A stretch of DNA of 64,000 bases from assembly GCA_033002965.1 (NCBI GenBank), contig JAURVB010003318.1:1-64000 (forward strand). The letters are read 5' to 3'. The position numbers were made by a program, and so were the translations under genes. The notes below the pieces were generated by a model, which did not search any database, was not told the DNA's origin, and worked only from the letters and a program-made list of their open reading frames with translations. Each line of letters opens with the position of its first letter. The stretch's first letter is position 1. Below, one piece after another: positions 1-64,000 of the stretch. The DNA comes from Piper betle (lineage: Eukaryota > Streptophyta > Magnoliopsida > Piperales > Piperaceae).

Positions 1-217
1 AGCAAGAAATCTGGGATTTACATGTCTAATAAATAAGGTTGATAGATTGAGCTATTTTAAAAAGTAGGGAGAGGTTGAGAAAGGCCCACGAGTTCAACTA
101 TGAATGGACAGAAAAAGCTACAAAAAAGAAATTAAACAAATGATAAGTTAAATAAACAAAAAGCGAACACAACCTGCGACAGTGTATGGCACTTTCTCAG
201 TCGAGAATTGTAACAAT
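1..217 (-). repeat. Partial copy of glycosyltransferase pseudogene segment
   Basis: These bases are nearly the same as 63134-63350 at the right end of the window, in the same orientation, with scattered substitutions and small indels. At the right end this segment belongs to the 5' (minus-strand) part of a decayed plant glycosyltransferase locus, so this is the edge of a further copy of that locus. No open exon can be read here. Similarity stops at about 217, where both copies have the start of a motif reading TCGAGAATTGT. The repeat shows that the tandem arrangement continues beyond the left edge. Confidence 0.8.
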
Positions 218-533
218 CTATTGTAGAATTATTAATCATCTCTTGCATGAAATAATGGTCAGAAAGTAGCTATAACAGGCTTTGAAGAACAAGTCATCAC
301 TAGATTCAAATAATCTTCCTCACTATTTACAATTATCATTGTGCAAAAGGCATTCAAAAACATCGATAAATGCCCTTAGTCGAAAATCATTGATCATGAA
401 GCAACCTTTACAGTAAAAAACAGCAAAAATAAAACAAAATGAACCTTTAATAGTTTTAAATCTCATAGATGAACACTTTATATTGACAGATAGTAAGGTC
501 CCTGCAATATCTTACATTCACAATGCGGTTATG
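218..533. other. AT-rich spacer, no gene seen
   Basis: No reading frame here matches a family I recognise. The segment lies between the glycosyltransferase repeat and the copia fragment. A short stretch near 282-310 weakly resembles 16672-16705, which would fit an intron of the glycosyltransferase locus, but the similarity is too short to rely on. Confidence 0.5.
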
Positions 534-640
534 TCTGGTGTGAATTCAGTTTGTCAACACATGCAACAGCCAACAGAGTTTCATTTTGCACAAGTGAAGA
601 GGATATTGCATTATATAAAGGGCACCATTGATTTTGACAG
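534..640 (+). mobile_element. Ty1/copia reverse transcriptase/RNase H junction fragment, inverted
   Basis: The plus strand reads a stretch beginning VNSVCQHMQQPTEFH and continuing VKRILHYIKGTIDF. This is the typical copia sequence just after the reverse transcriptase, leading into RNase H. It is on the opposite strand to the rest of the copia fragment that follows (641-1898). At about 637-645 the plus-strand reading ends and the minus-strand reading (ending in LSTPMVCKQQ) begins. In an ordinary copia polyprotein these two pieces lie about 40 to 60 residues apart on the same strand. This piece has therefore been flipped and the stretch between lost. It has no start codon of its own and is a dead fragment. 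Confidence 0.8.
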
Positions 641-1898
641 TTTTCACAAGCTTGTTGTTTACACACCATTGGAGTTGAAAGAGGTTTGCATTCAAGCATC
701 TTGGCCTTGTCAAGAATTTTCTTTGGATATCGTTCTTGAGACAAGAATAAACCATTTTCAGTTGTTTGAACTTGAATTCCCAGAAAATAATGCACCAGTC
801 CAGATCTTTCATTGCAAACTCACTCTTCAAATGATGTAAGAAATCAGCTAACAAAGTAGAAGAGTTATCAGAAATGAGAATGTCATCTACAAATCATTGG
901 GAGAACAAGAACAGGCTGAACCTGTCAAACCATGCATGCGGTGCCTGTTTCAAGCCATACAAAGCCTTCTTTAATCTGCACACGTATTGGGAACTTGCTG
1001 TTTTTAAAACCCTGCCGGTTGAGAAATATGAACTGTCTCATTCAAGATGCCATTGAGGAAGGCATTTTTCACATCCAACTAGTGAATGTGCCAATGATTA
1101 GCAGCAGCTATATAGAGTACTAATCTAACTGTTGCTGGTTTGACAACTGGGGAAGAGGTTTCTGAAGAATCAAACCCCTCTTATTGGTTGTATCCCTTTG
1201 CAACTAATCAAGCTTTGAGTCTCTCAACAATGTTGTCAACATTGTATTTAACTTTAAACACCCATTTAGTACCTATGGCATTCATTCCTTCATGTTTAGG
1301 TACTAACTCCCAGAACTTGTGAGGTACTTTGCCATGAAACATTTGAGCAAGTCCAAGTTCCACAATACTTCTATGCCCCCTTTCAGAAAACCCATTTTGC
1401 TCAGGTGTGTATGGGCAAGAAATCTAGTGAACAACTCCATTTTCAGCTAGATGTGACTGAAATCTGTGGGACAGAAAGTCACCTCTTCCATCTGATTGAA
1501 AGGTCATGATTTTACCAAAAAACTGTCTATCAATTAATATCTCAAAAGATAAGAAAGCAGAATAAAAACCAGATTTAGTATATAGTGGATAAAGCCAAAT
1601 AAATCTTGTGCAATCATCAACAAACATAACATAGTATTTAAAATTTTCAAAAGAAGATATGGGAGCTAGCTGGTCCCCGAATGTCACAATGTATTTTCTG
1701 AAAAGAAGCATCACATCTCAAAACATGACTATCAAAAGGTAACTTTCTTGACTTAGCTAGTTGGCAACTATTACAGATTCTCATAGTAGAAGTGTCACTC
1801 TCAACATCAAGTATACCTTGTTTCTTCAAAACATCAAAAGTAGCATGTGAACAATGTCCGAAACGAAAATGCCAGAGGGATTGTAACCACCAGCCCAA
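641..1898 (-). mobile_element. Decayed Ty1/copia polyprotein fragment (pre-integrase, integrase, reverse transcriptase)
   Basis: Read from 1898 downward in several frames, the minus strand gives copia pol domains in the correct order. The gag-pre-integrase zinc region comes first (LWHFRFGHCSHATF, then CNSCQLAKSRKLPF). The integrase core follows (YVMFVDDCTRFIWLYPLY; QSDGRGDF; CPYTPEQNGFSERGHRSIVE). Reverse transcriptase comes last (GTKWVFKVKYN; DVKNAFLNGILNETV; FVDDILIS; MHYFLGIQVQTTENGLFLSQ). At about 1325 the middle of integrase is joined directly to the start of reverse transcriptase (HKFWELVP), so the integrase C-terminus and linker are deleted. There are several stops and frameshifts, including a stop before the FVDD motif. 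Neither LTRs nor gag were found. It is non-functional. Confidence 0.9.
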
Positions 1899-2225
1899 TC
1901 AGAGCCCGGGCCGGGTGTTACATTAGGATCCAAGACAACAAAACTCAATGAGTTAAACAAAAATTAACTTACTTTCCTTAAGTTGTAGCACCTGAAGATT
2001 TTAAATAATTAAAACCTAAGACTCTCAATAAAAGATAAAACATGCAAAATTAGCTCTGTGGTAGACAAGTAATTTATTTAAGCAAAAACCAATTTAGCTC
2101 AACCATACTTCGCAGATAACTAAACATGAATCCAACCTTAAGCCGAAATTTTAATATGATCCCAAGAACAAACCAGCTCCGCTACCATGCAAACAATCCC
2201 CATAACAAAAATTTGAACTATGAAA
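1899..2225. other. Spacer, no gene seen
   Basis: AT-rich sequence between the copia fragment and the shared 3' flank of the LRR fragment. I see no LTR end, coding similarity or RNA gene in it. Confidence 0.5.
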
Positions 2226-3676
2226 GAGAAAGGACATATTTGATTTGAGCTTTGATAGAGAAAGGATACATTTAATTTGAGCTGTATATATAATAACTAA
2301 TATATATATACAATATACACCAAGCTTGGGGATCTGCATGCATCTGGCGTTATGACGGCGTATTCCTATGCCATGTCTCCTCCTAATAGCTTGTTTTGAG
2401 AGAGGTCTAAATGAGTAAGATTCAAGGTATCTCCAAGACATTCTGGAATCGCACCCACCAGTTGGTTGTTTCCCAGGTAGAGTTCCTCTAATGGAGCAAT
2501 ATTGCACCAAGCTGGTGGAATCTTTCCAGCAATTTTGTTACCAGTCAAGTGTAGTACCATAAGGGTGTTAAGTTTACCAATTTCATCAGGAATGCCTCCT
2601 GAGAGTTGATTGTGATCAAGGAGTAGTCTTTGAAGGTTACGAGAGCAATTGGCAAGAGAATGAATGAATTAGCTCATGTCATCATTCGTGCCCCCACTCC
2701 CCAGTTGGTTGGATCTCAAATCTAAATTCCATAGGTTGTTACATCCCATGAAATTTGGTAAGAATCCTCTGAATTTGTTGTGGGACAATGAAAGGTACCC
2801 AATGTTGGACACATTAGCGAGAGAAACTGGGATGTGCCCTCCTCGTTTATTTGAACCTCCAAGAAAATATTCCAGATTAGGGAGCAGCTGCATGCCAAGA
2901 TTTGTTGGAAGCTTCCCTGACAGCTTGTTATGAGCTATTACAAAGTCTGTGATGTCAGAAAGGTTGTAAATTGAATCTGGAATGGTGCCATCAAAGTTGT
3001 TAGAACCAAAGACTAAGAGAAGTAAGAGAAGAGAGGTTTCCAAGTGACAAAGGAATACTTCCTGTAAGTTGGTTTCTATAGAGATCGAGTGTCTCGAGCC
3101 ATGACAGGTTTCCAAGTGATGAAGGAATACTTCCTGTGAGTTGGTTATGACAAAGACAGAGTGTCTTGAGCCTCTACAGGGAACCCAGCTGATTTGGGAT
3201 TTTCCCTGTTATGTTGTTCCTGCCCAAATCCATTTCTTCAAGAGAAAGACAATTTGTTAGATTGAGAGGGATCTCTCCACCAAATGAATTCCTGCTTAGG
3301 TCCAATATACAGCAGCCGATATAGACGACCAATCTCACTTGGGATCGCTCCTAGTAGGTTTGTTCTCTGCGAGGTTGATGTATCTAAGAAAGCTCAGATT
3401 ACCAATATAAGGCGAGAGTGTCCCACTCAAATTGAAGGACGAGAAGTCCAACCCAGTGACACGCCGGTGTCGACGACCGCACGAGACTCCATTCCAATCG
3501 CAGAAATGCAGAGAATCGTTCCAGGATGCCAGGGCTCCAGTTGGGTCGGAGGTGATTTGCTCTTTTATAGCAAGAAGGGCAAACCGATCTGTAGCATTTG
3601 AAGTGAGTGAGATGGCGAAGTTGGATGATAGAAAGAAGAAGAAGAGAATAATTTGAAGAGGAAGGAGAAGCTTCAT
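2226..3676 (-). pseudogene. LRR receptor-like kinase ectodomain fragment, copy A
   Basis: The start codon at 3676 opens a hydrophobic signal peptide (MKLLLPLQIILFFFFLSS), then an LRR N-terminal cap (DRFALLAIKEQITSDPTGAL and the Cys pair in HFCDWNGVSC), then the first repeat (GTLSPYIGNLSFLRYINLAE). This is the layout of EFR/At3g47570-type receptor kinases (LRR-RLK subfamily XII). After about 105 codons the frame breaks at 3340. More repeats continue in other frames at 2669-3115 (FDGTIPDSIYNLSDIT, GGHIPVSLANVSN) and 2366-2560 (LTGNKIAGKIPP, LVGAIPECLGDTLNLTHLDL). The similarity ends near 2340 after LLGGDMA. The remaining repeats, the membrane segment and the kinase are absent. Copies B and C end at the same place with the same flank, so the truncation came before the duplications. 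Several repeats present in copy C are missing here. Confidence 0.9.
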
Positions 3677-3714
3677 CTTAATATGTATGAATTGCGTGAA
3701 CCAAAGATTGACTG

Positions 3715-4087
3715 ATTCTCCTGCTTATCTCATGTCAGCATTTAGTTCCCCTTTCATTAAAAAGGGTAGATTAGAGTAGATATAGATTGCAATAATCAAT
3801 ACTAAAATGAGAAATTTTTGCTCAAAAATTAATGACATCTAATCAAAATGCAAGCAGATTTGAATGATAATGTCTATTATGATGGACAACCTCAAATTTT
3901 CTCTCTGCACAAATTTTTATCTTAATATCATATGTAACTTTCCAAACTTGCAAATTATGTAAGGTTGGTCTCAAGGTATAGTTTTCTTGATGTTTACTTA
4001 AGGAGCTTGACTTGACTAGCTCCAAAATGAAGTGGATACCAATTTAATGTACTAGTATTTGTGATCAATTTAGTATAGAAAATTGAG
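3715..4087. repeat. Duplicated block D1, left part
   Basis: Matches 49259-49640 nearly base for base (for example GACATCTAATCAAAATGCAA in both). In copy 2 the sequence continues without interruption into what here begins again at 11855. The gypsy-like element 4088-11854 therefore split this block after duplication. I see no coding sequence. A short reverse-strand frame at 3843-4025 does not resemble any known protein. Confidence 0.85.
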
Positions 4088-5703
4088 TGTACCACCCCGA
4101 TTTCGGTTCACCTGAGAATTGAATTAGAAATGTTACGATTGAGTCGAGTCATGTTTAAAGTTGTTCATCGGTATGACTCGATGGATAATATAGATCGAAA
4201 CAACCCGCTTGGTGTCATTAGAATAAAAGACATTATTAAATATGCGTCGAAATGCATCAAATATAAATAAAAGTAAGAAAGAAAATAATTTCGTTGAGCT
4301 CAAGTATGTATAAAGTTTATATGTCCTCCCACCAAAGTTGACTCAGGATTTGCAAGACCTACATATATTATATAAAAAATGCCAATAACAAATGTTATTG
4401 TCCAAGAAATAACTAGTACAAACTGGGAAATAGGTATTCCATTACCCACGAAAACTTACAAAACTTCAGAATTGCCTCACATTGGGCGGCAAGCAAACAT
4501 ACTTAAACAAGTGTTGGCTCACATGTACGACTTATATTCATATTCATACATACAACGCTTATGCCCTCACATCTTCTATATTCATATTCATACATACTTA
4601 AACAAGTGCTGGCTCGCATGATCAGTAAAAATACGCGTACTTATATAATAGGTTTAGGGAAAAGGCTTGTATCATATATTTCTAGAGCTTCAGTTCAAAA
4701 ACCAACAAGGGATCTCATCCTCGTAGTTTTATTAAACATGTGTAGAAAACACGGCTAAATGGCTCAACATCGGAGGGATCCGATAAAATGCCGTCGATGC
4801 CATCCAATGGCTAAAACATGGTAAACTCAAGATGCAAGGAGTCAAGCAAAGAGGGAGAGTCTTACGGACCTGTGGTCCAAGCTCCAAGCGCGTCATACAC
4901 CTACGGTGAGCTTGGACTCCATAGCCTACATCGAAACCCACTGTTAAGTAAAATACTAACATCTCTATATGATGCAGGAAGGCCGGGGTCCAACCGGCGG
5001 CGAGCCGGAAGTGGTGGTGGCAGTAATGGTAGAAAACTCTGAAAATCAATTGAAATATTTGAAATATCAATGGGGGGAAACTAAGGTCGACGTGGATGGC
5101 TCAGATCTTGCCACGTGGCATGAACTGAACGTTTGATAACTCGTGGTTTAGTGGGACCCACCAAGGGTATATGCAATATGCATATGGACTGAAAGCTCGG
5201 ATCCAGACAGTCCAAAGTCAAAATTGACGTCGAGTCCTAAAATTAACTCTATAAGTGGGAATCGCGGTAAGAAGGCTAAATGGGCCTCAAACCTTAAACT
5301 TAATCAAGTTGGGCCCATAGGGGTACAATCCAACGATTCAAAATTCTTGTGCTGCATGCAAATGAAATACCTACAAAATCCCAAACGAATACTAAACGCT
5401 ATAACGACCAAGATCTAGGTCTTAAAACCCTGGCTAACTCATTAAAAATAATCATTTGTATAGCTCGTGGATACTCTGATAACTCGTGCTCTACTGTATC
5501 ATAACTGGAACTATCATATGCATGTCAGATATAGTCAACCTACCATAACATACTCATATGGCCATCTGAGCCACATACTCATAGTCTGTAAACTTGGTCT
5601 AGCTCGAAGCGACTCAAGACTTGCCCGAACCGACTCGAGACTTGCCCGAACTAGGCAACACTTACAAGCAGGTAAAAGCCTAAGGCAAAGTTGGGGTTTT
5701 ACA
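4088..5703 (-). repeat. 3' LTR of the gypsy-like element (short form)
   Basis: It is 1616 bp long, against 3132 bp for its partner. The shared parts align from the first base (GATTTCGGTTCACCT in both). About 1.45 kb of the partner is absent after the GATGCA at about 4973-4978, where this LTR jumps straight to GGAAGGCCGGGGTCC. A second stretch, present in the partner around 9220-9390, is also absent, and a short local duplication stands near its place. Confidence 0.8.
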
Positions 5704-8700
5704 ACCTCTCCTCCTTATAAAAATTTCATCCTCAAAATTTCTCACATCAAGCTGTGATTAGAGGACTCAACTAACGATGTCAGTCTCATCAGCGACGTAG
5801 TAGCTCTCCCTTGAAAGCTAGCTAGACATGGCCCAAACAAACCAACACGATGCTAGAACTCTAAACATTGATGAAGCTTGCTAGTTCCTTAATAATCTGG
5901 CTGGACGGACTAAATGTGATTGAATCATTTGGTTGGAATGACCATGCATGCTCGAGTCATCTCGCTAGACTAGCTCCTAACTGCAAACTATGGGATTTCA
6001 ATGACCTCGGTAGCAAAAATCTAGGCTCACCCCTAAGGGTCTACTGGATGGTCAAGTAGGTACTCTATAGTACTACAAGGTACTAGTCTGAACTACATCA
6101 GGAAAAATTATGTCAAGGTATGCGGCCTAATATGCACCCACGTCTCCCTAATCCTCATCAATGCAATAGGTCAACTACGTGTACCTTCAGGGCACTCTCC
6201 TCCAGGTCCTACGGCTATACTAGAGTGTCCTACTAGTACACAGTGGACTCTAGTACCATATCAGAGTATATGCTAATGAGTAGTATGGTTCACTGTCGCC
6301 AATCTAGGTCTAACACTCCGGTGTCCCTGGCAAAAGGAACTGGACTGCTCACTAGGTCCTAGCTAATTCAGTTCCAAGTTAAATATCTCACTCTATTCCA
6401 TAATGGAACAAGGAAAGTTGTCTATGCAACCACTAACTACTGCTGAAGGGGGCTCTCTGTGATGGAATGGAGGCAAGAACACCTATACATGTACAGCGTG
6501 TCTCAAGGAGTATGAAAACATACTCTGGTCAATGTCTGCCTCATCTCAACTATCTGGTAAACTAATGGTAGGACTGATATATCTGGAAAGTGAATGTCAA
6601 AATACTCAGGTGAAAGCTTGGCTCTGTCTAACATATCTAGTCACATAGAAAGAAACTAGATCTCTCCTAGAAAATTAGTCATAGTGCTCTAGGGCTCTAA
6701 CTAGGAGGTGTCTCATCCTCACATAGTCTGACATCATGTCTCTATCTGTGGTGATGTAGGGATATCTATCTAAATCATGGTGGGGTAATGAAGCTTGGTA
6801 TAGGGATACGATGATTCAAAATATGGGTATGTCCATGGACATGTCTCCAAGATCATCACGATTGGACTCCGCCATAGGTGGCCAGCCTATGGAACAACCA
6901 ATCAATGACAGAGCCCAAGAGATGGCTCTTAAGTAGCTATAGTTCAATCAGCTAATAGTAGGCATGTGTTTCGCGATACCATACTAGTCATGCACTTCTA
7001 AATGGATGGGGTTCAAACGACCCCAAGAACCACGATCTCACCTCAAGTCTACGGGGACTCATAATGAGGTTTGACACGTGTCTCGTTCACTCTTCAGTGG
7101 TGTGTGACATGTCATCCCGTACCAATTTGTATGACTAATCTTGACTCACATGACTACAACTGTTGTTGTAGACTCTCAAGCAAAGCTGTTAGTTAAGATG
7201 AGCATACACGGGTGTCCCTCGATCTGGTTCACACGATCTGATCTAATTGAAGTCCATATCTCTGTGGCTCCCAACCTTGAGTGAAGTTGTCTCCTCTGGA
7301 CTGGTGTTCTATCGGCTACCTACACTATAAATCTAAATGCAGTACTATGAAGGCAACTCCTATACTTGGGGCAAAGTGCTTCAGCCATCCTATGTCTAAA
7401 GGTAAGAACCGAATTGTGCTGGCGAAGCACAAGGAAATCACTCTCTCTCTCTCTCTGAAGGACACTCCCTCACTAAACCCGATAATCCATCTACGCCAAA
7501 ATTCTAATATGAGTCGAACTTCTCTCACTGGTTGAGCTCACATTACACATTTGACCATCTACTAATCATCTGATCTGTATAACATGGCTATAACTCATAC
7601 ATCTGCTGTCATGCTGACAAAACAATCTGGCCGTTATGGTCATCCCATCTCGAGGTCATATTGCCCTTTTCTCTGACTCTGTCCATGTGAGAATGTCACT
7701 AACACTATCTTACAATACACATCTGACCTAAAAGATGTCAGGTCAAGGCGGTGGTATGCAAGATGACTAGTGGGAAGTCAATAATGTGCCATCACATCCG
7801 AATAGTTCCAGTGCACCTAACTTTCCTCTGTTTGGTTGATGTTACCATAGCTATATCTTGTCCTCAATCTCTAACCCTACTCTACTCCGAAACTATGACA
7901 TGTGGTCTCTATGCAATGCTAAGAACATCCTCAAGTAGTTGTCCGCTTGTAGGGTGAGGCAACCACTTAGCCTTTACTTCCACAATAACTGCTCCACTTG
8001 GTCGGCGGTAGTGCAATATATGGACGATGGTTATTCATCACAGACTATAGTAGTGCACATTCGGTTGGTGGTAGTGCATCATGGATGACAATTGTGCTAC
8101 TTGGATGGTGGTTGTGCTACTCGGACGATGGTTGTGCAACTCAAACGGTGGTTGTGTTACTCAAACAACGGTTGTGCTATCTAGGTCCTGAAGCCTGATC
8201 TTGATCATGTATTTCTTGAGCCCATTACTGTCTCTAACATGTTTATCTCCATGTGTCTATCTCGTATAACTGCATGCTTGCGATGTACACTATGTTCCAA
8301 GGAAGGACTGATGTGGTGACTATGTGAAAGACAGGCAAATGCTACAATGTGGTCGCCTAAGTTCTAGGTACTCCTGGTCACTCATCCAACTCAACCTCAG
8401 TTAGCTAAGAGCATGGACTCTCTTTGCGTCGGCCAAATCTGTGGCACGGTCAAAGGGAGAGACGGGTCTCTAAGGTTATCATGGCATGCTTGTGAGATCC
8501 ATGCCGACATCTACTGAAATCATGATTTCATATCCATCTCATAATTTGTATTAACACTAAAAAATGTACTACTCAGGTCTGACTGAGCAAAAATCTAAAA
8601 GACTGAAAAAAATACCAAAGGAAACTCTTGTTGGCTTGGCTAAGGACAACTCCACACACTTAGCTCAAAACAAAAGCCTTTCATCTCAATCGACCAGGAC

Positions 8701-8722
8701 ATGGCTTCGATGCAAACTAACT
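5704..8722 (-). other. Interior of gypsy-like element, no coding domains seen
   Basis: This is 3.0 kb between the LTRs. No frame on either strand shows gag, protease, reverse transcriptase or integrase motifs, and the longest frames are about 60 to 85 codons with no family resemblance. The minus-strand 3' end carries the polypurine tract at 5704-5716. The interior holds a phased 20-bp repeat at 8001-8180 and a short CT run at 7439-7458. The minus-strand bases next to the 5' LTR (8703-8722) only distantly resemble a tRNA-iMet primer-binding site. Confidence 0.6.
8001..8180. repeat. Phased 20-bp tandem repeat, about nine units
   Basis: Successive 20-mers stay in register from 8001 to 8180 around a core GG(T/A)(G/T)GTGC. 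The clearest units are 8101-8120 TTGGATGGTGGTTGTGCTAC, 8121-8140 TCGGACGATGGTTGTGCAAC, 8141-8160 TCAAACGGTGGTTGTGTTAC and 8161-8180 TCAAACAACGGTTGTGCTAT. The earlier units (8001-8080) are more diverged. No indel breaks the period. Confidence 0.85.
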
Positions 8723-11700
8723 TGTAATACCCTGATTTCGGTTCACCTAAGAACCGAATCAGAATGTTACAATCGAGTCGAATCATGTTTAATGTTGTTG
8801 GTTAGTATGACTTGATCGCTAAAATAGATCGAAACAACCCATTTGGTATCATGACAATGGAAGGCATTGTTAAATGTATATCTAAACACATCAAATATAA
8901 ATAAAAGTAAAAAGAAAAGAACTATACTGAGCTCAAGTGTGTGTAGCTTTTATCTATCCTCCCACCAAAGTCAACTCAAAATTTGCACGACTTATATATA
9001 TAATATGGAAAACGTTAGTAACGGAGTCTTACTTGGACCGAAAAATAACTAGTACAAACTGGCAAATGGGTATTCCATTAGCGACAGAAATATAAGAAGC
9101 TTTAGAATTACCTCACACTGGGGGGTAAGAAAACATGCTTAAACAAGTGTCAACTCATGATTAATATTTATATTCAAACATACAACAATTACACCCTCAC
9201 ATCATCCATATTACACCCACCACGGTACTCGAGTGGCAAAAGGAACAGTTAGGTTAGTGCCAAAAAATCTAGAAATGTGCTGCATTACACAGTACCGTCA
9301 TACACTGCACTACCTCAGGGTTTGAGGGAATACTAGTGCAGTCCATACATATCTCCATACCACTCACTCTCCTATTCCTGAAATCTATAAAAGTACACGT
9401 ACTTATATAATAGGTTTAGGGAAGAGGCTTATATCATAAATTTATAGAGCTTCATTTCGAAAACCACCAAGGGATCTCATCCTTGTAGTTTTATTAAACA
9501 TGTACAGAAAATACGGCTAAATGGCCCAACATCAGAGGGATCCGATAAAACACGGTTAAACTCAACACACAAAGAGTCAAGCAGAGAGGGAGAGTCCTAC
9601 GGACCTGTGGTCCAAGCTCCAAGCGCGTTGATACACCTACAGCGAGCTCGAACTCCGTAACCTACATCAAAACCCACTGTTAAGTAAAATACTAACATCT
9701 TTATATGATGCATGCTTATAGTGTGTGCTTAGATCATCAGTGCATCCTAATAAATAGAACAATGCTAACAAACCTTTAACTAAGCATGCAACACGCAAAC
9801 TTAGACATAATAATAATAAATAATGAATTAATAAATAAACAAATAAATACACTCATAGATAATTAGGTAAATAATAAATACATGAACATAAATAATACTC
9901 TAATCAGAAAATAATAATATAATTATACTATATAAATACACGACTAAACACGAGTAGATATCATATATACTAGTGTTAGTAAACATATAAATAATTAAAT
10001 AAACAACCAATTAATTAATTAATTATATAATAGATAAATAAATAAATAATAGATAAATAAATAAATAAATGACTAATATTAATTAATCATGAAGAATAAA
10101 AATAAATATATCAAATATACGAGCATACGACTAAATATGTATAAATAATAACATGAGTAAGAAAATAATTAATAATCAACCAATTAATTAAATATAATAA
10201 GATAAACTTGAAAAAAAAATCTATGAATAAATACATTATCAATAACAATAATTAGTCACATAATCATTCATCATAGTCTACAAATATATAAATAACAAGA
10301 AATGAACAATCATGAATAAATAAATAAATAAATAAATAAAATAATTAATAATTCAATTTAGTAAACATAAATAAGACTAATATTAATAAATAAATATGTC
10401 AATATTAATAATAAATAATTATATAAATGTGCATTATAATGAATAACTACACGAATAACAAGAAATAAATAATAATAAATATATAAAATAATAAATAAAG
10501 AACAGTAATCATAACATCAAAACGTCCTAAATCATGTGAATATGCAACTAAACTAATATAGAGACTCTCGAATTACTAACAACGATGCAAGAACGGACAA
10601 AAATGGTCCGAAAGTGATGGAACCGGACTGAACCAAGCTGAACCAAATCGGACCGAATGGGCTGAACCAACTCGGTCTGGGTTAAGTAAACTTCTGGGCT
10701 AGTCTAGACTGATGGACACGGACTCGGGAATGGGTAGCGCTTATGCATACACTGGCAAACAGGCCGAACAAGGTGGCCATTGCACGTTGCCGAAAAATGC
10801 CGATGGCGGCGTGCCTACGGTTGTTGCCGGTCAGGATCAATGGAGGGAGGACGGGGAATGTGATGGTGGGGACGATCAGCTGAGTTCGACCACTGGCTTG
10901 CCTCGAAAACAACCGAGAAGTGGCTATATCACCGCCGGGTGAGGCGATGTCGCCGATGGCAATCGCGGCCATGACAGAGGTCGATGTCGGTCTGAAAGGG
11001 AAGATCTCGGTAAGAGGAAACTGTATGGGTGGTCCGATTGGCCAAAGGTGGTTCATTGGCACTTGAAAATGGCCCAAACGGCGGCGCTGATGGTGATGGT
11101 GGATACAGACCATACCCGGCCGTGATGTGGTCACGATTGTACCGATCTGATGGTCGGAGGAGGGCCAAGGTCTCCCCGGTAGTGAACCGAAGTAGTGGCG
11201 GCGGTAATGGTAGAAAACTCCGAAAATTAATTGAAATATTTGAAATATAAGTGGGAGAAAACTAGGGTTGACATGGACGACTCAGATCTTGCCACGTGGC
11301 ATGATCTGAATGTTCGATAACTTGTGGTCTAGTGGGACTCACCTAAGGGTATATGCAATATGCATATGGACGGAAAGCTCGGATTGAGACTGTCCAAAGT
11401 CGAAACTGACTCAAGTCCTAAAAGTCACTTTATCGGCGGGAATCGAGGTAAGAAGGTTTAATGGGTCTCGAACCCTAAATTCAATCAAGCTGGGCTCACA
11501 GGGGTACAATCGAGTGATCCAAAATTTCTATGCTACATGCAAATGAAATACCAAGAAAATCCCAAAAGGATAGTAAACACTGCAACGGCCTAGATCTAGG
11601 CCTAAAACCCTGGCTAACTCATAAAAGTAATCATTTGTATACCTCGTGTATACACTGATAACACATGCTCTAGTGTATCATAACTGGAACTATCAGTTGC

Positions 11701-11854
11701 ATGTTGGGCATATTCAGCCTCTATAACATGCTCATACGACCATTTGGGCTCATACTCATAGTCTAAAGACTAGTCTAGCTCGAGCTTGTTCGAACCAACT
11801 CGATACTGTGCCGAACTGAGAACAATTGCCCTGCCCCGAAGTTGGGGTTTTAAA
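8723..11854 (-). repeat. 5' LTR of the gypsy-like element (long form)
   Basis: This LTR is 3132 bp long. It contains a very AT-rich stretch (about 9780-10530, rich in AAATA/AATAA runs) and then a GC-rich stretch (about 10560-11170) that the left LTR lacks. The GC-rich part has open frames of 70 to 150 codons on both strands, but their low-complexity composition and absence from the partner LTR argue against protein genes. Ends and internal landmarks (CCACGTGGCATGA, GGTATATGCAATATGCATAT) match the left LTR. Confidence 0.8.
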
Positions 11855-12731
11855 TTGAGCATTCACATATAGACTTTTGTTTGATTAGGATAAAAGAAAT
11901 GAACATTTTAAGAAATCTATATGGTAATTAATGTCAAAAACTAGTCCCATTAAAAGTTCACATCCATCAATTTTTTATTTTATAAAAAACATAGTAAAAG
12001 GAGGAATTTTTTTATAAAGAAGTTTTATATTTCATATTTACGTCATAAATATAACTCTATATAAATTATAACTCTTTTCTATGCAAAACAAACTATGTCT
12101 TCATGAATTTCCATCAGTAATCAAGTGAAAATTTCCACGTGATAGGCTAATAAGTATCTAGTCAATGGAAGAAACCCGATACTAAGGTTCTCTAATATGG
12201 AGCCCAACAAGCATCAAAGCATCATGACTTAACTTGATCAAGTTAATGACAATCTTAGTCTCCAAACTATTACCTCTCCCAAGTAATATAGGTTCTTTTA
12301 GTAAATTAAATATCATATGAATATTAATGCACGTAACTCTTAATATATTTTGATCTGCTAAATGAATGTTTATATACTCTACTTTTAAATACCCCTACTG
12401 CTTTTTCTTGTGCTAATTACATGTACCGACTTTTTAATATGAAACTTTTACAAAATCTTTTTTTTTTTGTAATCCCTATATTTTTACTTATATTTAATAA
12501 AATATCATTACAAGGGCAATCAATGTAAGTAGCTTATTTTAAGTAATATCATAGGAATACACTGGATAAATTATTGATATGTAACGTTCAGAAGCAGATA
12601 CTACATAAGTGAGACACACTCTACATAATCTACTCTTATTCATAAAAGGAGAACTCAACACTGACATGAGATTAGAAATATGAGAATGAATCAATCAAAA
12701 TACAAAAAATATAAAAATATACAACAAGATT

Positions 12732-12930
12732 ACCTCCTGAGATGGTCAATAGTTAGAATCTCGCAACTTCATTTTTTTTAAAATAAAAGCAATAAAAATG
12801 CCTTTCATTGTGGAAGGTCATGAGTTCGAATCTCGCTACCTTTAATTTCTTTAAAAAATAGATAAAAATACATTTCTCGATCAACTTAACTCCCTACTAA
12901 GAAGAATATGTCTAATTGTATTGAAAAAAA
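12732..12930 (+). repeat. SINE-like modules with tRNA B-box motifs
   Basis: Two to three modules of about 70 to 80 bp each carry a TPsiC-arm-like box followed by AACC/TACC, a T-run and AATAAAAATA. The boxes are GTTAGAATCTCGCAAC near 12752 and GAGTTCGAATCTCGCTACC at about 12823-12841. A third unit near 12870-12895 is degenerate. The corresponding modules in copy 2 are at 50541-50745. The B-box resembles that of tRNA genes and tRNA-derived SINEs. I cannot find an A-box or a foldable cloverleaf. Confidence 0.4.
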
Positions 12931-13768
12931 TACAATAAAAAATCAAATAATTATAATTCATGTGTTCATTTAAATAAAGTATATCTTTAAAGTCAGTATG
13001 AGTCTAGAGCTAAGATATTAAGTTATTACGGTCTATTCTCTTATTCAATGAAAGTTCATATATAAAATTAAAATTTATCTCGTAAGGTCGTGCTTGACAT
13101 GACATCTTTTCTTTTCTCTTTGTTGTTTGAATGATGGAAAGTGAGGAGAGATGGGAATTTCTAGTTCTCTCTTTTGTGTGCGTGGTTTTTTTTTTTAAAA
13201 TTTTAGTTTTTTGGCTATTCACATGAGATAGGTAGCAGGTTGCATTTGATATTGTGTGAGGGTCAGTGAGATTTGATTTTTGTATGGGATATGATATCTG
13301 TACCACGTACTTGGAGAGGAACTGTTTCTTTCTTCGATCGTCGATGAATGCAAATTAACTACTTTGGCTTCCAAAATAACAAGATGGAAGGTAAAGAAAG
13401 TTGGATTTGTTTACCAAATTAGCACTTCGTCTCCTGCTTTCCGCTCAATGATGGATTTGGTCATCACGTATATCCTAAAGCATGATCCAGTCTTTAAATA
13501 GCAATTCCATGTACCACAAAAGTGAATCAATCCATTGTTATCATTAAAAAAATGACTAATGCATTAGTGATGAATCCTTATATATGATGCTCCTTTTTAT
13601 TATTAATATTATTATTATAAATCTTGTTAGGTATTATCTTTTGCAAAAAGTTTGGAATTGATCTCTAAATTTTAGTTAATAAATGGGCCACTTATTTTTT
13701 ATGAAATTTATTGCTAGGAAATCCCGATATTTTGACTTGTATTTAATAACATATATATATTGATGTCA

Positions 13769-14943
13769 GATCCAATTTGGTTTCATGCCACACAGATCTA
13801 CAACAAAAGCTATCTTTTTGTTGAGGCAATTAATGGAACAATTTCGAGCAAATAAAAAGAACCTAAATATGGTGTTCATTGATTTGGATAAAGCATATGA
13901 TAGAGTTCTAAGGAACTTGATTTGGAAGGTCATAAAAGGAAAAAAACACTCAAGACTTTACATTGAACTCATTAAAGATATATATGCTAATGCGAGTACT
14001 TGTGCGATGACTAGATGGACAAAACAGAAGATTTTTCAATTAATGTCGGTTTGCACAAGGGATCTGCTCTAGGCCCTTGCCTCTTTGCCCTTGTGATGGA
14101 TGAATTGAGCCGTAATATTAAAGATGATGCCCCATGGTGTATGTTATTTGCAGATGGTGGTGTTGATTGATACTTCTAGGGAAGGAGTTGAGAGTAAGTT
14201 GAAATTATGGATAGATACCATAGAAGCACAAGACCTAAGAATTAGTTGAGCAAAGACATAGTACATGAAATTTAATTTTAGTAAGACTATTATGAGGGAT
14301 AACTCTTTTATCCATTTAGGGAACACGAAGTTGCCATAGAAGGGACATTTTAAATACCTTGGCTCTATGTTAAATATAGATGGGAACATTGATGAGGATG
14401 TCAAGCATAGAATTGCAGTTGGATGGCTAAAATGGAGAGCTGCTTCTAGGATGCTTTGTGGCAAACAAGTTCTTATAAAATTGAATGGTAAATTTTATTG
14501 AATAGTTATTCTCCCAACGCTACTCTATGGAATAAAATATTGTGGGACAAAGCAAATGCATATTGACAAAATGAGAGTAGCTAAGATGCAGATATTGAGA
14601 TAGATGTAGGGAAAAATCCTAAAAGACAGAATTATCAACAAAACTATTTGTTTACAATTAATGGTGGTGCCAATTGAGGAGAAAATGAAAGAACATAGGT
14701 TGCATTGGTTTGGGCATATGAAAAGATGTCCTTCGGATGCTGTTTTTAGAAGATATACATGTCATTTTGCCAGCGTATTAAAAGATGACATGTTAGACCT
14801 AAAAGAACATGGATAGAGATATTAAAAAAAGATAAGGAAAAGTTGGAGCTTAGCACTAATATGGTCTACGACAAGAGGAAGTGGAAGGAAGGAATCCATA
14901 ACCCTGACCTCAATTCCTTGGTATCAGGGGGATGATGATGATG
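13769..14943 (+). mobile_element. RTE-type LINE fragment, 5'-truncated
   Basis: The plus strand reads the later part of a non-LTR reverse transcriptase in broken frames. Motifs are QFGFMPHRSTTKAIFLLRQL, LNMVFIDLDKAYDRV, GSALGPCLFALVMDELS, MLFADG (normally FADD) and later HRLHWFGHMKR. The 3' end has CCTGACCTCAATTCCTTGG followed by GATGATGATGATGAT, the typical tail of plant RTE elements. A 14-bp target duplication, ATATATTGATGTCA, lies at 13755-13768 and 14944-14957, so both ends of the insertion are fixed. Stops and frameshifts make it inactive. Copy 2 keeps only the last third (51039-51546). Confidence 0.9.
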
Positions 14944-15514
14944 ATATATTGATGTCAAATTATATTTATAATATTCAATAAAATATTTTATTCTCATTTT
15001 AGTATTAGATTGAACCCGGTTCAGCCCTGAACCAGATATGCCCTATACTGGTTATAAATCTAGTATGATAACCTAGAAGATATTTAAAATTATAGTCTAT
15101 GCATACCCATAGTTTTGTACATGAGACTTGCTAATGAATTGAAGGGTGGTAAAGTAATTACCCATAGCAAATTATTTTTATACTAAATTCTTGTATACAA
15201 GTTTTAGTACATTTATTAGGAGATATTTTAAGCTCTTACATGTATGGGAAGCATGACAAGTATATTATCATTTGATGGATTAATTTTATGGACAAAATTA
15301 AGAAGGGCTCCAGCCTTTATCCCTTAAGTGAACTACATTTAGTTTCAGTCTTAGGATCAAATCTCACAGCCAGTTTGGCCTTATTAATCTAATTTTTAAC
15401 CTAGCCATGCTAAGGGATGAACCTCTTCATCTTCACTTATCTCGTTTATTTTCCTCTGTATCCCATTGCAGTTGTTTAAGAATCCAGATATGCTACAAAG
15501 GATTGATGTCTACT

Positions 15515-15728
15515 GCAACACATCGCCTAGGCACCCAACACCCCACAAATCTAAGGCTCTACATTCACATTAAAGGATTGATATTGGCAATTATTATTTA
15601 CTTGGGTGATTTCTTTAAAAACCTAAAATGGCTATTAATTATCTGATTAGTCCCTGTCATGATCATAAAAAATTTCAGTTATATAAAACCAAAAGGGCGT
15701 GCGTTGGGTGCCTAGGCGATGCATCACC
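15515..15728. mobile_element. MITE-like inverted-repeat element
   Basis: The left arm CATCGCCTAGGCACCCAACA (from 15521) is the reverse complement of the right arm TTGGGTGCCTAGGCGATG (about 15703-15722). The arms enclose about 160 bp of AT-rich, non-coding sequence. The same structure sits at 52125-52345 in the duplicated block. No transposase is encoded. The length and terminal inverted repeats fit a small non-autonomous DNA element, but I could not define a target duplication. Confidence 0.55.
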
Positions 15729-16112
15729 GTAGGAAACTTCACTACAAAGATGGGCATTATTTGGCAAAAGTGTTTCATTTTATTTGTCATCTTCCATCAT
15801 TTTATTCTGGAACTCAACTTGGCATACGATGGAGAGGGAACGCAGGGTAAAGTATTGTAGTCTCTCTCCACGTTAGTTAAAAATAAGTGGAGAAGTTCTA
15901 GTTTTAACTTCACTCAAACGTGAAAAAAGGTCTTCCATGCTTTCTTCAAAATTATTATTATTATTTTCAAAATCACCATTTTTTTACACTAAACATTTAT
16001 ACTATACTAAGAAGAAGATAAAGTGCAAGGATGTAGTCAACATCTGTTAGCCCAAATCTGGGCGTCAGAGTTTTTCCATCTAGGAGTCTAGATAATATCA
16101 AAATGGGATTCC

Positions 16113-17989
16113 TCAGATTTTTCTGTTCGACTCGGTAAAAGATTTAGCCAAATCAGCTTGAACGTGATGGCTTGATCGGTTTAATCTAAAATTCATGAGA
16201 TTTAGAAGATTGGATTTTAGGTAGGTATAATTAAGCTCCTTGATAAGAGGTGTTTGGTCATCAAAATTTTATGGATCCTAATTTATAATTCATTGTCTCC
16301 GATACATTTTAAATATCAGATAAAAGATTTGTTGAAATAATTTTCAAAAAATATGGAGCAAGATTTTATAATAATCTTTAACATGAATACAAAGTTTTAA
16401 TGAATAATTATTTGATTTATTTTTTATAAATAATATTCTGATAAGTTTAAATATAATAATTCATAAGTTAAAATTTTAATATAAATTTGATGGAATTAAA
16501 ACATCATCAATTATAAATTAAGCTAGCTCACACTCAATCTATAACTTGAGTGCCAGTCAGCTCCACTCGATAACTCTAAATCGAAGATGAGCAAACTGAG
16601 TTTAAATGCTTAAGCTGGCTGGCTAGCTATGTAAACAAGTTAATGATCTACCACACCTATTTTCCACAGGTCATTGAAGAACAAGTTATTACTATGCTCT
16701 TATCTAGTCTGTAAAATTTATGGCGTCGACAAGCAAACTAAATGGATGTATTACAATTAATAGCCACATTGCTATCAGTACCTTCCAACTGGCTTCTACT
16801 CAAGCTTCATCAAATGAACATAAATTCGACACACAGTAGGATGTAAATTGAACGATAGTTTTCACAGATTTTTTAAAACACATTAACCATCAACGATGTA
16901 TATTCCATTATTTGATCAACAATGCCATCGCAAGAAGCCAAAATTTCAATGTAGAACATTCATCAATAGACATCATTAGGCTCTTCTTTCTTCTTGGTAA
17001 AAAAAACATATTAACAAGAGAGTATAATATCACATTAAATTGCTGGAGATAAACAGAAGTACTTCGGCTGCAATGATTCACTTTCCCCAATGATCTTCCA
17101 TAACTACAATCAACAGATCATTTAAATTTTCAATCCCAGGGACTTCTCAATGAGTATGATGAAAAGTTGAGAATAATACCCTTCTACCATCAAGATAGTC
17201 ATTAAAGAATATTGACGTGATACAGAAAAATGCTCAAGTGTTAGAATGGCCTTTACAATCACATATATCAATAGAGTATCAAAGGACAAATGGGCAGCCT
17301 GTATTCTCACCAGAAGTTGAAAATATATAAAAAATGTTGAAAGGGAAAAACCTATAATCCATGATTTCCCTAACTAATTAGCCTCGTCTCCAACTTTCTG
17401 TTTTTCCTCCACCTAAATCTGTCTGGCTGTATTGCAAGGAAAAATTGACCTACCATTTGATGGGAAGAGTTCATCCCCATATCGGTTAACATTCAGCTCA
17501 GCTGAAAAATTTATATACAACATCATTAGCCTAAACGTGTAAAAAGGCTCATTATTTCTGCAAAATTGCTTATGCCCGTTTATCTACACCTCTACCCAAG
17601 AGTTTTTTGTTTGTAACCGAACTTATGCCTTTCTAAGAGCTTCTCCTTTGTTTTCCTTTCTTGTCCATTTTCGCCCGGTATCTTTCCTCCTCTCCCTCTC
17701 ATAAACTCCTTGCTAGTACACCTCTCCTGTTAAAGGCCACAACCACATTTCATTTGGTGGAATTTATCATCAGCTTCCTTGACCATCAAGGGAACAATTT
17801 CGTCATACTGAATTTGTTATTCAATACTCTAATCCCAAGCTTACCCCCACCCACTATACAAATTACTTAAAGATATGTATCATTTGGATCAATTTGTTGG
17901 TCTATGCTAAAAAAGGCTGAGAGTTGCTCTCTAGTAAATTTTTTTGCAGGAACCTTGATTAAAGCCTTTCTAAAGGAAATATTTGTCTA
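16113..17989. other. Spacer, no gene seen
   Basis: AT-rich sequence after the end of block D1 and before the first recognisable glycosyltransferase exon of GT-I. Short frames at 16908-17310 and 17661-17870 show no family resemblance. The last exons of the glycosyltransferase gene would be expected here, but I could not identify them. Confidence 0.45.
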
Positions 17990-18482
17990 CTAGAAAGATC
18001 TACACAACCTCAGCAATATAAGGTAGATACACAAGTCACACTCATCAAACCATATTACAGATACCTCAAGTTTTGATGATCCATGCAGACATTCACTGCC
18101 CTTGCTTAGGTTGTAATTGACATTGACAAGTGCATCAGTAAGCATCCTGGTCAATTTCAAAGGTGTTCCTATATTGAGTAAATAAATGACAAAGCTACCA
18201 GAGCACTTCAACCCTCATAATCTTTACATTAGCATCAACTTACCTTGAAAGTATTACAAATTCCAGAAATGATGGAGTAGGCATTATCCAGCTATGATGC
18301 ATTGTAGACCAGTAACCACCATTGTTTGGCATTGGAGGAAGAGCTTCCCATCTAATGGCAAGTTGTACAAAATTAGCTGAAATGATTTTTGCAAATAGAT
18401 CCCTACATTTAGGTTTAACAGAGAAAGTTTCAGACATTTATCAGATAGAAAATATAACAATCAAGTCTAAAATATGAATCTT

Positions 18483-18504
18483 GGGGGGGGGTGTGGGGGT
18501 GGGG
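18483..18504 (+). other. G-rich run, possible G-quadruplex
   Basis: A run of nine G, then TGT, five G, T, four G lies in an intron of the GT-I pseudogene. It meets the usual pattern for an intramolecular G-quadruplex. Function is not implied. Confidence 0.5.
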
Positions 18505-18832
18505 AACTTTTGTTTGGCACATTTAAATAGTTGAGCATTTTGTAACACAAGTAAACTAAGAGCCAAATAATTTAACATTTGGGATGAAGCTGACGAATGA
18601 AAATTAAGAGTCAATAGCTAAGCATATATAGCACCAGCTAGCGTAAGAATTATTCATCTGTTTAGAAGCACATAAAGAAAAAAGGCTTATGAAACTACTC
18701 ATCTATAACATCAGTGCTAACAGCACTTAATACAGGAATACCAAATCTGGATGAAAAGGAGCAACACATACCTGCTGGTGTCCAGAATTTTGAATGTCAT
18801 AGAGACCAGAAGTTGACATTTGGACTGGGTGA

Positions 18833-18968
18833 CTTATTATTATTATATTATTATTATAATATAATAATAATGATAATAGTAATGATAATAAAAATAAAAA
18901 TAATATAATAATAATGATAATAATAGTAATAATAATAATAATAATAATAATTATTATTATTAACAATA
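18833..18968. repeat. TAT/AAT trinucleotide microsatellite
   Basis: Runs of TTA/TAA units, partly self-complementary (ATTATTATTA ... TAATAATAAT), lie in the intron just downstream of the exon that ends at 18969 and above. The other GT copies carry equivalent repeats at the same place (54505-54565 and 60897-60985), so the microsatellite is older than the duplications. Translations of this stretch are poly-Ile artefacts. Confidence 0.85.
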
Positions 18969-20226
18969 AAAATTACTTACCATGCTTAATCCCCGATAAA
19001 GAGATACATAGTGTAGGAATGACCATGCACCACGCGGAGGGGTTAGCCAGTTCTCTCCAATTCACTTTCATCTCTCTCATTACTCTCAGCTCTAATTTTT
19101 TCAGCTTTTTTAGCATTATAGTAAATATCATCCCAAGAGCCCAAGCTTCTCTCAGTTCTTTCTTCAAGCTACATAGATCAAGAAAGAGTTTCACATTAAC
19201 ATCCTTAAAACTCACTAAATACCAAACTCATTCTGTGTATGCTCACCTCATCCAGTTCATGTCTTTCATGTTCTTCAAAAATTTCTACTTCACGAAGATT
19301 AACCCTCCAATTGGGTAATGCTATCATGAACCATTTTGTTAGTTTCATTCTCCAATGAGTTGTTTGCAGTAAACATTACAGCCAATTTAGTTTTCAAAAC
19401 ATTTACTACTCATTTTATTTGGTAGAGCTTCCTTAAATGAGTGCACTGTTTCCTGCTGAAACAGTGACCATTCCCTTGATTCACATTGATGATGGAAAGA
19501 CTCTGGAAGCACTATTTCTGACGGAAACTGGACAACATTTTCAATAATTTTTACATAGTCACCCAAACACTTAAGACGACATCATGGCTTGCACTAGCAA
19601 CTTTCCAGAAGCTGCAACTTTAGATGCAAACTTTGAAACTTTCATGCCTGAAATCAGAAAAGAAAAGGACCGAGTCAATGACTCAGGGTCGTTTGCTTCA
19701 ACAAGCAAACCATGCACCCCATCAACAACCTGCAAACAAAAAATACTTGGCTTTAAACTCTATTTCACTTCAATAATGATGATGGCGCAGCTAGTGACTA
19801 GAAAATATGTATGGTAACACTAAAAGGAAAGAACCTACAGAGTCAAAAGTTCATATATCTATAACTTGAAGAATGATAAGACTAGACTCTAAGCAGATAA
19901 ACGAAATTGATACAAATTTCCAACCTCTTCAACACCCGAGACTTAATAATCTTTTTTAATGAGGAGTCAAAAGTTTATATATCTATTACTTGACAAATGC
20001 TAACACTAAACCATCAGCAGACATATGAAATTGAAATTATGAGTTTTCAATCTCATCAATGCCCAAAAATTAATAATCTTTTTAGAGAGTGTCAAAGACT
20101 GAACAGAGATTTAGCAAGTACATCAGAGATTTAGCAATCACATATGCAAGAAAATTATCACCACCTTCTTAAAATTAAACCAACAATGGAAGAACCTTTA
20201 TAACATATAACATCACATACAAATTG

Positions 20227-20564
20227 TGAAAATTCTTTAATCTCTTATTTATAATGGAGAATCTGCCGGATTTTCTCCAAAAATCTTTGTCTCTTTGTAA
20301 CTTACACTTATTTCATATATGATGTATTCGTTTATACAGTTTCTAGATGATAGTATTGACAATTAACTAAGCATATGATGCAGAGCATCTTCATGAGTAT
20401 GATAACTTATCTTCGTCTTCTTTCGTTGTTTTGTTTTACATGTAAATGATGTTTATTTTTTGGAATTAGTTTTAGATAAAGTTCATTTGTACTTCAATGA
20501 TTTGATCTTGAATATTGGTTATCAACTAAGTTAAAAAGTTTTTTATTGCACCCTTATTGACTAG
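20227..20564. other. Spacer, no gene seen
   Basis: AT-rich sequence between the end of GT-I similarity and the transposase fragment. Nothing recognisable. Confidence 0.45.
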
Positions 20565-21125
20565 GAACCAGAGCACATTGAGTCCACTTATGGTATTGAT
20601 CCTTCTTCCCGGCCACTGGTCATCGACCCTGTAGCCTATGCGTTTGCAGTGGGAGAACCCAATAAGGGTAGATATTATGGATTAGGTTCTGCTCTTACTG
20701 CAGGATGATATCTACCTTGTCGCAAGTCACATGATTCCACTTTTCCTCCTTCTGATGATGCCGGCTCTGATTTTGGTCTGCTTACCCAAACACTTCACCC
20801 TGATAAGCGTTTGCACCGTCAGATCAAGGAGTCAGATACCCGCGACCAGGATCAGCAGACAAAAATGATTTGATTACAGCAAGAGATCAGATCTGAGGTT
20901 GAGGAGAGAGAGCAGCAGATGAGGGAGGAGGTTGAGCATAGAAATCGCCGGCTCATTGAGTCATTTGATGAGAGAGAGGGGCACACAAGAGAGTGGTGTA
21001 TGCTAGAGGCTAGTAGACGAGATAAGCTTATGCTTCATGAGATGTTTTGTTTGGTTAATGATTCTCATTGTGGCCTTGACGATTCTAGTTCAACGCATCC
21101 CGAGGGACATGATCCTCCCTCTTAA
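20565..21125 (+). mobile_element. CACTA (En/Spm)-type plant transposase C-terminal fragment
   Basis: The plus-strand frame reads PVAYAFAVGEPNKGRYYGLG followed by SALTAG, a motif characteristic of the C-terminal part of plant Ptta/En/Spm transposases. A charged, probably coiled-coil segment follows (EIRSEVEEREQQMREEVEHR) and ends at a stop at 21123-21125. Two internal stops (after SALTAG, and after QQTKMI) show it is dead. The 21340-21600 stretch downstream has several GCGAC/GTCGC and TTTGCGAC words in both orientations, as in subterminal repeats of such elements. No CACTA terminus was located, so the boundaries are unknown. Confidence 0.6.
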
Positions 21126-22142
21126 TTATCCCTCTTGTTAATGTTATAAACCACTTTATATTTATCATATTTGATGTTGGGTTGTATTTGGTGAATAATT
21201 TTTATTCGTATGGATATATTTGTGACATATTAACCATTTATTGTTAAAGATTATCATTTATTAATGTTTAACAGCCAATTATAAAATCAAATGATATAAT
21301 TTATACCTATTTTTTTATAATTTGCAATAGATTTGCGTCCGCGTAGCAACTGATTCGCGACTCAAATAGCGGTCGTCAATATTTGTGACCGTTAAGAAGC
21401 CAATTTATTACACAATTTGCGACTAGATGTGCAACCCGAAAGGTGGTTGCAAATATTTTGAAATCACATTTATGGCCTACTTTGTTGTTGCATACTATGC
21501 AACATAAATGAGACAGATATTTCTGGTTGCTATTTTACGACGGGTCAATTTTACTGTCACCGAATAATAGTTCAATTTTACGGTCACTTCGTACATCTAG
21601 GGATTTTATAAATCTTCTCAAACATACTAGAACAAAGCCTGACACAAGATTCTTTCCTTAGATATACAATCAAAGCCTAGGAATACAAATCCTTAGATTC
21701 TCTCCTTAGATGATGAAGAGGATAATAGTTTTATAAAAGTGGTTCAGAGTGTCATAAAACTTAACTGGATAGAATTTCATATATGAAAAAGAATGTTCTG
21801 TATAGAAAAGTAAAATTTCAAAGAACAAATACCTTAGAGCGAGACAGGAGAGAGGGAGAGAGATAAACCATTTCATCTCCATATTTCTCCTCAAAAGGAA
21901 AAACATTTCCGACATATCTTTCTCAAACACTTCATCCCAAATCAGGGTCAAGAGACATGGACCCTGCTCCGACATTTCACTCCATCCAGGTTCTCTTTAG
22001 TCTTCCTCTACCCATCTCTTGCACATTGCAAAAATGGATACCAGACCTAATTACAACCACATTTGGGGATCTACATTGCACCCAAAACCATCACACATCA
22101 AACTTAATTAGTGGTAATTCCAATCACCCTCTCCTAAAACAA
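21126..22142. other. Probable CACTA-derived tail and spacer
   Basis: The first 480 bases contain the short GCGAC-type words noted with the transposase fragment. The rest is AT-rich. The minus-strand frame at 21706-21975 shows no family resemblance. Confidence 0.35.
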
Positions 22143-22235
22143 TTCATCAATCGATGCTCCATAATCAACACCCAATCGATTATAACTCATACTAGTGAAC
22201 CTTGACAAGAATTGATCAAACCAAGCATTCTTCTT
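22143..22235. repeat. Copy of the flank of the right-edge LTR element
   Basis: This segment, containing CAATCGATGCTCC and GAATTGATCAAACCAAGCA, matches 63430-63514. In the right-hand copy a new LTR element begins immediately after AAGCA. Here the sequence runs on as TTCTTCTTTTG, so this copy is an unoccupied version of that insertion site. Confidence 0.75.
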
Positions 22236-24263
22236 TTGATAATCTCAAAATTACATACAAACAAAGCGGTGCAACCTCAACCAACTAACCAAAAATCAGA
22301 AAATCTAATCAAAGAATTGCATAATCATATACATATAATCAGAACACACTCACAAATGCATTTTTTTCTTTATTTTTAAATCAAAATTTATATTATTATA
22401 TTTTTTTATTCAATCGAGGCGGATACGGATTAAGCAGACTTGGATCGGATATGAAGATAATAAATAAAATGGATGTAATCTTTAAAATTGGATTGAATAC
22501 TAGTTAATTTAGATTTTCAGATTCGGATTGGATAGGTCATATCCAATCCATATCTAACCTGAAGCCATTCATACTCATTTTGTGTGGGGTTGTAAGATAC
22601 TTGTAGGGACCTTTTGAAAGGAATACTATGCGGGTAAGGGCTAACTAAGAAAATAAATCAAAAACAAATATGTTTGATCCCCACAATACTTAGCCACTTA
22701 TAAATATCGCAAGTATGGATAATTAATGGAAATAATTTAGCACAGTTAAGATAAACACAATAAGCACAAACAAATGATAATAGGTAAGGCAAATGCAATA
22801 AGTAAGGCAATAAACAAAATAATAAACCCAATTAAATTAGGTGGTGTGTCAAACAATACAAGTTCGAACACACGAAGCTAGTTGTGTCGGTGAACTTATC
22901 AAACCATATAAGTAGCAACGACGGCCTTGACCTTGATGGCTGGTGACTTGATATTTGGGTGGCTGTAATAGGGGGAGGAAGGCCCGTTTGTTGACTAACC
23001 GTTGTGGGGACATGCTGATTAGTCAGTGGAAGATGTCGTGGTAGAATTGTTTTGGAGGATATGACGTACAAGCATTTCAAGAGTGAGGTATCTCTCTTCT
23101 TTCTTCTTTTCTTTATGAAGGAGCTGCTTTTTCTCCTCAATCTTCTCGATGTGCTCCTGTTGGTTGAAAAGTTCAGCAGGTAGAGCACTATTGCCATTAA
23201 CTTGCTTCATTTGTGTCTTGTTGTGAGAAGATGAATCCTCGCCTTGGGCGCTCATTGACCTCGTGAAAGGTGCTCATGAAAAGTTTAAATAATTTTAATT
23301 CAATTATATGTTAAATAGTTTGTTCGGGAACAAAATCATTATATTATCACGTTAAACTTTCATTATAATGTAATTATATTTGTTATTTTCATATTTTATG
23401 CAAATGGATATATAAAAATTATATAAACTATTAATTTTTTACAATAATTAATTTAAATTGTAGAAAAAAGGCTCCATATATGCTTAAAAAAGCTACAAAT
23501 ATCAAAATATCAGTGTGATAAATATGAAACATAAAATATATATTTAATTAATTAAGTTTTCTTAACATAAAATTACTCTATTTTATATTATTATTGGGTG
23601 GATCATCAAATCTATGGGAGTAACGAAAGTTTCAATTGTTTGTTGTGAATCTTGATCGGGGCTTTTCTGTCCCTCATAGCATTTTTGTAAATCTAAAGTG
23701 GGGAGGGAGTTTTCTGGTTGGCGTTTGGAGCAAGAAATTAAAGGTTGCTTATCTCTAATATTTGCAGTTGGCTGATTTGTCAGATTGCTTTGGTGTGTGT
23801 GTGTGTATTTTTTTTGGTTGATTGATTCGTTTTTGTGTGTCGGCTTTGAATTGCGAATGTGTCATCTTTGATTATGCTTACGAGTTGAATCCAAAAAAAG
23901 TTTGGAATTGAAAGGATTGTGTTTGTAGATCTGGTTCTGCCTCTGGATTGCTTTTTTTGATGTCTCATTTTGTTGGTTGCCAAAGTATCAGTCTTTCTTT
24001 GATTTGAATCCCAAAAATTGAAAGCGATTTCGGTCTTCTTTCTACGTTGAAATGGACTTCTTAGTGGAGTTCCTTCATTGGATTGGAGTTTCGCTGAGTA
24101 GTAACTAGGAATCAAAAAATAAGTTAAAATTAGCCCTCTTAATTGTGTTCAGCTTTGATTTGAATCCCAAAATTTGCTTCCTTTTTTATGAGGTGAATTC
24201 CTACCAGCATGTCTGTAGTTTTCTATTACTATATAGTAAAAGATATATGTATTGTAGAGCAAT
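22236..24263. other. Spacer, no convincing gene
   Basis: AT-rich sequence. Around 22400-22560 the words GGATCGGATATG and CATATCCAATCC are roughly complementary, as in a decayed inverted-repeat element. The minus-strand frame 23019-23255 (MSAQGEDSSSHNKTQ...) is lysine- and glutamate-rich and has no relative I recognise. A GT run is at 23794-23806. Confidence 0.4.
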
Positions 24264-24362
24264 ATTTGTGCACCAGAAATTAACATGGGGAGTTGATTCT
24301 ATTGCTTATACCATTTAGATATAAATCATGCACCATAAATTAACATGGGGAGTTGATATAGC
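24264..24362. repeat. Direct repeat pair
   Basis: The words AAATTAACATGGGGAGTTGAT occur twice about 60 bp apart (near 24278 and 24337), each preceded by CACCA(G/T). No function is evident. Confidence 0.7.
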
Positions 24363-24434
24363 ACGCGCATACAACACACCCATTCTGAAAGTGTGCCGCC
24401 TTAATGGTCTAAGAGGTTGGCTCTGATACTAAGT

Positions 24435-27400
24435 TGTAACACCCATTTTGGCCCAAAGGGACGGACCGAATCATCATATTATAATTTGGAAGTTACTCTT
24501 TGGGCTATCGCGTATGTCATATTCTTACTACTTATTTCAAGTGATTGGCTTAGGTCTTCTTATTAGTTATATGAAGATGATGTGAGTATTTAAACAAGGG
24601 TCGTGGTTACCTGTTCCACATACCCTACACGAGCAATAATTAAAGCATCAGAGAAATTACACAGTCATCATCGAGTATCAGGACATCAAACCCTAATACC
24701 CAGACTTCACGTGGGTCTTCAACTAGTGTGAACCGTAAGCTCCTCACCCATTGCTCTAACACACAAATAGCTGCAACCAAATATGTTCGTGTACATGACG
24801 TAGCTCCTCATCATTTCCAGGACTCTAGTGCTTTACAGACGATGGTTAGCCTTGCCCCAAAGTATTTAAGCTCCATAGTAAAATATAATAATATAATGAT
24901 AAAACATGCTAGCACAACCATCATGGCATACATCCGAATCATACAAGGTTCACATAGTTAGGGCATATGCCCGTCATATAGTCATCCACAAAATACATAG
25001 TCTAAAACAGACAACATAACACAGGGCCCCTGCCACCACCGCCACTGAGCCACCTGATCCATGCACCTAGGCCGGCCAATGCCAGGGAACCTCACCTACA
25101 TATAATAGAAAACCATGTCAGTAATCAAATAAATTTGATTACCGGTCCAAATAACTACCAGTAAAACAGCAAGCTGGCAAATGGGTATTCCATTACCCAT
25201 GAGAACTTAGGAAACTTCAGAATTGCCTCACACTAGGCGGTAAGCAAACATACTTAAACAAGTGTCGGCGCGCATGCACGACTAATATTCATATTCATAC
25301 ATACAACACTTACGCCCTCACATCCTCCATATTACACCCGCCACGGTACTCGAGTGGCAAAAGGAATAGTTAAGTTAGTGCCACAAATTCTAGAAATGTG
25401 TTGCGTTACGCAGTACCCTCATACTCTGCACTACCTCAGGGTTTGAAGGAGTACTAGTGCGGTCCATACATCCCGTACACACTCTTACTCGTAAAAGCCG
25501 TAAACCCTCATATTTATACATATAGGCTTGGGAGAGGATTTAATACTTAGTTTCTAGATCTTATCTTTCGAAAACCATCAAAGGGTCTCAACCTTGAAGT
25601 TTTATTAAACACATGTAGAAAACACGGCTAAATGGCCCGACATTGAAGGGATCTGATAAAACGCATGCTGATGTCGTCCTACGTCTAAAACGTGGTTAAA
25701 CTCGACACGCAGAGAGTCAAGCAGAGATCAAGCAAAGGGAGAGTCCTATAGACCTGGATGAGTAGAGCTCTGTATTCTAGTCGGTGAGCTCACCCGCAAT
25801 ACCTAGCACGGAGATGGAACCGAATAAGAATCGGGTCACATCGGCATGCAAAACGAGGCAAAGCCTCCACACAAGCTCAACACTTAAACATCACTTAATT
25901 ATCTTAATTAGGTCCTAAGTGAAGTGTTAAACCTTATTAGGTAACTTAATTAAGGTTTTGGTTTCATGTTCACTTAGTGGGCTTTAATCAATTCTAGGGT
26001 TTTAATCGAATGGGCTTACCAGACGATTTTTCGGACGGGCCTAACAATGTCCAAATGGGCTGAAATTTGGATGGGTTGTCCCTTACACTCTAAGGTTCAT
26101 AGGTAAATTCCACCATGGCTGGCCCATGGGCCAATCAAGGGGAACAAGGCCCATTAAGCTCGGCCCTAAGGTGCTGGAACAGTGTTCCTGGGCTGCGCAC
26201 CAATTTTGTAACTGTTCGTTCATGGGCTAGAGGACTCCAAATGGGCTTGGGTCAGTGGGCCTAGTTAGCTAACACACGGAGCTTGAGCCCAGTAAGAGTT
26301 TAGGCCCAATTTACTTTGTAAATGGGCCTAAGTGGATTTTACAAGTTGGGTCACTGGATGGGCTATTTCTGGAGCTATCTGGACCCTAACAAATTGGAAA
26401 TTCACAAATAAAATTGGGAACCTACCCAAATGGCCCCAAAATTGGTCACGGTGCTACTGAGACATAGGGTAAGGTGTGGACCAAGTTTCACTCAAATCCA
26501 ACACCATTAACCTATTTTAAGGTAATTTACAACTAGAGTGAAAAAACTAGGGTTTTCACCCTGCATCTTTACACTGTCCGGGTAAACACCTCCAAAACAT
26601 ACCTAGATGATTTTTACCCATTCCCAAAATTTATATATTTCAAGTAGACACTTATTGGAGAATCATATATTTTTACCAGATTTTATTAGCTTAAAATTGG
26701 TGGCTTAACATATAACACAATCACAGATCATGCTCATAGTCATAAACAACACAGGAAATATAAGGCGTACTTATGGGTGATGTTCATGATTATTTAGTGG
26801 TTAGATTAGGCTTAAAATTTTACCAAGAACTCCTAACATCACCATGAACAAAATGGCATGTTGTGCATCAACAGATCCTACAAGGTCAGAGAGTAAAAAT
26901 TGGAGAAAGGGGTGCTTATGTCACTATAACGGTGAAAGTTGCCACCTTTCCTCACTTTTTACCCTCATACATGCAAATTATAGGTCATGGAAGGTAAAAC
27001 ACCCAACACAAAAGTTGTATATATACATGTTATGAGTGCAACAAAATAAGAATCGTGCAAATTTAACATCAGAGTGTCAAGATATGATTTTTATACCAAA
27101 ATAGTGCAGATCAGTGACCTACATGCATTATAAAAATCATATCTATTTATTTACATGGACAAATAAGATACATGAGTACTCAAAATGCTCCTAACATGGA
27201 TACTAAATACTAAAAATATCCATAAAAATGAAATAATACAAAAATACAAGTGATAAACATCAAACAACGAGCAATAGAGGCAACACAAACCTGAAACTAA
27301 CGAGGGAAGACCAAGGGGAGGTCTTTTGAGGCATCCAACCTCAAAGCCTACCACCCTAGGAGGTTAGAAACGTGGAGGAGGGTGATTGGAGCTCCAAGGA

Positions 27401-27625
27401 GGAAGAAGAAGGCCAAGGAGAGGAGAAGAAGGTTGTTGGAGGTGAGGAGGGAAGGAGAAATGGTGAAAATGTGAGGGAAGGGATGAGTTTTATAAATTCC
27501 AAACACCAATGGGACCTTCATTACTAAATTTGCTACCACTAGTGTTTGGAATTTATAGAACTTGTATTCCCACTTCTTAATATTCATGTCATGTGCTTTG
27601 CCAACTTTTTTTGGGATTTTGCAGA
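24435..27625 (-). mobile_element. Partial gypsy-type LTR related to the 4088-11854 element
   Basis: The left boundary is clear. TGTAACACCC at 24435 is preceded at 24419-24432 by GGCTCTGATACTAA, the reverse complement of a tRNA-iMet primer-binding site. This is therefore the 3' end of a minus-strand 5' LTR. Blocks inside it are shared with 8723-11854: GCAAATGGGTATTCCATTA, CACGGTACTCGAGTGGCAAA, and TTATTAAACA(CA)TGTAGAAAA. The right boundary is uncertain. A GGGATTTTGCA near 27612-27622 may be a diverged LTR start, but no target duplication was recognised. An inverted repeat (AAATTCCAAACAC at about 27496, GTGTTTGGAATTT at about 27541) lies near that end. I see no internal coding region or second LTR. 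Confidence 0.6.
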
Positions 27626-29092
27626 GACAAGAACATGAACAAATTAGAATTTTCTTATTGATTAATTAACCACCATCAATGATCTGTTCCGACATTCATT
27701 TTAAAACTCATTTTTAATTATATTGGTTTTGTTTCTCATTGATTGAATTTGCATTTAAATCAGAAAACCCTACAATACGTAGAAATAAAGTGGCAAATTT
27801 TTACCTTGAAAAGAAGATAAAACAAGTGAAACTTTAACATCATTGTCTTGAATATTTTTTGAGTTATTGGATAGAGATCGTGATGTTTTTCCTGATTGAA
27901 AAACTGAATTCTCATAGTTGTGAAGAAATTAGGTGTGAAAGTAAGAAATTATTGAAACTCTGCATGTATTGGAAGGTAGCTGACAGATGAAAGAAAATAA
28001 AAGAAGTTAATCTGATGATATTACAGGCATAAATCCAGATTATTCGTTTTGCAAATACAGAAACTACTCTTTAACCTGCTAACCACCATATTTGACTTGT
28101 TTTTTCTCACTTGGGGCTTAATTAGCAATGCTGTGACATGAGCAAAGAGTCAGACCTTGTAGAGTACATACTTCAGTGAGTTGGTTAGTTTCAGGGCTCC
28201 ATCACAATGCTAACTCCTGCAACCAGACCAATCACTCTCTGAAGTAAATGCAGGAGGTAGAGTTAGTATATGCAAAAATTGGTTCATGGGTTCTTTCATG
28301 TTACTAAGTTTGAGAGAGGATCATTTAAGGGGAGACAGAAGCTGGTGGGGAAGGTAAAGAAAGGTTGTTTCAGAAGAAGAAAACAAAGGGAGCGAAAGGT
28401 TTGGATGTTTTGGAGCGGTTCATAGCCCCTCTTCCATTCCACTAGACTCTACCGCGTCTCCTGTTGTTTGATGATTAGACATTTCTCATTTGAGTTTTCT
28501 CTACATGCCCTGCTCTGCCAAGTGGCCAAAGTTAAACGGGCATAAGTTTAATGACTAGTTAAAAACAATCATTTAATGTGTAATAATTTCAAAAAATTAG
28601 TCTATATGGCCAGAATCCTATATATGGCCAGAATTGTACTCCAGGCCCCAAAGAGGGGTTAGGATGGTCTAAAATATCAAACACATAGCAGGCGCATAAA
28701 AGACAAGTGAGGGACACGGTCTTAGCATCAAACTATATATGACTCGACTCGACTAAACGTAAAAAAGTCTGCAGTGCAACATCCAAACAGGCATACCGAG
28801 CACTGAATCAGGCAAACTTACACCATAACATATACACACTACGGCAAGAAGGGTTGGACCCTTACCATCCCGATTTGGGTAACAACCGAACCAACGCTAA
28901 AAACCCTCATCTCAGTCCGTGCATTTCTCGAAGAAAAAGGGCCCGCAGTGGCCCACCAACATCGTCTTACTCCGCCCCGTCGGCGTTTTGATTTTGATTT
29001 TTCATTTCTCCCCTCCTTTCCCTTTCCGACCATACCCACCCCCACGACCTCTTCACTCTTCCTTTATCCCACAGCGACGCCGTTATCGCCCC
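27626..29092. other. Spacer and GC-richer leader upstream of the ABCA1 fragment
   Basis: 27626-28640 is AT-rich with no gene seen. 28850-29092 becomes C-rich and pyrimidine-rich, as in a plant 5' untranslated leader or proximal promoter, just before the ABCA1-like start codon at 29093. Open frames here (28839-29206) are products of that composition. Confidence 0.45.
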
Positions 29093-29546
29093 GATGGGCG
29101 AATTCTGGCGGTAGGTCAAGGCCATGCTCCACAAGAACTGGCTGCTCAAGATTCGCCACGGCAGCTGAGGTCCGTCCCTCTTTCTAGGCCTTTTTCGTTT
29201 TTTTGATTTCCTTATTGAATTCTGTGTTTTGTTTTTTCCTTGTTGCGAATTGTTTGGTTCTTGGATTCTTGCATAGATTCTTCTTCCGACGGTGGTCATG
29301 CTTTTGCTCATTGGGGTGAGGACGAGGATGGACACGCACCTTCACCCGGCGCAGGCGTACATCAAGAAGGGGTTGTTCGTGGAGGTCGGGAAGTCAGATA
29401 TCTCTCCCAATTTTGACTGAATTCTCAAGAGGTTGGCAGCTTCGGGAGAGCATTTGGCGTTTGCTCCTGACACGAAGGTGACGAGGATGATGCTTGATTT
29501 TCTGTCAATCTTGTTTCCTCTTCCTCGTCTAATAGAATTCAGCTGC
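29093..29546 (+). pseudogene. ABCA1: ABCA1-like ABC transporter, 5' end fragment
   Basis: The start codon at 29093 gives MGEFWR, a stop, then VKAMLHKNWLLKIRH, the conserved N-terminus of plant ABCA1 (AOH1) full-size transporters. Exon 1 ends at a donor after GCTGAG at 29169, with a small deletion after the RH. The intron closes at TTGCATAG (29276). Exon 2 opens [20 protein letters not shown], the first membrane segment, and continues [20 protein letters not shown] and GEHLAFAPDT. Stops occur at codon 7 and at 29418-29420. Similarity ends near 29546, after about 120 of the family's nearly 1,900 residues, and nothing of the nucleotide-binding domains is present. The intact intron shows the fragment came from genomic DNA, not from mRNA. 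Confidence 0.85.
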
Positions 29547-31827
29547 TTCTTGCCAAAAGAGGACTAACATAGACAAGCAAACTTGCATGCCTGTTTTGGT
29601 TCCTAAGTACTTGGTTTAAGACTGTCTTTGTCATTCCTATCTTACTCAGCAAGAGATATGGTTGTATCATGTACGAGCAACCTAAATGATGATCCACTCA
29701 ATGAGGATATATTCTTTGAGTCTTGGCAGAGCAGGACTGTTTGACTCAACATGTCATGTGTGCTGTTCGTGTTGCTTTTGTGAATTGGATGTTTATGTTT
29801 GTTCATAGAGGATGATTTGCCCAAGTGGTATCTAATGGTTCTATTTTTTTTTATCAAATCAAAGAATTGATTGATTGGCAGTGTTGGTGTCTTGTCGTGA
29901 TTGCCTTTCTCACAACACGTAATGATCATTCAACTGCTAAATCTCATGGTATTTGTTGATCTGTGTTTTGTTGCTCTGTTAGTGTTTCCGCAGCATTTGT
30001 AGGATTTTGAATTTACTATTTTCTTCTTCTTCCTCTTCTTATTCTTCCACCTGATGCTCGAAAAGTGTCGGGGATATGAATGCTAAACAAGGGTGCATGT
30101 GATTACAAATAGCTGAATTTTGTTTGTAGTATTTTCTGCAGGTCAATAATTGTGGATTGAGTTTGAGGCTTTCGTGGAATTTGCTGAGGAAGTGGAATTA
30201 GGAATTAGAAGACAAGAGGCATGATTTCTTCGGCCTTTTCCATTGCTCAAAAGGCTTATACTCTGCTTAAATACTCCCCTTCCTCGGCTGCTCGAGCTTT
30301 GGGTCCCCGTCTTCCCAGTTCACCCCAGAAGCTGCCTCCCATCTTCTCCTCCTACTCCCAGGTGCTGGCTGTTGCTGTCATCACTGCATAACCTGTCTCT
30401 AATGTAAATAACATTATGCCCGGAAAAAGAGTAACTAGGAAGGAGAGTAGGGGACATGTTGTTCTATTGATTAGCTGATGGCAGCATGCCAAATGGTTTG
30501 GACAGTTGGCACAAGTTTCTCAATAAAAATGATGAATTATGGATGAAGTCTGCCAAATTTCAGGAACCAAAATAGGCATTTAATCAGAAAAGAATTCGAT
30601 ACCACTCCTTTTTGCAGGTAAGATTTTGGGAAATCAGTTTCTCCACTATATTACTTCCTAGCTGTCGTCATGGCAGGTAATGGTGAGTTCTCTGGAGCCT
30701 CCTAGACCAATCATCACGCCACTCGTCCTTGTGATTGTTAGATTCGAAAATTATTTTTATTTCTTAACCACCTTGTTTTTTTCCGTTATACGTTCATTAA
30801 TTGTTGTTTTTATTTCATTGATTGTTTGCTAGTTACTTAGTTTGTAGATTTATGATGATTTGAACTGGCTGTGACGTTGTTTGATGCTGGCAGTTGGGAA
30901 ATTGTGGGAAATAGGGTGTTATCTTGTTACTCTTATTTTCGGGTAGTTTTATGGTAGTTTGGCAGTTAGGCTGCTACTATATTGAACGCTATTTGTTTGA
31001 TTAATTATTTTGAGAATATTGCTACTAAGAATTTGTTGGTGGAGTATCAACATTTTTTAGTGTGGGTTAGAGTGGACATTTGGTAATTGTTTGGTTGATG
31101 CGTGGACTTCAATCACGCATAATTTTTGCTTAGGTTACTTTATTTAGTTAGTTCTAGCTGAAGATTGGACTGGTTTCTCCATGTTGAAATCTTTCCATAT
31201 GAACTTAATGTATCTTGAGTGTATATTTGGTTACTTTTTGAAACAGATTATTTATCAAGTTTCATGGATGTTTATTGTATCAATGACCTTGTCTAGATTG
31301 TGGTTTGTTAATTGTCCTAAGCGAGCCAAACCTTCTGTACCCATTAGCCCAATGGGAGGTGCAAACTCTTAATTTTAATACAAATTTTAATGTTTTTGTG
31401 CTCCAGTTCTTTGAGAAAAGAAGTTTTTGAAGTGAACACTCTGGAATATTTGAAGTTACCTTCATAAAAGCAGTTGTGTGTGGCCTCATGTTAAAACTTG
31501 GAAGGAATTGATCTTTTGATGGAACTTCTTTTGTTTCTATCTGTTTGCATGGCATTGGTTTTTTTATTTGTAAATATGTTAATGAACTGTCTTGATCAAA
31601 TTATTATGTAAATTGCGCAAACACCCAACTAAATTTTTGGGCTATTACTCTTGCGCTCATGGTAAAAATTTTTCACATGGCTTATGTTGGCCATGGAAAA
31701 GCACCAAATGAGAGCAAATCAGAGGCTAAGATTTAGTCACTTGGTGTCTGAAATGAGAATTAAGAACCCTAAAGGCCTGTAGAAATGTTTTTGGAGTTGA
31801 TTTATTTCTCTTTTTTTTACTGAAGTT
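29547..31827. other. Spacer with one small open frame
   Basis: No known gene was recognised. An ATG frame of 56 codons at 30221-30391 (MISSAFSIAQKAYTLLKYSP...) is Ser/Ala/Pro-rich, like a transit peptide, and may be a lost first exon. I could not link it to a family or to the aldolase remnant that follows. The rest is T-rich, intron-like sequence. Confidence 0.4.
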
Positions 31828-32291
31828 ATGGATGGAAAAGATTTGCCAAAAAGAGACAAGCTTGTGCTTAGGGGACTGAAGTTCCACGGATTTCATGGAG
31901 CCAAACCTGAAGAGAAGAAACTAGGTCAGAAGTTTTTGGTGGATATGGATGCCTGGTTAAACGGATTGCTTATAAGATACTGTTAGGTACACTGATATTT
32001 ACAGGTAAATTCATACAATTCATTCATCTCAAGTTGCTGTAGAAATGTGTGTTCATAATACTTCGTTTTCTTTGTGGAGATGCAGGATAGTCAAGGAGGT
32101 TGTGTAAGGTCTATCACAGTATCTTCTTGAATCAGTAGCTCACCTCATTGCAAATACTACGCTAACGAAATTTCCTCAAATTTCTGCTGTGTCGTGTAAC
32201 TGTTGGCAAGCCTCATGTTGCTGTTCAAGGCGTCATTGACTACTTGGGAGTGGAGATACTTCGATTCAGGGAAGGTGAGAGGCCAACATAA
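31828..32291 (+). pseudogene. FOLB: Dihydroneopterin aldolase pseudogene
   Basis: Dihydroneopterin aldolase splits 7,8-dihydroneopterin in folate synthesis. Exon 1 (31828-32004) reads MDGKDLPKRDKLVLRGLKFH, then GFHGAKPEEKKLGQKFLVDM and DAW. A small deletion shifts the frame, after which DTVRYTDIYR is read in another frame up to the donor at 32005. After an intron with correct GT..AG ends (32005-32085), exon 2 resumes in phase with IVKEVV, a stop, then LLESVAHLIANTTLTKFPQI. A second frameshift is followed by VGKPHVAVQGVIDYLGVEIL and a stop at 32289. The family is usually about 125 to 145 residues, so nearly the whole gene is here but broken at three or more sites. The intron is retained, so it is not a processed copy. 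Confidence 0.88.
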
Positions 32292-32931
32292 ACCATCTTT
32301 TGTAGCTTGTTAGTCAATTTAACTAAGAAGGGTAAGGTGGGTTGGGAGTGGAAAGGGGAGGCAATCCTTGAAGCTGTAATGGGGGAGTATGATGATTGCT
32401 TGTTATTTTCTTTGTTCATGACATGTAATCCTTGTCCTTGAATAGTTATTTTCATGGCATCTAATGGATTTTGTCTCAATGTAAAGACCATTCAGAAACT
32501 GAGAGTAACTTTTGATCATAAAGAATTTCATACCTTGTTTGAAAGATGAACACTCACTTGAGGAGCAAACATTTCTCATTGAGTGTGGCTGCCTGACTTG
32601 AGGAGCAAACATTTTATAAGATGAAGATGAGAGACCATAGATCATTGTAATATTATATAATATTGGCTCAGAATAATTATAAATTGTTACAAAAAATACT
32701 ACTTGGTTAACATCGGATATGCAAACATGCTTGCTTTTTTAACCCTTTATTGCAATGTTCAAACACCATTTCAAATAAAATTGATTTTAGTTTTCGCAAC
32801 TCTCAGCTTATTCATTTCTTGTATATGCTTTTTATGTGTGATACCGAGGTAGTCGGAGTTGTTCGGAGCTAATCATGCTCTTCAATGATCAAATTCAATC
32901 AGAAACACTTTTGACCCGGTGGTCAGACTCA

Positions 32932-33271
32932 TGCTAGGGGATCATCTCAAAGACGACACACTTCACCATTCATAAACAGCACACTAGGATCATCACCACA
33001 AGAAACCACAAAGAACAAGTTGATTAGCCAAGATGTCCTCAATTCCATCCCAATTCTTTGTTGTAGTAGTAACAACGGCCTTCTACATAAGGCCATGTTT
33101 GGTGCTCAACAGACTGTGTGTGCAGTCTGCTTGGGGGAGTTGCTGGAGGAGAAGCTCGTCCGATTGTTGCCGGTCTGTGGCCACGCATTTCATCTCCAAT
33201 GCTTCGATGAATGGTTTGTGGCACATTCAAACTTCCCGATTTGGGGATCGGAGATGGTGAAGGTGGATTAA
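32932..33271 (+). pseudogene. ATL-like RING-H2 protein, C-terminal fragment with lost zinc ligands
   Basis: An open frame runs from the GCTAGGGG word at 32932 to the stop at 33269-33271. It reads ARGSSQRRHTSPFINSTLGS, then LISQDVLNSIPIL, then the RING-H2 core TVCAVCLGELLEEKLVRLLP followed by VCGHAFHLQCFDEWFVAHSN. The last two zinc-binding cysteines expected in ATL ubiquitin ligases are changed: the CPxC position reads FPIW, as single-base changes TGC to TTC and TGT/TGC to TGG would give. The start codon and membrane segment are absent here, but an N-terminal piece lies at 35206-35454 with about 80 bp of overlap. A short degraded repeat of DEWFVTHSNY follows at 33310-33355. Confidence 0.75.
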
Positions 33272-33429
33272 TGTTTCATGGAGTTAGCTAGCAAGGACAT
33301 GGGGGAAGTTATAGAGGTTGATGAATGGTTCGTGACACATTCAAACTACTTGCAATGATCTTGAAGGCCGGCAGGAGTTTATTCAAAATTGATCAGTCTT
33401 TTTTGTTCTCAAATGTACAATTAATCAAT

Positions 33430-33506
33430 ATTCAATTTTATTACTAGAGCTAGTAAGTTAATACATATATTCAATTTTATTACTAGAGCTAGTAAGTTAA
33501 TACATC
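33430..33506. repeat. Short tandem duplication
   Basis: The words CAATTTTATTACTAGAGCTA and GTAAGTTAATACAT occur twice in succession with a period of about 38 bp. It lies between the RING fragment and the TRIM array and has no coding content. Confidence 0.75.
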
Positions 33507-33591
33507 CAACAAGTCACATAACTGCTCAAAAATCAAAACCATGTCTCAAAAGGATTCATCTCAACGTTCATTTTTTGAGTGACGAAATCTT

Positions 33592-34869
33592 TGTTGGGCC
33601 CTTTGGGCCCCCACCCAAGCTCCGAACCCACGATTGGGCCCTTCGGGCTCCCAAAAGGGACTTGCAACAGGTTCACGGGCCTCTCTTAATCTAAAAGCTA
33701 GCTCAAAGAATAAGGCTTTCCCATTAGCCTATATACAAGTCACCAACAACCTCTACGTCCGATGTGGGATAAACCCAACAACTCCCCTTCACACATCGGG
33801 CGTGTCCCTGAAACCATCATCGTCTGACAACTCCCCTTAAATCATATGGCACCCACCCGGCAAACTCTCTTCAAATCATCAAGTGGAACCCATGAAGGAA
33901 ACAACAACAATCGGCGTAGGCAAACCCGGCTTGAACTTGGCTCTGATACCACTTGTTGGGCCCTTTGGGCCCCCACTCAAGTTTCAAAATAAATGTTGGG
34001 CCCTTTGGGCCCCCAAAAGGGACTTGTAACAGGTTCACGGGCCTCTCTTAATCCAAAAGCTAGCTCAAGGAATAAGGTTTTCCCATTAGCATTTATACAA
34101 GTCACTCTCTTCAAATCATCAGGTGGAACCCATGAAGGAAACAACAACAATCGGCGAAGGCAAACCGGGCTTGAACTTGGCTCTGATACCACTTGTTGGG
34201 CCCTTTGGGCCCCCACCCAAGTTTCGAAATAACTGTTGGGCCCTTTGGGCCCCCAAAAGGGACTTGCAACAGGTTCACGGGCCTCTCTTAATCCAAAAGC
34301 TAGCTCAAGGAATAAGGTTTTTACATTAGCTTTTATACAAGTCACCAATAACCTCTACGACCGATGTGGGATAAACCCAACAACTCCCCTTCACACATCG
34401 GGCGTGGCCCGAAACCATCATCGTCTGACATACTCCCCTCAAATCAGACGGCACCCACCTGGCAAACTCCCAGGTGGAACCCATGAAGGAAACTACGACC
34501 ATCGACGTAGACAAACCTGGCTCGGTTTGCCAGGTGGAACCCATGAAGGAAACTACGACCATCGACGTAGACAAACCTGGCTCGGTTTGCCAGGTGGAAC
34601 CCATGAAGGAAACTACGACCATCGACGTAGACAAACCTGGCTCTAGACAAACCTGGCTCGAACTTGACTCTGATACCACTTTTTGGGCCCTTTGGGCCCC
34701 CACCCAAGCTCCGAACCCACGGTTGGGCCCTTCGGGCTCCCAAAAGGGACTTACAACAGGTTCACGGGCCTCTCTTAATCCAAAAACTAGCTCAATGAAT
34801 AAGGCTTTCCCATTAGCCTATATACAAGTCACCAATAACCTCTCCGACCGATGTGGGATAAACCCAACA
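33592..34869 (-). mobile_element. TRIM array: four LTRs, three internal units
   Basis: LTR-like units of about 189 bp begin TGTTGGGCCC and end ATAAACCCAACA: 33592-33780, 33954-about 34106 (truncated), 34194-34382 and about 34683-34869. Between them are internal units that begin ACTCCCCTTCACAC (polypurine tract of the minus strand) and end GGCTCTGATACCACT (reverse complement of the tRNA-iMet primer-binding site). The element is thus read on the minus strand and has no room for coding. One perfect target duplication, ATCTT, bounds the whole array (33587-33591 and 34870-34874). The array therefore grew from one insertion, probably by unequal exchange between LTRs. The third internal unit carries an expanded 60-bp repeat. 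Confidence 0.88.
34471..34650. repeat. 60-bp minisatellite in the third TRIM internal unit
   Basis: A 60-bp unit starting CAGGTGGAACCCATGAAGGA and ending CTCGGTTTGC is repeated almost without change at 34471, 34531 and 34591. The last copy is incomplete and is followed by a duplicated TAGACAAACCTGGCTC. Repetitive translated frames across this stretch only reflect the repeat. Confidence 0.9.
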
Positions 34870-34904
34870 ATCTTTGTACCCCAAATTTCCAATTAATCCA
34901 TCAC

Positions 34905-35090
34905 TAACATATGTAAAATCAAAATACAGGACATCAAAATCTCATAAAACTGGAACGGCAATAGTTGCATCAATAGTCTTACACAAGAGATTAGAATCTC
35001 ATAAAACTGGAATGGCAATAGTTGCATCCGATATTTATCCAGCTCTTTAGCTGGCAAAAATTATTATAGACTTTACATAGTGAGCAAGCC
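34905..35090. repeat. Dispersed/tandem repeat (ATCTCATAAAACTGGAA)
   Basis: The words ATCTCATAAAACTGGAA and GGCAATAGTTGCAT occur twice here (near 34938 and 34995) and once at about 37064-37096, downstream of the TRIM array and upstream of the proteasome pseudogene respectively. The adjoining CATCACTAACATATGTAAA is also shared. They look like pieces of one flanking sequence copied more than once. No gene. Confidence 0.65.
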
Positions 35091-35205
35091 AACCATGAAA
35101 TTGTTACATCGCCCCTTGCTTGTTAAACTTGCTGCTCATTCTTGTACACCACAAATGTTGCACAAGAGCCCCAACCAAAACCAGACCTTCCCCAGTTAAG
35201 AAGAC

Positions 35206-35454
35206 ATGGATTCTCCAATCCCTCCACCATATCCGCGCCTCATCGTCGGCCCTTCCGTGATCTCCATCACCCTAATCTCGGCCATTGCCGCCACCCTTCT
35301 GATCTACCAAATCATTATCATTATGTGCTTTGCTAGGGGATCATCTCAAAGAAGGCACACTTCACCATTCATAACCAGCACACTAGGATCATCACCACAA
35401 GAAACCACAAAGAGCCCTGCTTATTCTTGCCTTAGGGTGGAATATTACGAATAA
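35206..35454 (+). pseudogene. ATL-like RING protein, N-terminal fragment
   Basis: The start at 35206 reads MDSPIPPPYPRLIVGPSVIS and a hydrophobic segment of about 24 residues (roughly residues 17-42), as in the N-terminal membrane anchor of ATL RING-H2 ligases. ARGSSQRRHTSPFITSTLGS and QETTK follow. From there the sequence leaves the family (SPAYSCLRVEYYE, stop at 35452-35454), so no RING is present. The shared stretch (35331-35412) matches 32932-33012, so the two pieces overlap and together would cover one gene. Their order on the plus strand is reversed (C-terminal piece first), which suggests two truncated copies in tandem. Confidence 0.65.
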
Positions 35455-35814
35455 AATTGCCATTTGCGAAGAGTAGCACGTAAATTGAAAACAACTTAAC
35501 CCTACTTGAATTGTAAATCTTAAATACGAGATCTAGTATCAAATTCAAATTCAATTATAATATTTTGGGAGCAACAATAAATCATCTGCATACTTACTGG
35601 AGCCCCTGGTTGGCAAAAACCTTTAGTAAAAAGTGTAATCGGAAGTTCAAAGTAATGTGGAACAAATTCGAAAGGAAAGTTACTTTTACTCGGTCGCACA
35701 TTTTTTTAGTTTCAAACATGATTGGTTGACAAATTTGAGTAAAGTGAATTTGACAGATCTTAGTAAGTTTTTATGGGAGTTCATAAGCACAACAAAGTCA
35801 CCATTTCCAAGTAA
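35455..35814. other. Spacer, no gene seen
   Basis: AT-rich sequence. It may include the 3' untranslated region of the proteasome pseudogene, which ends at 35815 on the minus strand. Confidence 0.45.
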
Positions 35815-36885
35815 TTAGGTCTCTGCCAATTCTTGTTCAACGGAAGCTGCAGCTACCGGATAGTACTTGTAATGCAACTCTCCAACACCATATCCAGAGA
35901 GCTTCTTCCATCCTTCTTTACCAACATAATACACTGTAACAACATGACAATCGGAATATGTTCTCAAGTATTGTTTAAACTTATCAATCTAGGTCTCGGC
36001 ATAAACTGTTAATAGAATGAATAATACCGCAGCTTAACAGTGAATGAGTCATCCATAGATACACTAGCATAGATAACTAAGTAAGGTGTAAATTACATAT
36101 TTATAGGTTGGCCAGCTGAAAAGGTAGGAAAAAGTAGACATACCGCTAGCAACACCACCACTGGCTCCATCTCTGAAGGTGGCATCGTATATAGCATGGC
36201 GAGCAAGCTCAGCAGCCTATTCGATTGACATATCATATCGGTAACCGTTGAAAATTATTGAAGGGTAATAAAAGAGAAAGGACAAACCTACCCATTATCA
36301 AGAACACCATAAGCATATGGAGATCCTGATCCAACTGAGAAACATGTACCCGTCAACCTTCCACCCTCACTATCTACATAGTAAAGACCAGGGCCCTGAT
36401 TCACAGGTTAAGACAAGCATGAAAATTAGCAAAACTATCGTATCAAGGAGATAGATGATAAAGATTGTAAACAGTGGGAATGCAGCAAGCTACCTACTGT
36501 TTCATCCCATCCAGTTATCATGGTTCCAACGGATAGGCCCATTCCGGTATGAGTACAAAATGTTTGCAAGAAGCTTAGAGGCACCGGCAACAGAAATCCT
36601 TCTTTTGTTTGCCAACTCATGCAACCGACACTGTAAAACAAAAGAGAAAGCCAGCTGAAAAAGACAATCACCCAGAATTAACTAATAAATATGAATCTGA
36701 ATTATTGTGGATAACTAGATATAAATAGAAAAACAAAATAAACAGAATAACAATATGAAGTATAAAGCAATTGAATGACCTTGATACCAAATTTCTATGC
36801 CAGAATTGGCAATCTGCTGCCCCACCAGCCATAGTACCAAGCATGTACGGATTTATCTCTATGATTTTTTTCACAGATTGGAATG
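35815..36885 (-). pseudogene. PBE1: 20S proteasome beta5 subunit pseudogene, 5'-truncated
   Basis: The beta5 subunit carries the chymotrypsin-like activity of the proteasome. The minus strand keeps five exon remnants with introns. The first (about 36793-36885, after TTTTTTTGCAG) reads [20 protein letters not shown] and [11 protein letters not shown]. The second (about 36500-36632) reads [20 protein letters not shown], then after a frameshift [15 protein letters not shown]. The third (about 36290-36395) reads [14 protein letters not shown] and [14 protein letters not shown]. The fourth (about 36170-36240) reads YRYDMSIE, a stop, AAELARHAIYDATFRDGASG. The last (to the stop at 35815) reads VYYVGKEGWKKLSGYGVGEL and HYKYYPV. 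The first exon, with the propeptide and the catalytic threonine, is absent. Frameshifts in GIK and YRGM and an in-frame stop kill it. Confidence 0.92.
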
Positions 36886-37519
36886 CTGCAAAAAAATCAG
36901 AAAGACCCAATTTTATCACTATGGTTTATATACATCATTTTGCACATATAATTTTCCCTATCATTTATGTGCCAAATACCATCTTGTTAATATATAGAAT
37001 TAATCCATCACTAACATATTAATCCAACACTAACAAATGTAAACTCAAAATACATGACATCAGAATCTCATAAAACTGGAATGGCAATAGTTGCATGGAA
37101 TAGTCTTACACAGGACCTTATGGAAGATGCCATAATCAATCATCAAAGCTCAGGCTAACACTCATACAAAAAACAGCAAATCGGAACATCCCTCAGACAA
37201 AATTGAATGAAATAGAAGATTAGACGAAGGGAACATTAGACAGTCTCGAGTTCTGAAATTTCTAAAATATGAAACAACTTGTTTACTGCACAAATCATGA
37301 ACTCATAACCGGAATATATACCCTTAGCACTCATCTCCGTGTTAGTTTTATAATTTTATCAATTGCACACCAAACGGACTTACAAAATCCAAAGGCCATG
37401 TTACACCCCACAAGAACCGTTATGCAACCCAACCAACCTACCCAACCAACCTCAATCAATCCAATATTTGACAAATCTATATTATCTTGTTCTTCATTTT
37501 TTGTTTATAACTCCAGTTC
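36886..37519. other. Spacer, no gene seen
   Basis: AT-rich. It contains the third copy of the ATCTCATAAAACTGGAA repeat (about 37064). The proteasome catalytic exon would be expected here and is not found. Confidence 0.45.
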
Positions 37520-38778
37520 AATTTTCATTGTCTAATTTGAGATTTGATAGAGAAAAGATACATTTAATTTGAGCTGTATATACAATATACACCAAGCTTG
37601 GAGATCTTCATGCATCTGGCATTATGATGGCGTATTCCTTTGTCATGTCTCCTCCTAATAGCTTGTTTTGAGATAGGTCTAAATGGGTAAGATTCAATGT
37701 ATCTCCAAGACATTCAGGAATTGCACCCACCAGTGTGTTGTTTCCTGGGTGGAGTTCCTCCAATGGAGCAATATTACACAAAGCTTGTGGAATCTTTCCA
37801 GCAATTTTGTTACCAGTCAAGTGTGGTACCTCAAGGCCGTTAAGTTTACCAATTTCATCAGGAATGCCTCTTGAGAGTTGATTGTCACCAAGGAGTAGTT
37901 TAAAAAGGTACGAGAGCAATTGGCAAGAGAAGGAATGAATTGGCTCATGTCATCGTTCGTGCCCCCACTCCCCAGTTGGTTGGATCACAAACCTACATGC
38001 CATAAGCCCTCCTTGTTGTTACATCCCATGAAATTTGGTACGAATCCTCTGAGTTCGTTGTGGGTCAATGAAAGATTAACACACTTGGACGCATTAGCGA
38101 GAGAAACTGGGATGTGGCCTCCTAGTTTATTTGAACTTCCATCAAAAAATTCCAGATTAGGGAGCAGCTCCATGCCAAGATTTGTTGGAAGCTTCCCTAA
38201 CAGCTTGTTATGCTCTATTACAAATATGTGATGTCAGAAAGATTGTAAATTGAATCTGGAATGGTGCCATACGAAGGAATACTTCTTGTGAGCCTCGACA
38301 AGGAACCCAACTGATTTGGGATTTTCCCTGTTGTGTTGTTTCCGCCCAAATACATTTCTTCAAGAGAAAGGCAGATTTACCAGAGTGACAAAGGAATACT
38401 TCCTACTGAGTCGGTTTCTAGCTGAAGTCTGAGTGTCTATGCAGCCTTGACAAGGAACCCAACTGATTTGGGATTTTCCCTGTTATGTTGTTACTGCCGA
38501 AATACATTTCTTCAAGGGAAGAGAGGTTTCCAAGTGACGAACGAATACTTCCTGTGAATTTGTTTCCACCAAGATAGTGTGTCTTGAGCCTCGACAAGGA
38601 ACCCAACTGATTTGGGATTTTCCCTGTTATGTTGTTCCTGCTCAAATCCATTTCTTCAAGAGAAAGTCAATTCGTTAGATTGAGAGGGATCTCTCCACTA
38701 AATGAACTGAAGCATAGGTCCAATATACACAGCCGATATAGACGACCAATCTCACTTGGGATCGCTCCTTGTAGGTTT

Positions 38779-39233
38779 TGATGGTTGTTAGACATAAATA
38801 TATATCCATAAATTTGGAATTGTATAATAAATTGATCTATTAAAGTTAAGTATTTATTGCCCATAAATAAGCGTGTGGAATTCAATGTGAATGCCATTAA
38901 TAAAAGTGTGGAATTCAATGTGTAGATACCACTTTCATAATTTCTCTTTTCTGATGGATCAAATTGAAATTATAAAACTAAGGTTATAAATAAGGAGGTT
39001 ATGGTCCTGAATTCATATTTGGTTTTCATTCTGGTATCACATTGTCCAGAACTTTGGTTTAGAAAACTAGTATTGGATTTGGAAGATCAAAACCTAAGGT
39101 AGTAAAGTATCCATTTTCTTTTATGGATTCAGGTACACTTCGGCTATTCAGTTTTATTTACTTGATGATTTGATATGAAGACTACTAAAGTGCTTTAACT
39201 TTATTTTTAAGTTTAAGTTATAAAGTTCTAACA
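38779..39233 (+). repeat. 5' LTR of copia element
   Basis: Begins TGATGGTTGTTAGACATAAA and ends TTCTAACA. It differs from the 3' LTR by many substitutions and a deletion of about 27 bp near 38828. Confidence 0.9.
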
Positions 39234-39883
39234 AGCGGCATTAGAGCGAACTTCATTTCAGATCATTGAGGATTACTTTATTTGTGTTTAATTATGGATT
39301 GAACTATCACTTCCATATCACATTCAAATCTAAGGATTCAGATTCAGAAATTGATAACGTCTTCAACTTATTGGGAGTTTCAAAAATTCAATAATAATTA
39401 TTGTCATTGGCATATTTATTCCAAAAATTAAGGCCCTCTTTTAGTAAAATATCAAGTGAGGAAAATAAAGCTACAAAAGGTTATAATTTCCGAAATTTCC
39501 AAATAAAGATACTTTTATAACCTTTTTAGTTTTGGATTATCAAATTCAAATTCTAGTTCAGTTATGATTAATATTTTAAATTTATAAAGGACTATTATAT
39601 GCTGCCAAAGTAGCCTCCTTTATGGAAATTAATTTATTTTTAATATTATGACGGTTCTGGATATTTAATTCATGTGATTATTAATTGGCTCAAAGGAAGG
39701 TTAATATTTGACAGAATTATATATTCATTTTTGGTAATAGATATGGGATAATTATTAAGGTTCCATGTGAATAATAAATCGGCCCAAAGGAAGGTTTATT
39801 ATTTGACAGGATTTATTGTCCATATTTGATTACTGCATTTAGATTTGTTTGTGATAATAAATATGGGATAATTATCAAGCTTC
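39234..39883 (+). other. Copia leader without gag; three diverged repeats
   Basis: No gag frame is present in the 650 bp after the primer-binding site. Three copies of a unit with CATGTG(A/G)(A/T)TAATAA(A/T)T and GGC(C/T)CAAAGGAAG start at 39671, 39764 and 39883. The last reaches into the first open frame. Spacing is 93 and 119 bp. Confidence 0.7.
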
Positions 39884-42800
39884 ATGTGGATAATAAATCG
39901 GCCCAAAGGAAGCTTCAATGTAGGGTTGCCCAATTGCCGAAAACCAAATGATGCTAAAAGATTCATCTATGTGTTTGATGGCAAATCAGTTATAATTGAA
40001 GCAATAGGGCTGTTTAGTTTATTGTTAAAGACAGGATATTATTTGGATTTGAAAGAGGCATATATAGTACTGTCTTTTAGACGGAATTTAGTTTCTATTT
40101 CTATATTGGACAAATCTGGTTACTCTTGTTCATTTAGAAATAATAAGTTTAGTATTTTTCTAAATTCAAATATAGTGGGTACAGGTTCCTTGTTTTTTTA
40201 TGATAATCTATATTTACTTGATATTATTGCATCTTTTAATGAAACTTTACATGTAGGTTTAAGTGGTATGAAAAGAAAATTAACCAATGAGAATTCTGCT
40301 TTACTAGGGCATAAGCATTTAGGACATATTTCTAAGCAAAGAATTAAACAACTTATGTCAAATGGAATTCTTGATTCTCTTAATTTATCAGATCTTCAAG
40401 TCCGCACTGAGTGCATTAAGGGAAAAACAAACAAATATAAGGAGACTAGGTGCCAATAAATCTTCAAGCGTCTTAGAACTAATACATACAGACATTAGTG
40501 GGCCATTTCCTTACTGCTTCTTGGAATGGTCAACAATATTTTATTACGTTCATAGGCCATCATTCTCGCTATGGTTACCTGTATCTCATTCATGAGAAGT
40601 CTCAAGCATTGGATGTGTTTAAGGCATATAAGGCTGAAGTTGAGAACCAACCTGACAAAACTGATTAAGGCTATTAGATCTGATCGTGGTCGTCAATAAT
40701 ATGGTAGATATGATGGATCAAGTATATAACGTCCAGGACCATTTGGCAAATTCCTAGAAGAGTGCGGAATTGTCTCACAATACAAAATGCCAGGTACTCC
40801 TAGCACTGAATGATGTTGCTGAGAAACAAAACTGAACATTAAAGACATGGTAAGAACTATGATTGCTCATACTACTTTACCTGATTCACTCTAGGGTGAG
40901 GCACTAAAGACAGCAACATATCTTCTTAATAGAGTACCAACAAAGCAACAGTTAAGACCCCTTATGAATTGTGGACTGGAAAATATAACCCAGTACTAAT
41001 CATTTATACATTTGGGGTTGTCTAGCTAAGGCAAGGCCCTATAGGCCAAATCAAAGGAAACTAGACTTAAGAATAGTTAACAGCTATTTTGTTGGGTACT
41101 CTATGGTCTAGAGGGTATTAGTTTTATGACCCCATAATAAGGTCATTCTTTAAACGGGAAATGCCAAGTTCTTTGAGGATGTTGAGTTTGGAGGGGAAAT
41201 AAAGTTAGAGACTTTGCCTTTGAAGAAGAATCTATTTATCTTCTCATGATTGTTCTTAATAATAATCAGGATCATATTCTTGATGTTGTTCAAGAAACAA
41301 TACCAGAATTAGAAGACAATATCGAGATTCTCCCTAATCACAATCAGTAAGTTATACTTAAAGGAAAACCAACAACCTCAAGAGGAAATACCATTGAGGA
41401 GATCCACAAGAAAAAGGAGAAATGTAATTTTAGATGATTATATCATCTTTTCTCCAAGAACATAAGGATAACATTGGAATTATGAAAGATGATCCAATCA
41501 ACTTTCATTAGGCCATGAGAAGTTCTAATTCTCAAAAGTGGATTGATTCCATGAATGAAGAGATGAAGTTCATTAAAGATAATGACGCTTGGGATCTTGT
41601 TCAATTGCCTGAAGGGTACGAAACCAATTGGTTGTAAATGACTGTTTAAAACTAAAAAGGATTCGAAAGGTAATGTAGAAAGATATAAGGTTCGTCTTGT
41701 TGTGAAGGGCTTTACTCAAAAGGAAAGCATCGATTATAATGAGACTTTCTCTCGGTTTCATCGAAAGACTCATTCAGAATAATTATGGCATTAGTGGCAC
41801 ATTTTGATCTTGAGTTATATAAGATGGATGTAAAGACTGCATTTCTAAATGGTGACATTGATGAAACAATTTATATGGTGCAACAAGAAAATTTTTTATC
41901 GACAGATTCAAAGAATATGGTTTGCAAAATTAAAGAAATCCATCTATAGACTTAAGCAAGCTTCTCGTCAATGGTATCACAAAGTTCATCAAGTTATTCT
42001 CTCATTTAGTTTTGAGATGAACATTATTGATGATTATATATACCATAAATTTAGTGGGAGTAAGTATAATTTTCTGGTTTTATATGTTGATGATATATTG
42101 CTTGCCAGTGTATGACATAAGTTTCTTGCATGACACCAAGAGTTTTTTTATCAAAAGAAATTTGAAATGAAAGATCTTGGAAATACATCTTTTGTATTTG
42201 GAATTCAAATATATTGAGATCGCTCTCGATGTATACTCGGATTATCACAAAAGACATATAGAGAAAAGGTGCTTAAAGAAGAGATTTGGCATGCAAAATT
42301 GTAAACCAAGTGATACCCACAGGCTTCTAAAGGAGACAAATTCAGTCTTAATCAATGTCCTAAAAATGACACAAAAGGAAAGAAAATGCAAAAGATTACC
42401 TATGCTTCCGCGGTAGGTAGTCTTATGTATGTTCAAGTTTGTGCGCATCCAGATATTGCGTATATTGCTAGGATGTTGGGCAGAAATTTAAGTAATCCAG
42501 GTTTGGATCATTGGAAAGCAGTCAAAAGAGTCATGAGATATCTTCAAAGAACCAAACATTACATGCTTACATATCAGAAGTCAAATCAGCTTGAAATCAT
42601 TGGGTATTCTGATTCCGATTTTGCTGGATGTCAAGATAGTTGTCGATCCACTTCTAGCTATGTCTACCTGCTTGCTGGAGGAGGCTATTTCTTGGAAAAG
42701 TACTAAGCAGACACTCATTGCTTCTTCCACCATGGCGGCTGAATTCACAGCATGTTATGAGACATCTAATCAGGGAATATGGTTGCAGAATTTTGCCACA

Positions 42801-43085
42801 GGGTTGCGCATTGTCGATAATCTTGAAAGACCACTTAAGTTATTTTGTCACAATCAGTCTGTTGTATCATATTCAAATAACAACAGGAGCTCATCTAAAT
42901 CAAAACATATAGAGATCAAGTCCCTTGTTGTGATAGCAAGAGTTCAGAATGGCAAAGTCTCTATAGAGCATTTTGGGACAAACTCCATGGTTGTGGATCC
43001 GCTTACCAAAAGCTTACCGTCCAAGGTCTTTCATGAGCATGTTTCTCATATGGGTGTTGTGTCATTTGTTGATATGCTACTTTAG
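39884..43085 (+). pseudogene. Copia pol remnant (pre-integrase, integrase, reverse transcriptase, RNase H)
   Basis: The 191-codon frame at 39884-40459 covers the end of the protease region and the gag-pre-integrase zinc region (GHKHLGHISKQRIKQLMSNG, ECIKGK). Integrase follows in broken frames: LELIHTDISGPFP near 40480, then AIRSDRG, and LNRVPTKQQ near 40930. Reverse transcriptase lies at about 41500-42370 (SQKWIDSMNEEMKFIKDN, KKSIYRLKQASRQWY, LVLYVDDILLAS). RNase H lies at about 42386-43085 (YSDSDFAGCQDSCRSTSSYV, IASSTMAAEF, KHIEIK, VVDPLTKSLPSKVFHEHV). Multiple stops and shifts occur, and the third integrase acidic residue region is destroyed. It is non-functional. Confidence 0.9.
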
Positions 43086-43432
43086 TGGGATTTTGTTTTG
43101 TTTTGTTGCGGTATTTGGTTTATGTTTCACTCTTTTACTCTGTTTTGGTGATCTCATAAGGTTGAACTAGTTGAAAATAGGCATGTTCTAATCAAATTAC
43201 ATGTAATTTTCATGCTACACATCCACACTTGATCTATGTCATTTAATTATGTTGATGTATGTGACAATGGATGAGTTTAGTTACAATAAATATAACGAAA
43301 ATCACCTTGATCCTATATTAACATTGATTAATGGACGAGATTGTTCTTTTGAAATAATAGCATATGTTATTTTAGAGCTCATAAAGTTATATACAATTAT
43401 CTTTGTGTATATATATATTCCAAGTGGGAGAT

Positions 43433-43914
43433 TGTTGGTTGTTGGACATAAATATATATACATAAATATGGAATTGTATAATATGTTGTTATTTAATGTT
43501 GGCCTAAATTAAATTGATCTGTTAAAGTTAAGTATTTATAGGCCATAAATAACTGGTGTGGAATTCAATGTGAATACCATTAATAAAAGTGTGGAATTCA
43601 ATGTGTAAACACCATTTTCATAATTTCTCTTTTATGATGGGTCAAATTGAAATTATTAAACTAAGGCTATAAATAAGGAGGTTATGGTCCCTGAATTCAT
43701 ATCTAGTTTTCGTTTTAGTATCCCATTGTCGAACTTTGGTTTAAAAAACTAGTATTGAATTTGGAAGATCAAAACCTAAGGTAGTAAAATATCCATTTTC
43801 TTTTATGGATTCAGGTATGCTTCGGTATTCAATTTTATTTACTTGATGATTTGATATGACGACTACTAAAGTTCTTTAACTTTATTTTTAAGTTTAAATT
43901 ATAAAGTTCTAACA
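43433..43914 (+). repeat. 3' LTR of copia element
   Basis: Begins TGTTGGTTGTTGGACATAAA immediately after the polypurine tract and ends TTCTAACA. LRR copy B resumes at 43915. Confidence 0.9.
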
Positions 43915-44346
43915 AGTTGTTCTCTGTGAAGTTGATGTATCTAAGAAAGCTCATATTACCAATATAAGGCGAGTGTGTCCCACTCAATATAAAACCCAGT
44001 GACACGCCGGTGTCCATGACCGCACGAGACTCCCTTCTAATTACAGAAATGCAAAGAATCATTCCAGGATGCCAGAGCTCCATATGGGTCGGAGGTGATT
44101 TGATCCTTTATAGCAAGAAGGGCAAACGGATCTGTAGCATTTGAAGTGAGTGAGATGGTGAAGTTGGTTGATAGAAAGAAGAAGAAGAGAATAATTTGAA
44201 AGAGGAAGGAGATGCTTCATCTTAATATGTATGAATTGAGTGAACCAAGCTTCATCTTAATAATTTTTGAGTCCTAACATGTGAAGAGTTACACTACTAA
44301 GGTACATTTCATTTGAACTCTGAAGTAGAAAGGGCATAGCTTAATT

Positions 44347-46031
44347 TGAGTTTTGATAGAGAAAAGATACATTTAATTTGAGCTGTATATATAATAACTA
44401 TATATATATATATATTTGGATCTGCATGCATCTGGCATTATGACGGCGTATTCCTATGCCATGTCTCCTCCTAATAGCTTGTTTTGAGAGAGGTCTAAAC
44501 GGGTAAGATTCAAAGCATCTCCAAGACATTCTGGAATTGCACCCACCAGTTGGTTGTTTCCCAGGTAGAGTCCCTCCAATGGAGCAATATTGCACAAAGC
44601 TGGTGGAATCTTTCCAGAGATTTTGTTACCAGTCAAGTGTAGTACCGTCAAGGCTGTTAAGTTTCCCAATTTCATCAGGAATGCCTCCTGAGAGTTGATT
44701 GTCACCAAGGATTAGTCTATTGAAGGTTACGAGAGCAATTGGCAAGAGAAGGAATGAATTGGCTCATGTCATCATTCGTGCCCCCACTCCCCAGTTGGTT
44801 GGATCTCAAATCTAAATATGACAGGGCCCACTTGTTGTTACATCCCATGAAATTTGGTATGAATCCTCTGAATTCGTTGTGGGACAATGAAAGATCAAGC
44901 TTGGATGCATTAGCGAAACAGGGATGTGGCCTCCAAGATTATTTGAATCTCCAAAAGTATTTCAGATTGGGGAGCTGCTGCATGCCAAGATTTGTTGGAA
45001 GCTTCCTGACAGCTTGTTTTGATATTTGAAATGATGTGATGTCAGAAAGGTTAAATTGAATCTGAATGGTGCCAGATATTTTAGTACACACCGAAAAATG
45101 CTAAGCTCTTGAGGTGGCCAAGCTCAACGGGAAGGGTCCCATTAAGATTGTTAGATCCCAGATCAAGAGATGTAAGAGAAGAGAGGTTTCCAAGTGACGA
45201 AGGAATACTTCCTGTGAGTTGGTTTTCATGAAGTCTGAGTGCCTCGAGCCTCGACATGGAACCCAACTGATTTGGGATTTTCCCTGTCATGTTGTTCCTG
45301 CTCAAATGCATATATTCAAAGAAGAGGTTTCCAAGTGATGAAGGAATACTTCCTGCAAGTTGGCTTCCATCAAGATCGAGTATCTTGAGCCTCGACAAGG
45401 CCAACTGATTTGGGATTTTCCCTGTTATGTGGTTAACGGCCAAAAACATTTCTTCAAGAGAAGAGAGGTTTCCAAGAGACGAAGGAATAGCTTCCTGTGA
45501 GTTGGTTTCCATAAAGTCCGAGTGCCTTGAGCCTCGACAAGGAACCCAACTGAGTTGGGATTTTCCCTATTATGTTGTTCCAGCTCAAATCCATTACTTC
45601 AAGAGAAAGACAATTTGTTAGATTGAGGGGATCTCTCCACTAAATGAATTCAAGCGTAGGTCCAATCTACGCAGCCGATATAGACGACCAATCTCACTTG
45701 GGATCGCTCCTTGTAGGTTGTTCTCTGCGAGGTTGATGTATCTAAGAAAGCTCAGATTACCAATATAAGGCGAGAGTGTCCCACTCAAATTGAAGGACCG
45801 GAAGTCCAACCCAGTGACACGCCGGTGTCGACGACTGCACGAGACTCCCTTCCAATCGCAGAAATGCAGAGAATGGTTCCAGGATGCCAGGGCTCCAGTT
45901 GGGTCGGAGGTGATTTGATCTTTTATGGCAAGAAGGGCAAACCGATCTGTAGCATTTGAAGTGAGTGAGATGGCAAATTTGGATGATAGAAAGAAGAAGA
46001 GAATAATTTGAAGAGCAAGGAGAAGCTTCAT
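44347..46031 (-). pseudogene. LRR receptor-like kinase ectodomain fragment, copy C (most complete)
   Basis: I take the start at 46031 (MKLLLALQIILFFFLSSKFA) because the upstream in-frame ATG at 46058 is not preserved in copy A. After the signal peptide come the LRR cap (DRFALLAIKDQITSDPTGAL, FCDWKGVSC) and the repeats GTLSPYIGNLSFLRYINLAE and GAIPSEIGRLYRLRRLDL, before a frameshift near 45620. A second open stretch, 45081-45512, holds about five repeats (GKIPNQLGSMSRLEALRL, GSIPSSLGNLSSLTSLDL). A further one at 44454-44708 ends in LVGAIPECLGDALNLTRLDL and LLGGDMA. Similarity to receptor kinases stops there; the outer juxtamembrane part, membrane helix and kinase are missing. This is the reference for the gaps in copies A and B, and it keeps the uninterrupted target site of the copia element. 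Confidence 0.9.
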
Positions 46032-46059
46032 CTTAATATGTATGAATTGCGTGAACATA

Positions 46060-49000
46060 GAGCAATGAGATGATAATTTATAAGAGCACAGAAGAGAATA
46101 TCAGAGTCTTCTTCAAGTCAATTGGATTAATTTTCCAACCACTCATGAGACTGCACAGAGTTAAATGCAAGTCTAAAATTCTTCCAAGTCTCGCTCCCAT
46201 GTAGAACATGACTGAGAGCATCGACTTTGCACCACTGATTGTTATTTATAGCTATGACTAGGTGTAACTAAATTTTAAGCCAATTTGAATAAGGAAAATC
46301 TATTGATGAATTCAAATGAATTTAAAATCATTACAAAGATTATGTACTAATGCTTCACAATCAATTTTAAGGCATTATAAATTTTACATTCAAAACACAT
46401 TCTCGAAAATACGAAATTGATGTCGATGTTCAATCTGGATTGTTGAGAATATCTTCAAACCTTGCAAATTAAACTATTGAGAACTGTTTCATCATCAGCA
46501 CACATTAGTTATTAGCTACTTGAGATGATAATTATATAGAAAAGCACAGAAATCTAAATGAAATAATCCATTGAAGTCTTTCTTAATCAAGTCAAAATTG
46601 AGTTTAATTATAATGAAAGAATTCGTGAATCTAAAAAGACAGTATTTATGAAATGGCAATCGATGAATCTATAAGGGCTATTCAAAAATATAAAACCTGT
46701 AAGTGAATAGGAATTATCAACACGTCAATGACTTAATTGCTAGAGCACGAGAGTTCAAAGCTCTTCGAGTATTGACTTTGCTAACCATTATCTAGTAGCT
46801 GCTAACCGGAGCAGTTTGATTGGATTGATTAATTAATAGTTTATTGACTAGGTCTAAACCCAAATTGATATATTATTTTACACTAATTAATACTTACTAT
46901 TCATCAATCAATATACAAACTGTTTACTTATCAACTACTTTATAACATCTAATTATAAATTTGTTGCATTGTAGATACATAAATTCAAGATGAAATAATT
47001 GATAATTAACTCGGAACTAGAAGCAGAATTAAAGCCATGTCCTATTCAATACCACAATATTTGCATAAAATAATCCAATTTAAAATCGAATCTTGTTTAC
47101 AAGTGGAATTCAATTCTAAAATAAAAATAGTTTAAATAGAAGCGTTCAATTCTTTATTTTTAAAAATTGATAATAACATTTAATTATTTTTTATCAATAA
47201 TTATTCAACTAATAAGAATTATTTTTTTATTCTTATTAATTTGATCTTCTTACATGTGTTTCTTGGCATTGTCTTTTTCAGTGTTGGGAATTGTATTTCA
47301 AAGTAAAATTCAATTTAAATAGAGAGTCAACTTATAAATTCTACCTTGAAGTTAAAATCCAATTCAGAAATGAAATCAGTATAATAAAAAAATTCATTAA
47401 AAAATTAGTTTAAAATTATAATAAATATTTTCAATATTTGGAAAATATTCAACTTAATTGTTCAATCCTAATTAACATTTTAAGCCATTTAGAATAAGGA
47501 AATTCTTATTTGAAGTGGATCCAAAAATCATTTTAAAATTTCATTTTGAATAAAATTTAAACATTTAAAATACAATTTATATTTATAATTCTAATTGAAT
47601 ATTGAATTATGCTTTTATAATTAGATTTCAATTTTAAATACTAAATATTCAATTCTAGATTTTGGCATTCTTTTCACACATCTCAAATTTCGATTATTTT
47701 GAATGAAAGATTAATTTTTGTTTGATTTGGTTCAATTTTGGTGAAAATTCAGTTTAATTTGTGTTACTGTAATAGCCCTTAACTTAATTAATCTAGTATC
47801 CATGACCATCTAGAGCTAAGATTCCATATAATAATAGGAATATATCTATTTATCTTCAACTTGGTTAGTGACTATTGAAGAGATGACTTAAGACCGTCAT
47901 ATTGTGCATAAGCTGAGTCATTACATATAGTATTAGACCCAAATCGGGACTATTTTAGATGATGGTCTCAACTAAGGGCTTAAGCTATATCACTGGCCTT
48001 GGGCCATGTAGGATGTAGGCTAGGCCGTGATAACAAGCCATCTTTAAGAATTTTGAGGACCAAATTTTTTAAGGTGTGTGGATTATGATAGTCTTCAATT
48101 TAGTCCTATATCCAATACCTCTTAAGATAAGATTCGATATGATCGTGGGGATATGTCTTTTGATCTTCAATTTAGTTAATGTTGAACTGAATAACTTAAG
48201 TTCATCATGTTGCACTTGAGCCAAGTCTATGAAATCTATGAGTCATCATACTCACCCTTATAATTAGTCTCCTGTTTAATACTTATTGGATAGAGATCCG
48301 ATATATTTATAGAAATTATTATAGTTATAGATCTTCAACTTTAGTTAACAGTTTTATAGAGATATAGAGATGATTAGGACCATAAATTTACACTTAGACT
48401 GCATAGCACATTTTCTTTGCATGTTAATTCTTGTACATATGGCAACTACATCATATCATTTATTACTTTGTAATGATCAACATATTAGTATGCAACAACA
48501 TACCAATCAAGGTAGAATAATATGCTATGAAGATTGTGACTAATCTCTTTAATTTTATATTTAGTCCATGGGAGATTTGATATTGAGGTTTTCTATCGAG
48601 GAGCCCAACTGCCTAGTTGGCATGAAAACATCATGACTTGACTCAAGTCAATGGCAATCTTGGTCACCCGAGTTATTTGGAAAAAAATCTTAGTCAATGA
48701 GAGGTCAAGTAAGTTTTAGAAAATCATATGCATAGATATAAACTCTAATTTGATATGTAACCTTCATTTCATCAAATAATGACATAGTATATAATAATTT
48801 AATATCTCAAAAATAAATTTCTATTTTAAAGATAAATTTAACTCAACGAGATAAACAATAATCATATAATTTATTTTTTATTATGTTTTATTTTGATTAG
48901 TTGAATCTCTTCATCAGAGGTCAACTAATTTTATGTTATAATGAATTACCTTATTTTTTGTTTTTATTATATTTTAATTAGTCGAATCTCCTACTTTTCA

Positions 49001-49258
49001 TTAGAGCCCAACCTTTAGGTCCCTAGAGTAGATGTGAACTTGACATGGGAGTCGGGAGAGATAGATTTAAATTTTAAAAATAAATTTTCATTTTTTATCT
49101 TATTAAATAATGAGATAGATGATAATTAAATATATTTTAGAGATAAACTCTTATTTTTATCTCATCTTAAATGATAATCACATAATAAGTTAGAGATGGA
49201 TTTATTTTAAAGATATACACTAATTATATTTTTTTATTTTGATTTTATTTTGTTGTAT
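46060..49258. other. AT-rich spacer unique to the second block, no gene
   Basis: 3.2 kb between LRR-C and block D2 has no counterpart between LRR-A and D1, so it was either inserted here or deleted there. No frames over 60 codons are of interest. Loosely related repeats, each starting AAGAT(T)C(C/G)(A/G)ATAT and followed by GATCTTCAA(C/T)TTAG, begin near 47818, 48126 and 48294. A third diverged copy of a D-block stretch (GAGCCCAAC...CATCATGACTTGACT...GGCAATCTTGGTCACC) lies at about 48598-48668. Confidence 0.5.
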
Positions 49259-50540
49259 TTTGATTGGCTGATTCTCATGCTTATCTCATGCGAGCATTTA
49301 GTTCCCCTTTTATTAATAAGGGTAGATAAGAGTAGATATAGATTGCAATAGTCAATACTAAAATGAGAAATTTTCACTCAGAAATTAATGACATCTAATC
49401 AAAATGCAAGCAGATTTGAATAATAATGTTTATTATGATGGACAACATCAAATTTTCTCTTCGCATAAATTTTTATCTGAATGTCATATGTATCTTTCCA
49501 AACTTGAAAATTAAGTAAGGTTGGTCACAAGGTACAGTTGTCTTGATATTTAATTAAGGGACTTGACTTGACTAGCTCCTAAATGAAGTCGACACCAATT
49601 TAATATCACTAGTATTTGTGATCAATCTAGTATAGAAAATTGAGCATTCACATATAGACTTTTGTTTGATTAGGATAAAATAAATGAAAAATATAAGAAA
49701 TCCACATGGTAATTAATGTAAAAAATAAGTCCCATTAAAAGTTCATATCCATCAATTTTTCCTTTTATAAAAAACACAAGTGAAAGGGGAAAATTTTTGC
49801 GAAGAAGTTTTATATTTCATATTTACATCATAAATATAACTCTATATAAATTATAACTCTTTTCAATATGAAACAAACAATGTCTTAATGAATTTCCATT
49901 CGAAATCAAATGAAAATTTCCACATGATAGGCAAATAAGTATCTAGTCAATGGGAGACACCCGATATTAAGGTTCCCTACAATGGAGCCCAACAGGCATC
50001 AAAACATCATAACTTAACTTGATCAAGTCAATGGCAATCTTAGTCACCGAACTATTACCTCTCCCAAGCAATATAGGTTCTTTTCAATAAATTAAATATC
50101 ATATGGATATTAATTCGGGTAACTCTTAATTTATTTTGATGTGATAAATGAACGTGTCTATACTATAGTTTTAAATACCGAATCCTACCACTTTTTCATG
50201 TGCCCAACTTTTTAATATGAAACTTTTACAAAATCTTTTTTTTTGTTGAAAATCCCAATATTTTGACTGATATTTAATAAAATATAATTACAAGGGAAAT
50301 CAATATAAGTAGCTTATTTTAAGTAATGTTGTAGGAATATATTGCATAAATTATTGATATGTAACGTTCAGAAGCAGATGCTACATAAGCGAGAATATAT
50401 AGAGTGTCGTCACGCCGATGCTAGTGTGCAGACACTACAAAACCTACTCTTATTAATAAAAGGAGAACTCAATACTGGCCCGAGATTAAAAGTAGGAGAA
50501 TCAGCCAATCAAAATACAAGAAAATATTAAAAAATCAATA

Positions 50541-50745
50541 AAAATACCTTCTATAGGCTCACGGGTTCAAATCTCGGTAATTTGTTTTTTTAAATAATAA
50601 CAATAAAAATATTTTCAATGTAGAAGATCATGGGTTAGAATCTCACTAACCTTAATTTCTTAAAAAAATTGATAAAAATATATTTATCGAGTAGAAAGTC
50701 ACGGGTTTGAGTCCAAGCTAACCTCAACTTATAACTTCCTACTAA
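50541..50745 (+). repeat. SINE-like modules with tRNA B-box motifs, copy 2
   Basis: Three modules have B-box-like words CACGGGTTCAAATCTCGG (about 50560), CATGGGTTAGAATCTCAC (about 50629) and CACGGGTTTGAGTCCAAGC (about 50700). Each is followed by a T-rich then AATAAAAATA-type segment. Spacing is about 65 to 72 bp. No complete tRNA fold was found. Confidence 0.4.
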
Positions 50746-51038
50746 TAAGAGTTTGTCTAATTGTATTAAAAATAAAATAAAAAAATAAATCAAACAATTA
50801 TAATTAGTCTTTTCATTCAAATAGAGTATATCTCAAAAGTTAATCAAAATCTATATCTAAGATATTAAGTTATTATAGTTTATTTTATTATTTAATATGT
50901 ATAAGATTAAAAAAGAAAAGAAAACAAAAAATAAGTTGTTGAAAAGAAAACAAAAGTACCACTACCCGCTTCATTCCCCCACTCCCCCCCCTAAACTCCG
51001 CGCTCACCTGCAAGCTGTCGCGTGCACGAGGCCAGTTT

Positions 51039-51546
51039 GATGGCTAAAATGGAGAGCTGCTTCTAGGGTGCATTGTCATAAACAAGTTCCTATAAAATTC
51101 AAAGTTAAATTTTATATAATAGTTAATCTTTCAACACTACTCTGTGGAACAGAATGTTCAGCAGCAATGGAAATGCATATTGACAAAATGGGAGTAGTTG
51201 AGATGAGTGTTGATAGCAATGCGGAAAAATCCTTAAAGACTGAATTCCTAACAACACTATTTGTTCCTAATTAACGCTCGTGCAAATTGAGAAGAAAATG
51301 AGAGAACATAGGTTGCGTTGGTTTGGGCATGTGTAAAGTTATCCTTCAGATGTTGTTGTTAAAAGATAAACATGTCATTTTGTCAATGTATTAAAAGAGG
51401 ACATGGTGAACCTAAAAGAATATAGATAGACAATAAGAAAATATATGGAAAAATTGGACCTTAATGCTAATATGGTATATGATAAGAGGAAGTGGAAGGA
51501 AAAAACCTGTAACCCCGACCTCAATTCTTTGGGATCAGGAGGATGA
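51039..51546 (+). mobile_element. RTE-type LINE 3' remnant, copy 2
   Basis: Same insertion as 13769-14943, left with only the 3' third: the region after GGCTAAAATGGAGAGCTGC, then RLRWFGH, then AACCCCGACCTCAATTCTTTGG and a GATGATGATGAT tail. The right flank ATATTGATGTCAAA is identical to copy 1, so the element was already in place before the block was duplicated. Its left part was deleted in this copy. Confidence 0.85.
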
Positions 51547-52124
51547 TGATGATATATTGATGTCAAAATATATTTATAATATTCAATAAAATATTTTATT
51601 ATAATTTTAGAAATGGATTGAATCTGGTTCAACCCTGAACTAAATATACCCTTTACTGGCTATCAATCTAGTATGATAACCTATATGGTATTTAAAATTA
51701 TAGTCTATACATACCCATAGTTTTGTACATGAGACTTGCTAATAAATTGAAGGATAGTAAAGTAATTACTCATAGCAATAATTTTTTTATACTAAATTCT
51801 TGTATACAAGTTTTAGTACATTTATTAGGAGAAATTTTAAATCCTTACATGTATGGAAAACATGACCAGTACATTATCATTTGATTGATTTATTTTATGG
51901 ACAATATTAAGAAGTGCTCCAGCCTATTCCCTTAAGTGCGCTACTTTTAGTTTCAGCCTTAAGATCAAATCTCACGGCCTGTTTGGCCTTATTAATCTTA
52001 TTTTAAACCTAGCAATGTTAAGGGATGAACCTCTTCATCTTCACTCCTCTTGTTTGTTTTCCTCAGTATCCCATTGCAGTCATTTAAGAATTCAGATATG
52101 CTACAAAGGAGCTTTTGGTGTCTA

Positions 52125-52345
52125 CTGCGACGCATCGCCTAGGCACCCAACACACCACAAATCTAAGCCTCTAAATTCACATTAAAGGGTATTTTGATAT
52201 TGACAGTTTTTATTTACTTGGGTGATATCTGTAAAAACCTAAAACAATTATTAATTATATGATTAGTCCCTATCACAATTATAAAAAAATTAAGTTATAT
52301 AAATCCAAAAGGGCGTGCGTTGGGTACCTAGGCGATGCATCACCA
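52125..52345. mobile_element. MITE-like inverted-repeat element, copy 2
   Basis: Left arm CGCATCGCCTAGGCACCCAA (from about 52131) and right arm TTGGGTACCTAGGCGATGC (about 52320-52338) are reverse complements with one mismatch. The interior is AT-rich and non-coding, as in 15515-15728. Confidence 0.55.
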
Positions 52346-52747
52346 CAGGCGCCCAAGCTTGACTATAAAAAGGGTATTTTTTAGCAAAGGTGTTTCATTA
52401 TATTTGTATCTTCCATCACTTTCTTCTCGATCTCAACTTGGCATACGAAGGAGATTAGGACATGGGGTAAAGTGCTGTGGTCTCTCTCCACGTTTGTTAA
52501 AGATCCGTGGAGAAGTTCTCGTTTAACTTCAATTAAACGTGAAAAAAGGTCTCCACTCTTTGTTCACGTTTTCTTCAAAATTATTATTACTATTATTATT
52601 ATTTTCAAAATAATCATCTTTTTCACACAACATTTCTACTGTATTAAGAAGAAGAGAAAGTGCAAGGATGTAGCACACCTCTGTTAGCGAAACTGTGGGT
52701 GGCATAGTTTTATCATCTAGAAATCCAGATAATATCAAAATTCGATT

Positions 52748-53939
52748 TTGTGATGATGAGCTAGCAGGCCCCGAATTCTATTTTCTTGAATTATTTCTAT
52801 TACAATTTCCTAGACTGTAGAGAAAGATCCTCCAACTTCCTTGTAAGTGAAATTTAGAGAAGGGAAATTACAAGTGTTTGCAAAATACAAAATAGCTTTA
52901 AACTTTAGTATTACAAAGTATATCAGTAAGCCAAGGACATCCTCTTAAGATTATAATACTTATATATTCAGTGCCCATTTATTTTTATTCTTCCCACCAC
53001 AAATATGTACCCTCATTGTAGTAGATGCTTAACATTAGCTAGGACATCACAAAAAATCACTAGCCACTATTATAATTATGAAATATACACATGGAATTTT
53101 CATTTTTTATAGCAAAGGGATTAAACAGACTCCCCAACCGGATAATAAGGGAGCGGATTATGACATGATGACAATGATGATGGCAACAATGATGATGAAA
53201 ATGACATCATGCAAACATTGAAAATGAGATCATAAATTTGAAAGCTTCCATCAAAATTATGTATGTGAATCAACAAAGCAGGATTGACTATTAGTAAAAT
53301 TGCTTTTTCTATGTTACCTACAAATATAAATAATTCTTAGTCCTTTCCAATGTCCCCAAACCATGTACATAGTAACAAGTAATAAATCATGTACGCAGTA
53401 ACAAGTATGTACACACCAAAAACAAATACTAAACAATTTCAGACAAATGTGGGTCCACACCTTTTCGCTTATATGTATAAGTCCTCGGCTTTAAGATTGA
53501 ACAATGCTTTTTCCACAACTATTATCCATAACAATATAAAACTTATCCATTCTGTACTTTCAAAACACCAATCTGATGATATCCAAAAATATTAATTAGT
53601 AATAATTTCTGAAAAAGAAAATATTTGCAAGACTATTGAAAACCACCCAAACACTTGGCCAAGGTGGAAAAATTAAAATGACTATATTGAAGTTCACAGT
53701 CCATCTTCTATATTGAAGCAATTCAGTTCCAGCATATATACAAACAAATAAACATGTACCTTGTGACATGAACAATAATACAAAAAAACCTAATATAGGA
53801 ATCTGATTATTGGTTCCTCCTCAAAAGTCAATAGAATTTATTCAGAGTCACAGAAAATGGCTAAACAAAGAATTACACAAATGAATAAACCATAGTTTGA
53901 CCCATCATTTTTCAATAAGAATAGAGCCCCATAAACTTA
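52748..53939. other. Spacer, no gene seen
   Basis: AT-rich sequence after D2. A run of GATGATG-type words lies at 53158-53210. The downstream (C-terminal) exons of the glycosyltransferase would be expected here, but I could not recognise them. Confidence 0.45.
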
Positions 53940-54918
53940 AGATGCCACTTTAGAAAAGAAGCTAAGTCATGTGAGAAACCAATACCTTCTTCCCACTAGC
54001 ACGCCAAGTCTAAACTCCAATCTAAGGTTTTTTGTGAATGCTATTGACTTTGTTTGCAATTGCAAACATACCGCCAATCTCACAAAGAAGATCCTTATAG
54101 TAAGTATCATTTAACAGCAGAAGACGAGACATAGCATCAACATCATCTGACGTAGATATCCTCCCCCTTTAAGGACCGGGTAAATTTAACATTAAATCAT
54201 GTCACAAGAAGTTCATCTAAATAAACAAACTAAGTTCTAATCTTGAACCATTTTACACCAAGACAGCAAATTATCATTCCTCCTCTTTAGTGCTTGTTGA
54301 GATGGAAATATGCATGTAAAAAGCAATTGGCAAATTCAACTTGCCCGCTAATTAATATAAAAGATGTTCTAACATTCCTTGAGAAAATGCAAAATCTGGA
54401 ATGAAAATATGTGAACTATAAACGTTACACATTAAAACTCATTTGGAGAACCTAACATGGTGGTTGAACATAAATTCATGAAGAACTGTGAAGTAAAACA
54501 TAAAAATAAAAATAAAAATAACAACATCAAAAACAACAACAATAATAATAATAATAATTAACAATAATAATTACTCACTATGCTTAATCCCTGATAATGA
54601 GATCCATGGTGTAGGAATGACCATACACCACACCCATCATAAACTTCATATACACGAAAGGGTTCACCTTCATCTCTTTCATTACTCGCAGTGTTAATTT
54701 TTTCAGCTTTTTTAGCACTACGGTGAATATCATCCCATGAACCAAAGCTTATCTTAGTTCTTTCTTCAAGCTACATAGACCAATAAAGAGTTTCACATTG
54801 ACATCCTTAAAACTCCCCAAATACAAAACCCATTCTGTAAATGCTCACCTCATCCAGTTCATGTCTTTCATGTTCTTGTACAATTTCTACTTCTCGAAGA
54901 TTTACCCAGTCCAACTGT
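53940..54918 (-). pseudogene. GT4-type glycosyltransferase pseudogene GT-II, exons below the LTR element
   Basis: Below the LTR element, the interrupted exon continues with EIVQEHERHELDEVSIYRMG, FKDVNVKLFIGLCSLKKELR and VYEVYDGCGVWSFLHHGSHY, and ends at a donor near 54581. An intron with the family microsatellite (54505-54565) follows. The next exon (about 53950-54175) reads RISTSDDVDAMSRLLLLNDT, YYKDLLCEIGGMFAIANKVN and SIHKKP, where the usual PWIGFQSW is broken by two stops (P, stop, IGV, stop, TW). These features match At4g01210/At5g04480-type enzymes of about 1,000 residues. The gene was already dead, or died independently of the insertion. Confidence 0.82.
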
Positions 54919-54923
54919 GTAAT

Positions 54924-55251
54924 TGGTGTGATCTTCCTTCCCCAATTCGACGACAAGCTCCTTCCCTTTGCCTTGCTTGCTCCCCTGCCTCGATGGCGCC
55001 ATGGAGAAGAAGACCTGCAACGGAATTCAGCTGGAGCTTGATGGATCGAGATAGTGGATGGAGAAGGGAGCAGAAGAGAATTCTGGCTCCCTTGGCGATC
55101 TCCTGAAAAGTCGGACTGGAAACAACAATAACAACAAAACAAGAATTCAATTTCATCAAAAGTGTTCTGTTACAACTTCATGCTCTGTTTTATACCCTGT
55201 TTTCCCATCCCGTCCTCTGTTATCCCGCCAGCTCTCCCTTTATTCATACCA
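54924..55251 (-). repeat. 3' LTR of the host-gene-carrying element
   Basis: 328 bp. It is identical to the 5' LTR except for one missing A (about 55160). It contains the same internal ATG frame (MAPSRQGSKQGKGKELVVEL) as the 5' LTR. Confidence 0.93.
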
Positions 55252-55266
55252 AATACCCCCCCAATG
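55252..55266 (-). other. Polypurine tract
   Basis: The minus strand reads CATTGGGGGGGTATT directly before the 3' LTR, the expected primer site for plus-strand DNA synthesis. Confidence 0.8.
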
Positions 55267-55384
55267 AAAAACAACCTTGCCCTCAAGGTTGCTAAAGCAT
55301 TAAAAGGCTACAAAAATTACTCTTCTGATTGACATGCTGGCGGTAAAGAGGATTGGATCTGAACACCAGCTGCTACCGAAGCCG

Positions 55385-55646
55385 ACCAGAAACTCACAGA
55401 CTTGAACAGAGCAGATGACATTAACGCTCCCCAAAACTTGCTGATGACATTAACATGTTGGCCTCTTTGCAAGTTAAATTGCAGCAGCACCTGATACTTG
55501 GACAAGTTCATCAATAAGATCGACATTCAAAACACCAAGAATAAATCCAGCACCAATTCCTTGAATTTTATAACCAGGCTTTCCACCCGAAAGAACTGCA
55601 CTTTCTCTTTTGCCTTTTGAACTGCACCCTTCATGCCTCTAGCTGG
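55385..55646 (-). pseudogene. Captured O-acetylserine(thiol)lyase (cysteine synthase) fragment
   Basis: Cysteine synthases are PLP enzymes of the last step of cysteine synthesis. The first piece, [14 protein letters not shown], is in frame with the PS1-like part. After an internal deletion and a one-base shift come [20 protein letters not shown] and [18 protein letters not shown] second deletion joins VS to GAAAI, then a stop and LAKRP. A third jump gives SFGER and SSALFKSV, the family C-terminus. In the family these blocks are separated by tens of residues, so this is a patchwork from the second half of the protein. The PLP lysine lies in the missing N-terminal half. No introns are present. 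It cannot make an active enzyme. Confidence 0.85.
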
Positions 55647-56927
55647 AATAATTTGCCCGTAATTGGAATTATGGAGAAGTATCAGTTTCAAGCCCTTGGC
55701 AATCGTTCCGGCCTTCGGCGTTGTTCTCACAGTAGGCAAGTGGTAGCAATAGTTTTTCCTCATAGCTGCTGCTGCGTCCAAAGCACACCAGGTTGGACCT
55801 CTAAGACTACTGTCAGCCCATAAAAATCTCTTGGAGAATTGATTGACCAGGCTTTCCCTAAAATCCTTTGCAGTCTCACCGATTAACCCCTCCGCCATTG
55901 CTTTTATTGTTAGAGTAATGGCCTTTGTGAGGAGGACTATCTGCTCATCGTTTTTAAGCTCCTTGAAAAGAAGGGCACACTCGAGTATATGATCTCCTGC
56001 TGTTGGGCTGACAATCTCCATGAAGTCACCACATTTAGAAAACGGTATTGGTTTATTAGCGCGACTTCCATCACTTAACCAGGAGCGAGGAGAAGCAGGA
56101 GGAGTAGGCGCTATAGACACACTTTCGGACGAGCTTTGTACATGAATCCACCAACTTGTTTTCACCATGCAGTCTTCAATCTGCTGCAATGAGGAAGAAG
56201 CATCTTCATCCTTTCGAAACCAGCTAGCCTTTCTCTTTAGGCAATCTAGTTCTCTTATCACCATTCTTGGTATGATGAGATGTGTCCCTTTGATTCCTTC
56301 CAATAACTTCAGCGACTTTCTGGACTCTTCGTCAAGGAGACAGCTCGCATCTACCACCCTGTTCCATTTCTTCCTGTATTCTCCCGTTTTAGCATAAGCC
56401 TGATCCACTGAACGATTATCATCCCCATGTTTATCAATTCTGCTTTGTGTGCAGCTGTTAAAATCAGTAGACTTGCCAGCAACATTCACAATTGAACTTA
56501 CTCTGCTTTCGCTCTTAGAATTCACAATGAGAGATTGAAAGGGAATTCTCTCATATTTTCTACTGTTGTCCTTATCTAAAATCATTTGGTTTTGCTTATC
56601 ACCCAGCCGTGTTGCTTTGTGGGAGTGTGAAACAGATGGAGTCATGTTTTCTTTATCAGATGGGAAGTAATCAGATGAGGATAGTGGCGAGTCGTTGAAA
56701 TCCAGATGCTTGGACGGTGGAAGCTCTAACTTCAGGTTCTCCTTCAGTTTTGATTTCAACCTTGCAACAAGCGTTGGTGTCATGTTTTCTTTATCGGAAA
56801 CAAATGACTCTTCCTCATTGACCTGCCCTGAGAAGAGAACCTTGCAGAGTGTTTCCTCAACTCTTTTGCCACTACTCGTAACTCGTCTATTTTCGTCATT
56901 CTCCTTTTCTGATCCAATAAAAACCAT
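55527..56927 (-). CDS. Captured PARALLEL SPINDLE 1-like PIN-domain fragment (466-codon open frame)
   Basis: This frame of 466 codons has no stop. Residues 1 to about 180 are low-complexity with two [12 protein letters not shown] motifs (residues 44-51 and 90-97). Residues 185 to about 425 form a PIN domain: [69 protein letters not shown], then [19 protein letters not shown] and [10 protein letters not shown]. This matches the C-terminal half of plant PS1-type FHA-PIN proteins, which set spindle orientation in male meiosis II. The N-terminal FHA domain is absent. The PIN position usually written TNDVTLKIKAM reads [11 protein letters not shown], so an acidic residue is lost. Residues 428-441 are O-acetylserine(thiol)lyase and the tail is out of frame. 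No introns. Whether it is translated is unknown. Confidence 0.72.
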
Positions 56928-57065
56928 CCCACTATTTTTTCTTCACTCCCAATTTTGACCTTAATGAGGCTAGCCAAATTATGCCTTCGGGACGTCGAGG
57001 AATCTCTACGTTCCACGCTTGCAAGAGTAATGCGTTCATCTCTTTCAGTCAAAACCTGCCCTATA
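56921..57065 (-). other. Unidentified linker between SET and PS1-like parts
   Basis: About 48 codons continue the SET frame (GQVLTERDERITLASVERRD, then [20 protein letters not shown]). They match neither the SET family after GEPIV nor anything I know from PS1. This could be a fourth captured piece or a diverged part of the PS1-like source. The PS1-like reading starts in another frame at 56927. Confidence 0.4.
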
Positions 57066-57067
57066 AC

Positions 57068-57919
57068 AATTGGCTCCCCACATTTATATGGACGATCCAC
57101 CACCAGCTCAACTGCACCTTCTCTAGCAGTCAGCATTGCCTTGCAATTGCTTCTGTATGCGAGTAGTGGAGGGCCCATAGGAACCAAAGCAAACCTACGA
57201 GCTAATGGCACTTTCTGCAAATGAACAACACAGGATTGAACGGCAACAAATGCTTGTTTAAAGATCTCAAAGGAGAAAGCTTCTGTAGGTATGTCATAAG
57301 GGTATTGCTGAAACAAGGAGCCTGCCATAAACCCCACCGTATCCAGCTCGTTATACTCTCTCTTAATGCCCTCAGCTCTCTCATCAACTTCAGCCTTAGT
57401 AGGACTTCCAGTTAAATAAGCAAGCTCTTCGTGAGACCATAGAAGTGGGGATTGCACAGCTAACTGCCCTCTCCCACGCTGCCGATCAAGTTCCCTGATG
57501 AAAGGATACCAGACAGATTTTTTTCCTTGCTTCTTTTCATACATGAGATACAGCGCCAAACATGCCAACTCTGATAGTTTATTAGTTGTCAGAAGCTCAG
57601 CAATTGTCTCATTTCCAAGAACTCTGTCCAGAGTAACAACCAACGAATTCGGAACCGAGAAAGCCACATCTCCTGCCTTGAGATTTTCACTGGCCCCATC
57701 AAAACCACCAGGCCCATTAAAATTGAAATCTAATTTGTCAAATTTGAAGCCTTTTTTCTTGCTTGAAGGTGTGCCATAGTCAAAATCACCATCCTCAGCC
57801 ACTTTGATTGATTTCCAGGAGGTGAGAAAATCCTCCTCTCCTTCAAGAAGTGTGATTCTCTTTTTTGTGTCAGCAGAAACAGGTGCCTCATTTTCTGCCA
57901 TCGCTTGTGACATTTGTGG
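57068..57919 (-). CDS. Captured Rubisco-methyltransferase-like SET protein fragment
   Basis: This is part of an open frame of 526 codons (56780-58360), fused in frame to gag. Residues 169-197 read ITLLEGEEDFLTSWKSIKVA. Residues 222-300 read GASENLKAGDVAFSVPNSLV, VLGNETIAELLTTNKLSELA and WYPFIRELDRQRGRGQLAVQ. Residues 310-431 read LTGSPTKAEVDERAEGIKRE, FMAGSLFQQYPYDIPTEAFS and ARRFALVPMGPPLLAYRSNC. It closely resembles the plastid SET family of At3g07670 (Rubisco LSMT-like). It breaks off at PYKCGEPIV, just before the conserved NYGF catalytic motif, and the stretch after residue 221 joins two distant parts. It lacks introns and cannot be a complete methyltransferase. Confidence 0.85.
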
Positions 57920-57949
57920 AACTAAAGCTGGAGATCTTGTTCGATCGTG

Positions 57950-58796
57950 GGAAACCCTTGTTGTCAACCTACTGAATCGAGTTGTATACTCTTGATAGTC
58001 TGATTGTCCTAATTGCAGGTTCATGGTATCTTCCAATTGCGCCCAAGAAGATATTTCTTGATGTTGTTGCAGCACATCAAATTTCTCTGCTCGCCTGAAC
58101 CAAGAATTAGGATCCTTTGAACCATCGAATTCTGGAAAACTGATCTTGGATCCCCTCACCCAAGCCTCACTTGGAATGTTATGCAGGAAGCCCTCCTGGA
58201 CATTCTGTCGAACAGGTTCCATGCCAAATCTGGGCGTCATGACTGGTCCTCCAAATTGCTGATGTCTACCAACAGAGCCCTGCTGATGTCTACCACCAAA
58301 CAACATGGCATGCTCTTCCAAATGGTTATTACCACTGGATTCCCTGCAATTGTGGTCCACTCCCTGAATGCATCAAGAACTCCTCCTGTTGCAATGGATG
58401 GTGGATGCCCTGCAAGTAATCATCTCGGCGTCGCCTGCTGCTCGACGACCTGAATTGTTCCTCTTGCTGCTGATCGCGATTGATTCTCTGCCTAGGATCA
58501 TCAACCCCCACATCATTTGCAGGAACCCTAATCATCGAGGTACCAATCCCCTCTCGATGCCCCAATCCATCAATTCTTGATTGTAACAATAATTCCAATT
58601 TTGCAGACATATTGGAAACAGCAGCAAGCAATTGATATTGAACCTTACGAATTTGTGCAAATTCTTCAGAATTGGATGAAGAACTCATACCTCCCTCGCC
58701 AGGCTCTGATACCAATCTGGTGTGATCTTCCTTCCCCAATTCGACGACAAGCTCCTTCCCTTTGCCTTGCTTGCTCCCCTGCCTCGATGGCGCCAT
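57950..58796 (-). CDS. gag of the non-autonomous LTR element (one frameshift)
   Basis: I place the start at 58796, inside the 5' LTR, because MAP...GKG... at this position is shared with the second family member at 63805. An upstream in-frame ATG at 58814 has no counterpart there. The frame passes through the primer-binding site (LVSEPGEGG) into SSSSNSEEFAQIRKVQYQLL and AAVSNMSAKLELLLQSRI, a likely coiled coil. It shifts by one base near 58340-58365. It then continues with PSEAWVRGSKISFPEFDGSK, DPNSWFRRAEKFDVLQQHQE and LGQSDYQEYTTRFSRLTTRV, which resembles the retrotransposon gag domain of Ty3/gypsy elements. The gag is abruptly joined to the SET fragment after TTRV. No zinc knuckle is present. 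Confidence 0.7.
58702..58715 (-). other. Primer-binding site (tRNA-iMet)
   Basis: The minus strand reads TTGGTATCAGAGCC two bases after the end of the 5' LTR, complementary to the 3' end of initiator methionine tRNA. It is also translated as LVSEP in the gag frame. Confidence 0.9.
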
Positions 58797-59046
58797 GGAG
58801 AAGAAGACCTGCAACGGAATTCAGCTGGAGCTTGATGGATCGAGATAGTGGATGGAGAAGGGAGCAGAAGAGAATTCTGGCTCCCTTGGCGATCTCCTGA
58901 AAAGTCGGACTGGAAACAACAATAACAACAAAACAAGAATTCAATTTCATCAAAAAGTGTTCTGTTACAACTTCATGCTCTGTTTTATACCCTGTTTTCC
59001 CATCCCGTCCTCTGTTATCCCGCCAGCTCTCCCTTTATTCATACCA
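58718..59046 (-). repeat. 5' LTR of the host-gene-carrying element
   Basis: 329 bp, TG...CA ends. It holds a TATA box (58981-58990) and the gag start (58796). The likely R/U5 region is GC-rich and coding. Confidence 0.93.
58981..58990 (-). promoter_or_regulatory. TATA box in the 5' LTR
   Basis: The minus strand reads GTATAAAACA about 55 bp into the LTR. The second family member has GATATAAAAACA at the comparable place (63623-63634). Transcription would start roughly 30 bp downstream, leaving a leader of about 150 nt before the gag ATG. Confidence 0.6.
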
Positions 59047-59051
59047 GTAAT

Positions 59052-60757
59052 GCTATCATGAACCAGTTCATCCTCCAATGACTTGTTTGCAGTATGCATT
59101 ACAGCCAATTTAGTTTCCAAAACATTTACTAAACTCATTTTATTGGTAGAGCTTCCTTAAATGAGTGCACTGTTTCCTGCTGAAACGGTGACCATTCCCA
59201 TGATTGATGTTGATGATGGAAAGACTCTGGAAGCACTGTTTCTTATGGAAACTGGACAACATTTTCAATAATTTTTACATTGTCACCTAAACACTCGGAT
59301 GGCTTCATGTCTTGCACTAGCAACTTTCCAGAAGCTGCAACTTTAGATGCAAACTTTGAAATTTTCATGCCTGAAATTAGAAGAGAAAAGGACTGAGTCA
59401 ATGACTTCGGGTTGTTTGCTTCAAAAAGCAAACCATGCACCCCATCAACAACCTGCAAACAACAAATACTTGGCTTTAAACTCTATTTCACTTCAACAAG
59501 GGTGAGGGCGCAGCTACTGACTAGAAAAGATGTATAGTAGCACTAAAATGAAAGAACCTACAGAGTCAAAAGTTCATATATCTATCACTTGAAGAATGAT
59601 AAGACTAGAATATAAGCAGATAAACGAAATCAATGCCCAAGACTTAATAAAATTGAAGTTATGAGTTTCCAATCTCATCAATGCCCAAAAATTTATAGTC
59701 TTTTTAGTGAGTGTCAAAGACTGAACAGAGATTTAGCAAGTACATCAGAGATTTAACAATCACATATGCAAGAAAATTATCACTACCTTCTTAAAATTAA
59801 ACCAACAATATGGAAGAACCTTTATAACATATAACATCACATACAAATATTACAAAGTTTGATATCCAAGTCAAAAAAGTATATACTCACATATCTTTTT
59901 ATAGTAGCCAAATCAGGAGCTATGATGGGTATTTCAAAGGACAAAGCTCGAGCAAGATGAAAAGTTCTGTTGATCTTTAACTGAATCATAAATAACAATA
60001 TCAGCCATCAAGAACAAGGCATTGATATCATCATCTGCAATCTAGTGCTTTAAAGAATCATCAGGAAGTCCCGCAGTGATCAGCTTCCTGTATAAAATTT
60101 AAACTAGCCAGCACATAAAAGAAATGTGTGCAGTGGACCCCTCACTGCATACCTTAAAAGCATTCTGGTAGCCTTCAGAAGTGTTCCCATCCAAAAAATA
60201 AACTTAAAAGTTCCCCCTTCCACGGTCTCTGTCTTCTCTAGGTTCATTAGTAGAGGACCAACACTTTCCAAAATCACTGCATGAAGCCATGGTAACTCAT
60301 CATAAAACAAAGAGGTTCCAGTCAAAAGAGTTTTAGAATGAGACAGAATGTACCTTTTAACTGCAGAGACATCAGCTAGGGTATCAGAAATGACAAAAAA
60401 GTTCTCAGTATCAAGCACGCTGTACATCATCTAATGTGAAGAAATTACAGAGTGAAAAACCTCAGAGTATGGATCTTTTAAAAGAACAAAACTGACAGAG
60501 CATCGTTGCCTAAAGAGAGAAGTAAGGAAACACAACAATATCAGCCCTACTGAAAGCATTTCTCCATTCGTCTAATAGACTCAACCAATTCATCTGCGCA
60601 TACAAAGACAACCATTTTCCCAGTACATCCTCCATGACAAGCCATATAAAAGGTATGGAGCTGAAAGGTTCCTGAATAAGACTGTATAACCATGTAAACT
60701 AACAATCTATGACCACGAAAAGGATCTCCAATATGTTACAACGATTAGATCCAATAT
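59052..60757 (-). pseudogene. GT4-type glycosyltransferase pseudogene GT-II, unit 1 above the LTR element
   Basis: The exon from about 59452 down to the insertion reads VVDGVHGLLFEANNPKSLTQ, SFSLLISGMKISKFASKVAA and SECLGDNVKIIENVVQFP, then a stop. The upstream exon (60104-60430) reads MMYSVLDTENFFVISDT, TGTSLFYDELPWLHAVILES and VGPLLMNLEKTETVEGGTFK, then a frameshift. A further piece near 60000 reads LMADIVIYDSVKDQQ. These correspond to the donor-sugar-binding half of At4g01210/At5g04480-type enzymes. Unit 1 ends near 60757, where its sequence jumps to the start of unit 2. Confidence 0.82.
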
Positions 60758-63350
60758 AAAAATGTTCTAACAATCCTTGAGAAAATGTAAAATCCCGAAG
60801 AGTGAAAATATATGAACTATTAACGTTGCACATTAAAACCCATTTGGAGAAGCCTAACATGGTGATTGAACATAAATTCATGAAGAACTATGAAGTAAAA
60901 AATAAAAATAATAATAATGATAATAATGATAAAAAGAACAACATCAACAACAATAACAATAATAATAATAACAATAACAATTAACAATAATAATTACTCA
61001 CCATGTTTAATCCTCGATAAAGAGATCCATGGTGTACGAATGACCATGCACCACGCCCATCATAAACTTCATATATACATGGGTTGGCCAGTTCTCTCCC
61101 GTTCACCTTCATCTCTCATTACTCTCAGCTTTAATTTTTTTAGCTTTTTTAGCACTATGGTAAATATCATCCCAAGAACCCAAGCTTCTCTCAGTTCTTT
61201 CTACAAGCTACATAGACCAAGAAAGAGTTCCACATTAACATCCTTAAAACTCCCCAAATACCAAAACCATTCTGTTAATGCTCACCACATCCGGTTCATG
61301 TCTATCATGTTCTTCAACAATTTCTACTTCCATCTGGGTAATGCTATCATGAACCATATTATTAGTTTCATCCTCCAATTAGTGCTACTATAACTTATGA
61401 AAGAACCTACAGAGTCAAAAGTTCACATGTCTATAACTTGAAGAATGCTAAGACTAGACTATAAGCAGATAAACGAAATTGATACAAATTTCCAACCTTA
61501 TCAACGCCCAAGGCTTAATATTATTTTTTAGTGAGGAGTTAAAAGTTCATATATCTATTACTTGAAAAATGCTAACAATAAACTATAAGCAGACATACGA
61601 AGTTGAAGTTATGAGTTTCCAATCTCATCAATGCCCAAAAATTAATAATCTTTTTGTGAGTGTCAAAGACTGAACAGAGATTTAGCAAGTACATCAGAGA
61701 TTTAGCAATCACATATGCAAGAAAATTATCACTACCTTCTTAAAATTAAACCAACAATATGGAAGAACCTTCAGAACATATAACATCACATACAAATATT
61801 ACAAAGTTTGATATCCCAGTTAAAAAAGTATGTACTCTTATATCTTTTTATAATAGCCAAATCAGGAGCTATAATGGGTATTTCAAAGGACATGGCTCGA
61901 GCCAACAAAGATGAAAAGCTCTGTTGATCTTTAACTGAATCATAAATAACAATATCAGCCATCAAGGAGAAGGCATTCATATCATCATCTGCATTCTAGT
62001 GCTTTAAAGAGTCATCAGGAAGTCCCAACAGTGATACAGCTTCCTGTATAAAATTTAAACTAACCAGCACATCATTGATTGATCAATAAAAAGAAATGTG
62101 TAAAGTAGACCCCTCACCGCATACCTTAAAAGCATTCTGGTAGCCATCAGAAGTGTTCCCATCCAGAAAAATGAACTTAAAAGTTCCCCCTCCACGATCT
62201 CCATCTTATCTAGGTTCATTAGTAGAGGACCAACACTTTCCAAAATCAGTGCATGACGCCATGGAAACCCGTCATAAAGCAAAGAGGTTCCAGTGAAAAA
62301 AGTTTTGGAATGTGACAGAATGTACCTTTTAACTGCCGAGACATCAACTAGGGTATCAGAAATGACGAAAAAGTTCCCAACATCAAGCATGCTGTACATC
62401 ATCTAATGGGAAGAAATCAACAGAGTCAAAAACCTCAGAGTAATGGATCTTTTAAAAGAACAAAACTGACAGGGCATCATTACCGGAAGAGAGAAGTCAG
62501 GAAACACAACAATATCAGCCCTACTGAACGCATTTCTCCATTCATCTAATAGACTCAGCCAATTCATCTGCTGCATTCAAAGATAAACGTTTTCACAGTA
62601 CATCCTCCATGACAAGCCATATATTAAAGGTATGGAACTGAAAGGTTCCTGCATAAGAATGTTTCAACCATGTAAACTAACAATCTATGACTGCGAAAAG
62701 GATCATCAACATGTTTACAACGATTAAATCCAATCATAGCTGAATACTTGACTCATTGCATGGAGTTGAGCAATTACAAAGTTTATACCTAGAAACTGCT
62801 TCTTTTGCCTCAATTGAGCTACAAATGACACATTCCTAGCTGGAAAAGAGATTCTATTTGAGTTAAATATTGTGTAATACACAACTATGCCTACTTAAAA
62901 TTGCAAGACAAGGAAAGATTTACAGTAACCAGTCAACCGCCATGACACCTTCAGAATCAAATATAATTGGCTGACAGCCGATCTGCGTCCATAAAGAGTA
63001 TGCTTCACCATCTTCCACAGCATATATCTGGTAACAAAAATTAAGGGATTTTCAAAATAATAAAAAGACATTTTTCTGTCTCCATTGAAGTTTAATCGTA
63101 GTAAAAAATAGTCTGTTTCAAAAGAAGACACAAGCAAGAAATCTGGGATTTACATGTCTAATAATAAGGTTGATAGATTGAGCTATATTAAAAAGAAGGG
63201 ATAGGTTGAGAAAGTTCCATGAGTTCAACTATGAATGGACAGGAAAAGCTACAAAAAGGAAATTAAACAAATGATAAGTTAAATAAACAAAAAGTGAACA
63301 CGACCTGCGACGGTGTATGGCAATTTCTCAGTCGAGAATTGTTACAAATC
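60758..63350 (-). pseudogene. GT4-type glycosyltransferase pseudogene GT-II, unit 2 and 5' exons
   Basis: This is a second, tandem copy of the same exons: 60764-61380 matches 54370-54923, and 61395-62710 matches 59560-60720. It lacks the VVDGVHGLLF exon present in unit 1 and contains the unoccupied GTAAT site at about 61341. Exon pieces are FSLMADIVIYDSVKDQQSFS and SLLARAMSFEIPIIAPDLAI (61786-61980), MMYSMLDVGNFFVISDTLVD and SLLYDGFPWRHALILESVGP (62200-62402), LMQEPFSSIPLI (about 62640), WRNAFSRADIVVFPDFSLPV (about 62500), and farther up IYAVEDGEAYSLWTQIGCQP (about 62960-63027). The order is that of the intact gene. Frameshifts and stops are frequent. Its upper 217 bp match the left edge of the window. 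Confidence 0.82.
60897..60985. repeat. AAT/AAC-rich microsatellite
   Basis: AATAATAATGATAATAATGA followed by AACAACATCAACAACAATAA-type repeats in the same GT intron as the repeats at 18833 and 54505. An open poly-Asn frame here is an artefact. Confidence 0.85.
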
Positions 63351-63514
63351 CTCTCTACATCCCCATGTGGCAGTCCACGGTACACATGCTCCAACCACAT
63401 CTCGAAATGATGCTCACCAATGTTTTACACTCAATCGATGCTCCTCCATAAACAACACACAATCCGTTATAACTAGTACTAGTGAACTTTGACATGAATT
63501 GATCAAACCAAGCA
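63351..63514. other. Short flank shared with 22143-22235
   Basis: The last 85 bases (from ACTCAATCGATGCTCC) match 22143-22235. The sequence ends with AAGCA, the presumed 5-bp target site of the next LTR element. No gene is seen. Confidence 0.65.
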
Positions 63515-63883
63515 TGGTATGAATATAATGGGTATAAGGTGAGTGAGGGTACTGTTGTATTGGCACGCGTTTGAATGTAAGGGTTGGCGGGAAACAACAG
63601 GGATGGGGTTTGTGAAACAGGGGATATAAAAACAGAGTGTGGGAATTGTAATTGGCATCTTTGGTGATAATAAATCTTCGTTTTAGTTTGTTATTCTCTT
63701 CCGACTTTTCAGGAAGAACAACCAGGGAGTAAGGTCCGTCCTTGCTTCCATCCATACCAATTCCACTTCGATTCCATCTTCATCACCTGCAGGTCGTCAT
63801 CGCCATGGCGCCTGTGAAGCAGAGTAGGAAGCAGAGTCGAGGGAAAGGAATCCTTGGCGACGCTGGTGAAGAAGAACCTACCA
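63515..63883 (+). repeat. 5' LTR of a second member of the host-gene-carrying family
   Basis: Begins TGGTATGAATATAATGGG and ends GAAGAACCTACCA, 369 bp. Its ends match the other family member's LTR (TGGTATGAAT...ACACCA), but much of the middle differs. It holds a TATA box at about 63623-63634. It is oriented on the plus strand, facing away from the first element. Confidence 0.88.
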
Positions 63884-64000
63884 AATTGGTATCAGAGCCT
63901 GGCGAGGGAGGTAAGAGTTCTTCATCCAATTCTGAAGAATTTGCACAAATTCGTAAGGTTCAATATCAATTGCTTGCTGCTGTTTCCAATATGTCTGCAA
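63805..64000 (+). CDS. gag N-terminus of the second family member (runs off the window)
   Basis: The ATG at 63805 lies within the LTR and reads MAPVKQSRKQSRGKGILGDA. It crosses the primer-binding site at 63886-63899 as KLVSEPGEGG and continues KSSSSNSEEFAQIRKVQYQL, LAAVSNMSA to the window edge without a stop. From the primer-binding site on it is almost identical to the gag of the element at 54924-59046. Whether this copy is autonomous or also carries host genes cannot be seen. Confidence 0.75.
   Translation, partial: MAPVKQSRKQSRGKGILGDAGEEEPTKLVSEPGEGGKSSSSNSEEFAQIRKVQYQLLAAVSNMSA

Follow-up and report, generated by a model that had tools for sequence, protein, structure and literature searches.

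A Piper betle LTR retrotransposon with spliced pieces of three host genes and its apparent modular relatives

Borders and terminal signals of the element

The DNA analysed here, termed the window, comprises positions 1-64,000 of the forward strand of contig JAURVB010003318.1 in the Piper betle assembly GCA_033002965.1, and all coordinates are given with respect to it. A comparison of direct repeats revealed an LTR element of 4123 bp on the minus strand (54924-59046) that is bounded by a 5' LTR of 329 bp (58718-59046) and a 3' LTR of 328 bp (54924-55251). The two LTRs are nearly identical and differ by a single base within an A-run. As expected of an LTR retrotransposon, they are direct repeats with TG..CA ends and are enclosed by the short target site duplication GTAAT, located at 54919-54923 and 59047-59051. 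Moreover, a stretch resembling a primer-binding site (PBS; 58702-58714, minus strand), which we take to be of the initiator Met-tRNA type, and a G-rich polypurine-like stretch (55252-55266, minus strand) were read from the sequence directly adjoining the 5' and the 3' LTR, respectively. Both signals had been named in an earlier note on this DNA, along with the outer coordinates 54919..59051, which proved to be exact because the LTR ends and the GTAAT copies fall there. Ahead of the polypurine-like stretch lies the inverted repeat AACCTTGAGGGCAAGGTT (55273-55290, minus strand), which was found, unchanged or as a close variant, at the matching place in four of the seven other family members compared. 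The element appears to have been recently active. Neither Rfam nor a tRNA scan detected a match in the window. The host gene interrupted by the element presumably encodes a glycosyltransferase, and a Pfam search with this flanking gene gave nothing useful; the names GYF-like, NETWORKED-like, PRD3/PAIR1-like and RAD16-like are presumptive in the same manner.

The gag remnant, segment X and three captured host genes

An internally deleted gag remnant, split over two frames in the window copy, occupies positions 57990-58690 of the minus strand, and no pol domain was detected by Pfam in the five frames of the element that were scanned, in agreement with the earlier view that gag is retained on the minus strand and pol is gone. 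The gag remnant is adjoined by a segment of about 290 bp, designated X (57698-57989, minus strand), that is common wholly or partly to members with different cargo and whose source was not traced. Segment X is missing from the 5 kb that were read of the methyltransferase locus C2525. A 45-base pattern derived from X was matched at 38 places in the genome, of which 34 are located within approximately 800 bp of a gag-block match and the other four (C6886, C3975, C4562 and C957) inside element matches that also cover gag. Accordingly, none of the pattern matches represents a host source, in a search that is blind to a source more than three mismatches away. A PDB search with the frame spanning gag, X and the methyltransferase part yielded no match, and NCBIfam searches with two window frames yielded nothing. 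Segment X is separate from the methyltransferase part, which had been overlooked previously.

The captured genes were named with the aid of Pfam, NCBIfam and PDB sequences, together with loci of the same genome. The first is a cDNA fragment of the Rubisco methyltransferase family (approximately 57061-57697, minus strand) that lacks introns and is 95-99% identical to the exons of locus C2525. This part by itself matched no Pfam or PDB entry, and its identity was established via the intron-bearing locus, the later exons of which match Rubis-subs-bind (PF09273, 8.3e-8). Four introns and the exon 1/2 boundary of the locus are without a counterpart intron in the element. The second is a PS1-like cDNA with a PIN domain (55641-57060, right end approximate, minus strand) that matches PIN_4 (PF13638, 1.6e-18) and is 93-96% identical to the exons of locus C2462, three introns of which are missing. 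The third is an O-acetylserine(thiol)lyase (OASTL) cDNA fragment with an internal deletion (approximately 55436-55640, both ends approximate, minus strand) that matches solved cysteine synthases in the PDB (4.7e-13) and is 94-95% identical to locus C255. The introns of this locus are likewise absent: one of them separates exons B and C, the join of which in the element has lost 3 bp, and a further intron is probably missing as well. The identities proposed in the earlier note thus stand, with revised extents: the methyltransferase fragment placed at 57068-57919 had taken in segment X, the PS1-like fragment placed at about 55650-56927 reaches to about 57060 and covers the supposed gap 56928-57067, and the OASTL fragment had been placed at 55385-55646.

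Alignment with the host's own genes at C2525, C2462 and C255, a check that had been suggested beforehand, revealed exon-exon joins from which the introns of the loci are absent, and bears out the claim that spliced pieces of three unrelated host genes, in sense orientation, replace pol. Intronless source genes, named in advance as the point on which this claim would fail, are excluded for the three loci. The three-gene capture is beyond chance, since exons are joined without introns relative to three unrelated loci. Capture at the DNA level, in which gene pieces enter by break repair or nested insertion as in DNA transposons, would also be expected to produce partial genes in the same order, but it is very improbable given that all three genes lack introns at the exon joins and that the pieces lie in sense orientation.

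The PS1/OASTL junction contains 7 nt of common sequence (TCCAGCT) and no poly(A) tract, and little or no common sequence was found in the comparable part of the SET/PS1 join. Template switching predicts common sequence at joins, and hence the 7 nt fit this route, which the earlier note had favoured and which gains support from this one junction; the SET/PS1 join counts against it. An order of events in which spliced retrocopies first landed in or beside an LTR element, which later took them along by read-through, would equally leave intronless pieces, and one element cannot reveal the order of events. This order is nevertheless unlikely, as it needs three serial retrocopies in one orientation, as the PS1/OASTL join shows common sequence in place of a poly(A) tract, and as members with a common 5' block differ in cargo.

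The PS1 part (93-96%) and the OASTL part (94-95%) may stem from donors other than the assembled loci. A reading of the PS1 branch lengths according to which C2462 cannot be the donor was dropped because, when sites were counted against two paralogues, 28 changes were specific to the source and 23 to the element.

Copies of the composite and a family with differing cargo

The genome search for the same gene order, likewise suggested earlier, identified at least ten matches across the whole 3435-bp interior with 98-100% identity, including the window copy; this count is a lower bound, with 40 of 454 candidates scored. The ten copies are located on ten different contigs. Five of the 16 loci examined hold both complete LTRs along with their flanks, and the LTR pairs of these five show 0-3 mismatches; the target duplications are exact 5-bp repeats at four loci and agree in four of five bases at the other. 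The composite itself has thus transposed. An assembly artefact or a chimeric clone might be considered in a draft assembly of 11211 contigs, but its probability is negligible in view of the ten contigs and of the five loci, whose flanks differ and each of which has its own target duplication.

Among 14 loci including the window, the variation in gag-X comprised 15 synonymous, 34 non-synonymous and 4 stop changes (expected 14.3, 36.3 and 2.4) and that in the PS1 part 19, 50 and 4 (expected 19.9, 50.6 and 2.5), which fits little constraint. The methyltransferase part yielded 18, 21 and 3 such changes (expected 12.2, 28.3 and 1.5), an excess of synonymous change that may hint at constraint.

The 5' gag block was found at 61 places in the genome, and the cargo of other members includes WLM, Cpn60, RING, oxysterol-binding and OASTL pieces. 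A second member starts within the window with its 5' LTR and the start of gag (63515-64000, plus strand) and runs on to approximately position 68445 of the contig, with RING, WLM, PUB and Cpn60 as cargo. The gag-X block of the window element is 97.6-98.2% identical to that of members L039-L041, the LTRs of which show no more than short matching stretches; for the OASTL parts of L040 and L041, the similarity is approximately 82-92%. By these comparisons, the window element belongs to a modular multi-cargo family, which the earlier note had overlooked.

Open frames that span module borders from stop to stop comprise 728 codons in L041, 788 in L059, 894 in L058, 952 in L008 and 1288 in L064, where matches to RING, WLM, PUB (below the Pfam cut-off) and Cpn60 share one frame. 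A PDB search with the L058 frame gave no match, and NCBIfam searches with L058 and L041 gave nothing. These frames would be expected if selection kept fusion proteins, with a fused Gag-cargo protein or an RNA-stabilising long frame benefiting the element. This explanation is doubtful, as the variation of gag-X and PS1 among subfamily copies is near neutral and the frame is split in the window copy and in most of the 12 loci compared; moreover, the long frames were selected by length, and frame keeping is therefore not fairly counted. Long open frames in several members are not required of a passenger, and count against a pure passenger role.

A Ty3/gypsy relative with pol matches the Ty3 capsid, protease, reverse transcriptase, RNase H and integrase in pieces. 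Its LTRs are 80-82% alike to those of the window element, and the region from the LTR through the PBS to the gag start is approximately 80% identical. The Ty3/gypsy domains, without a match in the frames of the window element that were scanned, were found in pieces in this relative. No element that would mobilise this subfamily was identified, given the LTR similarity of only about 80% and the fragmented pol of this relative, and this counts against the mechanism proposed below.

Proposed origin and comparison with known systems

The LTRs, the target duplications, the exon joins of three genes, the dispersed copies and the pol-bearing relative are observed features; the steps of the mechanism are our inference. 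We consider it quite probable (roughly 85%) that the element is a non-autonomous LTR retrotransposon of the Ty3/gypsy type in which fragments copied from spliced host mRNAs through template switching have taken the place of pol. Host mRNAs would have been packaged along with element RNA into gypsy particles, where reverse transcriptase would have switched templates into and then out of the host mRNAs, retaining the cis-acting 5' end (LTR, PBS and gag start) and 3' end (polypurine stretch and LTR). Proteins from a pol-bearing relative could then have mobilised the composite RNA in trans, and later switching among co-packaged family RNAs may have combined the same gag-X block with different LTRs and cargo. 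The element would most likely be a mobile passenger without a selected protein function.

A broader reading can be put forward only tentatively, namely that this gypsy-derived lineage is a serial cDNA collector in which frame-keeping captures are favoured and multi-gene fusion proteins are steadily made. It would consist of a constant 5' block made up of the LTR, the PBS, a truncated gag and X, and of a constant 3' end, with the cargo between them exchanged by template switching, and its members would have joined pieces of at least seven host gene families (methyltransferase, PS1-PIN, OASTL, RING, WLM-PUB, Cpn60 and oxysterol-binding). The element and its family, in which the sets of host genes differ, illustrate how unrelated genes can become joined in mobile DNA. 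With its interchangeable multi-gene cargo, a young family of this kind in a single genome provides many capture joins for comparison. The rules that govern template switching, such as those on overlap length, order, frame keeping and mRNA choice, thereby become measurable and need not be argued from single cases.

Multi-gene capture by one LTR element is represented by few cases in the literature consulted. The maize element Bs1, cited in the earlier note as a one-gene precedent, took segments of three host genes according to a review (PMC13317346); it shares with the window element the LTR retrotransposon type and the number of host gene segments, whereas the host genes differ. The window element bears spliced pieces of multiple unrelated host genes between its PBS and its polypurine tract, as in a Bs1-like element. 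The soybean TRIM GmaRetroS15 carries exon-only fragments of three host genes, again like the window element, and soybean gene-carrying TRIMs have 5-bp target duplications, mostly several copies and lengths of 1172-1449 bp (PMC4717578). TRIMs are very short and without coding sequence, whereas the window element is 4123 bp long, retains a gag remnant and includes host pieces that measure approximately 0.2 to 1.4 kb. Since Bs1 and GmaRetroS15 each carry three genes in the sources available, three genes in series are rare, as had been supposed, but not new. LTR elements with host gene pieces have been surveyed in maize, rice, sorghum and pepper, and none of the 425 maize elements with gene fragments carried more than one standard nuclear gene under the conditions of that survey (PMC2774510, PMC3726574, PMC5664825). 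Such elements resemble the window element in holding host gene pieces, the maize ones carrying no more than one standard nuclear gene under those conditions and the window element carrying pieces of three host genes.

Pack-MULEs and Helitrons are also mobile elements with host gene pieces (PMC2774510), and Pack-MULEs retain exons and introns (PMC4717578). The window element differs from Pack-MULEs, which have terminal inverted repeats, in that no inverted-repeat pair of at least 30 bp was found in 53500-61000 and introns are absent from the cargo. Pack-MULEs and Helitrons are not known to have LTRs, and a single one may hold several host gene pieces. A retrogene made by a LINE typically has a poly(A) tail and no LTRs, in contrast to the window element, which is bounded by LTRs and has a G-rich stretch at its 3' end.

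Spliced copies of host genes within the element

The interior of the LTR retrotransposon copy at window positions 54924-59046 (minus strand, bounded by GTAAT duplications) comprises, in the order from the primer-binding site (PBS) to the polypurine stretch, a gag remnant, the segment X, a methyltransferase (SET) part, a PS1-like part and an O-acetylserine(thiol)lyase (OASTL) part. This interior was searched against the plant's own genome, which consists of 527 Mb in 11211 contigs. The PS1-like part matched contig C2462 in four pieces with 94-96% identity and the methyltransferase part matched contig C2525 in five pieces with 95-99% identity. Base-level comparisons revealed that three introns of C2462 are absent from the element, as are the introns at all four joins of the C2525 pieces. 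Additionally, the codons that close the first C2525 exon resemble the leftmost codons of the methyltransferase capture, and later exons of this locus match the Rubisco LSMT substrate-binding family. The OASTL part matched contig C255 in three pieces with 94-95% identity and in a fourth, short piece with 75%; of the steps in this comparison, one is an internal deletion and another reflects the joining of two exons, accompanied by a 3-bp deletion, while the part apparently extends at its end into the following exon. A PIN_4 match and a cysteine synthase match independently named two of the captured genes; AtPS1 is listed as a meiotic gene. Since introns of C2462, C2525 and C255 are missing at the exon joins in the element, all three host-gene parts are spliced copies, and the intron-free capture of three host genes claimed by the earlier note is borne out by the comparison that it had itself proposed.

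The segment X at 57698-57989, located between the gag remnant and the methyltransferase part, had been assigned mostly to the methyltransferase in the earlier note. This assignment did not hold, as X was not found in the C2525 locus within the 5 kb compared. A 45-base pattern from X occurred at 38 places in the genome, all 38 of them inside element loci as judged by comparison with the interior and gag-block matches.

The joining of host cDNA pieces into the element would be explained by a reverse transcriptase switching templates between packaged RNAs. Template switching fits the exon-only sense cargo, the retained cis ends and the 7 bases common to both sides of the PS1/OASTL join; the SET/PS1 join has little or no shared sequence in its comparable part.

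Structure, insertion site and recent movement

The LTRs of the element are 328 and 329 bp long and differ by a single base located in an A-run. The 5' LTR is adjoined by a PBS-like stretch and the 3' LTR by a G-rich stretch, just before which the short inverted repeat AACCTTGAGGGCAAGGTT is located (window 55273-55290). This repeat, identical or as a close variant, occupies the same position in four of the seven other members printed and is possibly a cis signal. When the flanks 54780-54923 and 59052-59300 were joined by script with one duplication, an open frame ran across the site, followed by the splice-donor-like GTGAGC, and on account of this uninterrupted frame the element appears to interrupt a host-gene exon, with an orientation that matches the gene's. 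Outside the element, a 108-bp direct repeat (54451-54558 and 60853-60960, 84% alike) flanks it, with a 42-bp repeat (88%) nearby.

At least 49 interior matches were detected in the genome, at least ten of which, including the window copy, span all 3435 bases at 98-100%; these copy numbers are lower bounds, since scoring covered 40 of 454 candidates. Of 16 loci examined, five retain the two LTRs in full together with their flanks, the others being truncated by contig or locus ends or lacking an LTR. Exact target duplications were identified at four of the five complete loci (GTAAT, CAAGG, GACAC and CAAAG), and the duplication of the fifth agrees in 4 of 5 bases. Because these loci have their own target duplications and LTR pairs with 0-3 mismatches, the composite must have moved as one unit, and recently. 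Three LTR mismatches in 328 bases would correspond to approximately 0.35 million years at the rate of 1.3e-8 used in a pepper paper (PMC5664825), which may not be the rate of this plant.

Reading frames and comparison with known elements

With respect to sequence variation among 14 loci, window copy included, the differences in PS1 and gag-X, the 5' block of the family, are near the neutral expectation, and synonymous changes exceed expectation in the methyltransferase part. Comparison of the element with the loci gives a dN/dS of 0.11 in the methyltransferase part and of 0.38 in PS1, values that may stem from constraint acting on the genes themselves. The reading frame is split in the window copy; a stop-to-stop frame over the methyltransferase and PS1 parts is present in three of 12 loci, with 750 codons in L002 and L004 and 952 in L008. 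The cargo is taken as passenger sequence.

Like the element, Bs1, which transduced segments of three host genes according to a review (PMC13317346), and a soybean TRIM with exons of three genes, as outlined in PMC4717578, contain pieces of three host genes. As these precedents exist and a maize survey recorded, under its conditions, no case among 425 LTR elements in which fragments of two or more standard genes were combined (PMC2774510), a three-gene LTR element is of a known, rare kind. A modular multi-cargo family of the sort described below was not reported in the literature searched.

A probable Ty3/gypsy family with diverse cargo

A pol-bearing relative is located on contig C1672 (L060:4827-6001, minus strand, and L066). 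Its LTR, PBS and gag start are about 80% identical to the element in one stretch, its 3' LTR is 82% identical, and its own two LTRs are 97% alike. Together with this similarity, the matches of the relative to Ty3 capsid, aspartic protease, reverse transcriptase, RNase H and integrase domains, which lie in separate frames, probably place the family with Ty3/gypsy. The element that currently mobilizes the family may be a different one.

A 49-base gag-start pattern, searched with up to three mismatches, occurred at 61 places in the genome (32 plus, 29 minus), and the backward control yielded 0. Ten further loci (L039-L041, L058-L061 and L063-L065) were examined along with the gag fragment L062, which is cut by a contig end, and the cargo of these ten differs from that of the element. 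The member L061 starts in the window (about 63515-64000, plus strand) and extends to contig position 68445 or so, with LTRs 99.7% alike and the duplication AAGCA. It contains a 690-codon frame matching WLM (1.2e-38), Cpn60 (6e-16) and, at a value below Pfam's cut-off, PUB (1.3e-7), and a RING match in another frame. In L064, one open frame of 1288 codons combines RING, WLM, Cpn60 and a PUB match that is likewise below the cut-off (4.7e-5). For the L061 cargo, contig C3456 matches from WLM to the start of PUB in seven pieces (73-86%), and C10156 and C4631 match Cpn60 in pieces at 77-88%, with one at 61%; these piecewise matches resemble split genes, making the three contigs candidate sources.

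Moreover, in L065:2227-3411 a single open frame joins a cysteine synthase (OASTL) piece (5.4e-16) with a piece of an oxysterol-binding protein (1.8e-32), and further loci carry OASTL pieces at 74-82% identity, with open frames of up to 901 codons. The gag-X blocks of the element and L040 are 97.6% identical, but their OASTL parts only about 82-92%, and their LTRs match in short stretches only, which argues that blocks have been exchanged between family members. On contig C11180 (G000:C11180:14355-17493), a stretch of about 3 kb contains three matches to OASTL fragments at 76-79% and one further, weak match, perhaps representing nested or tandem members.
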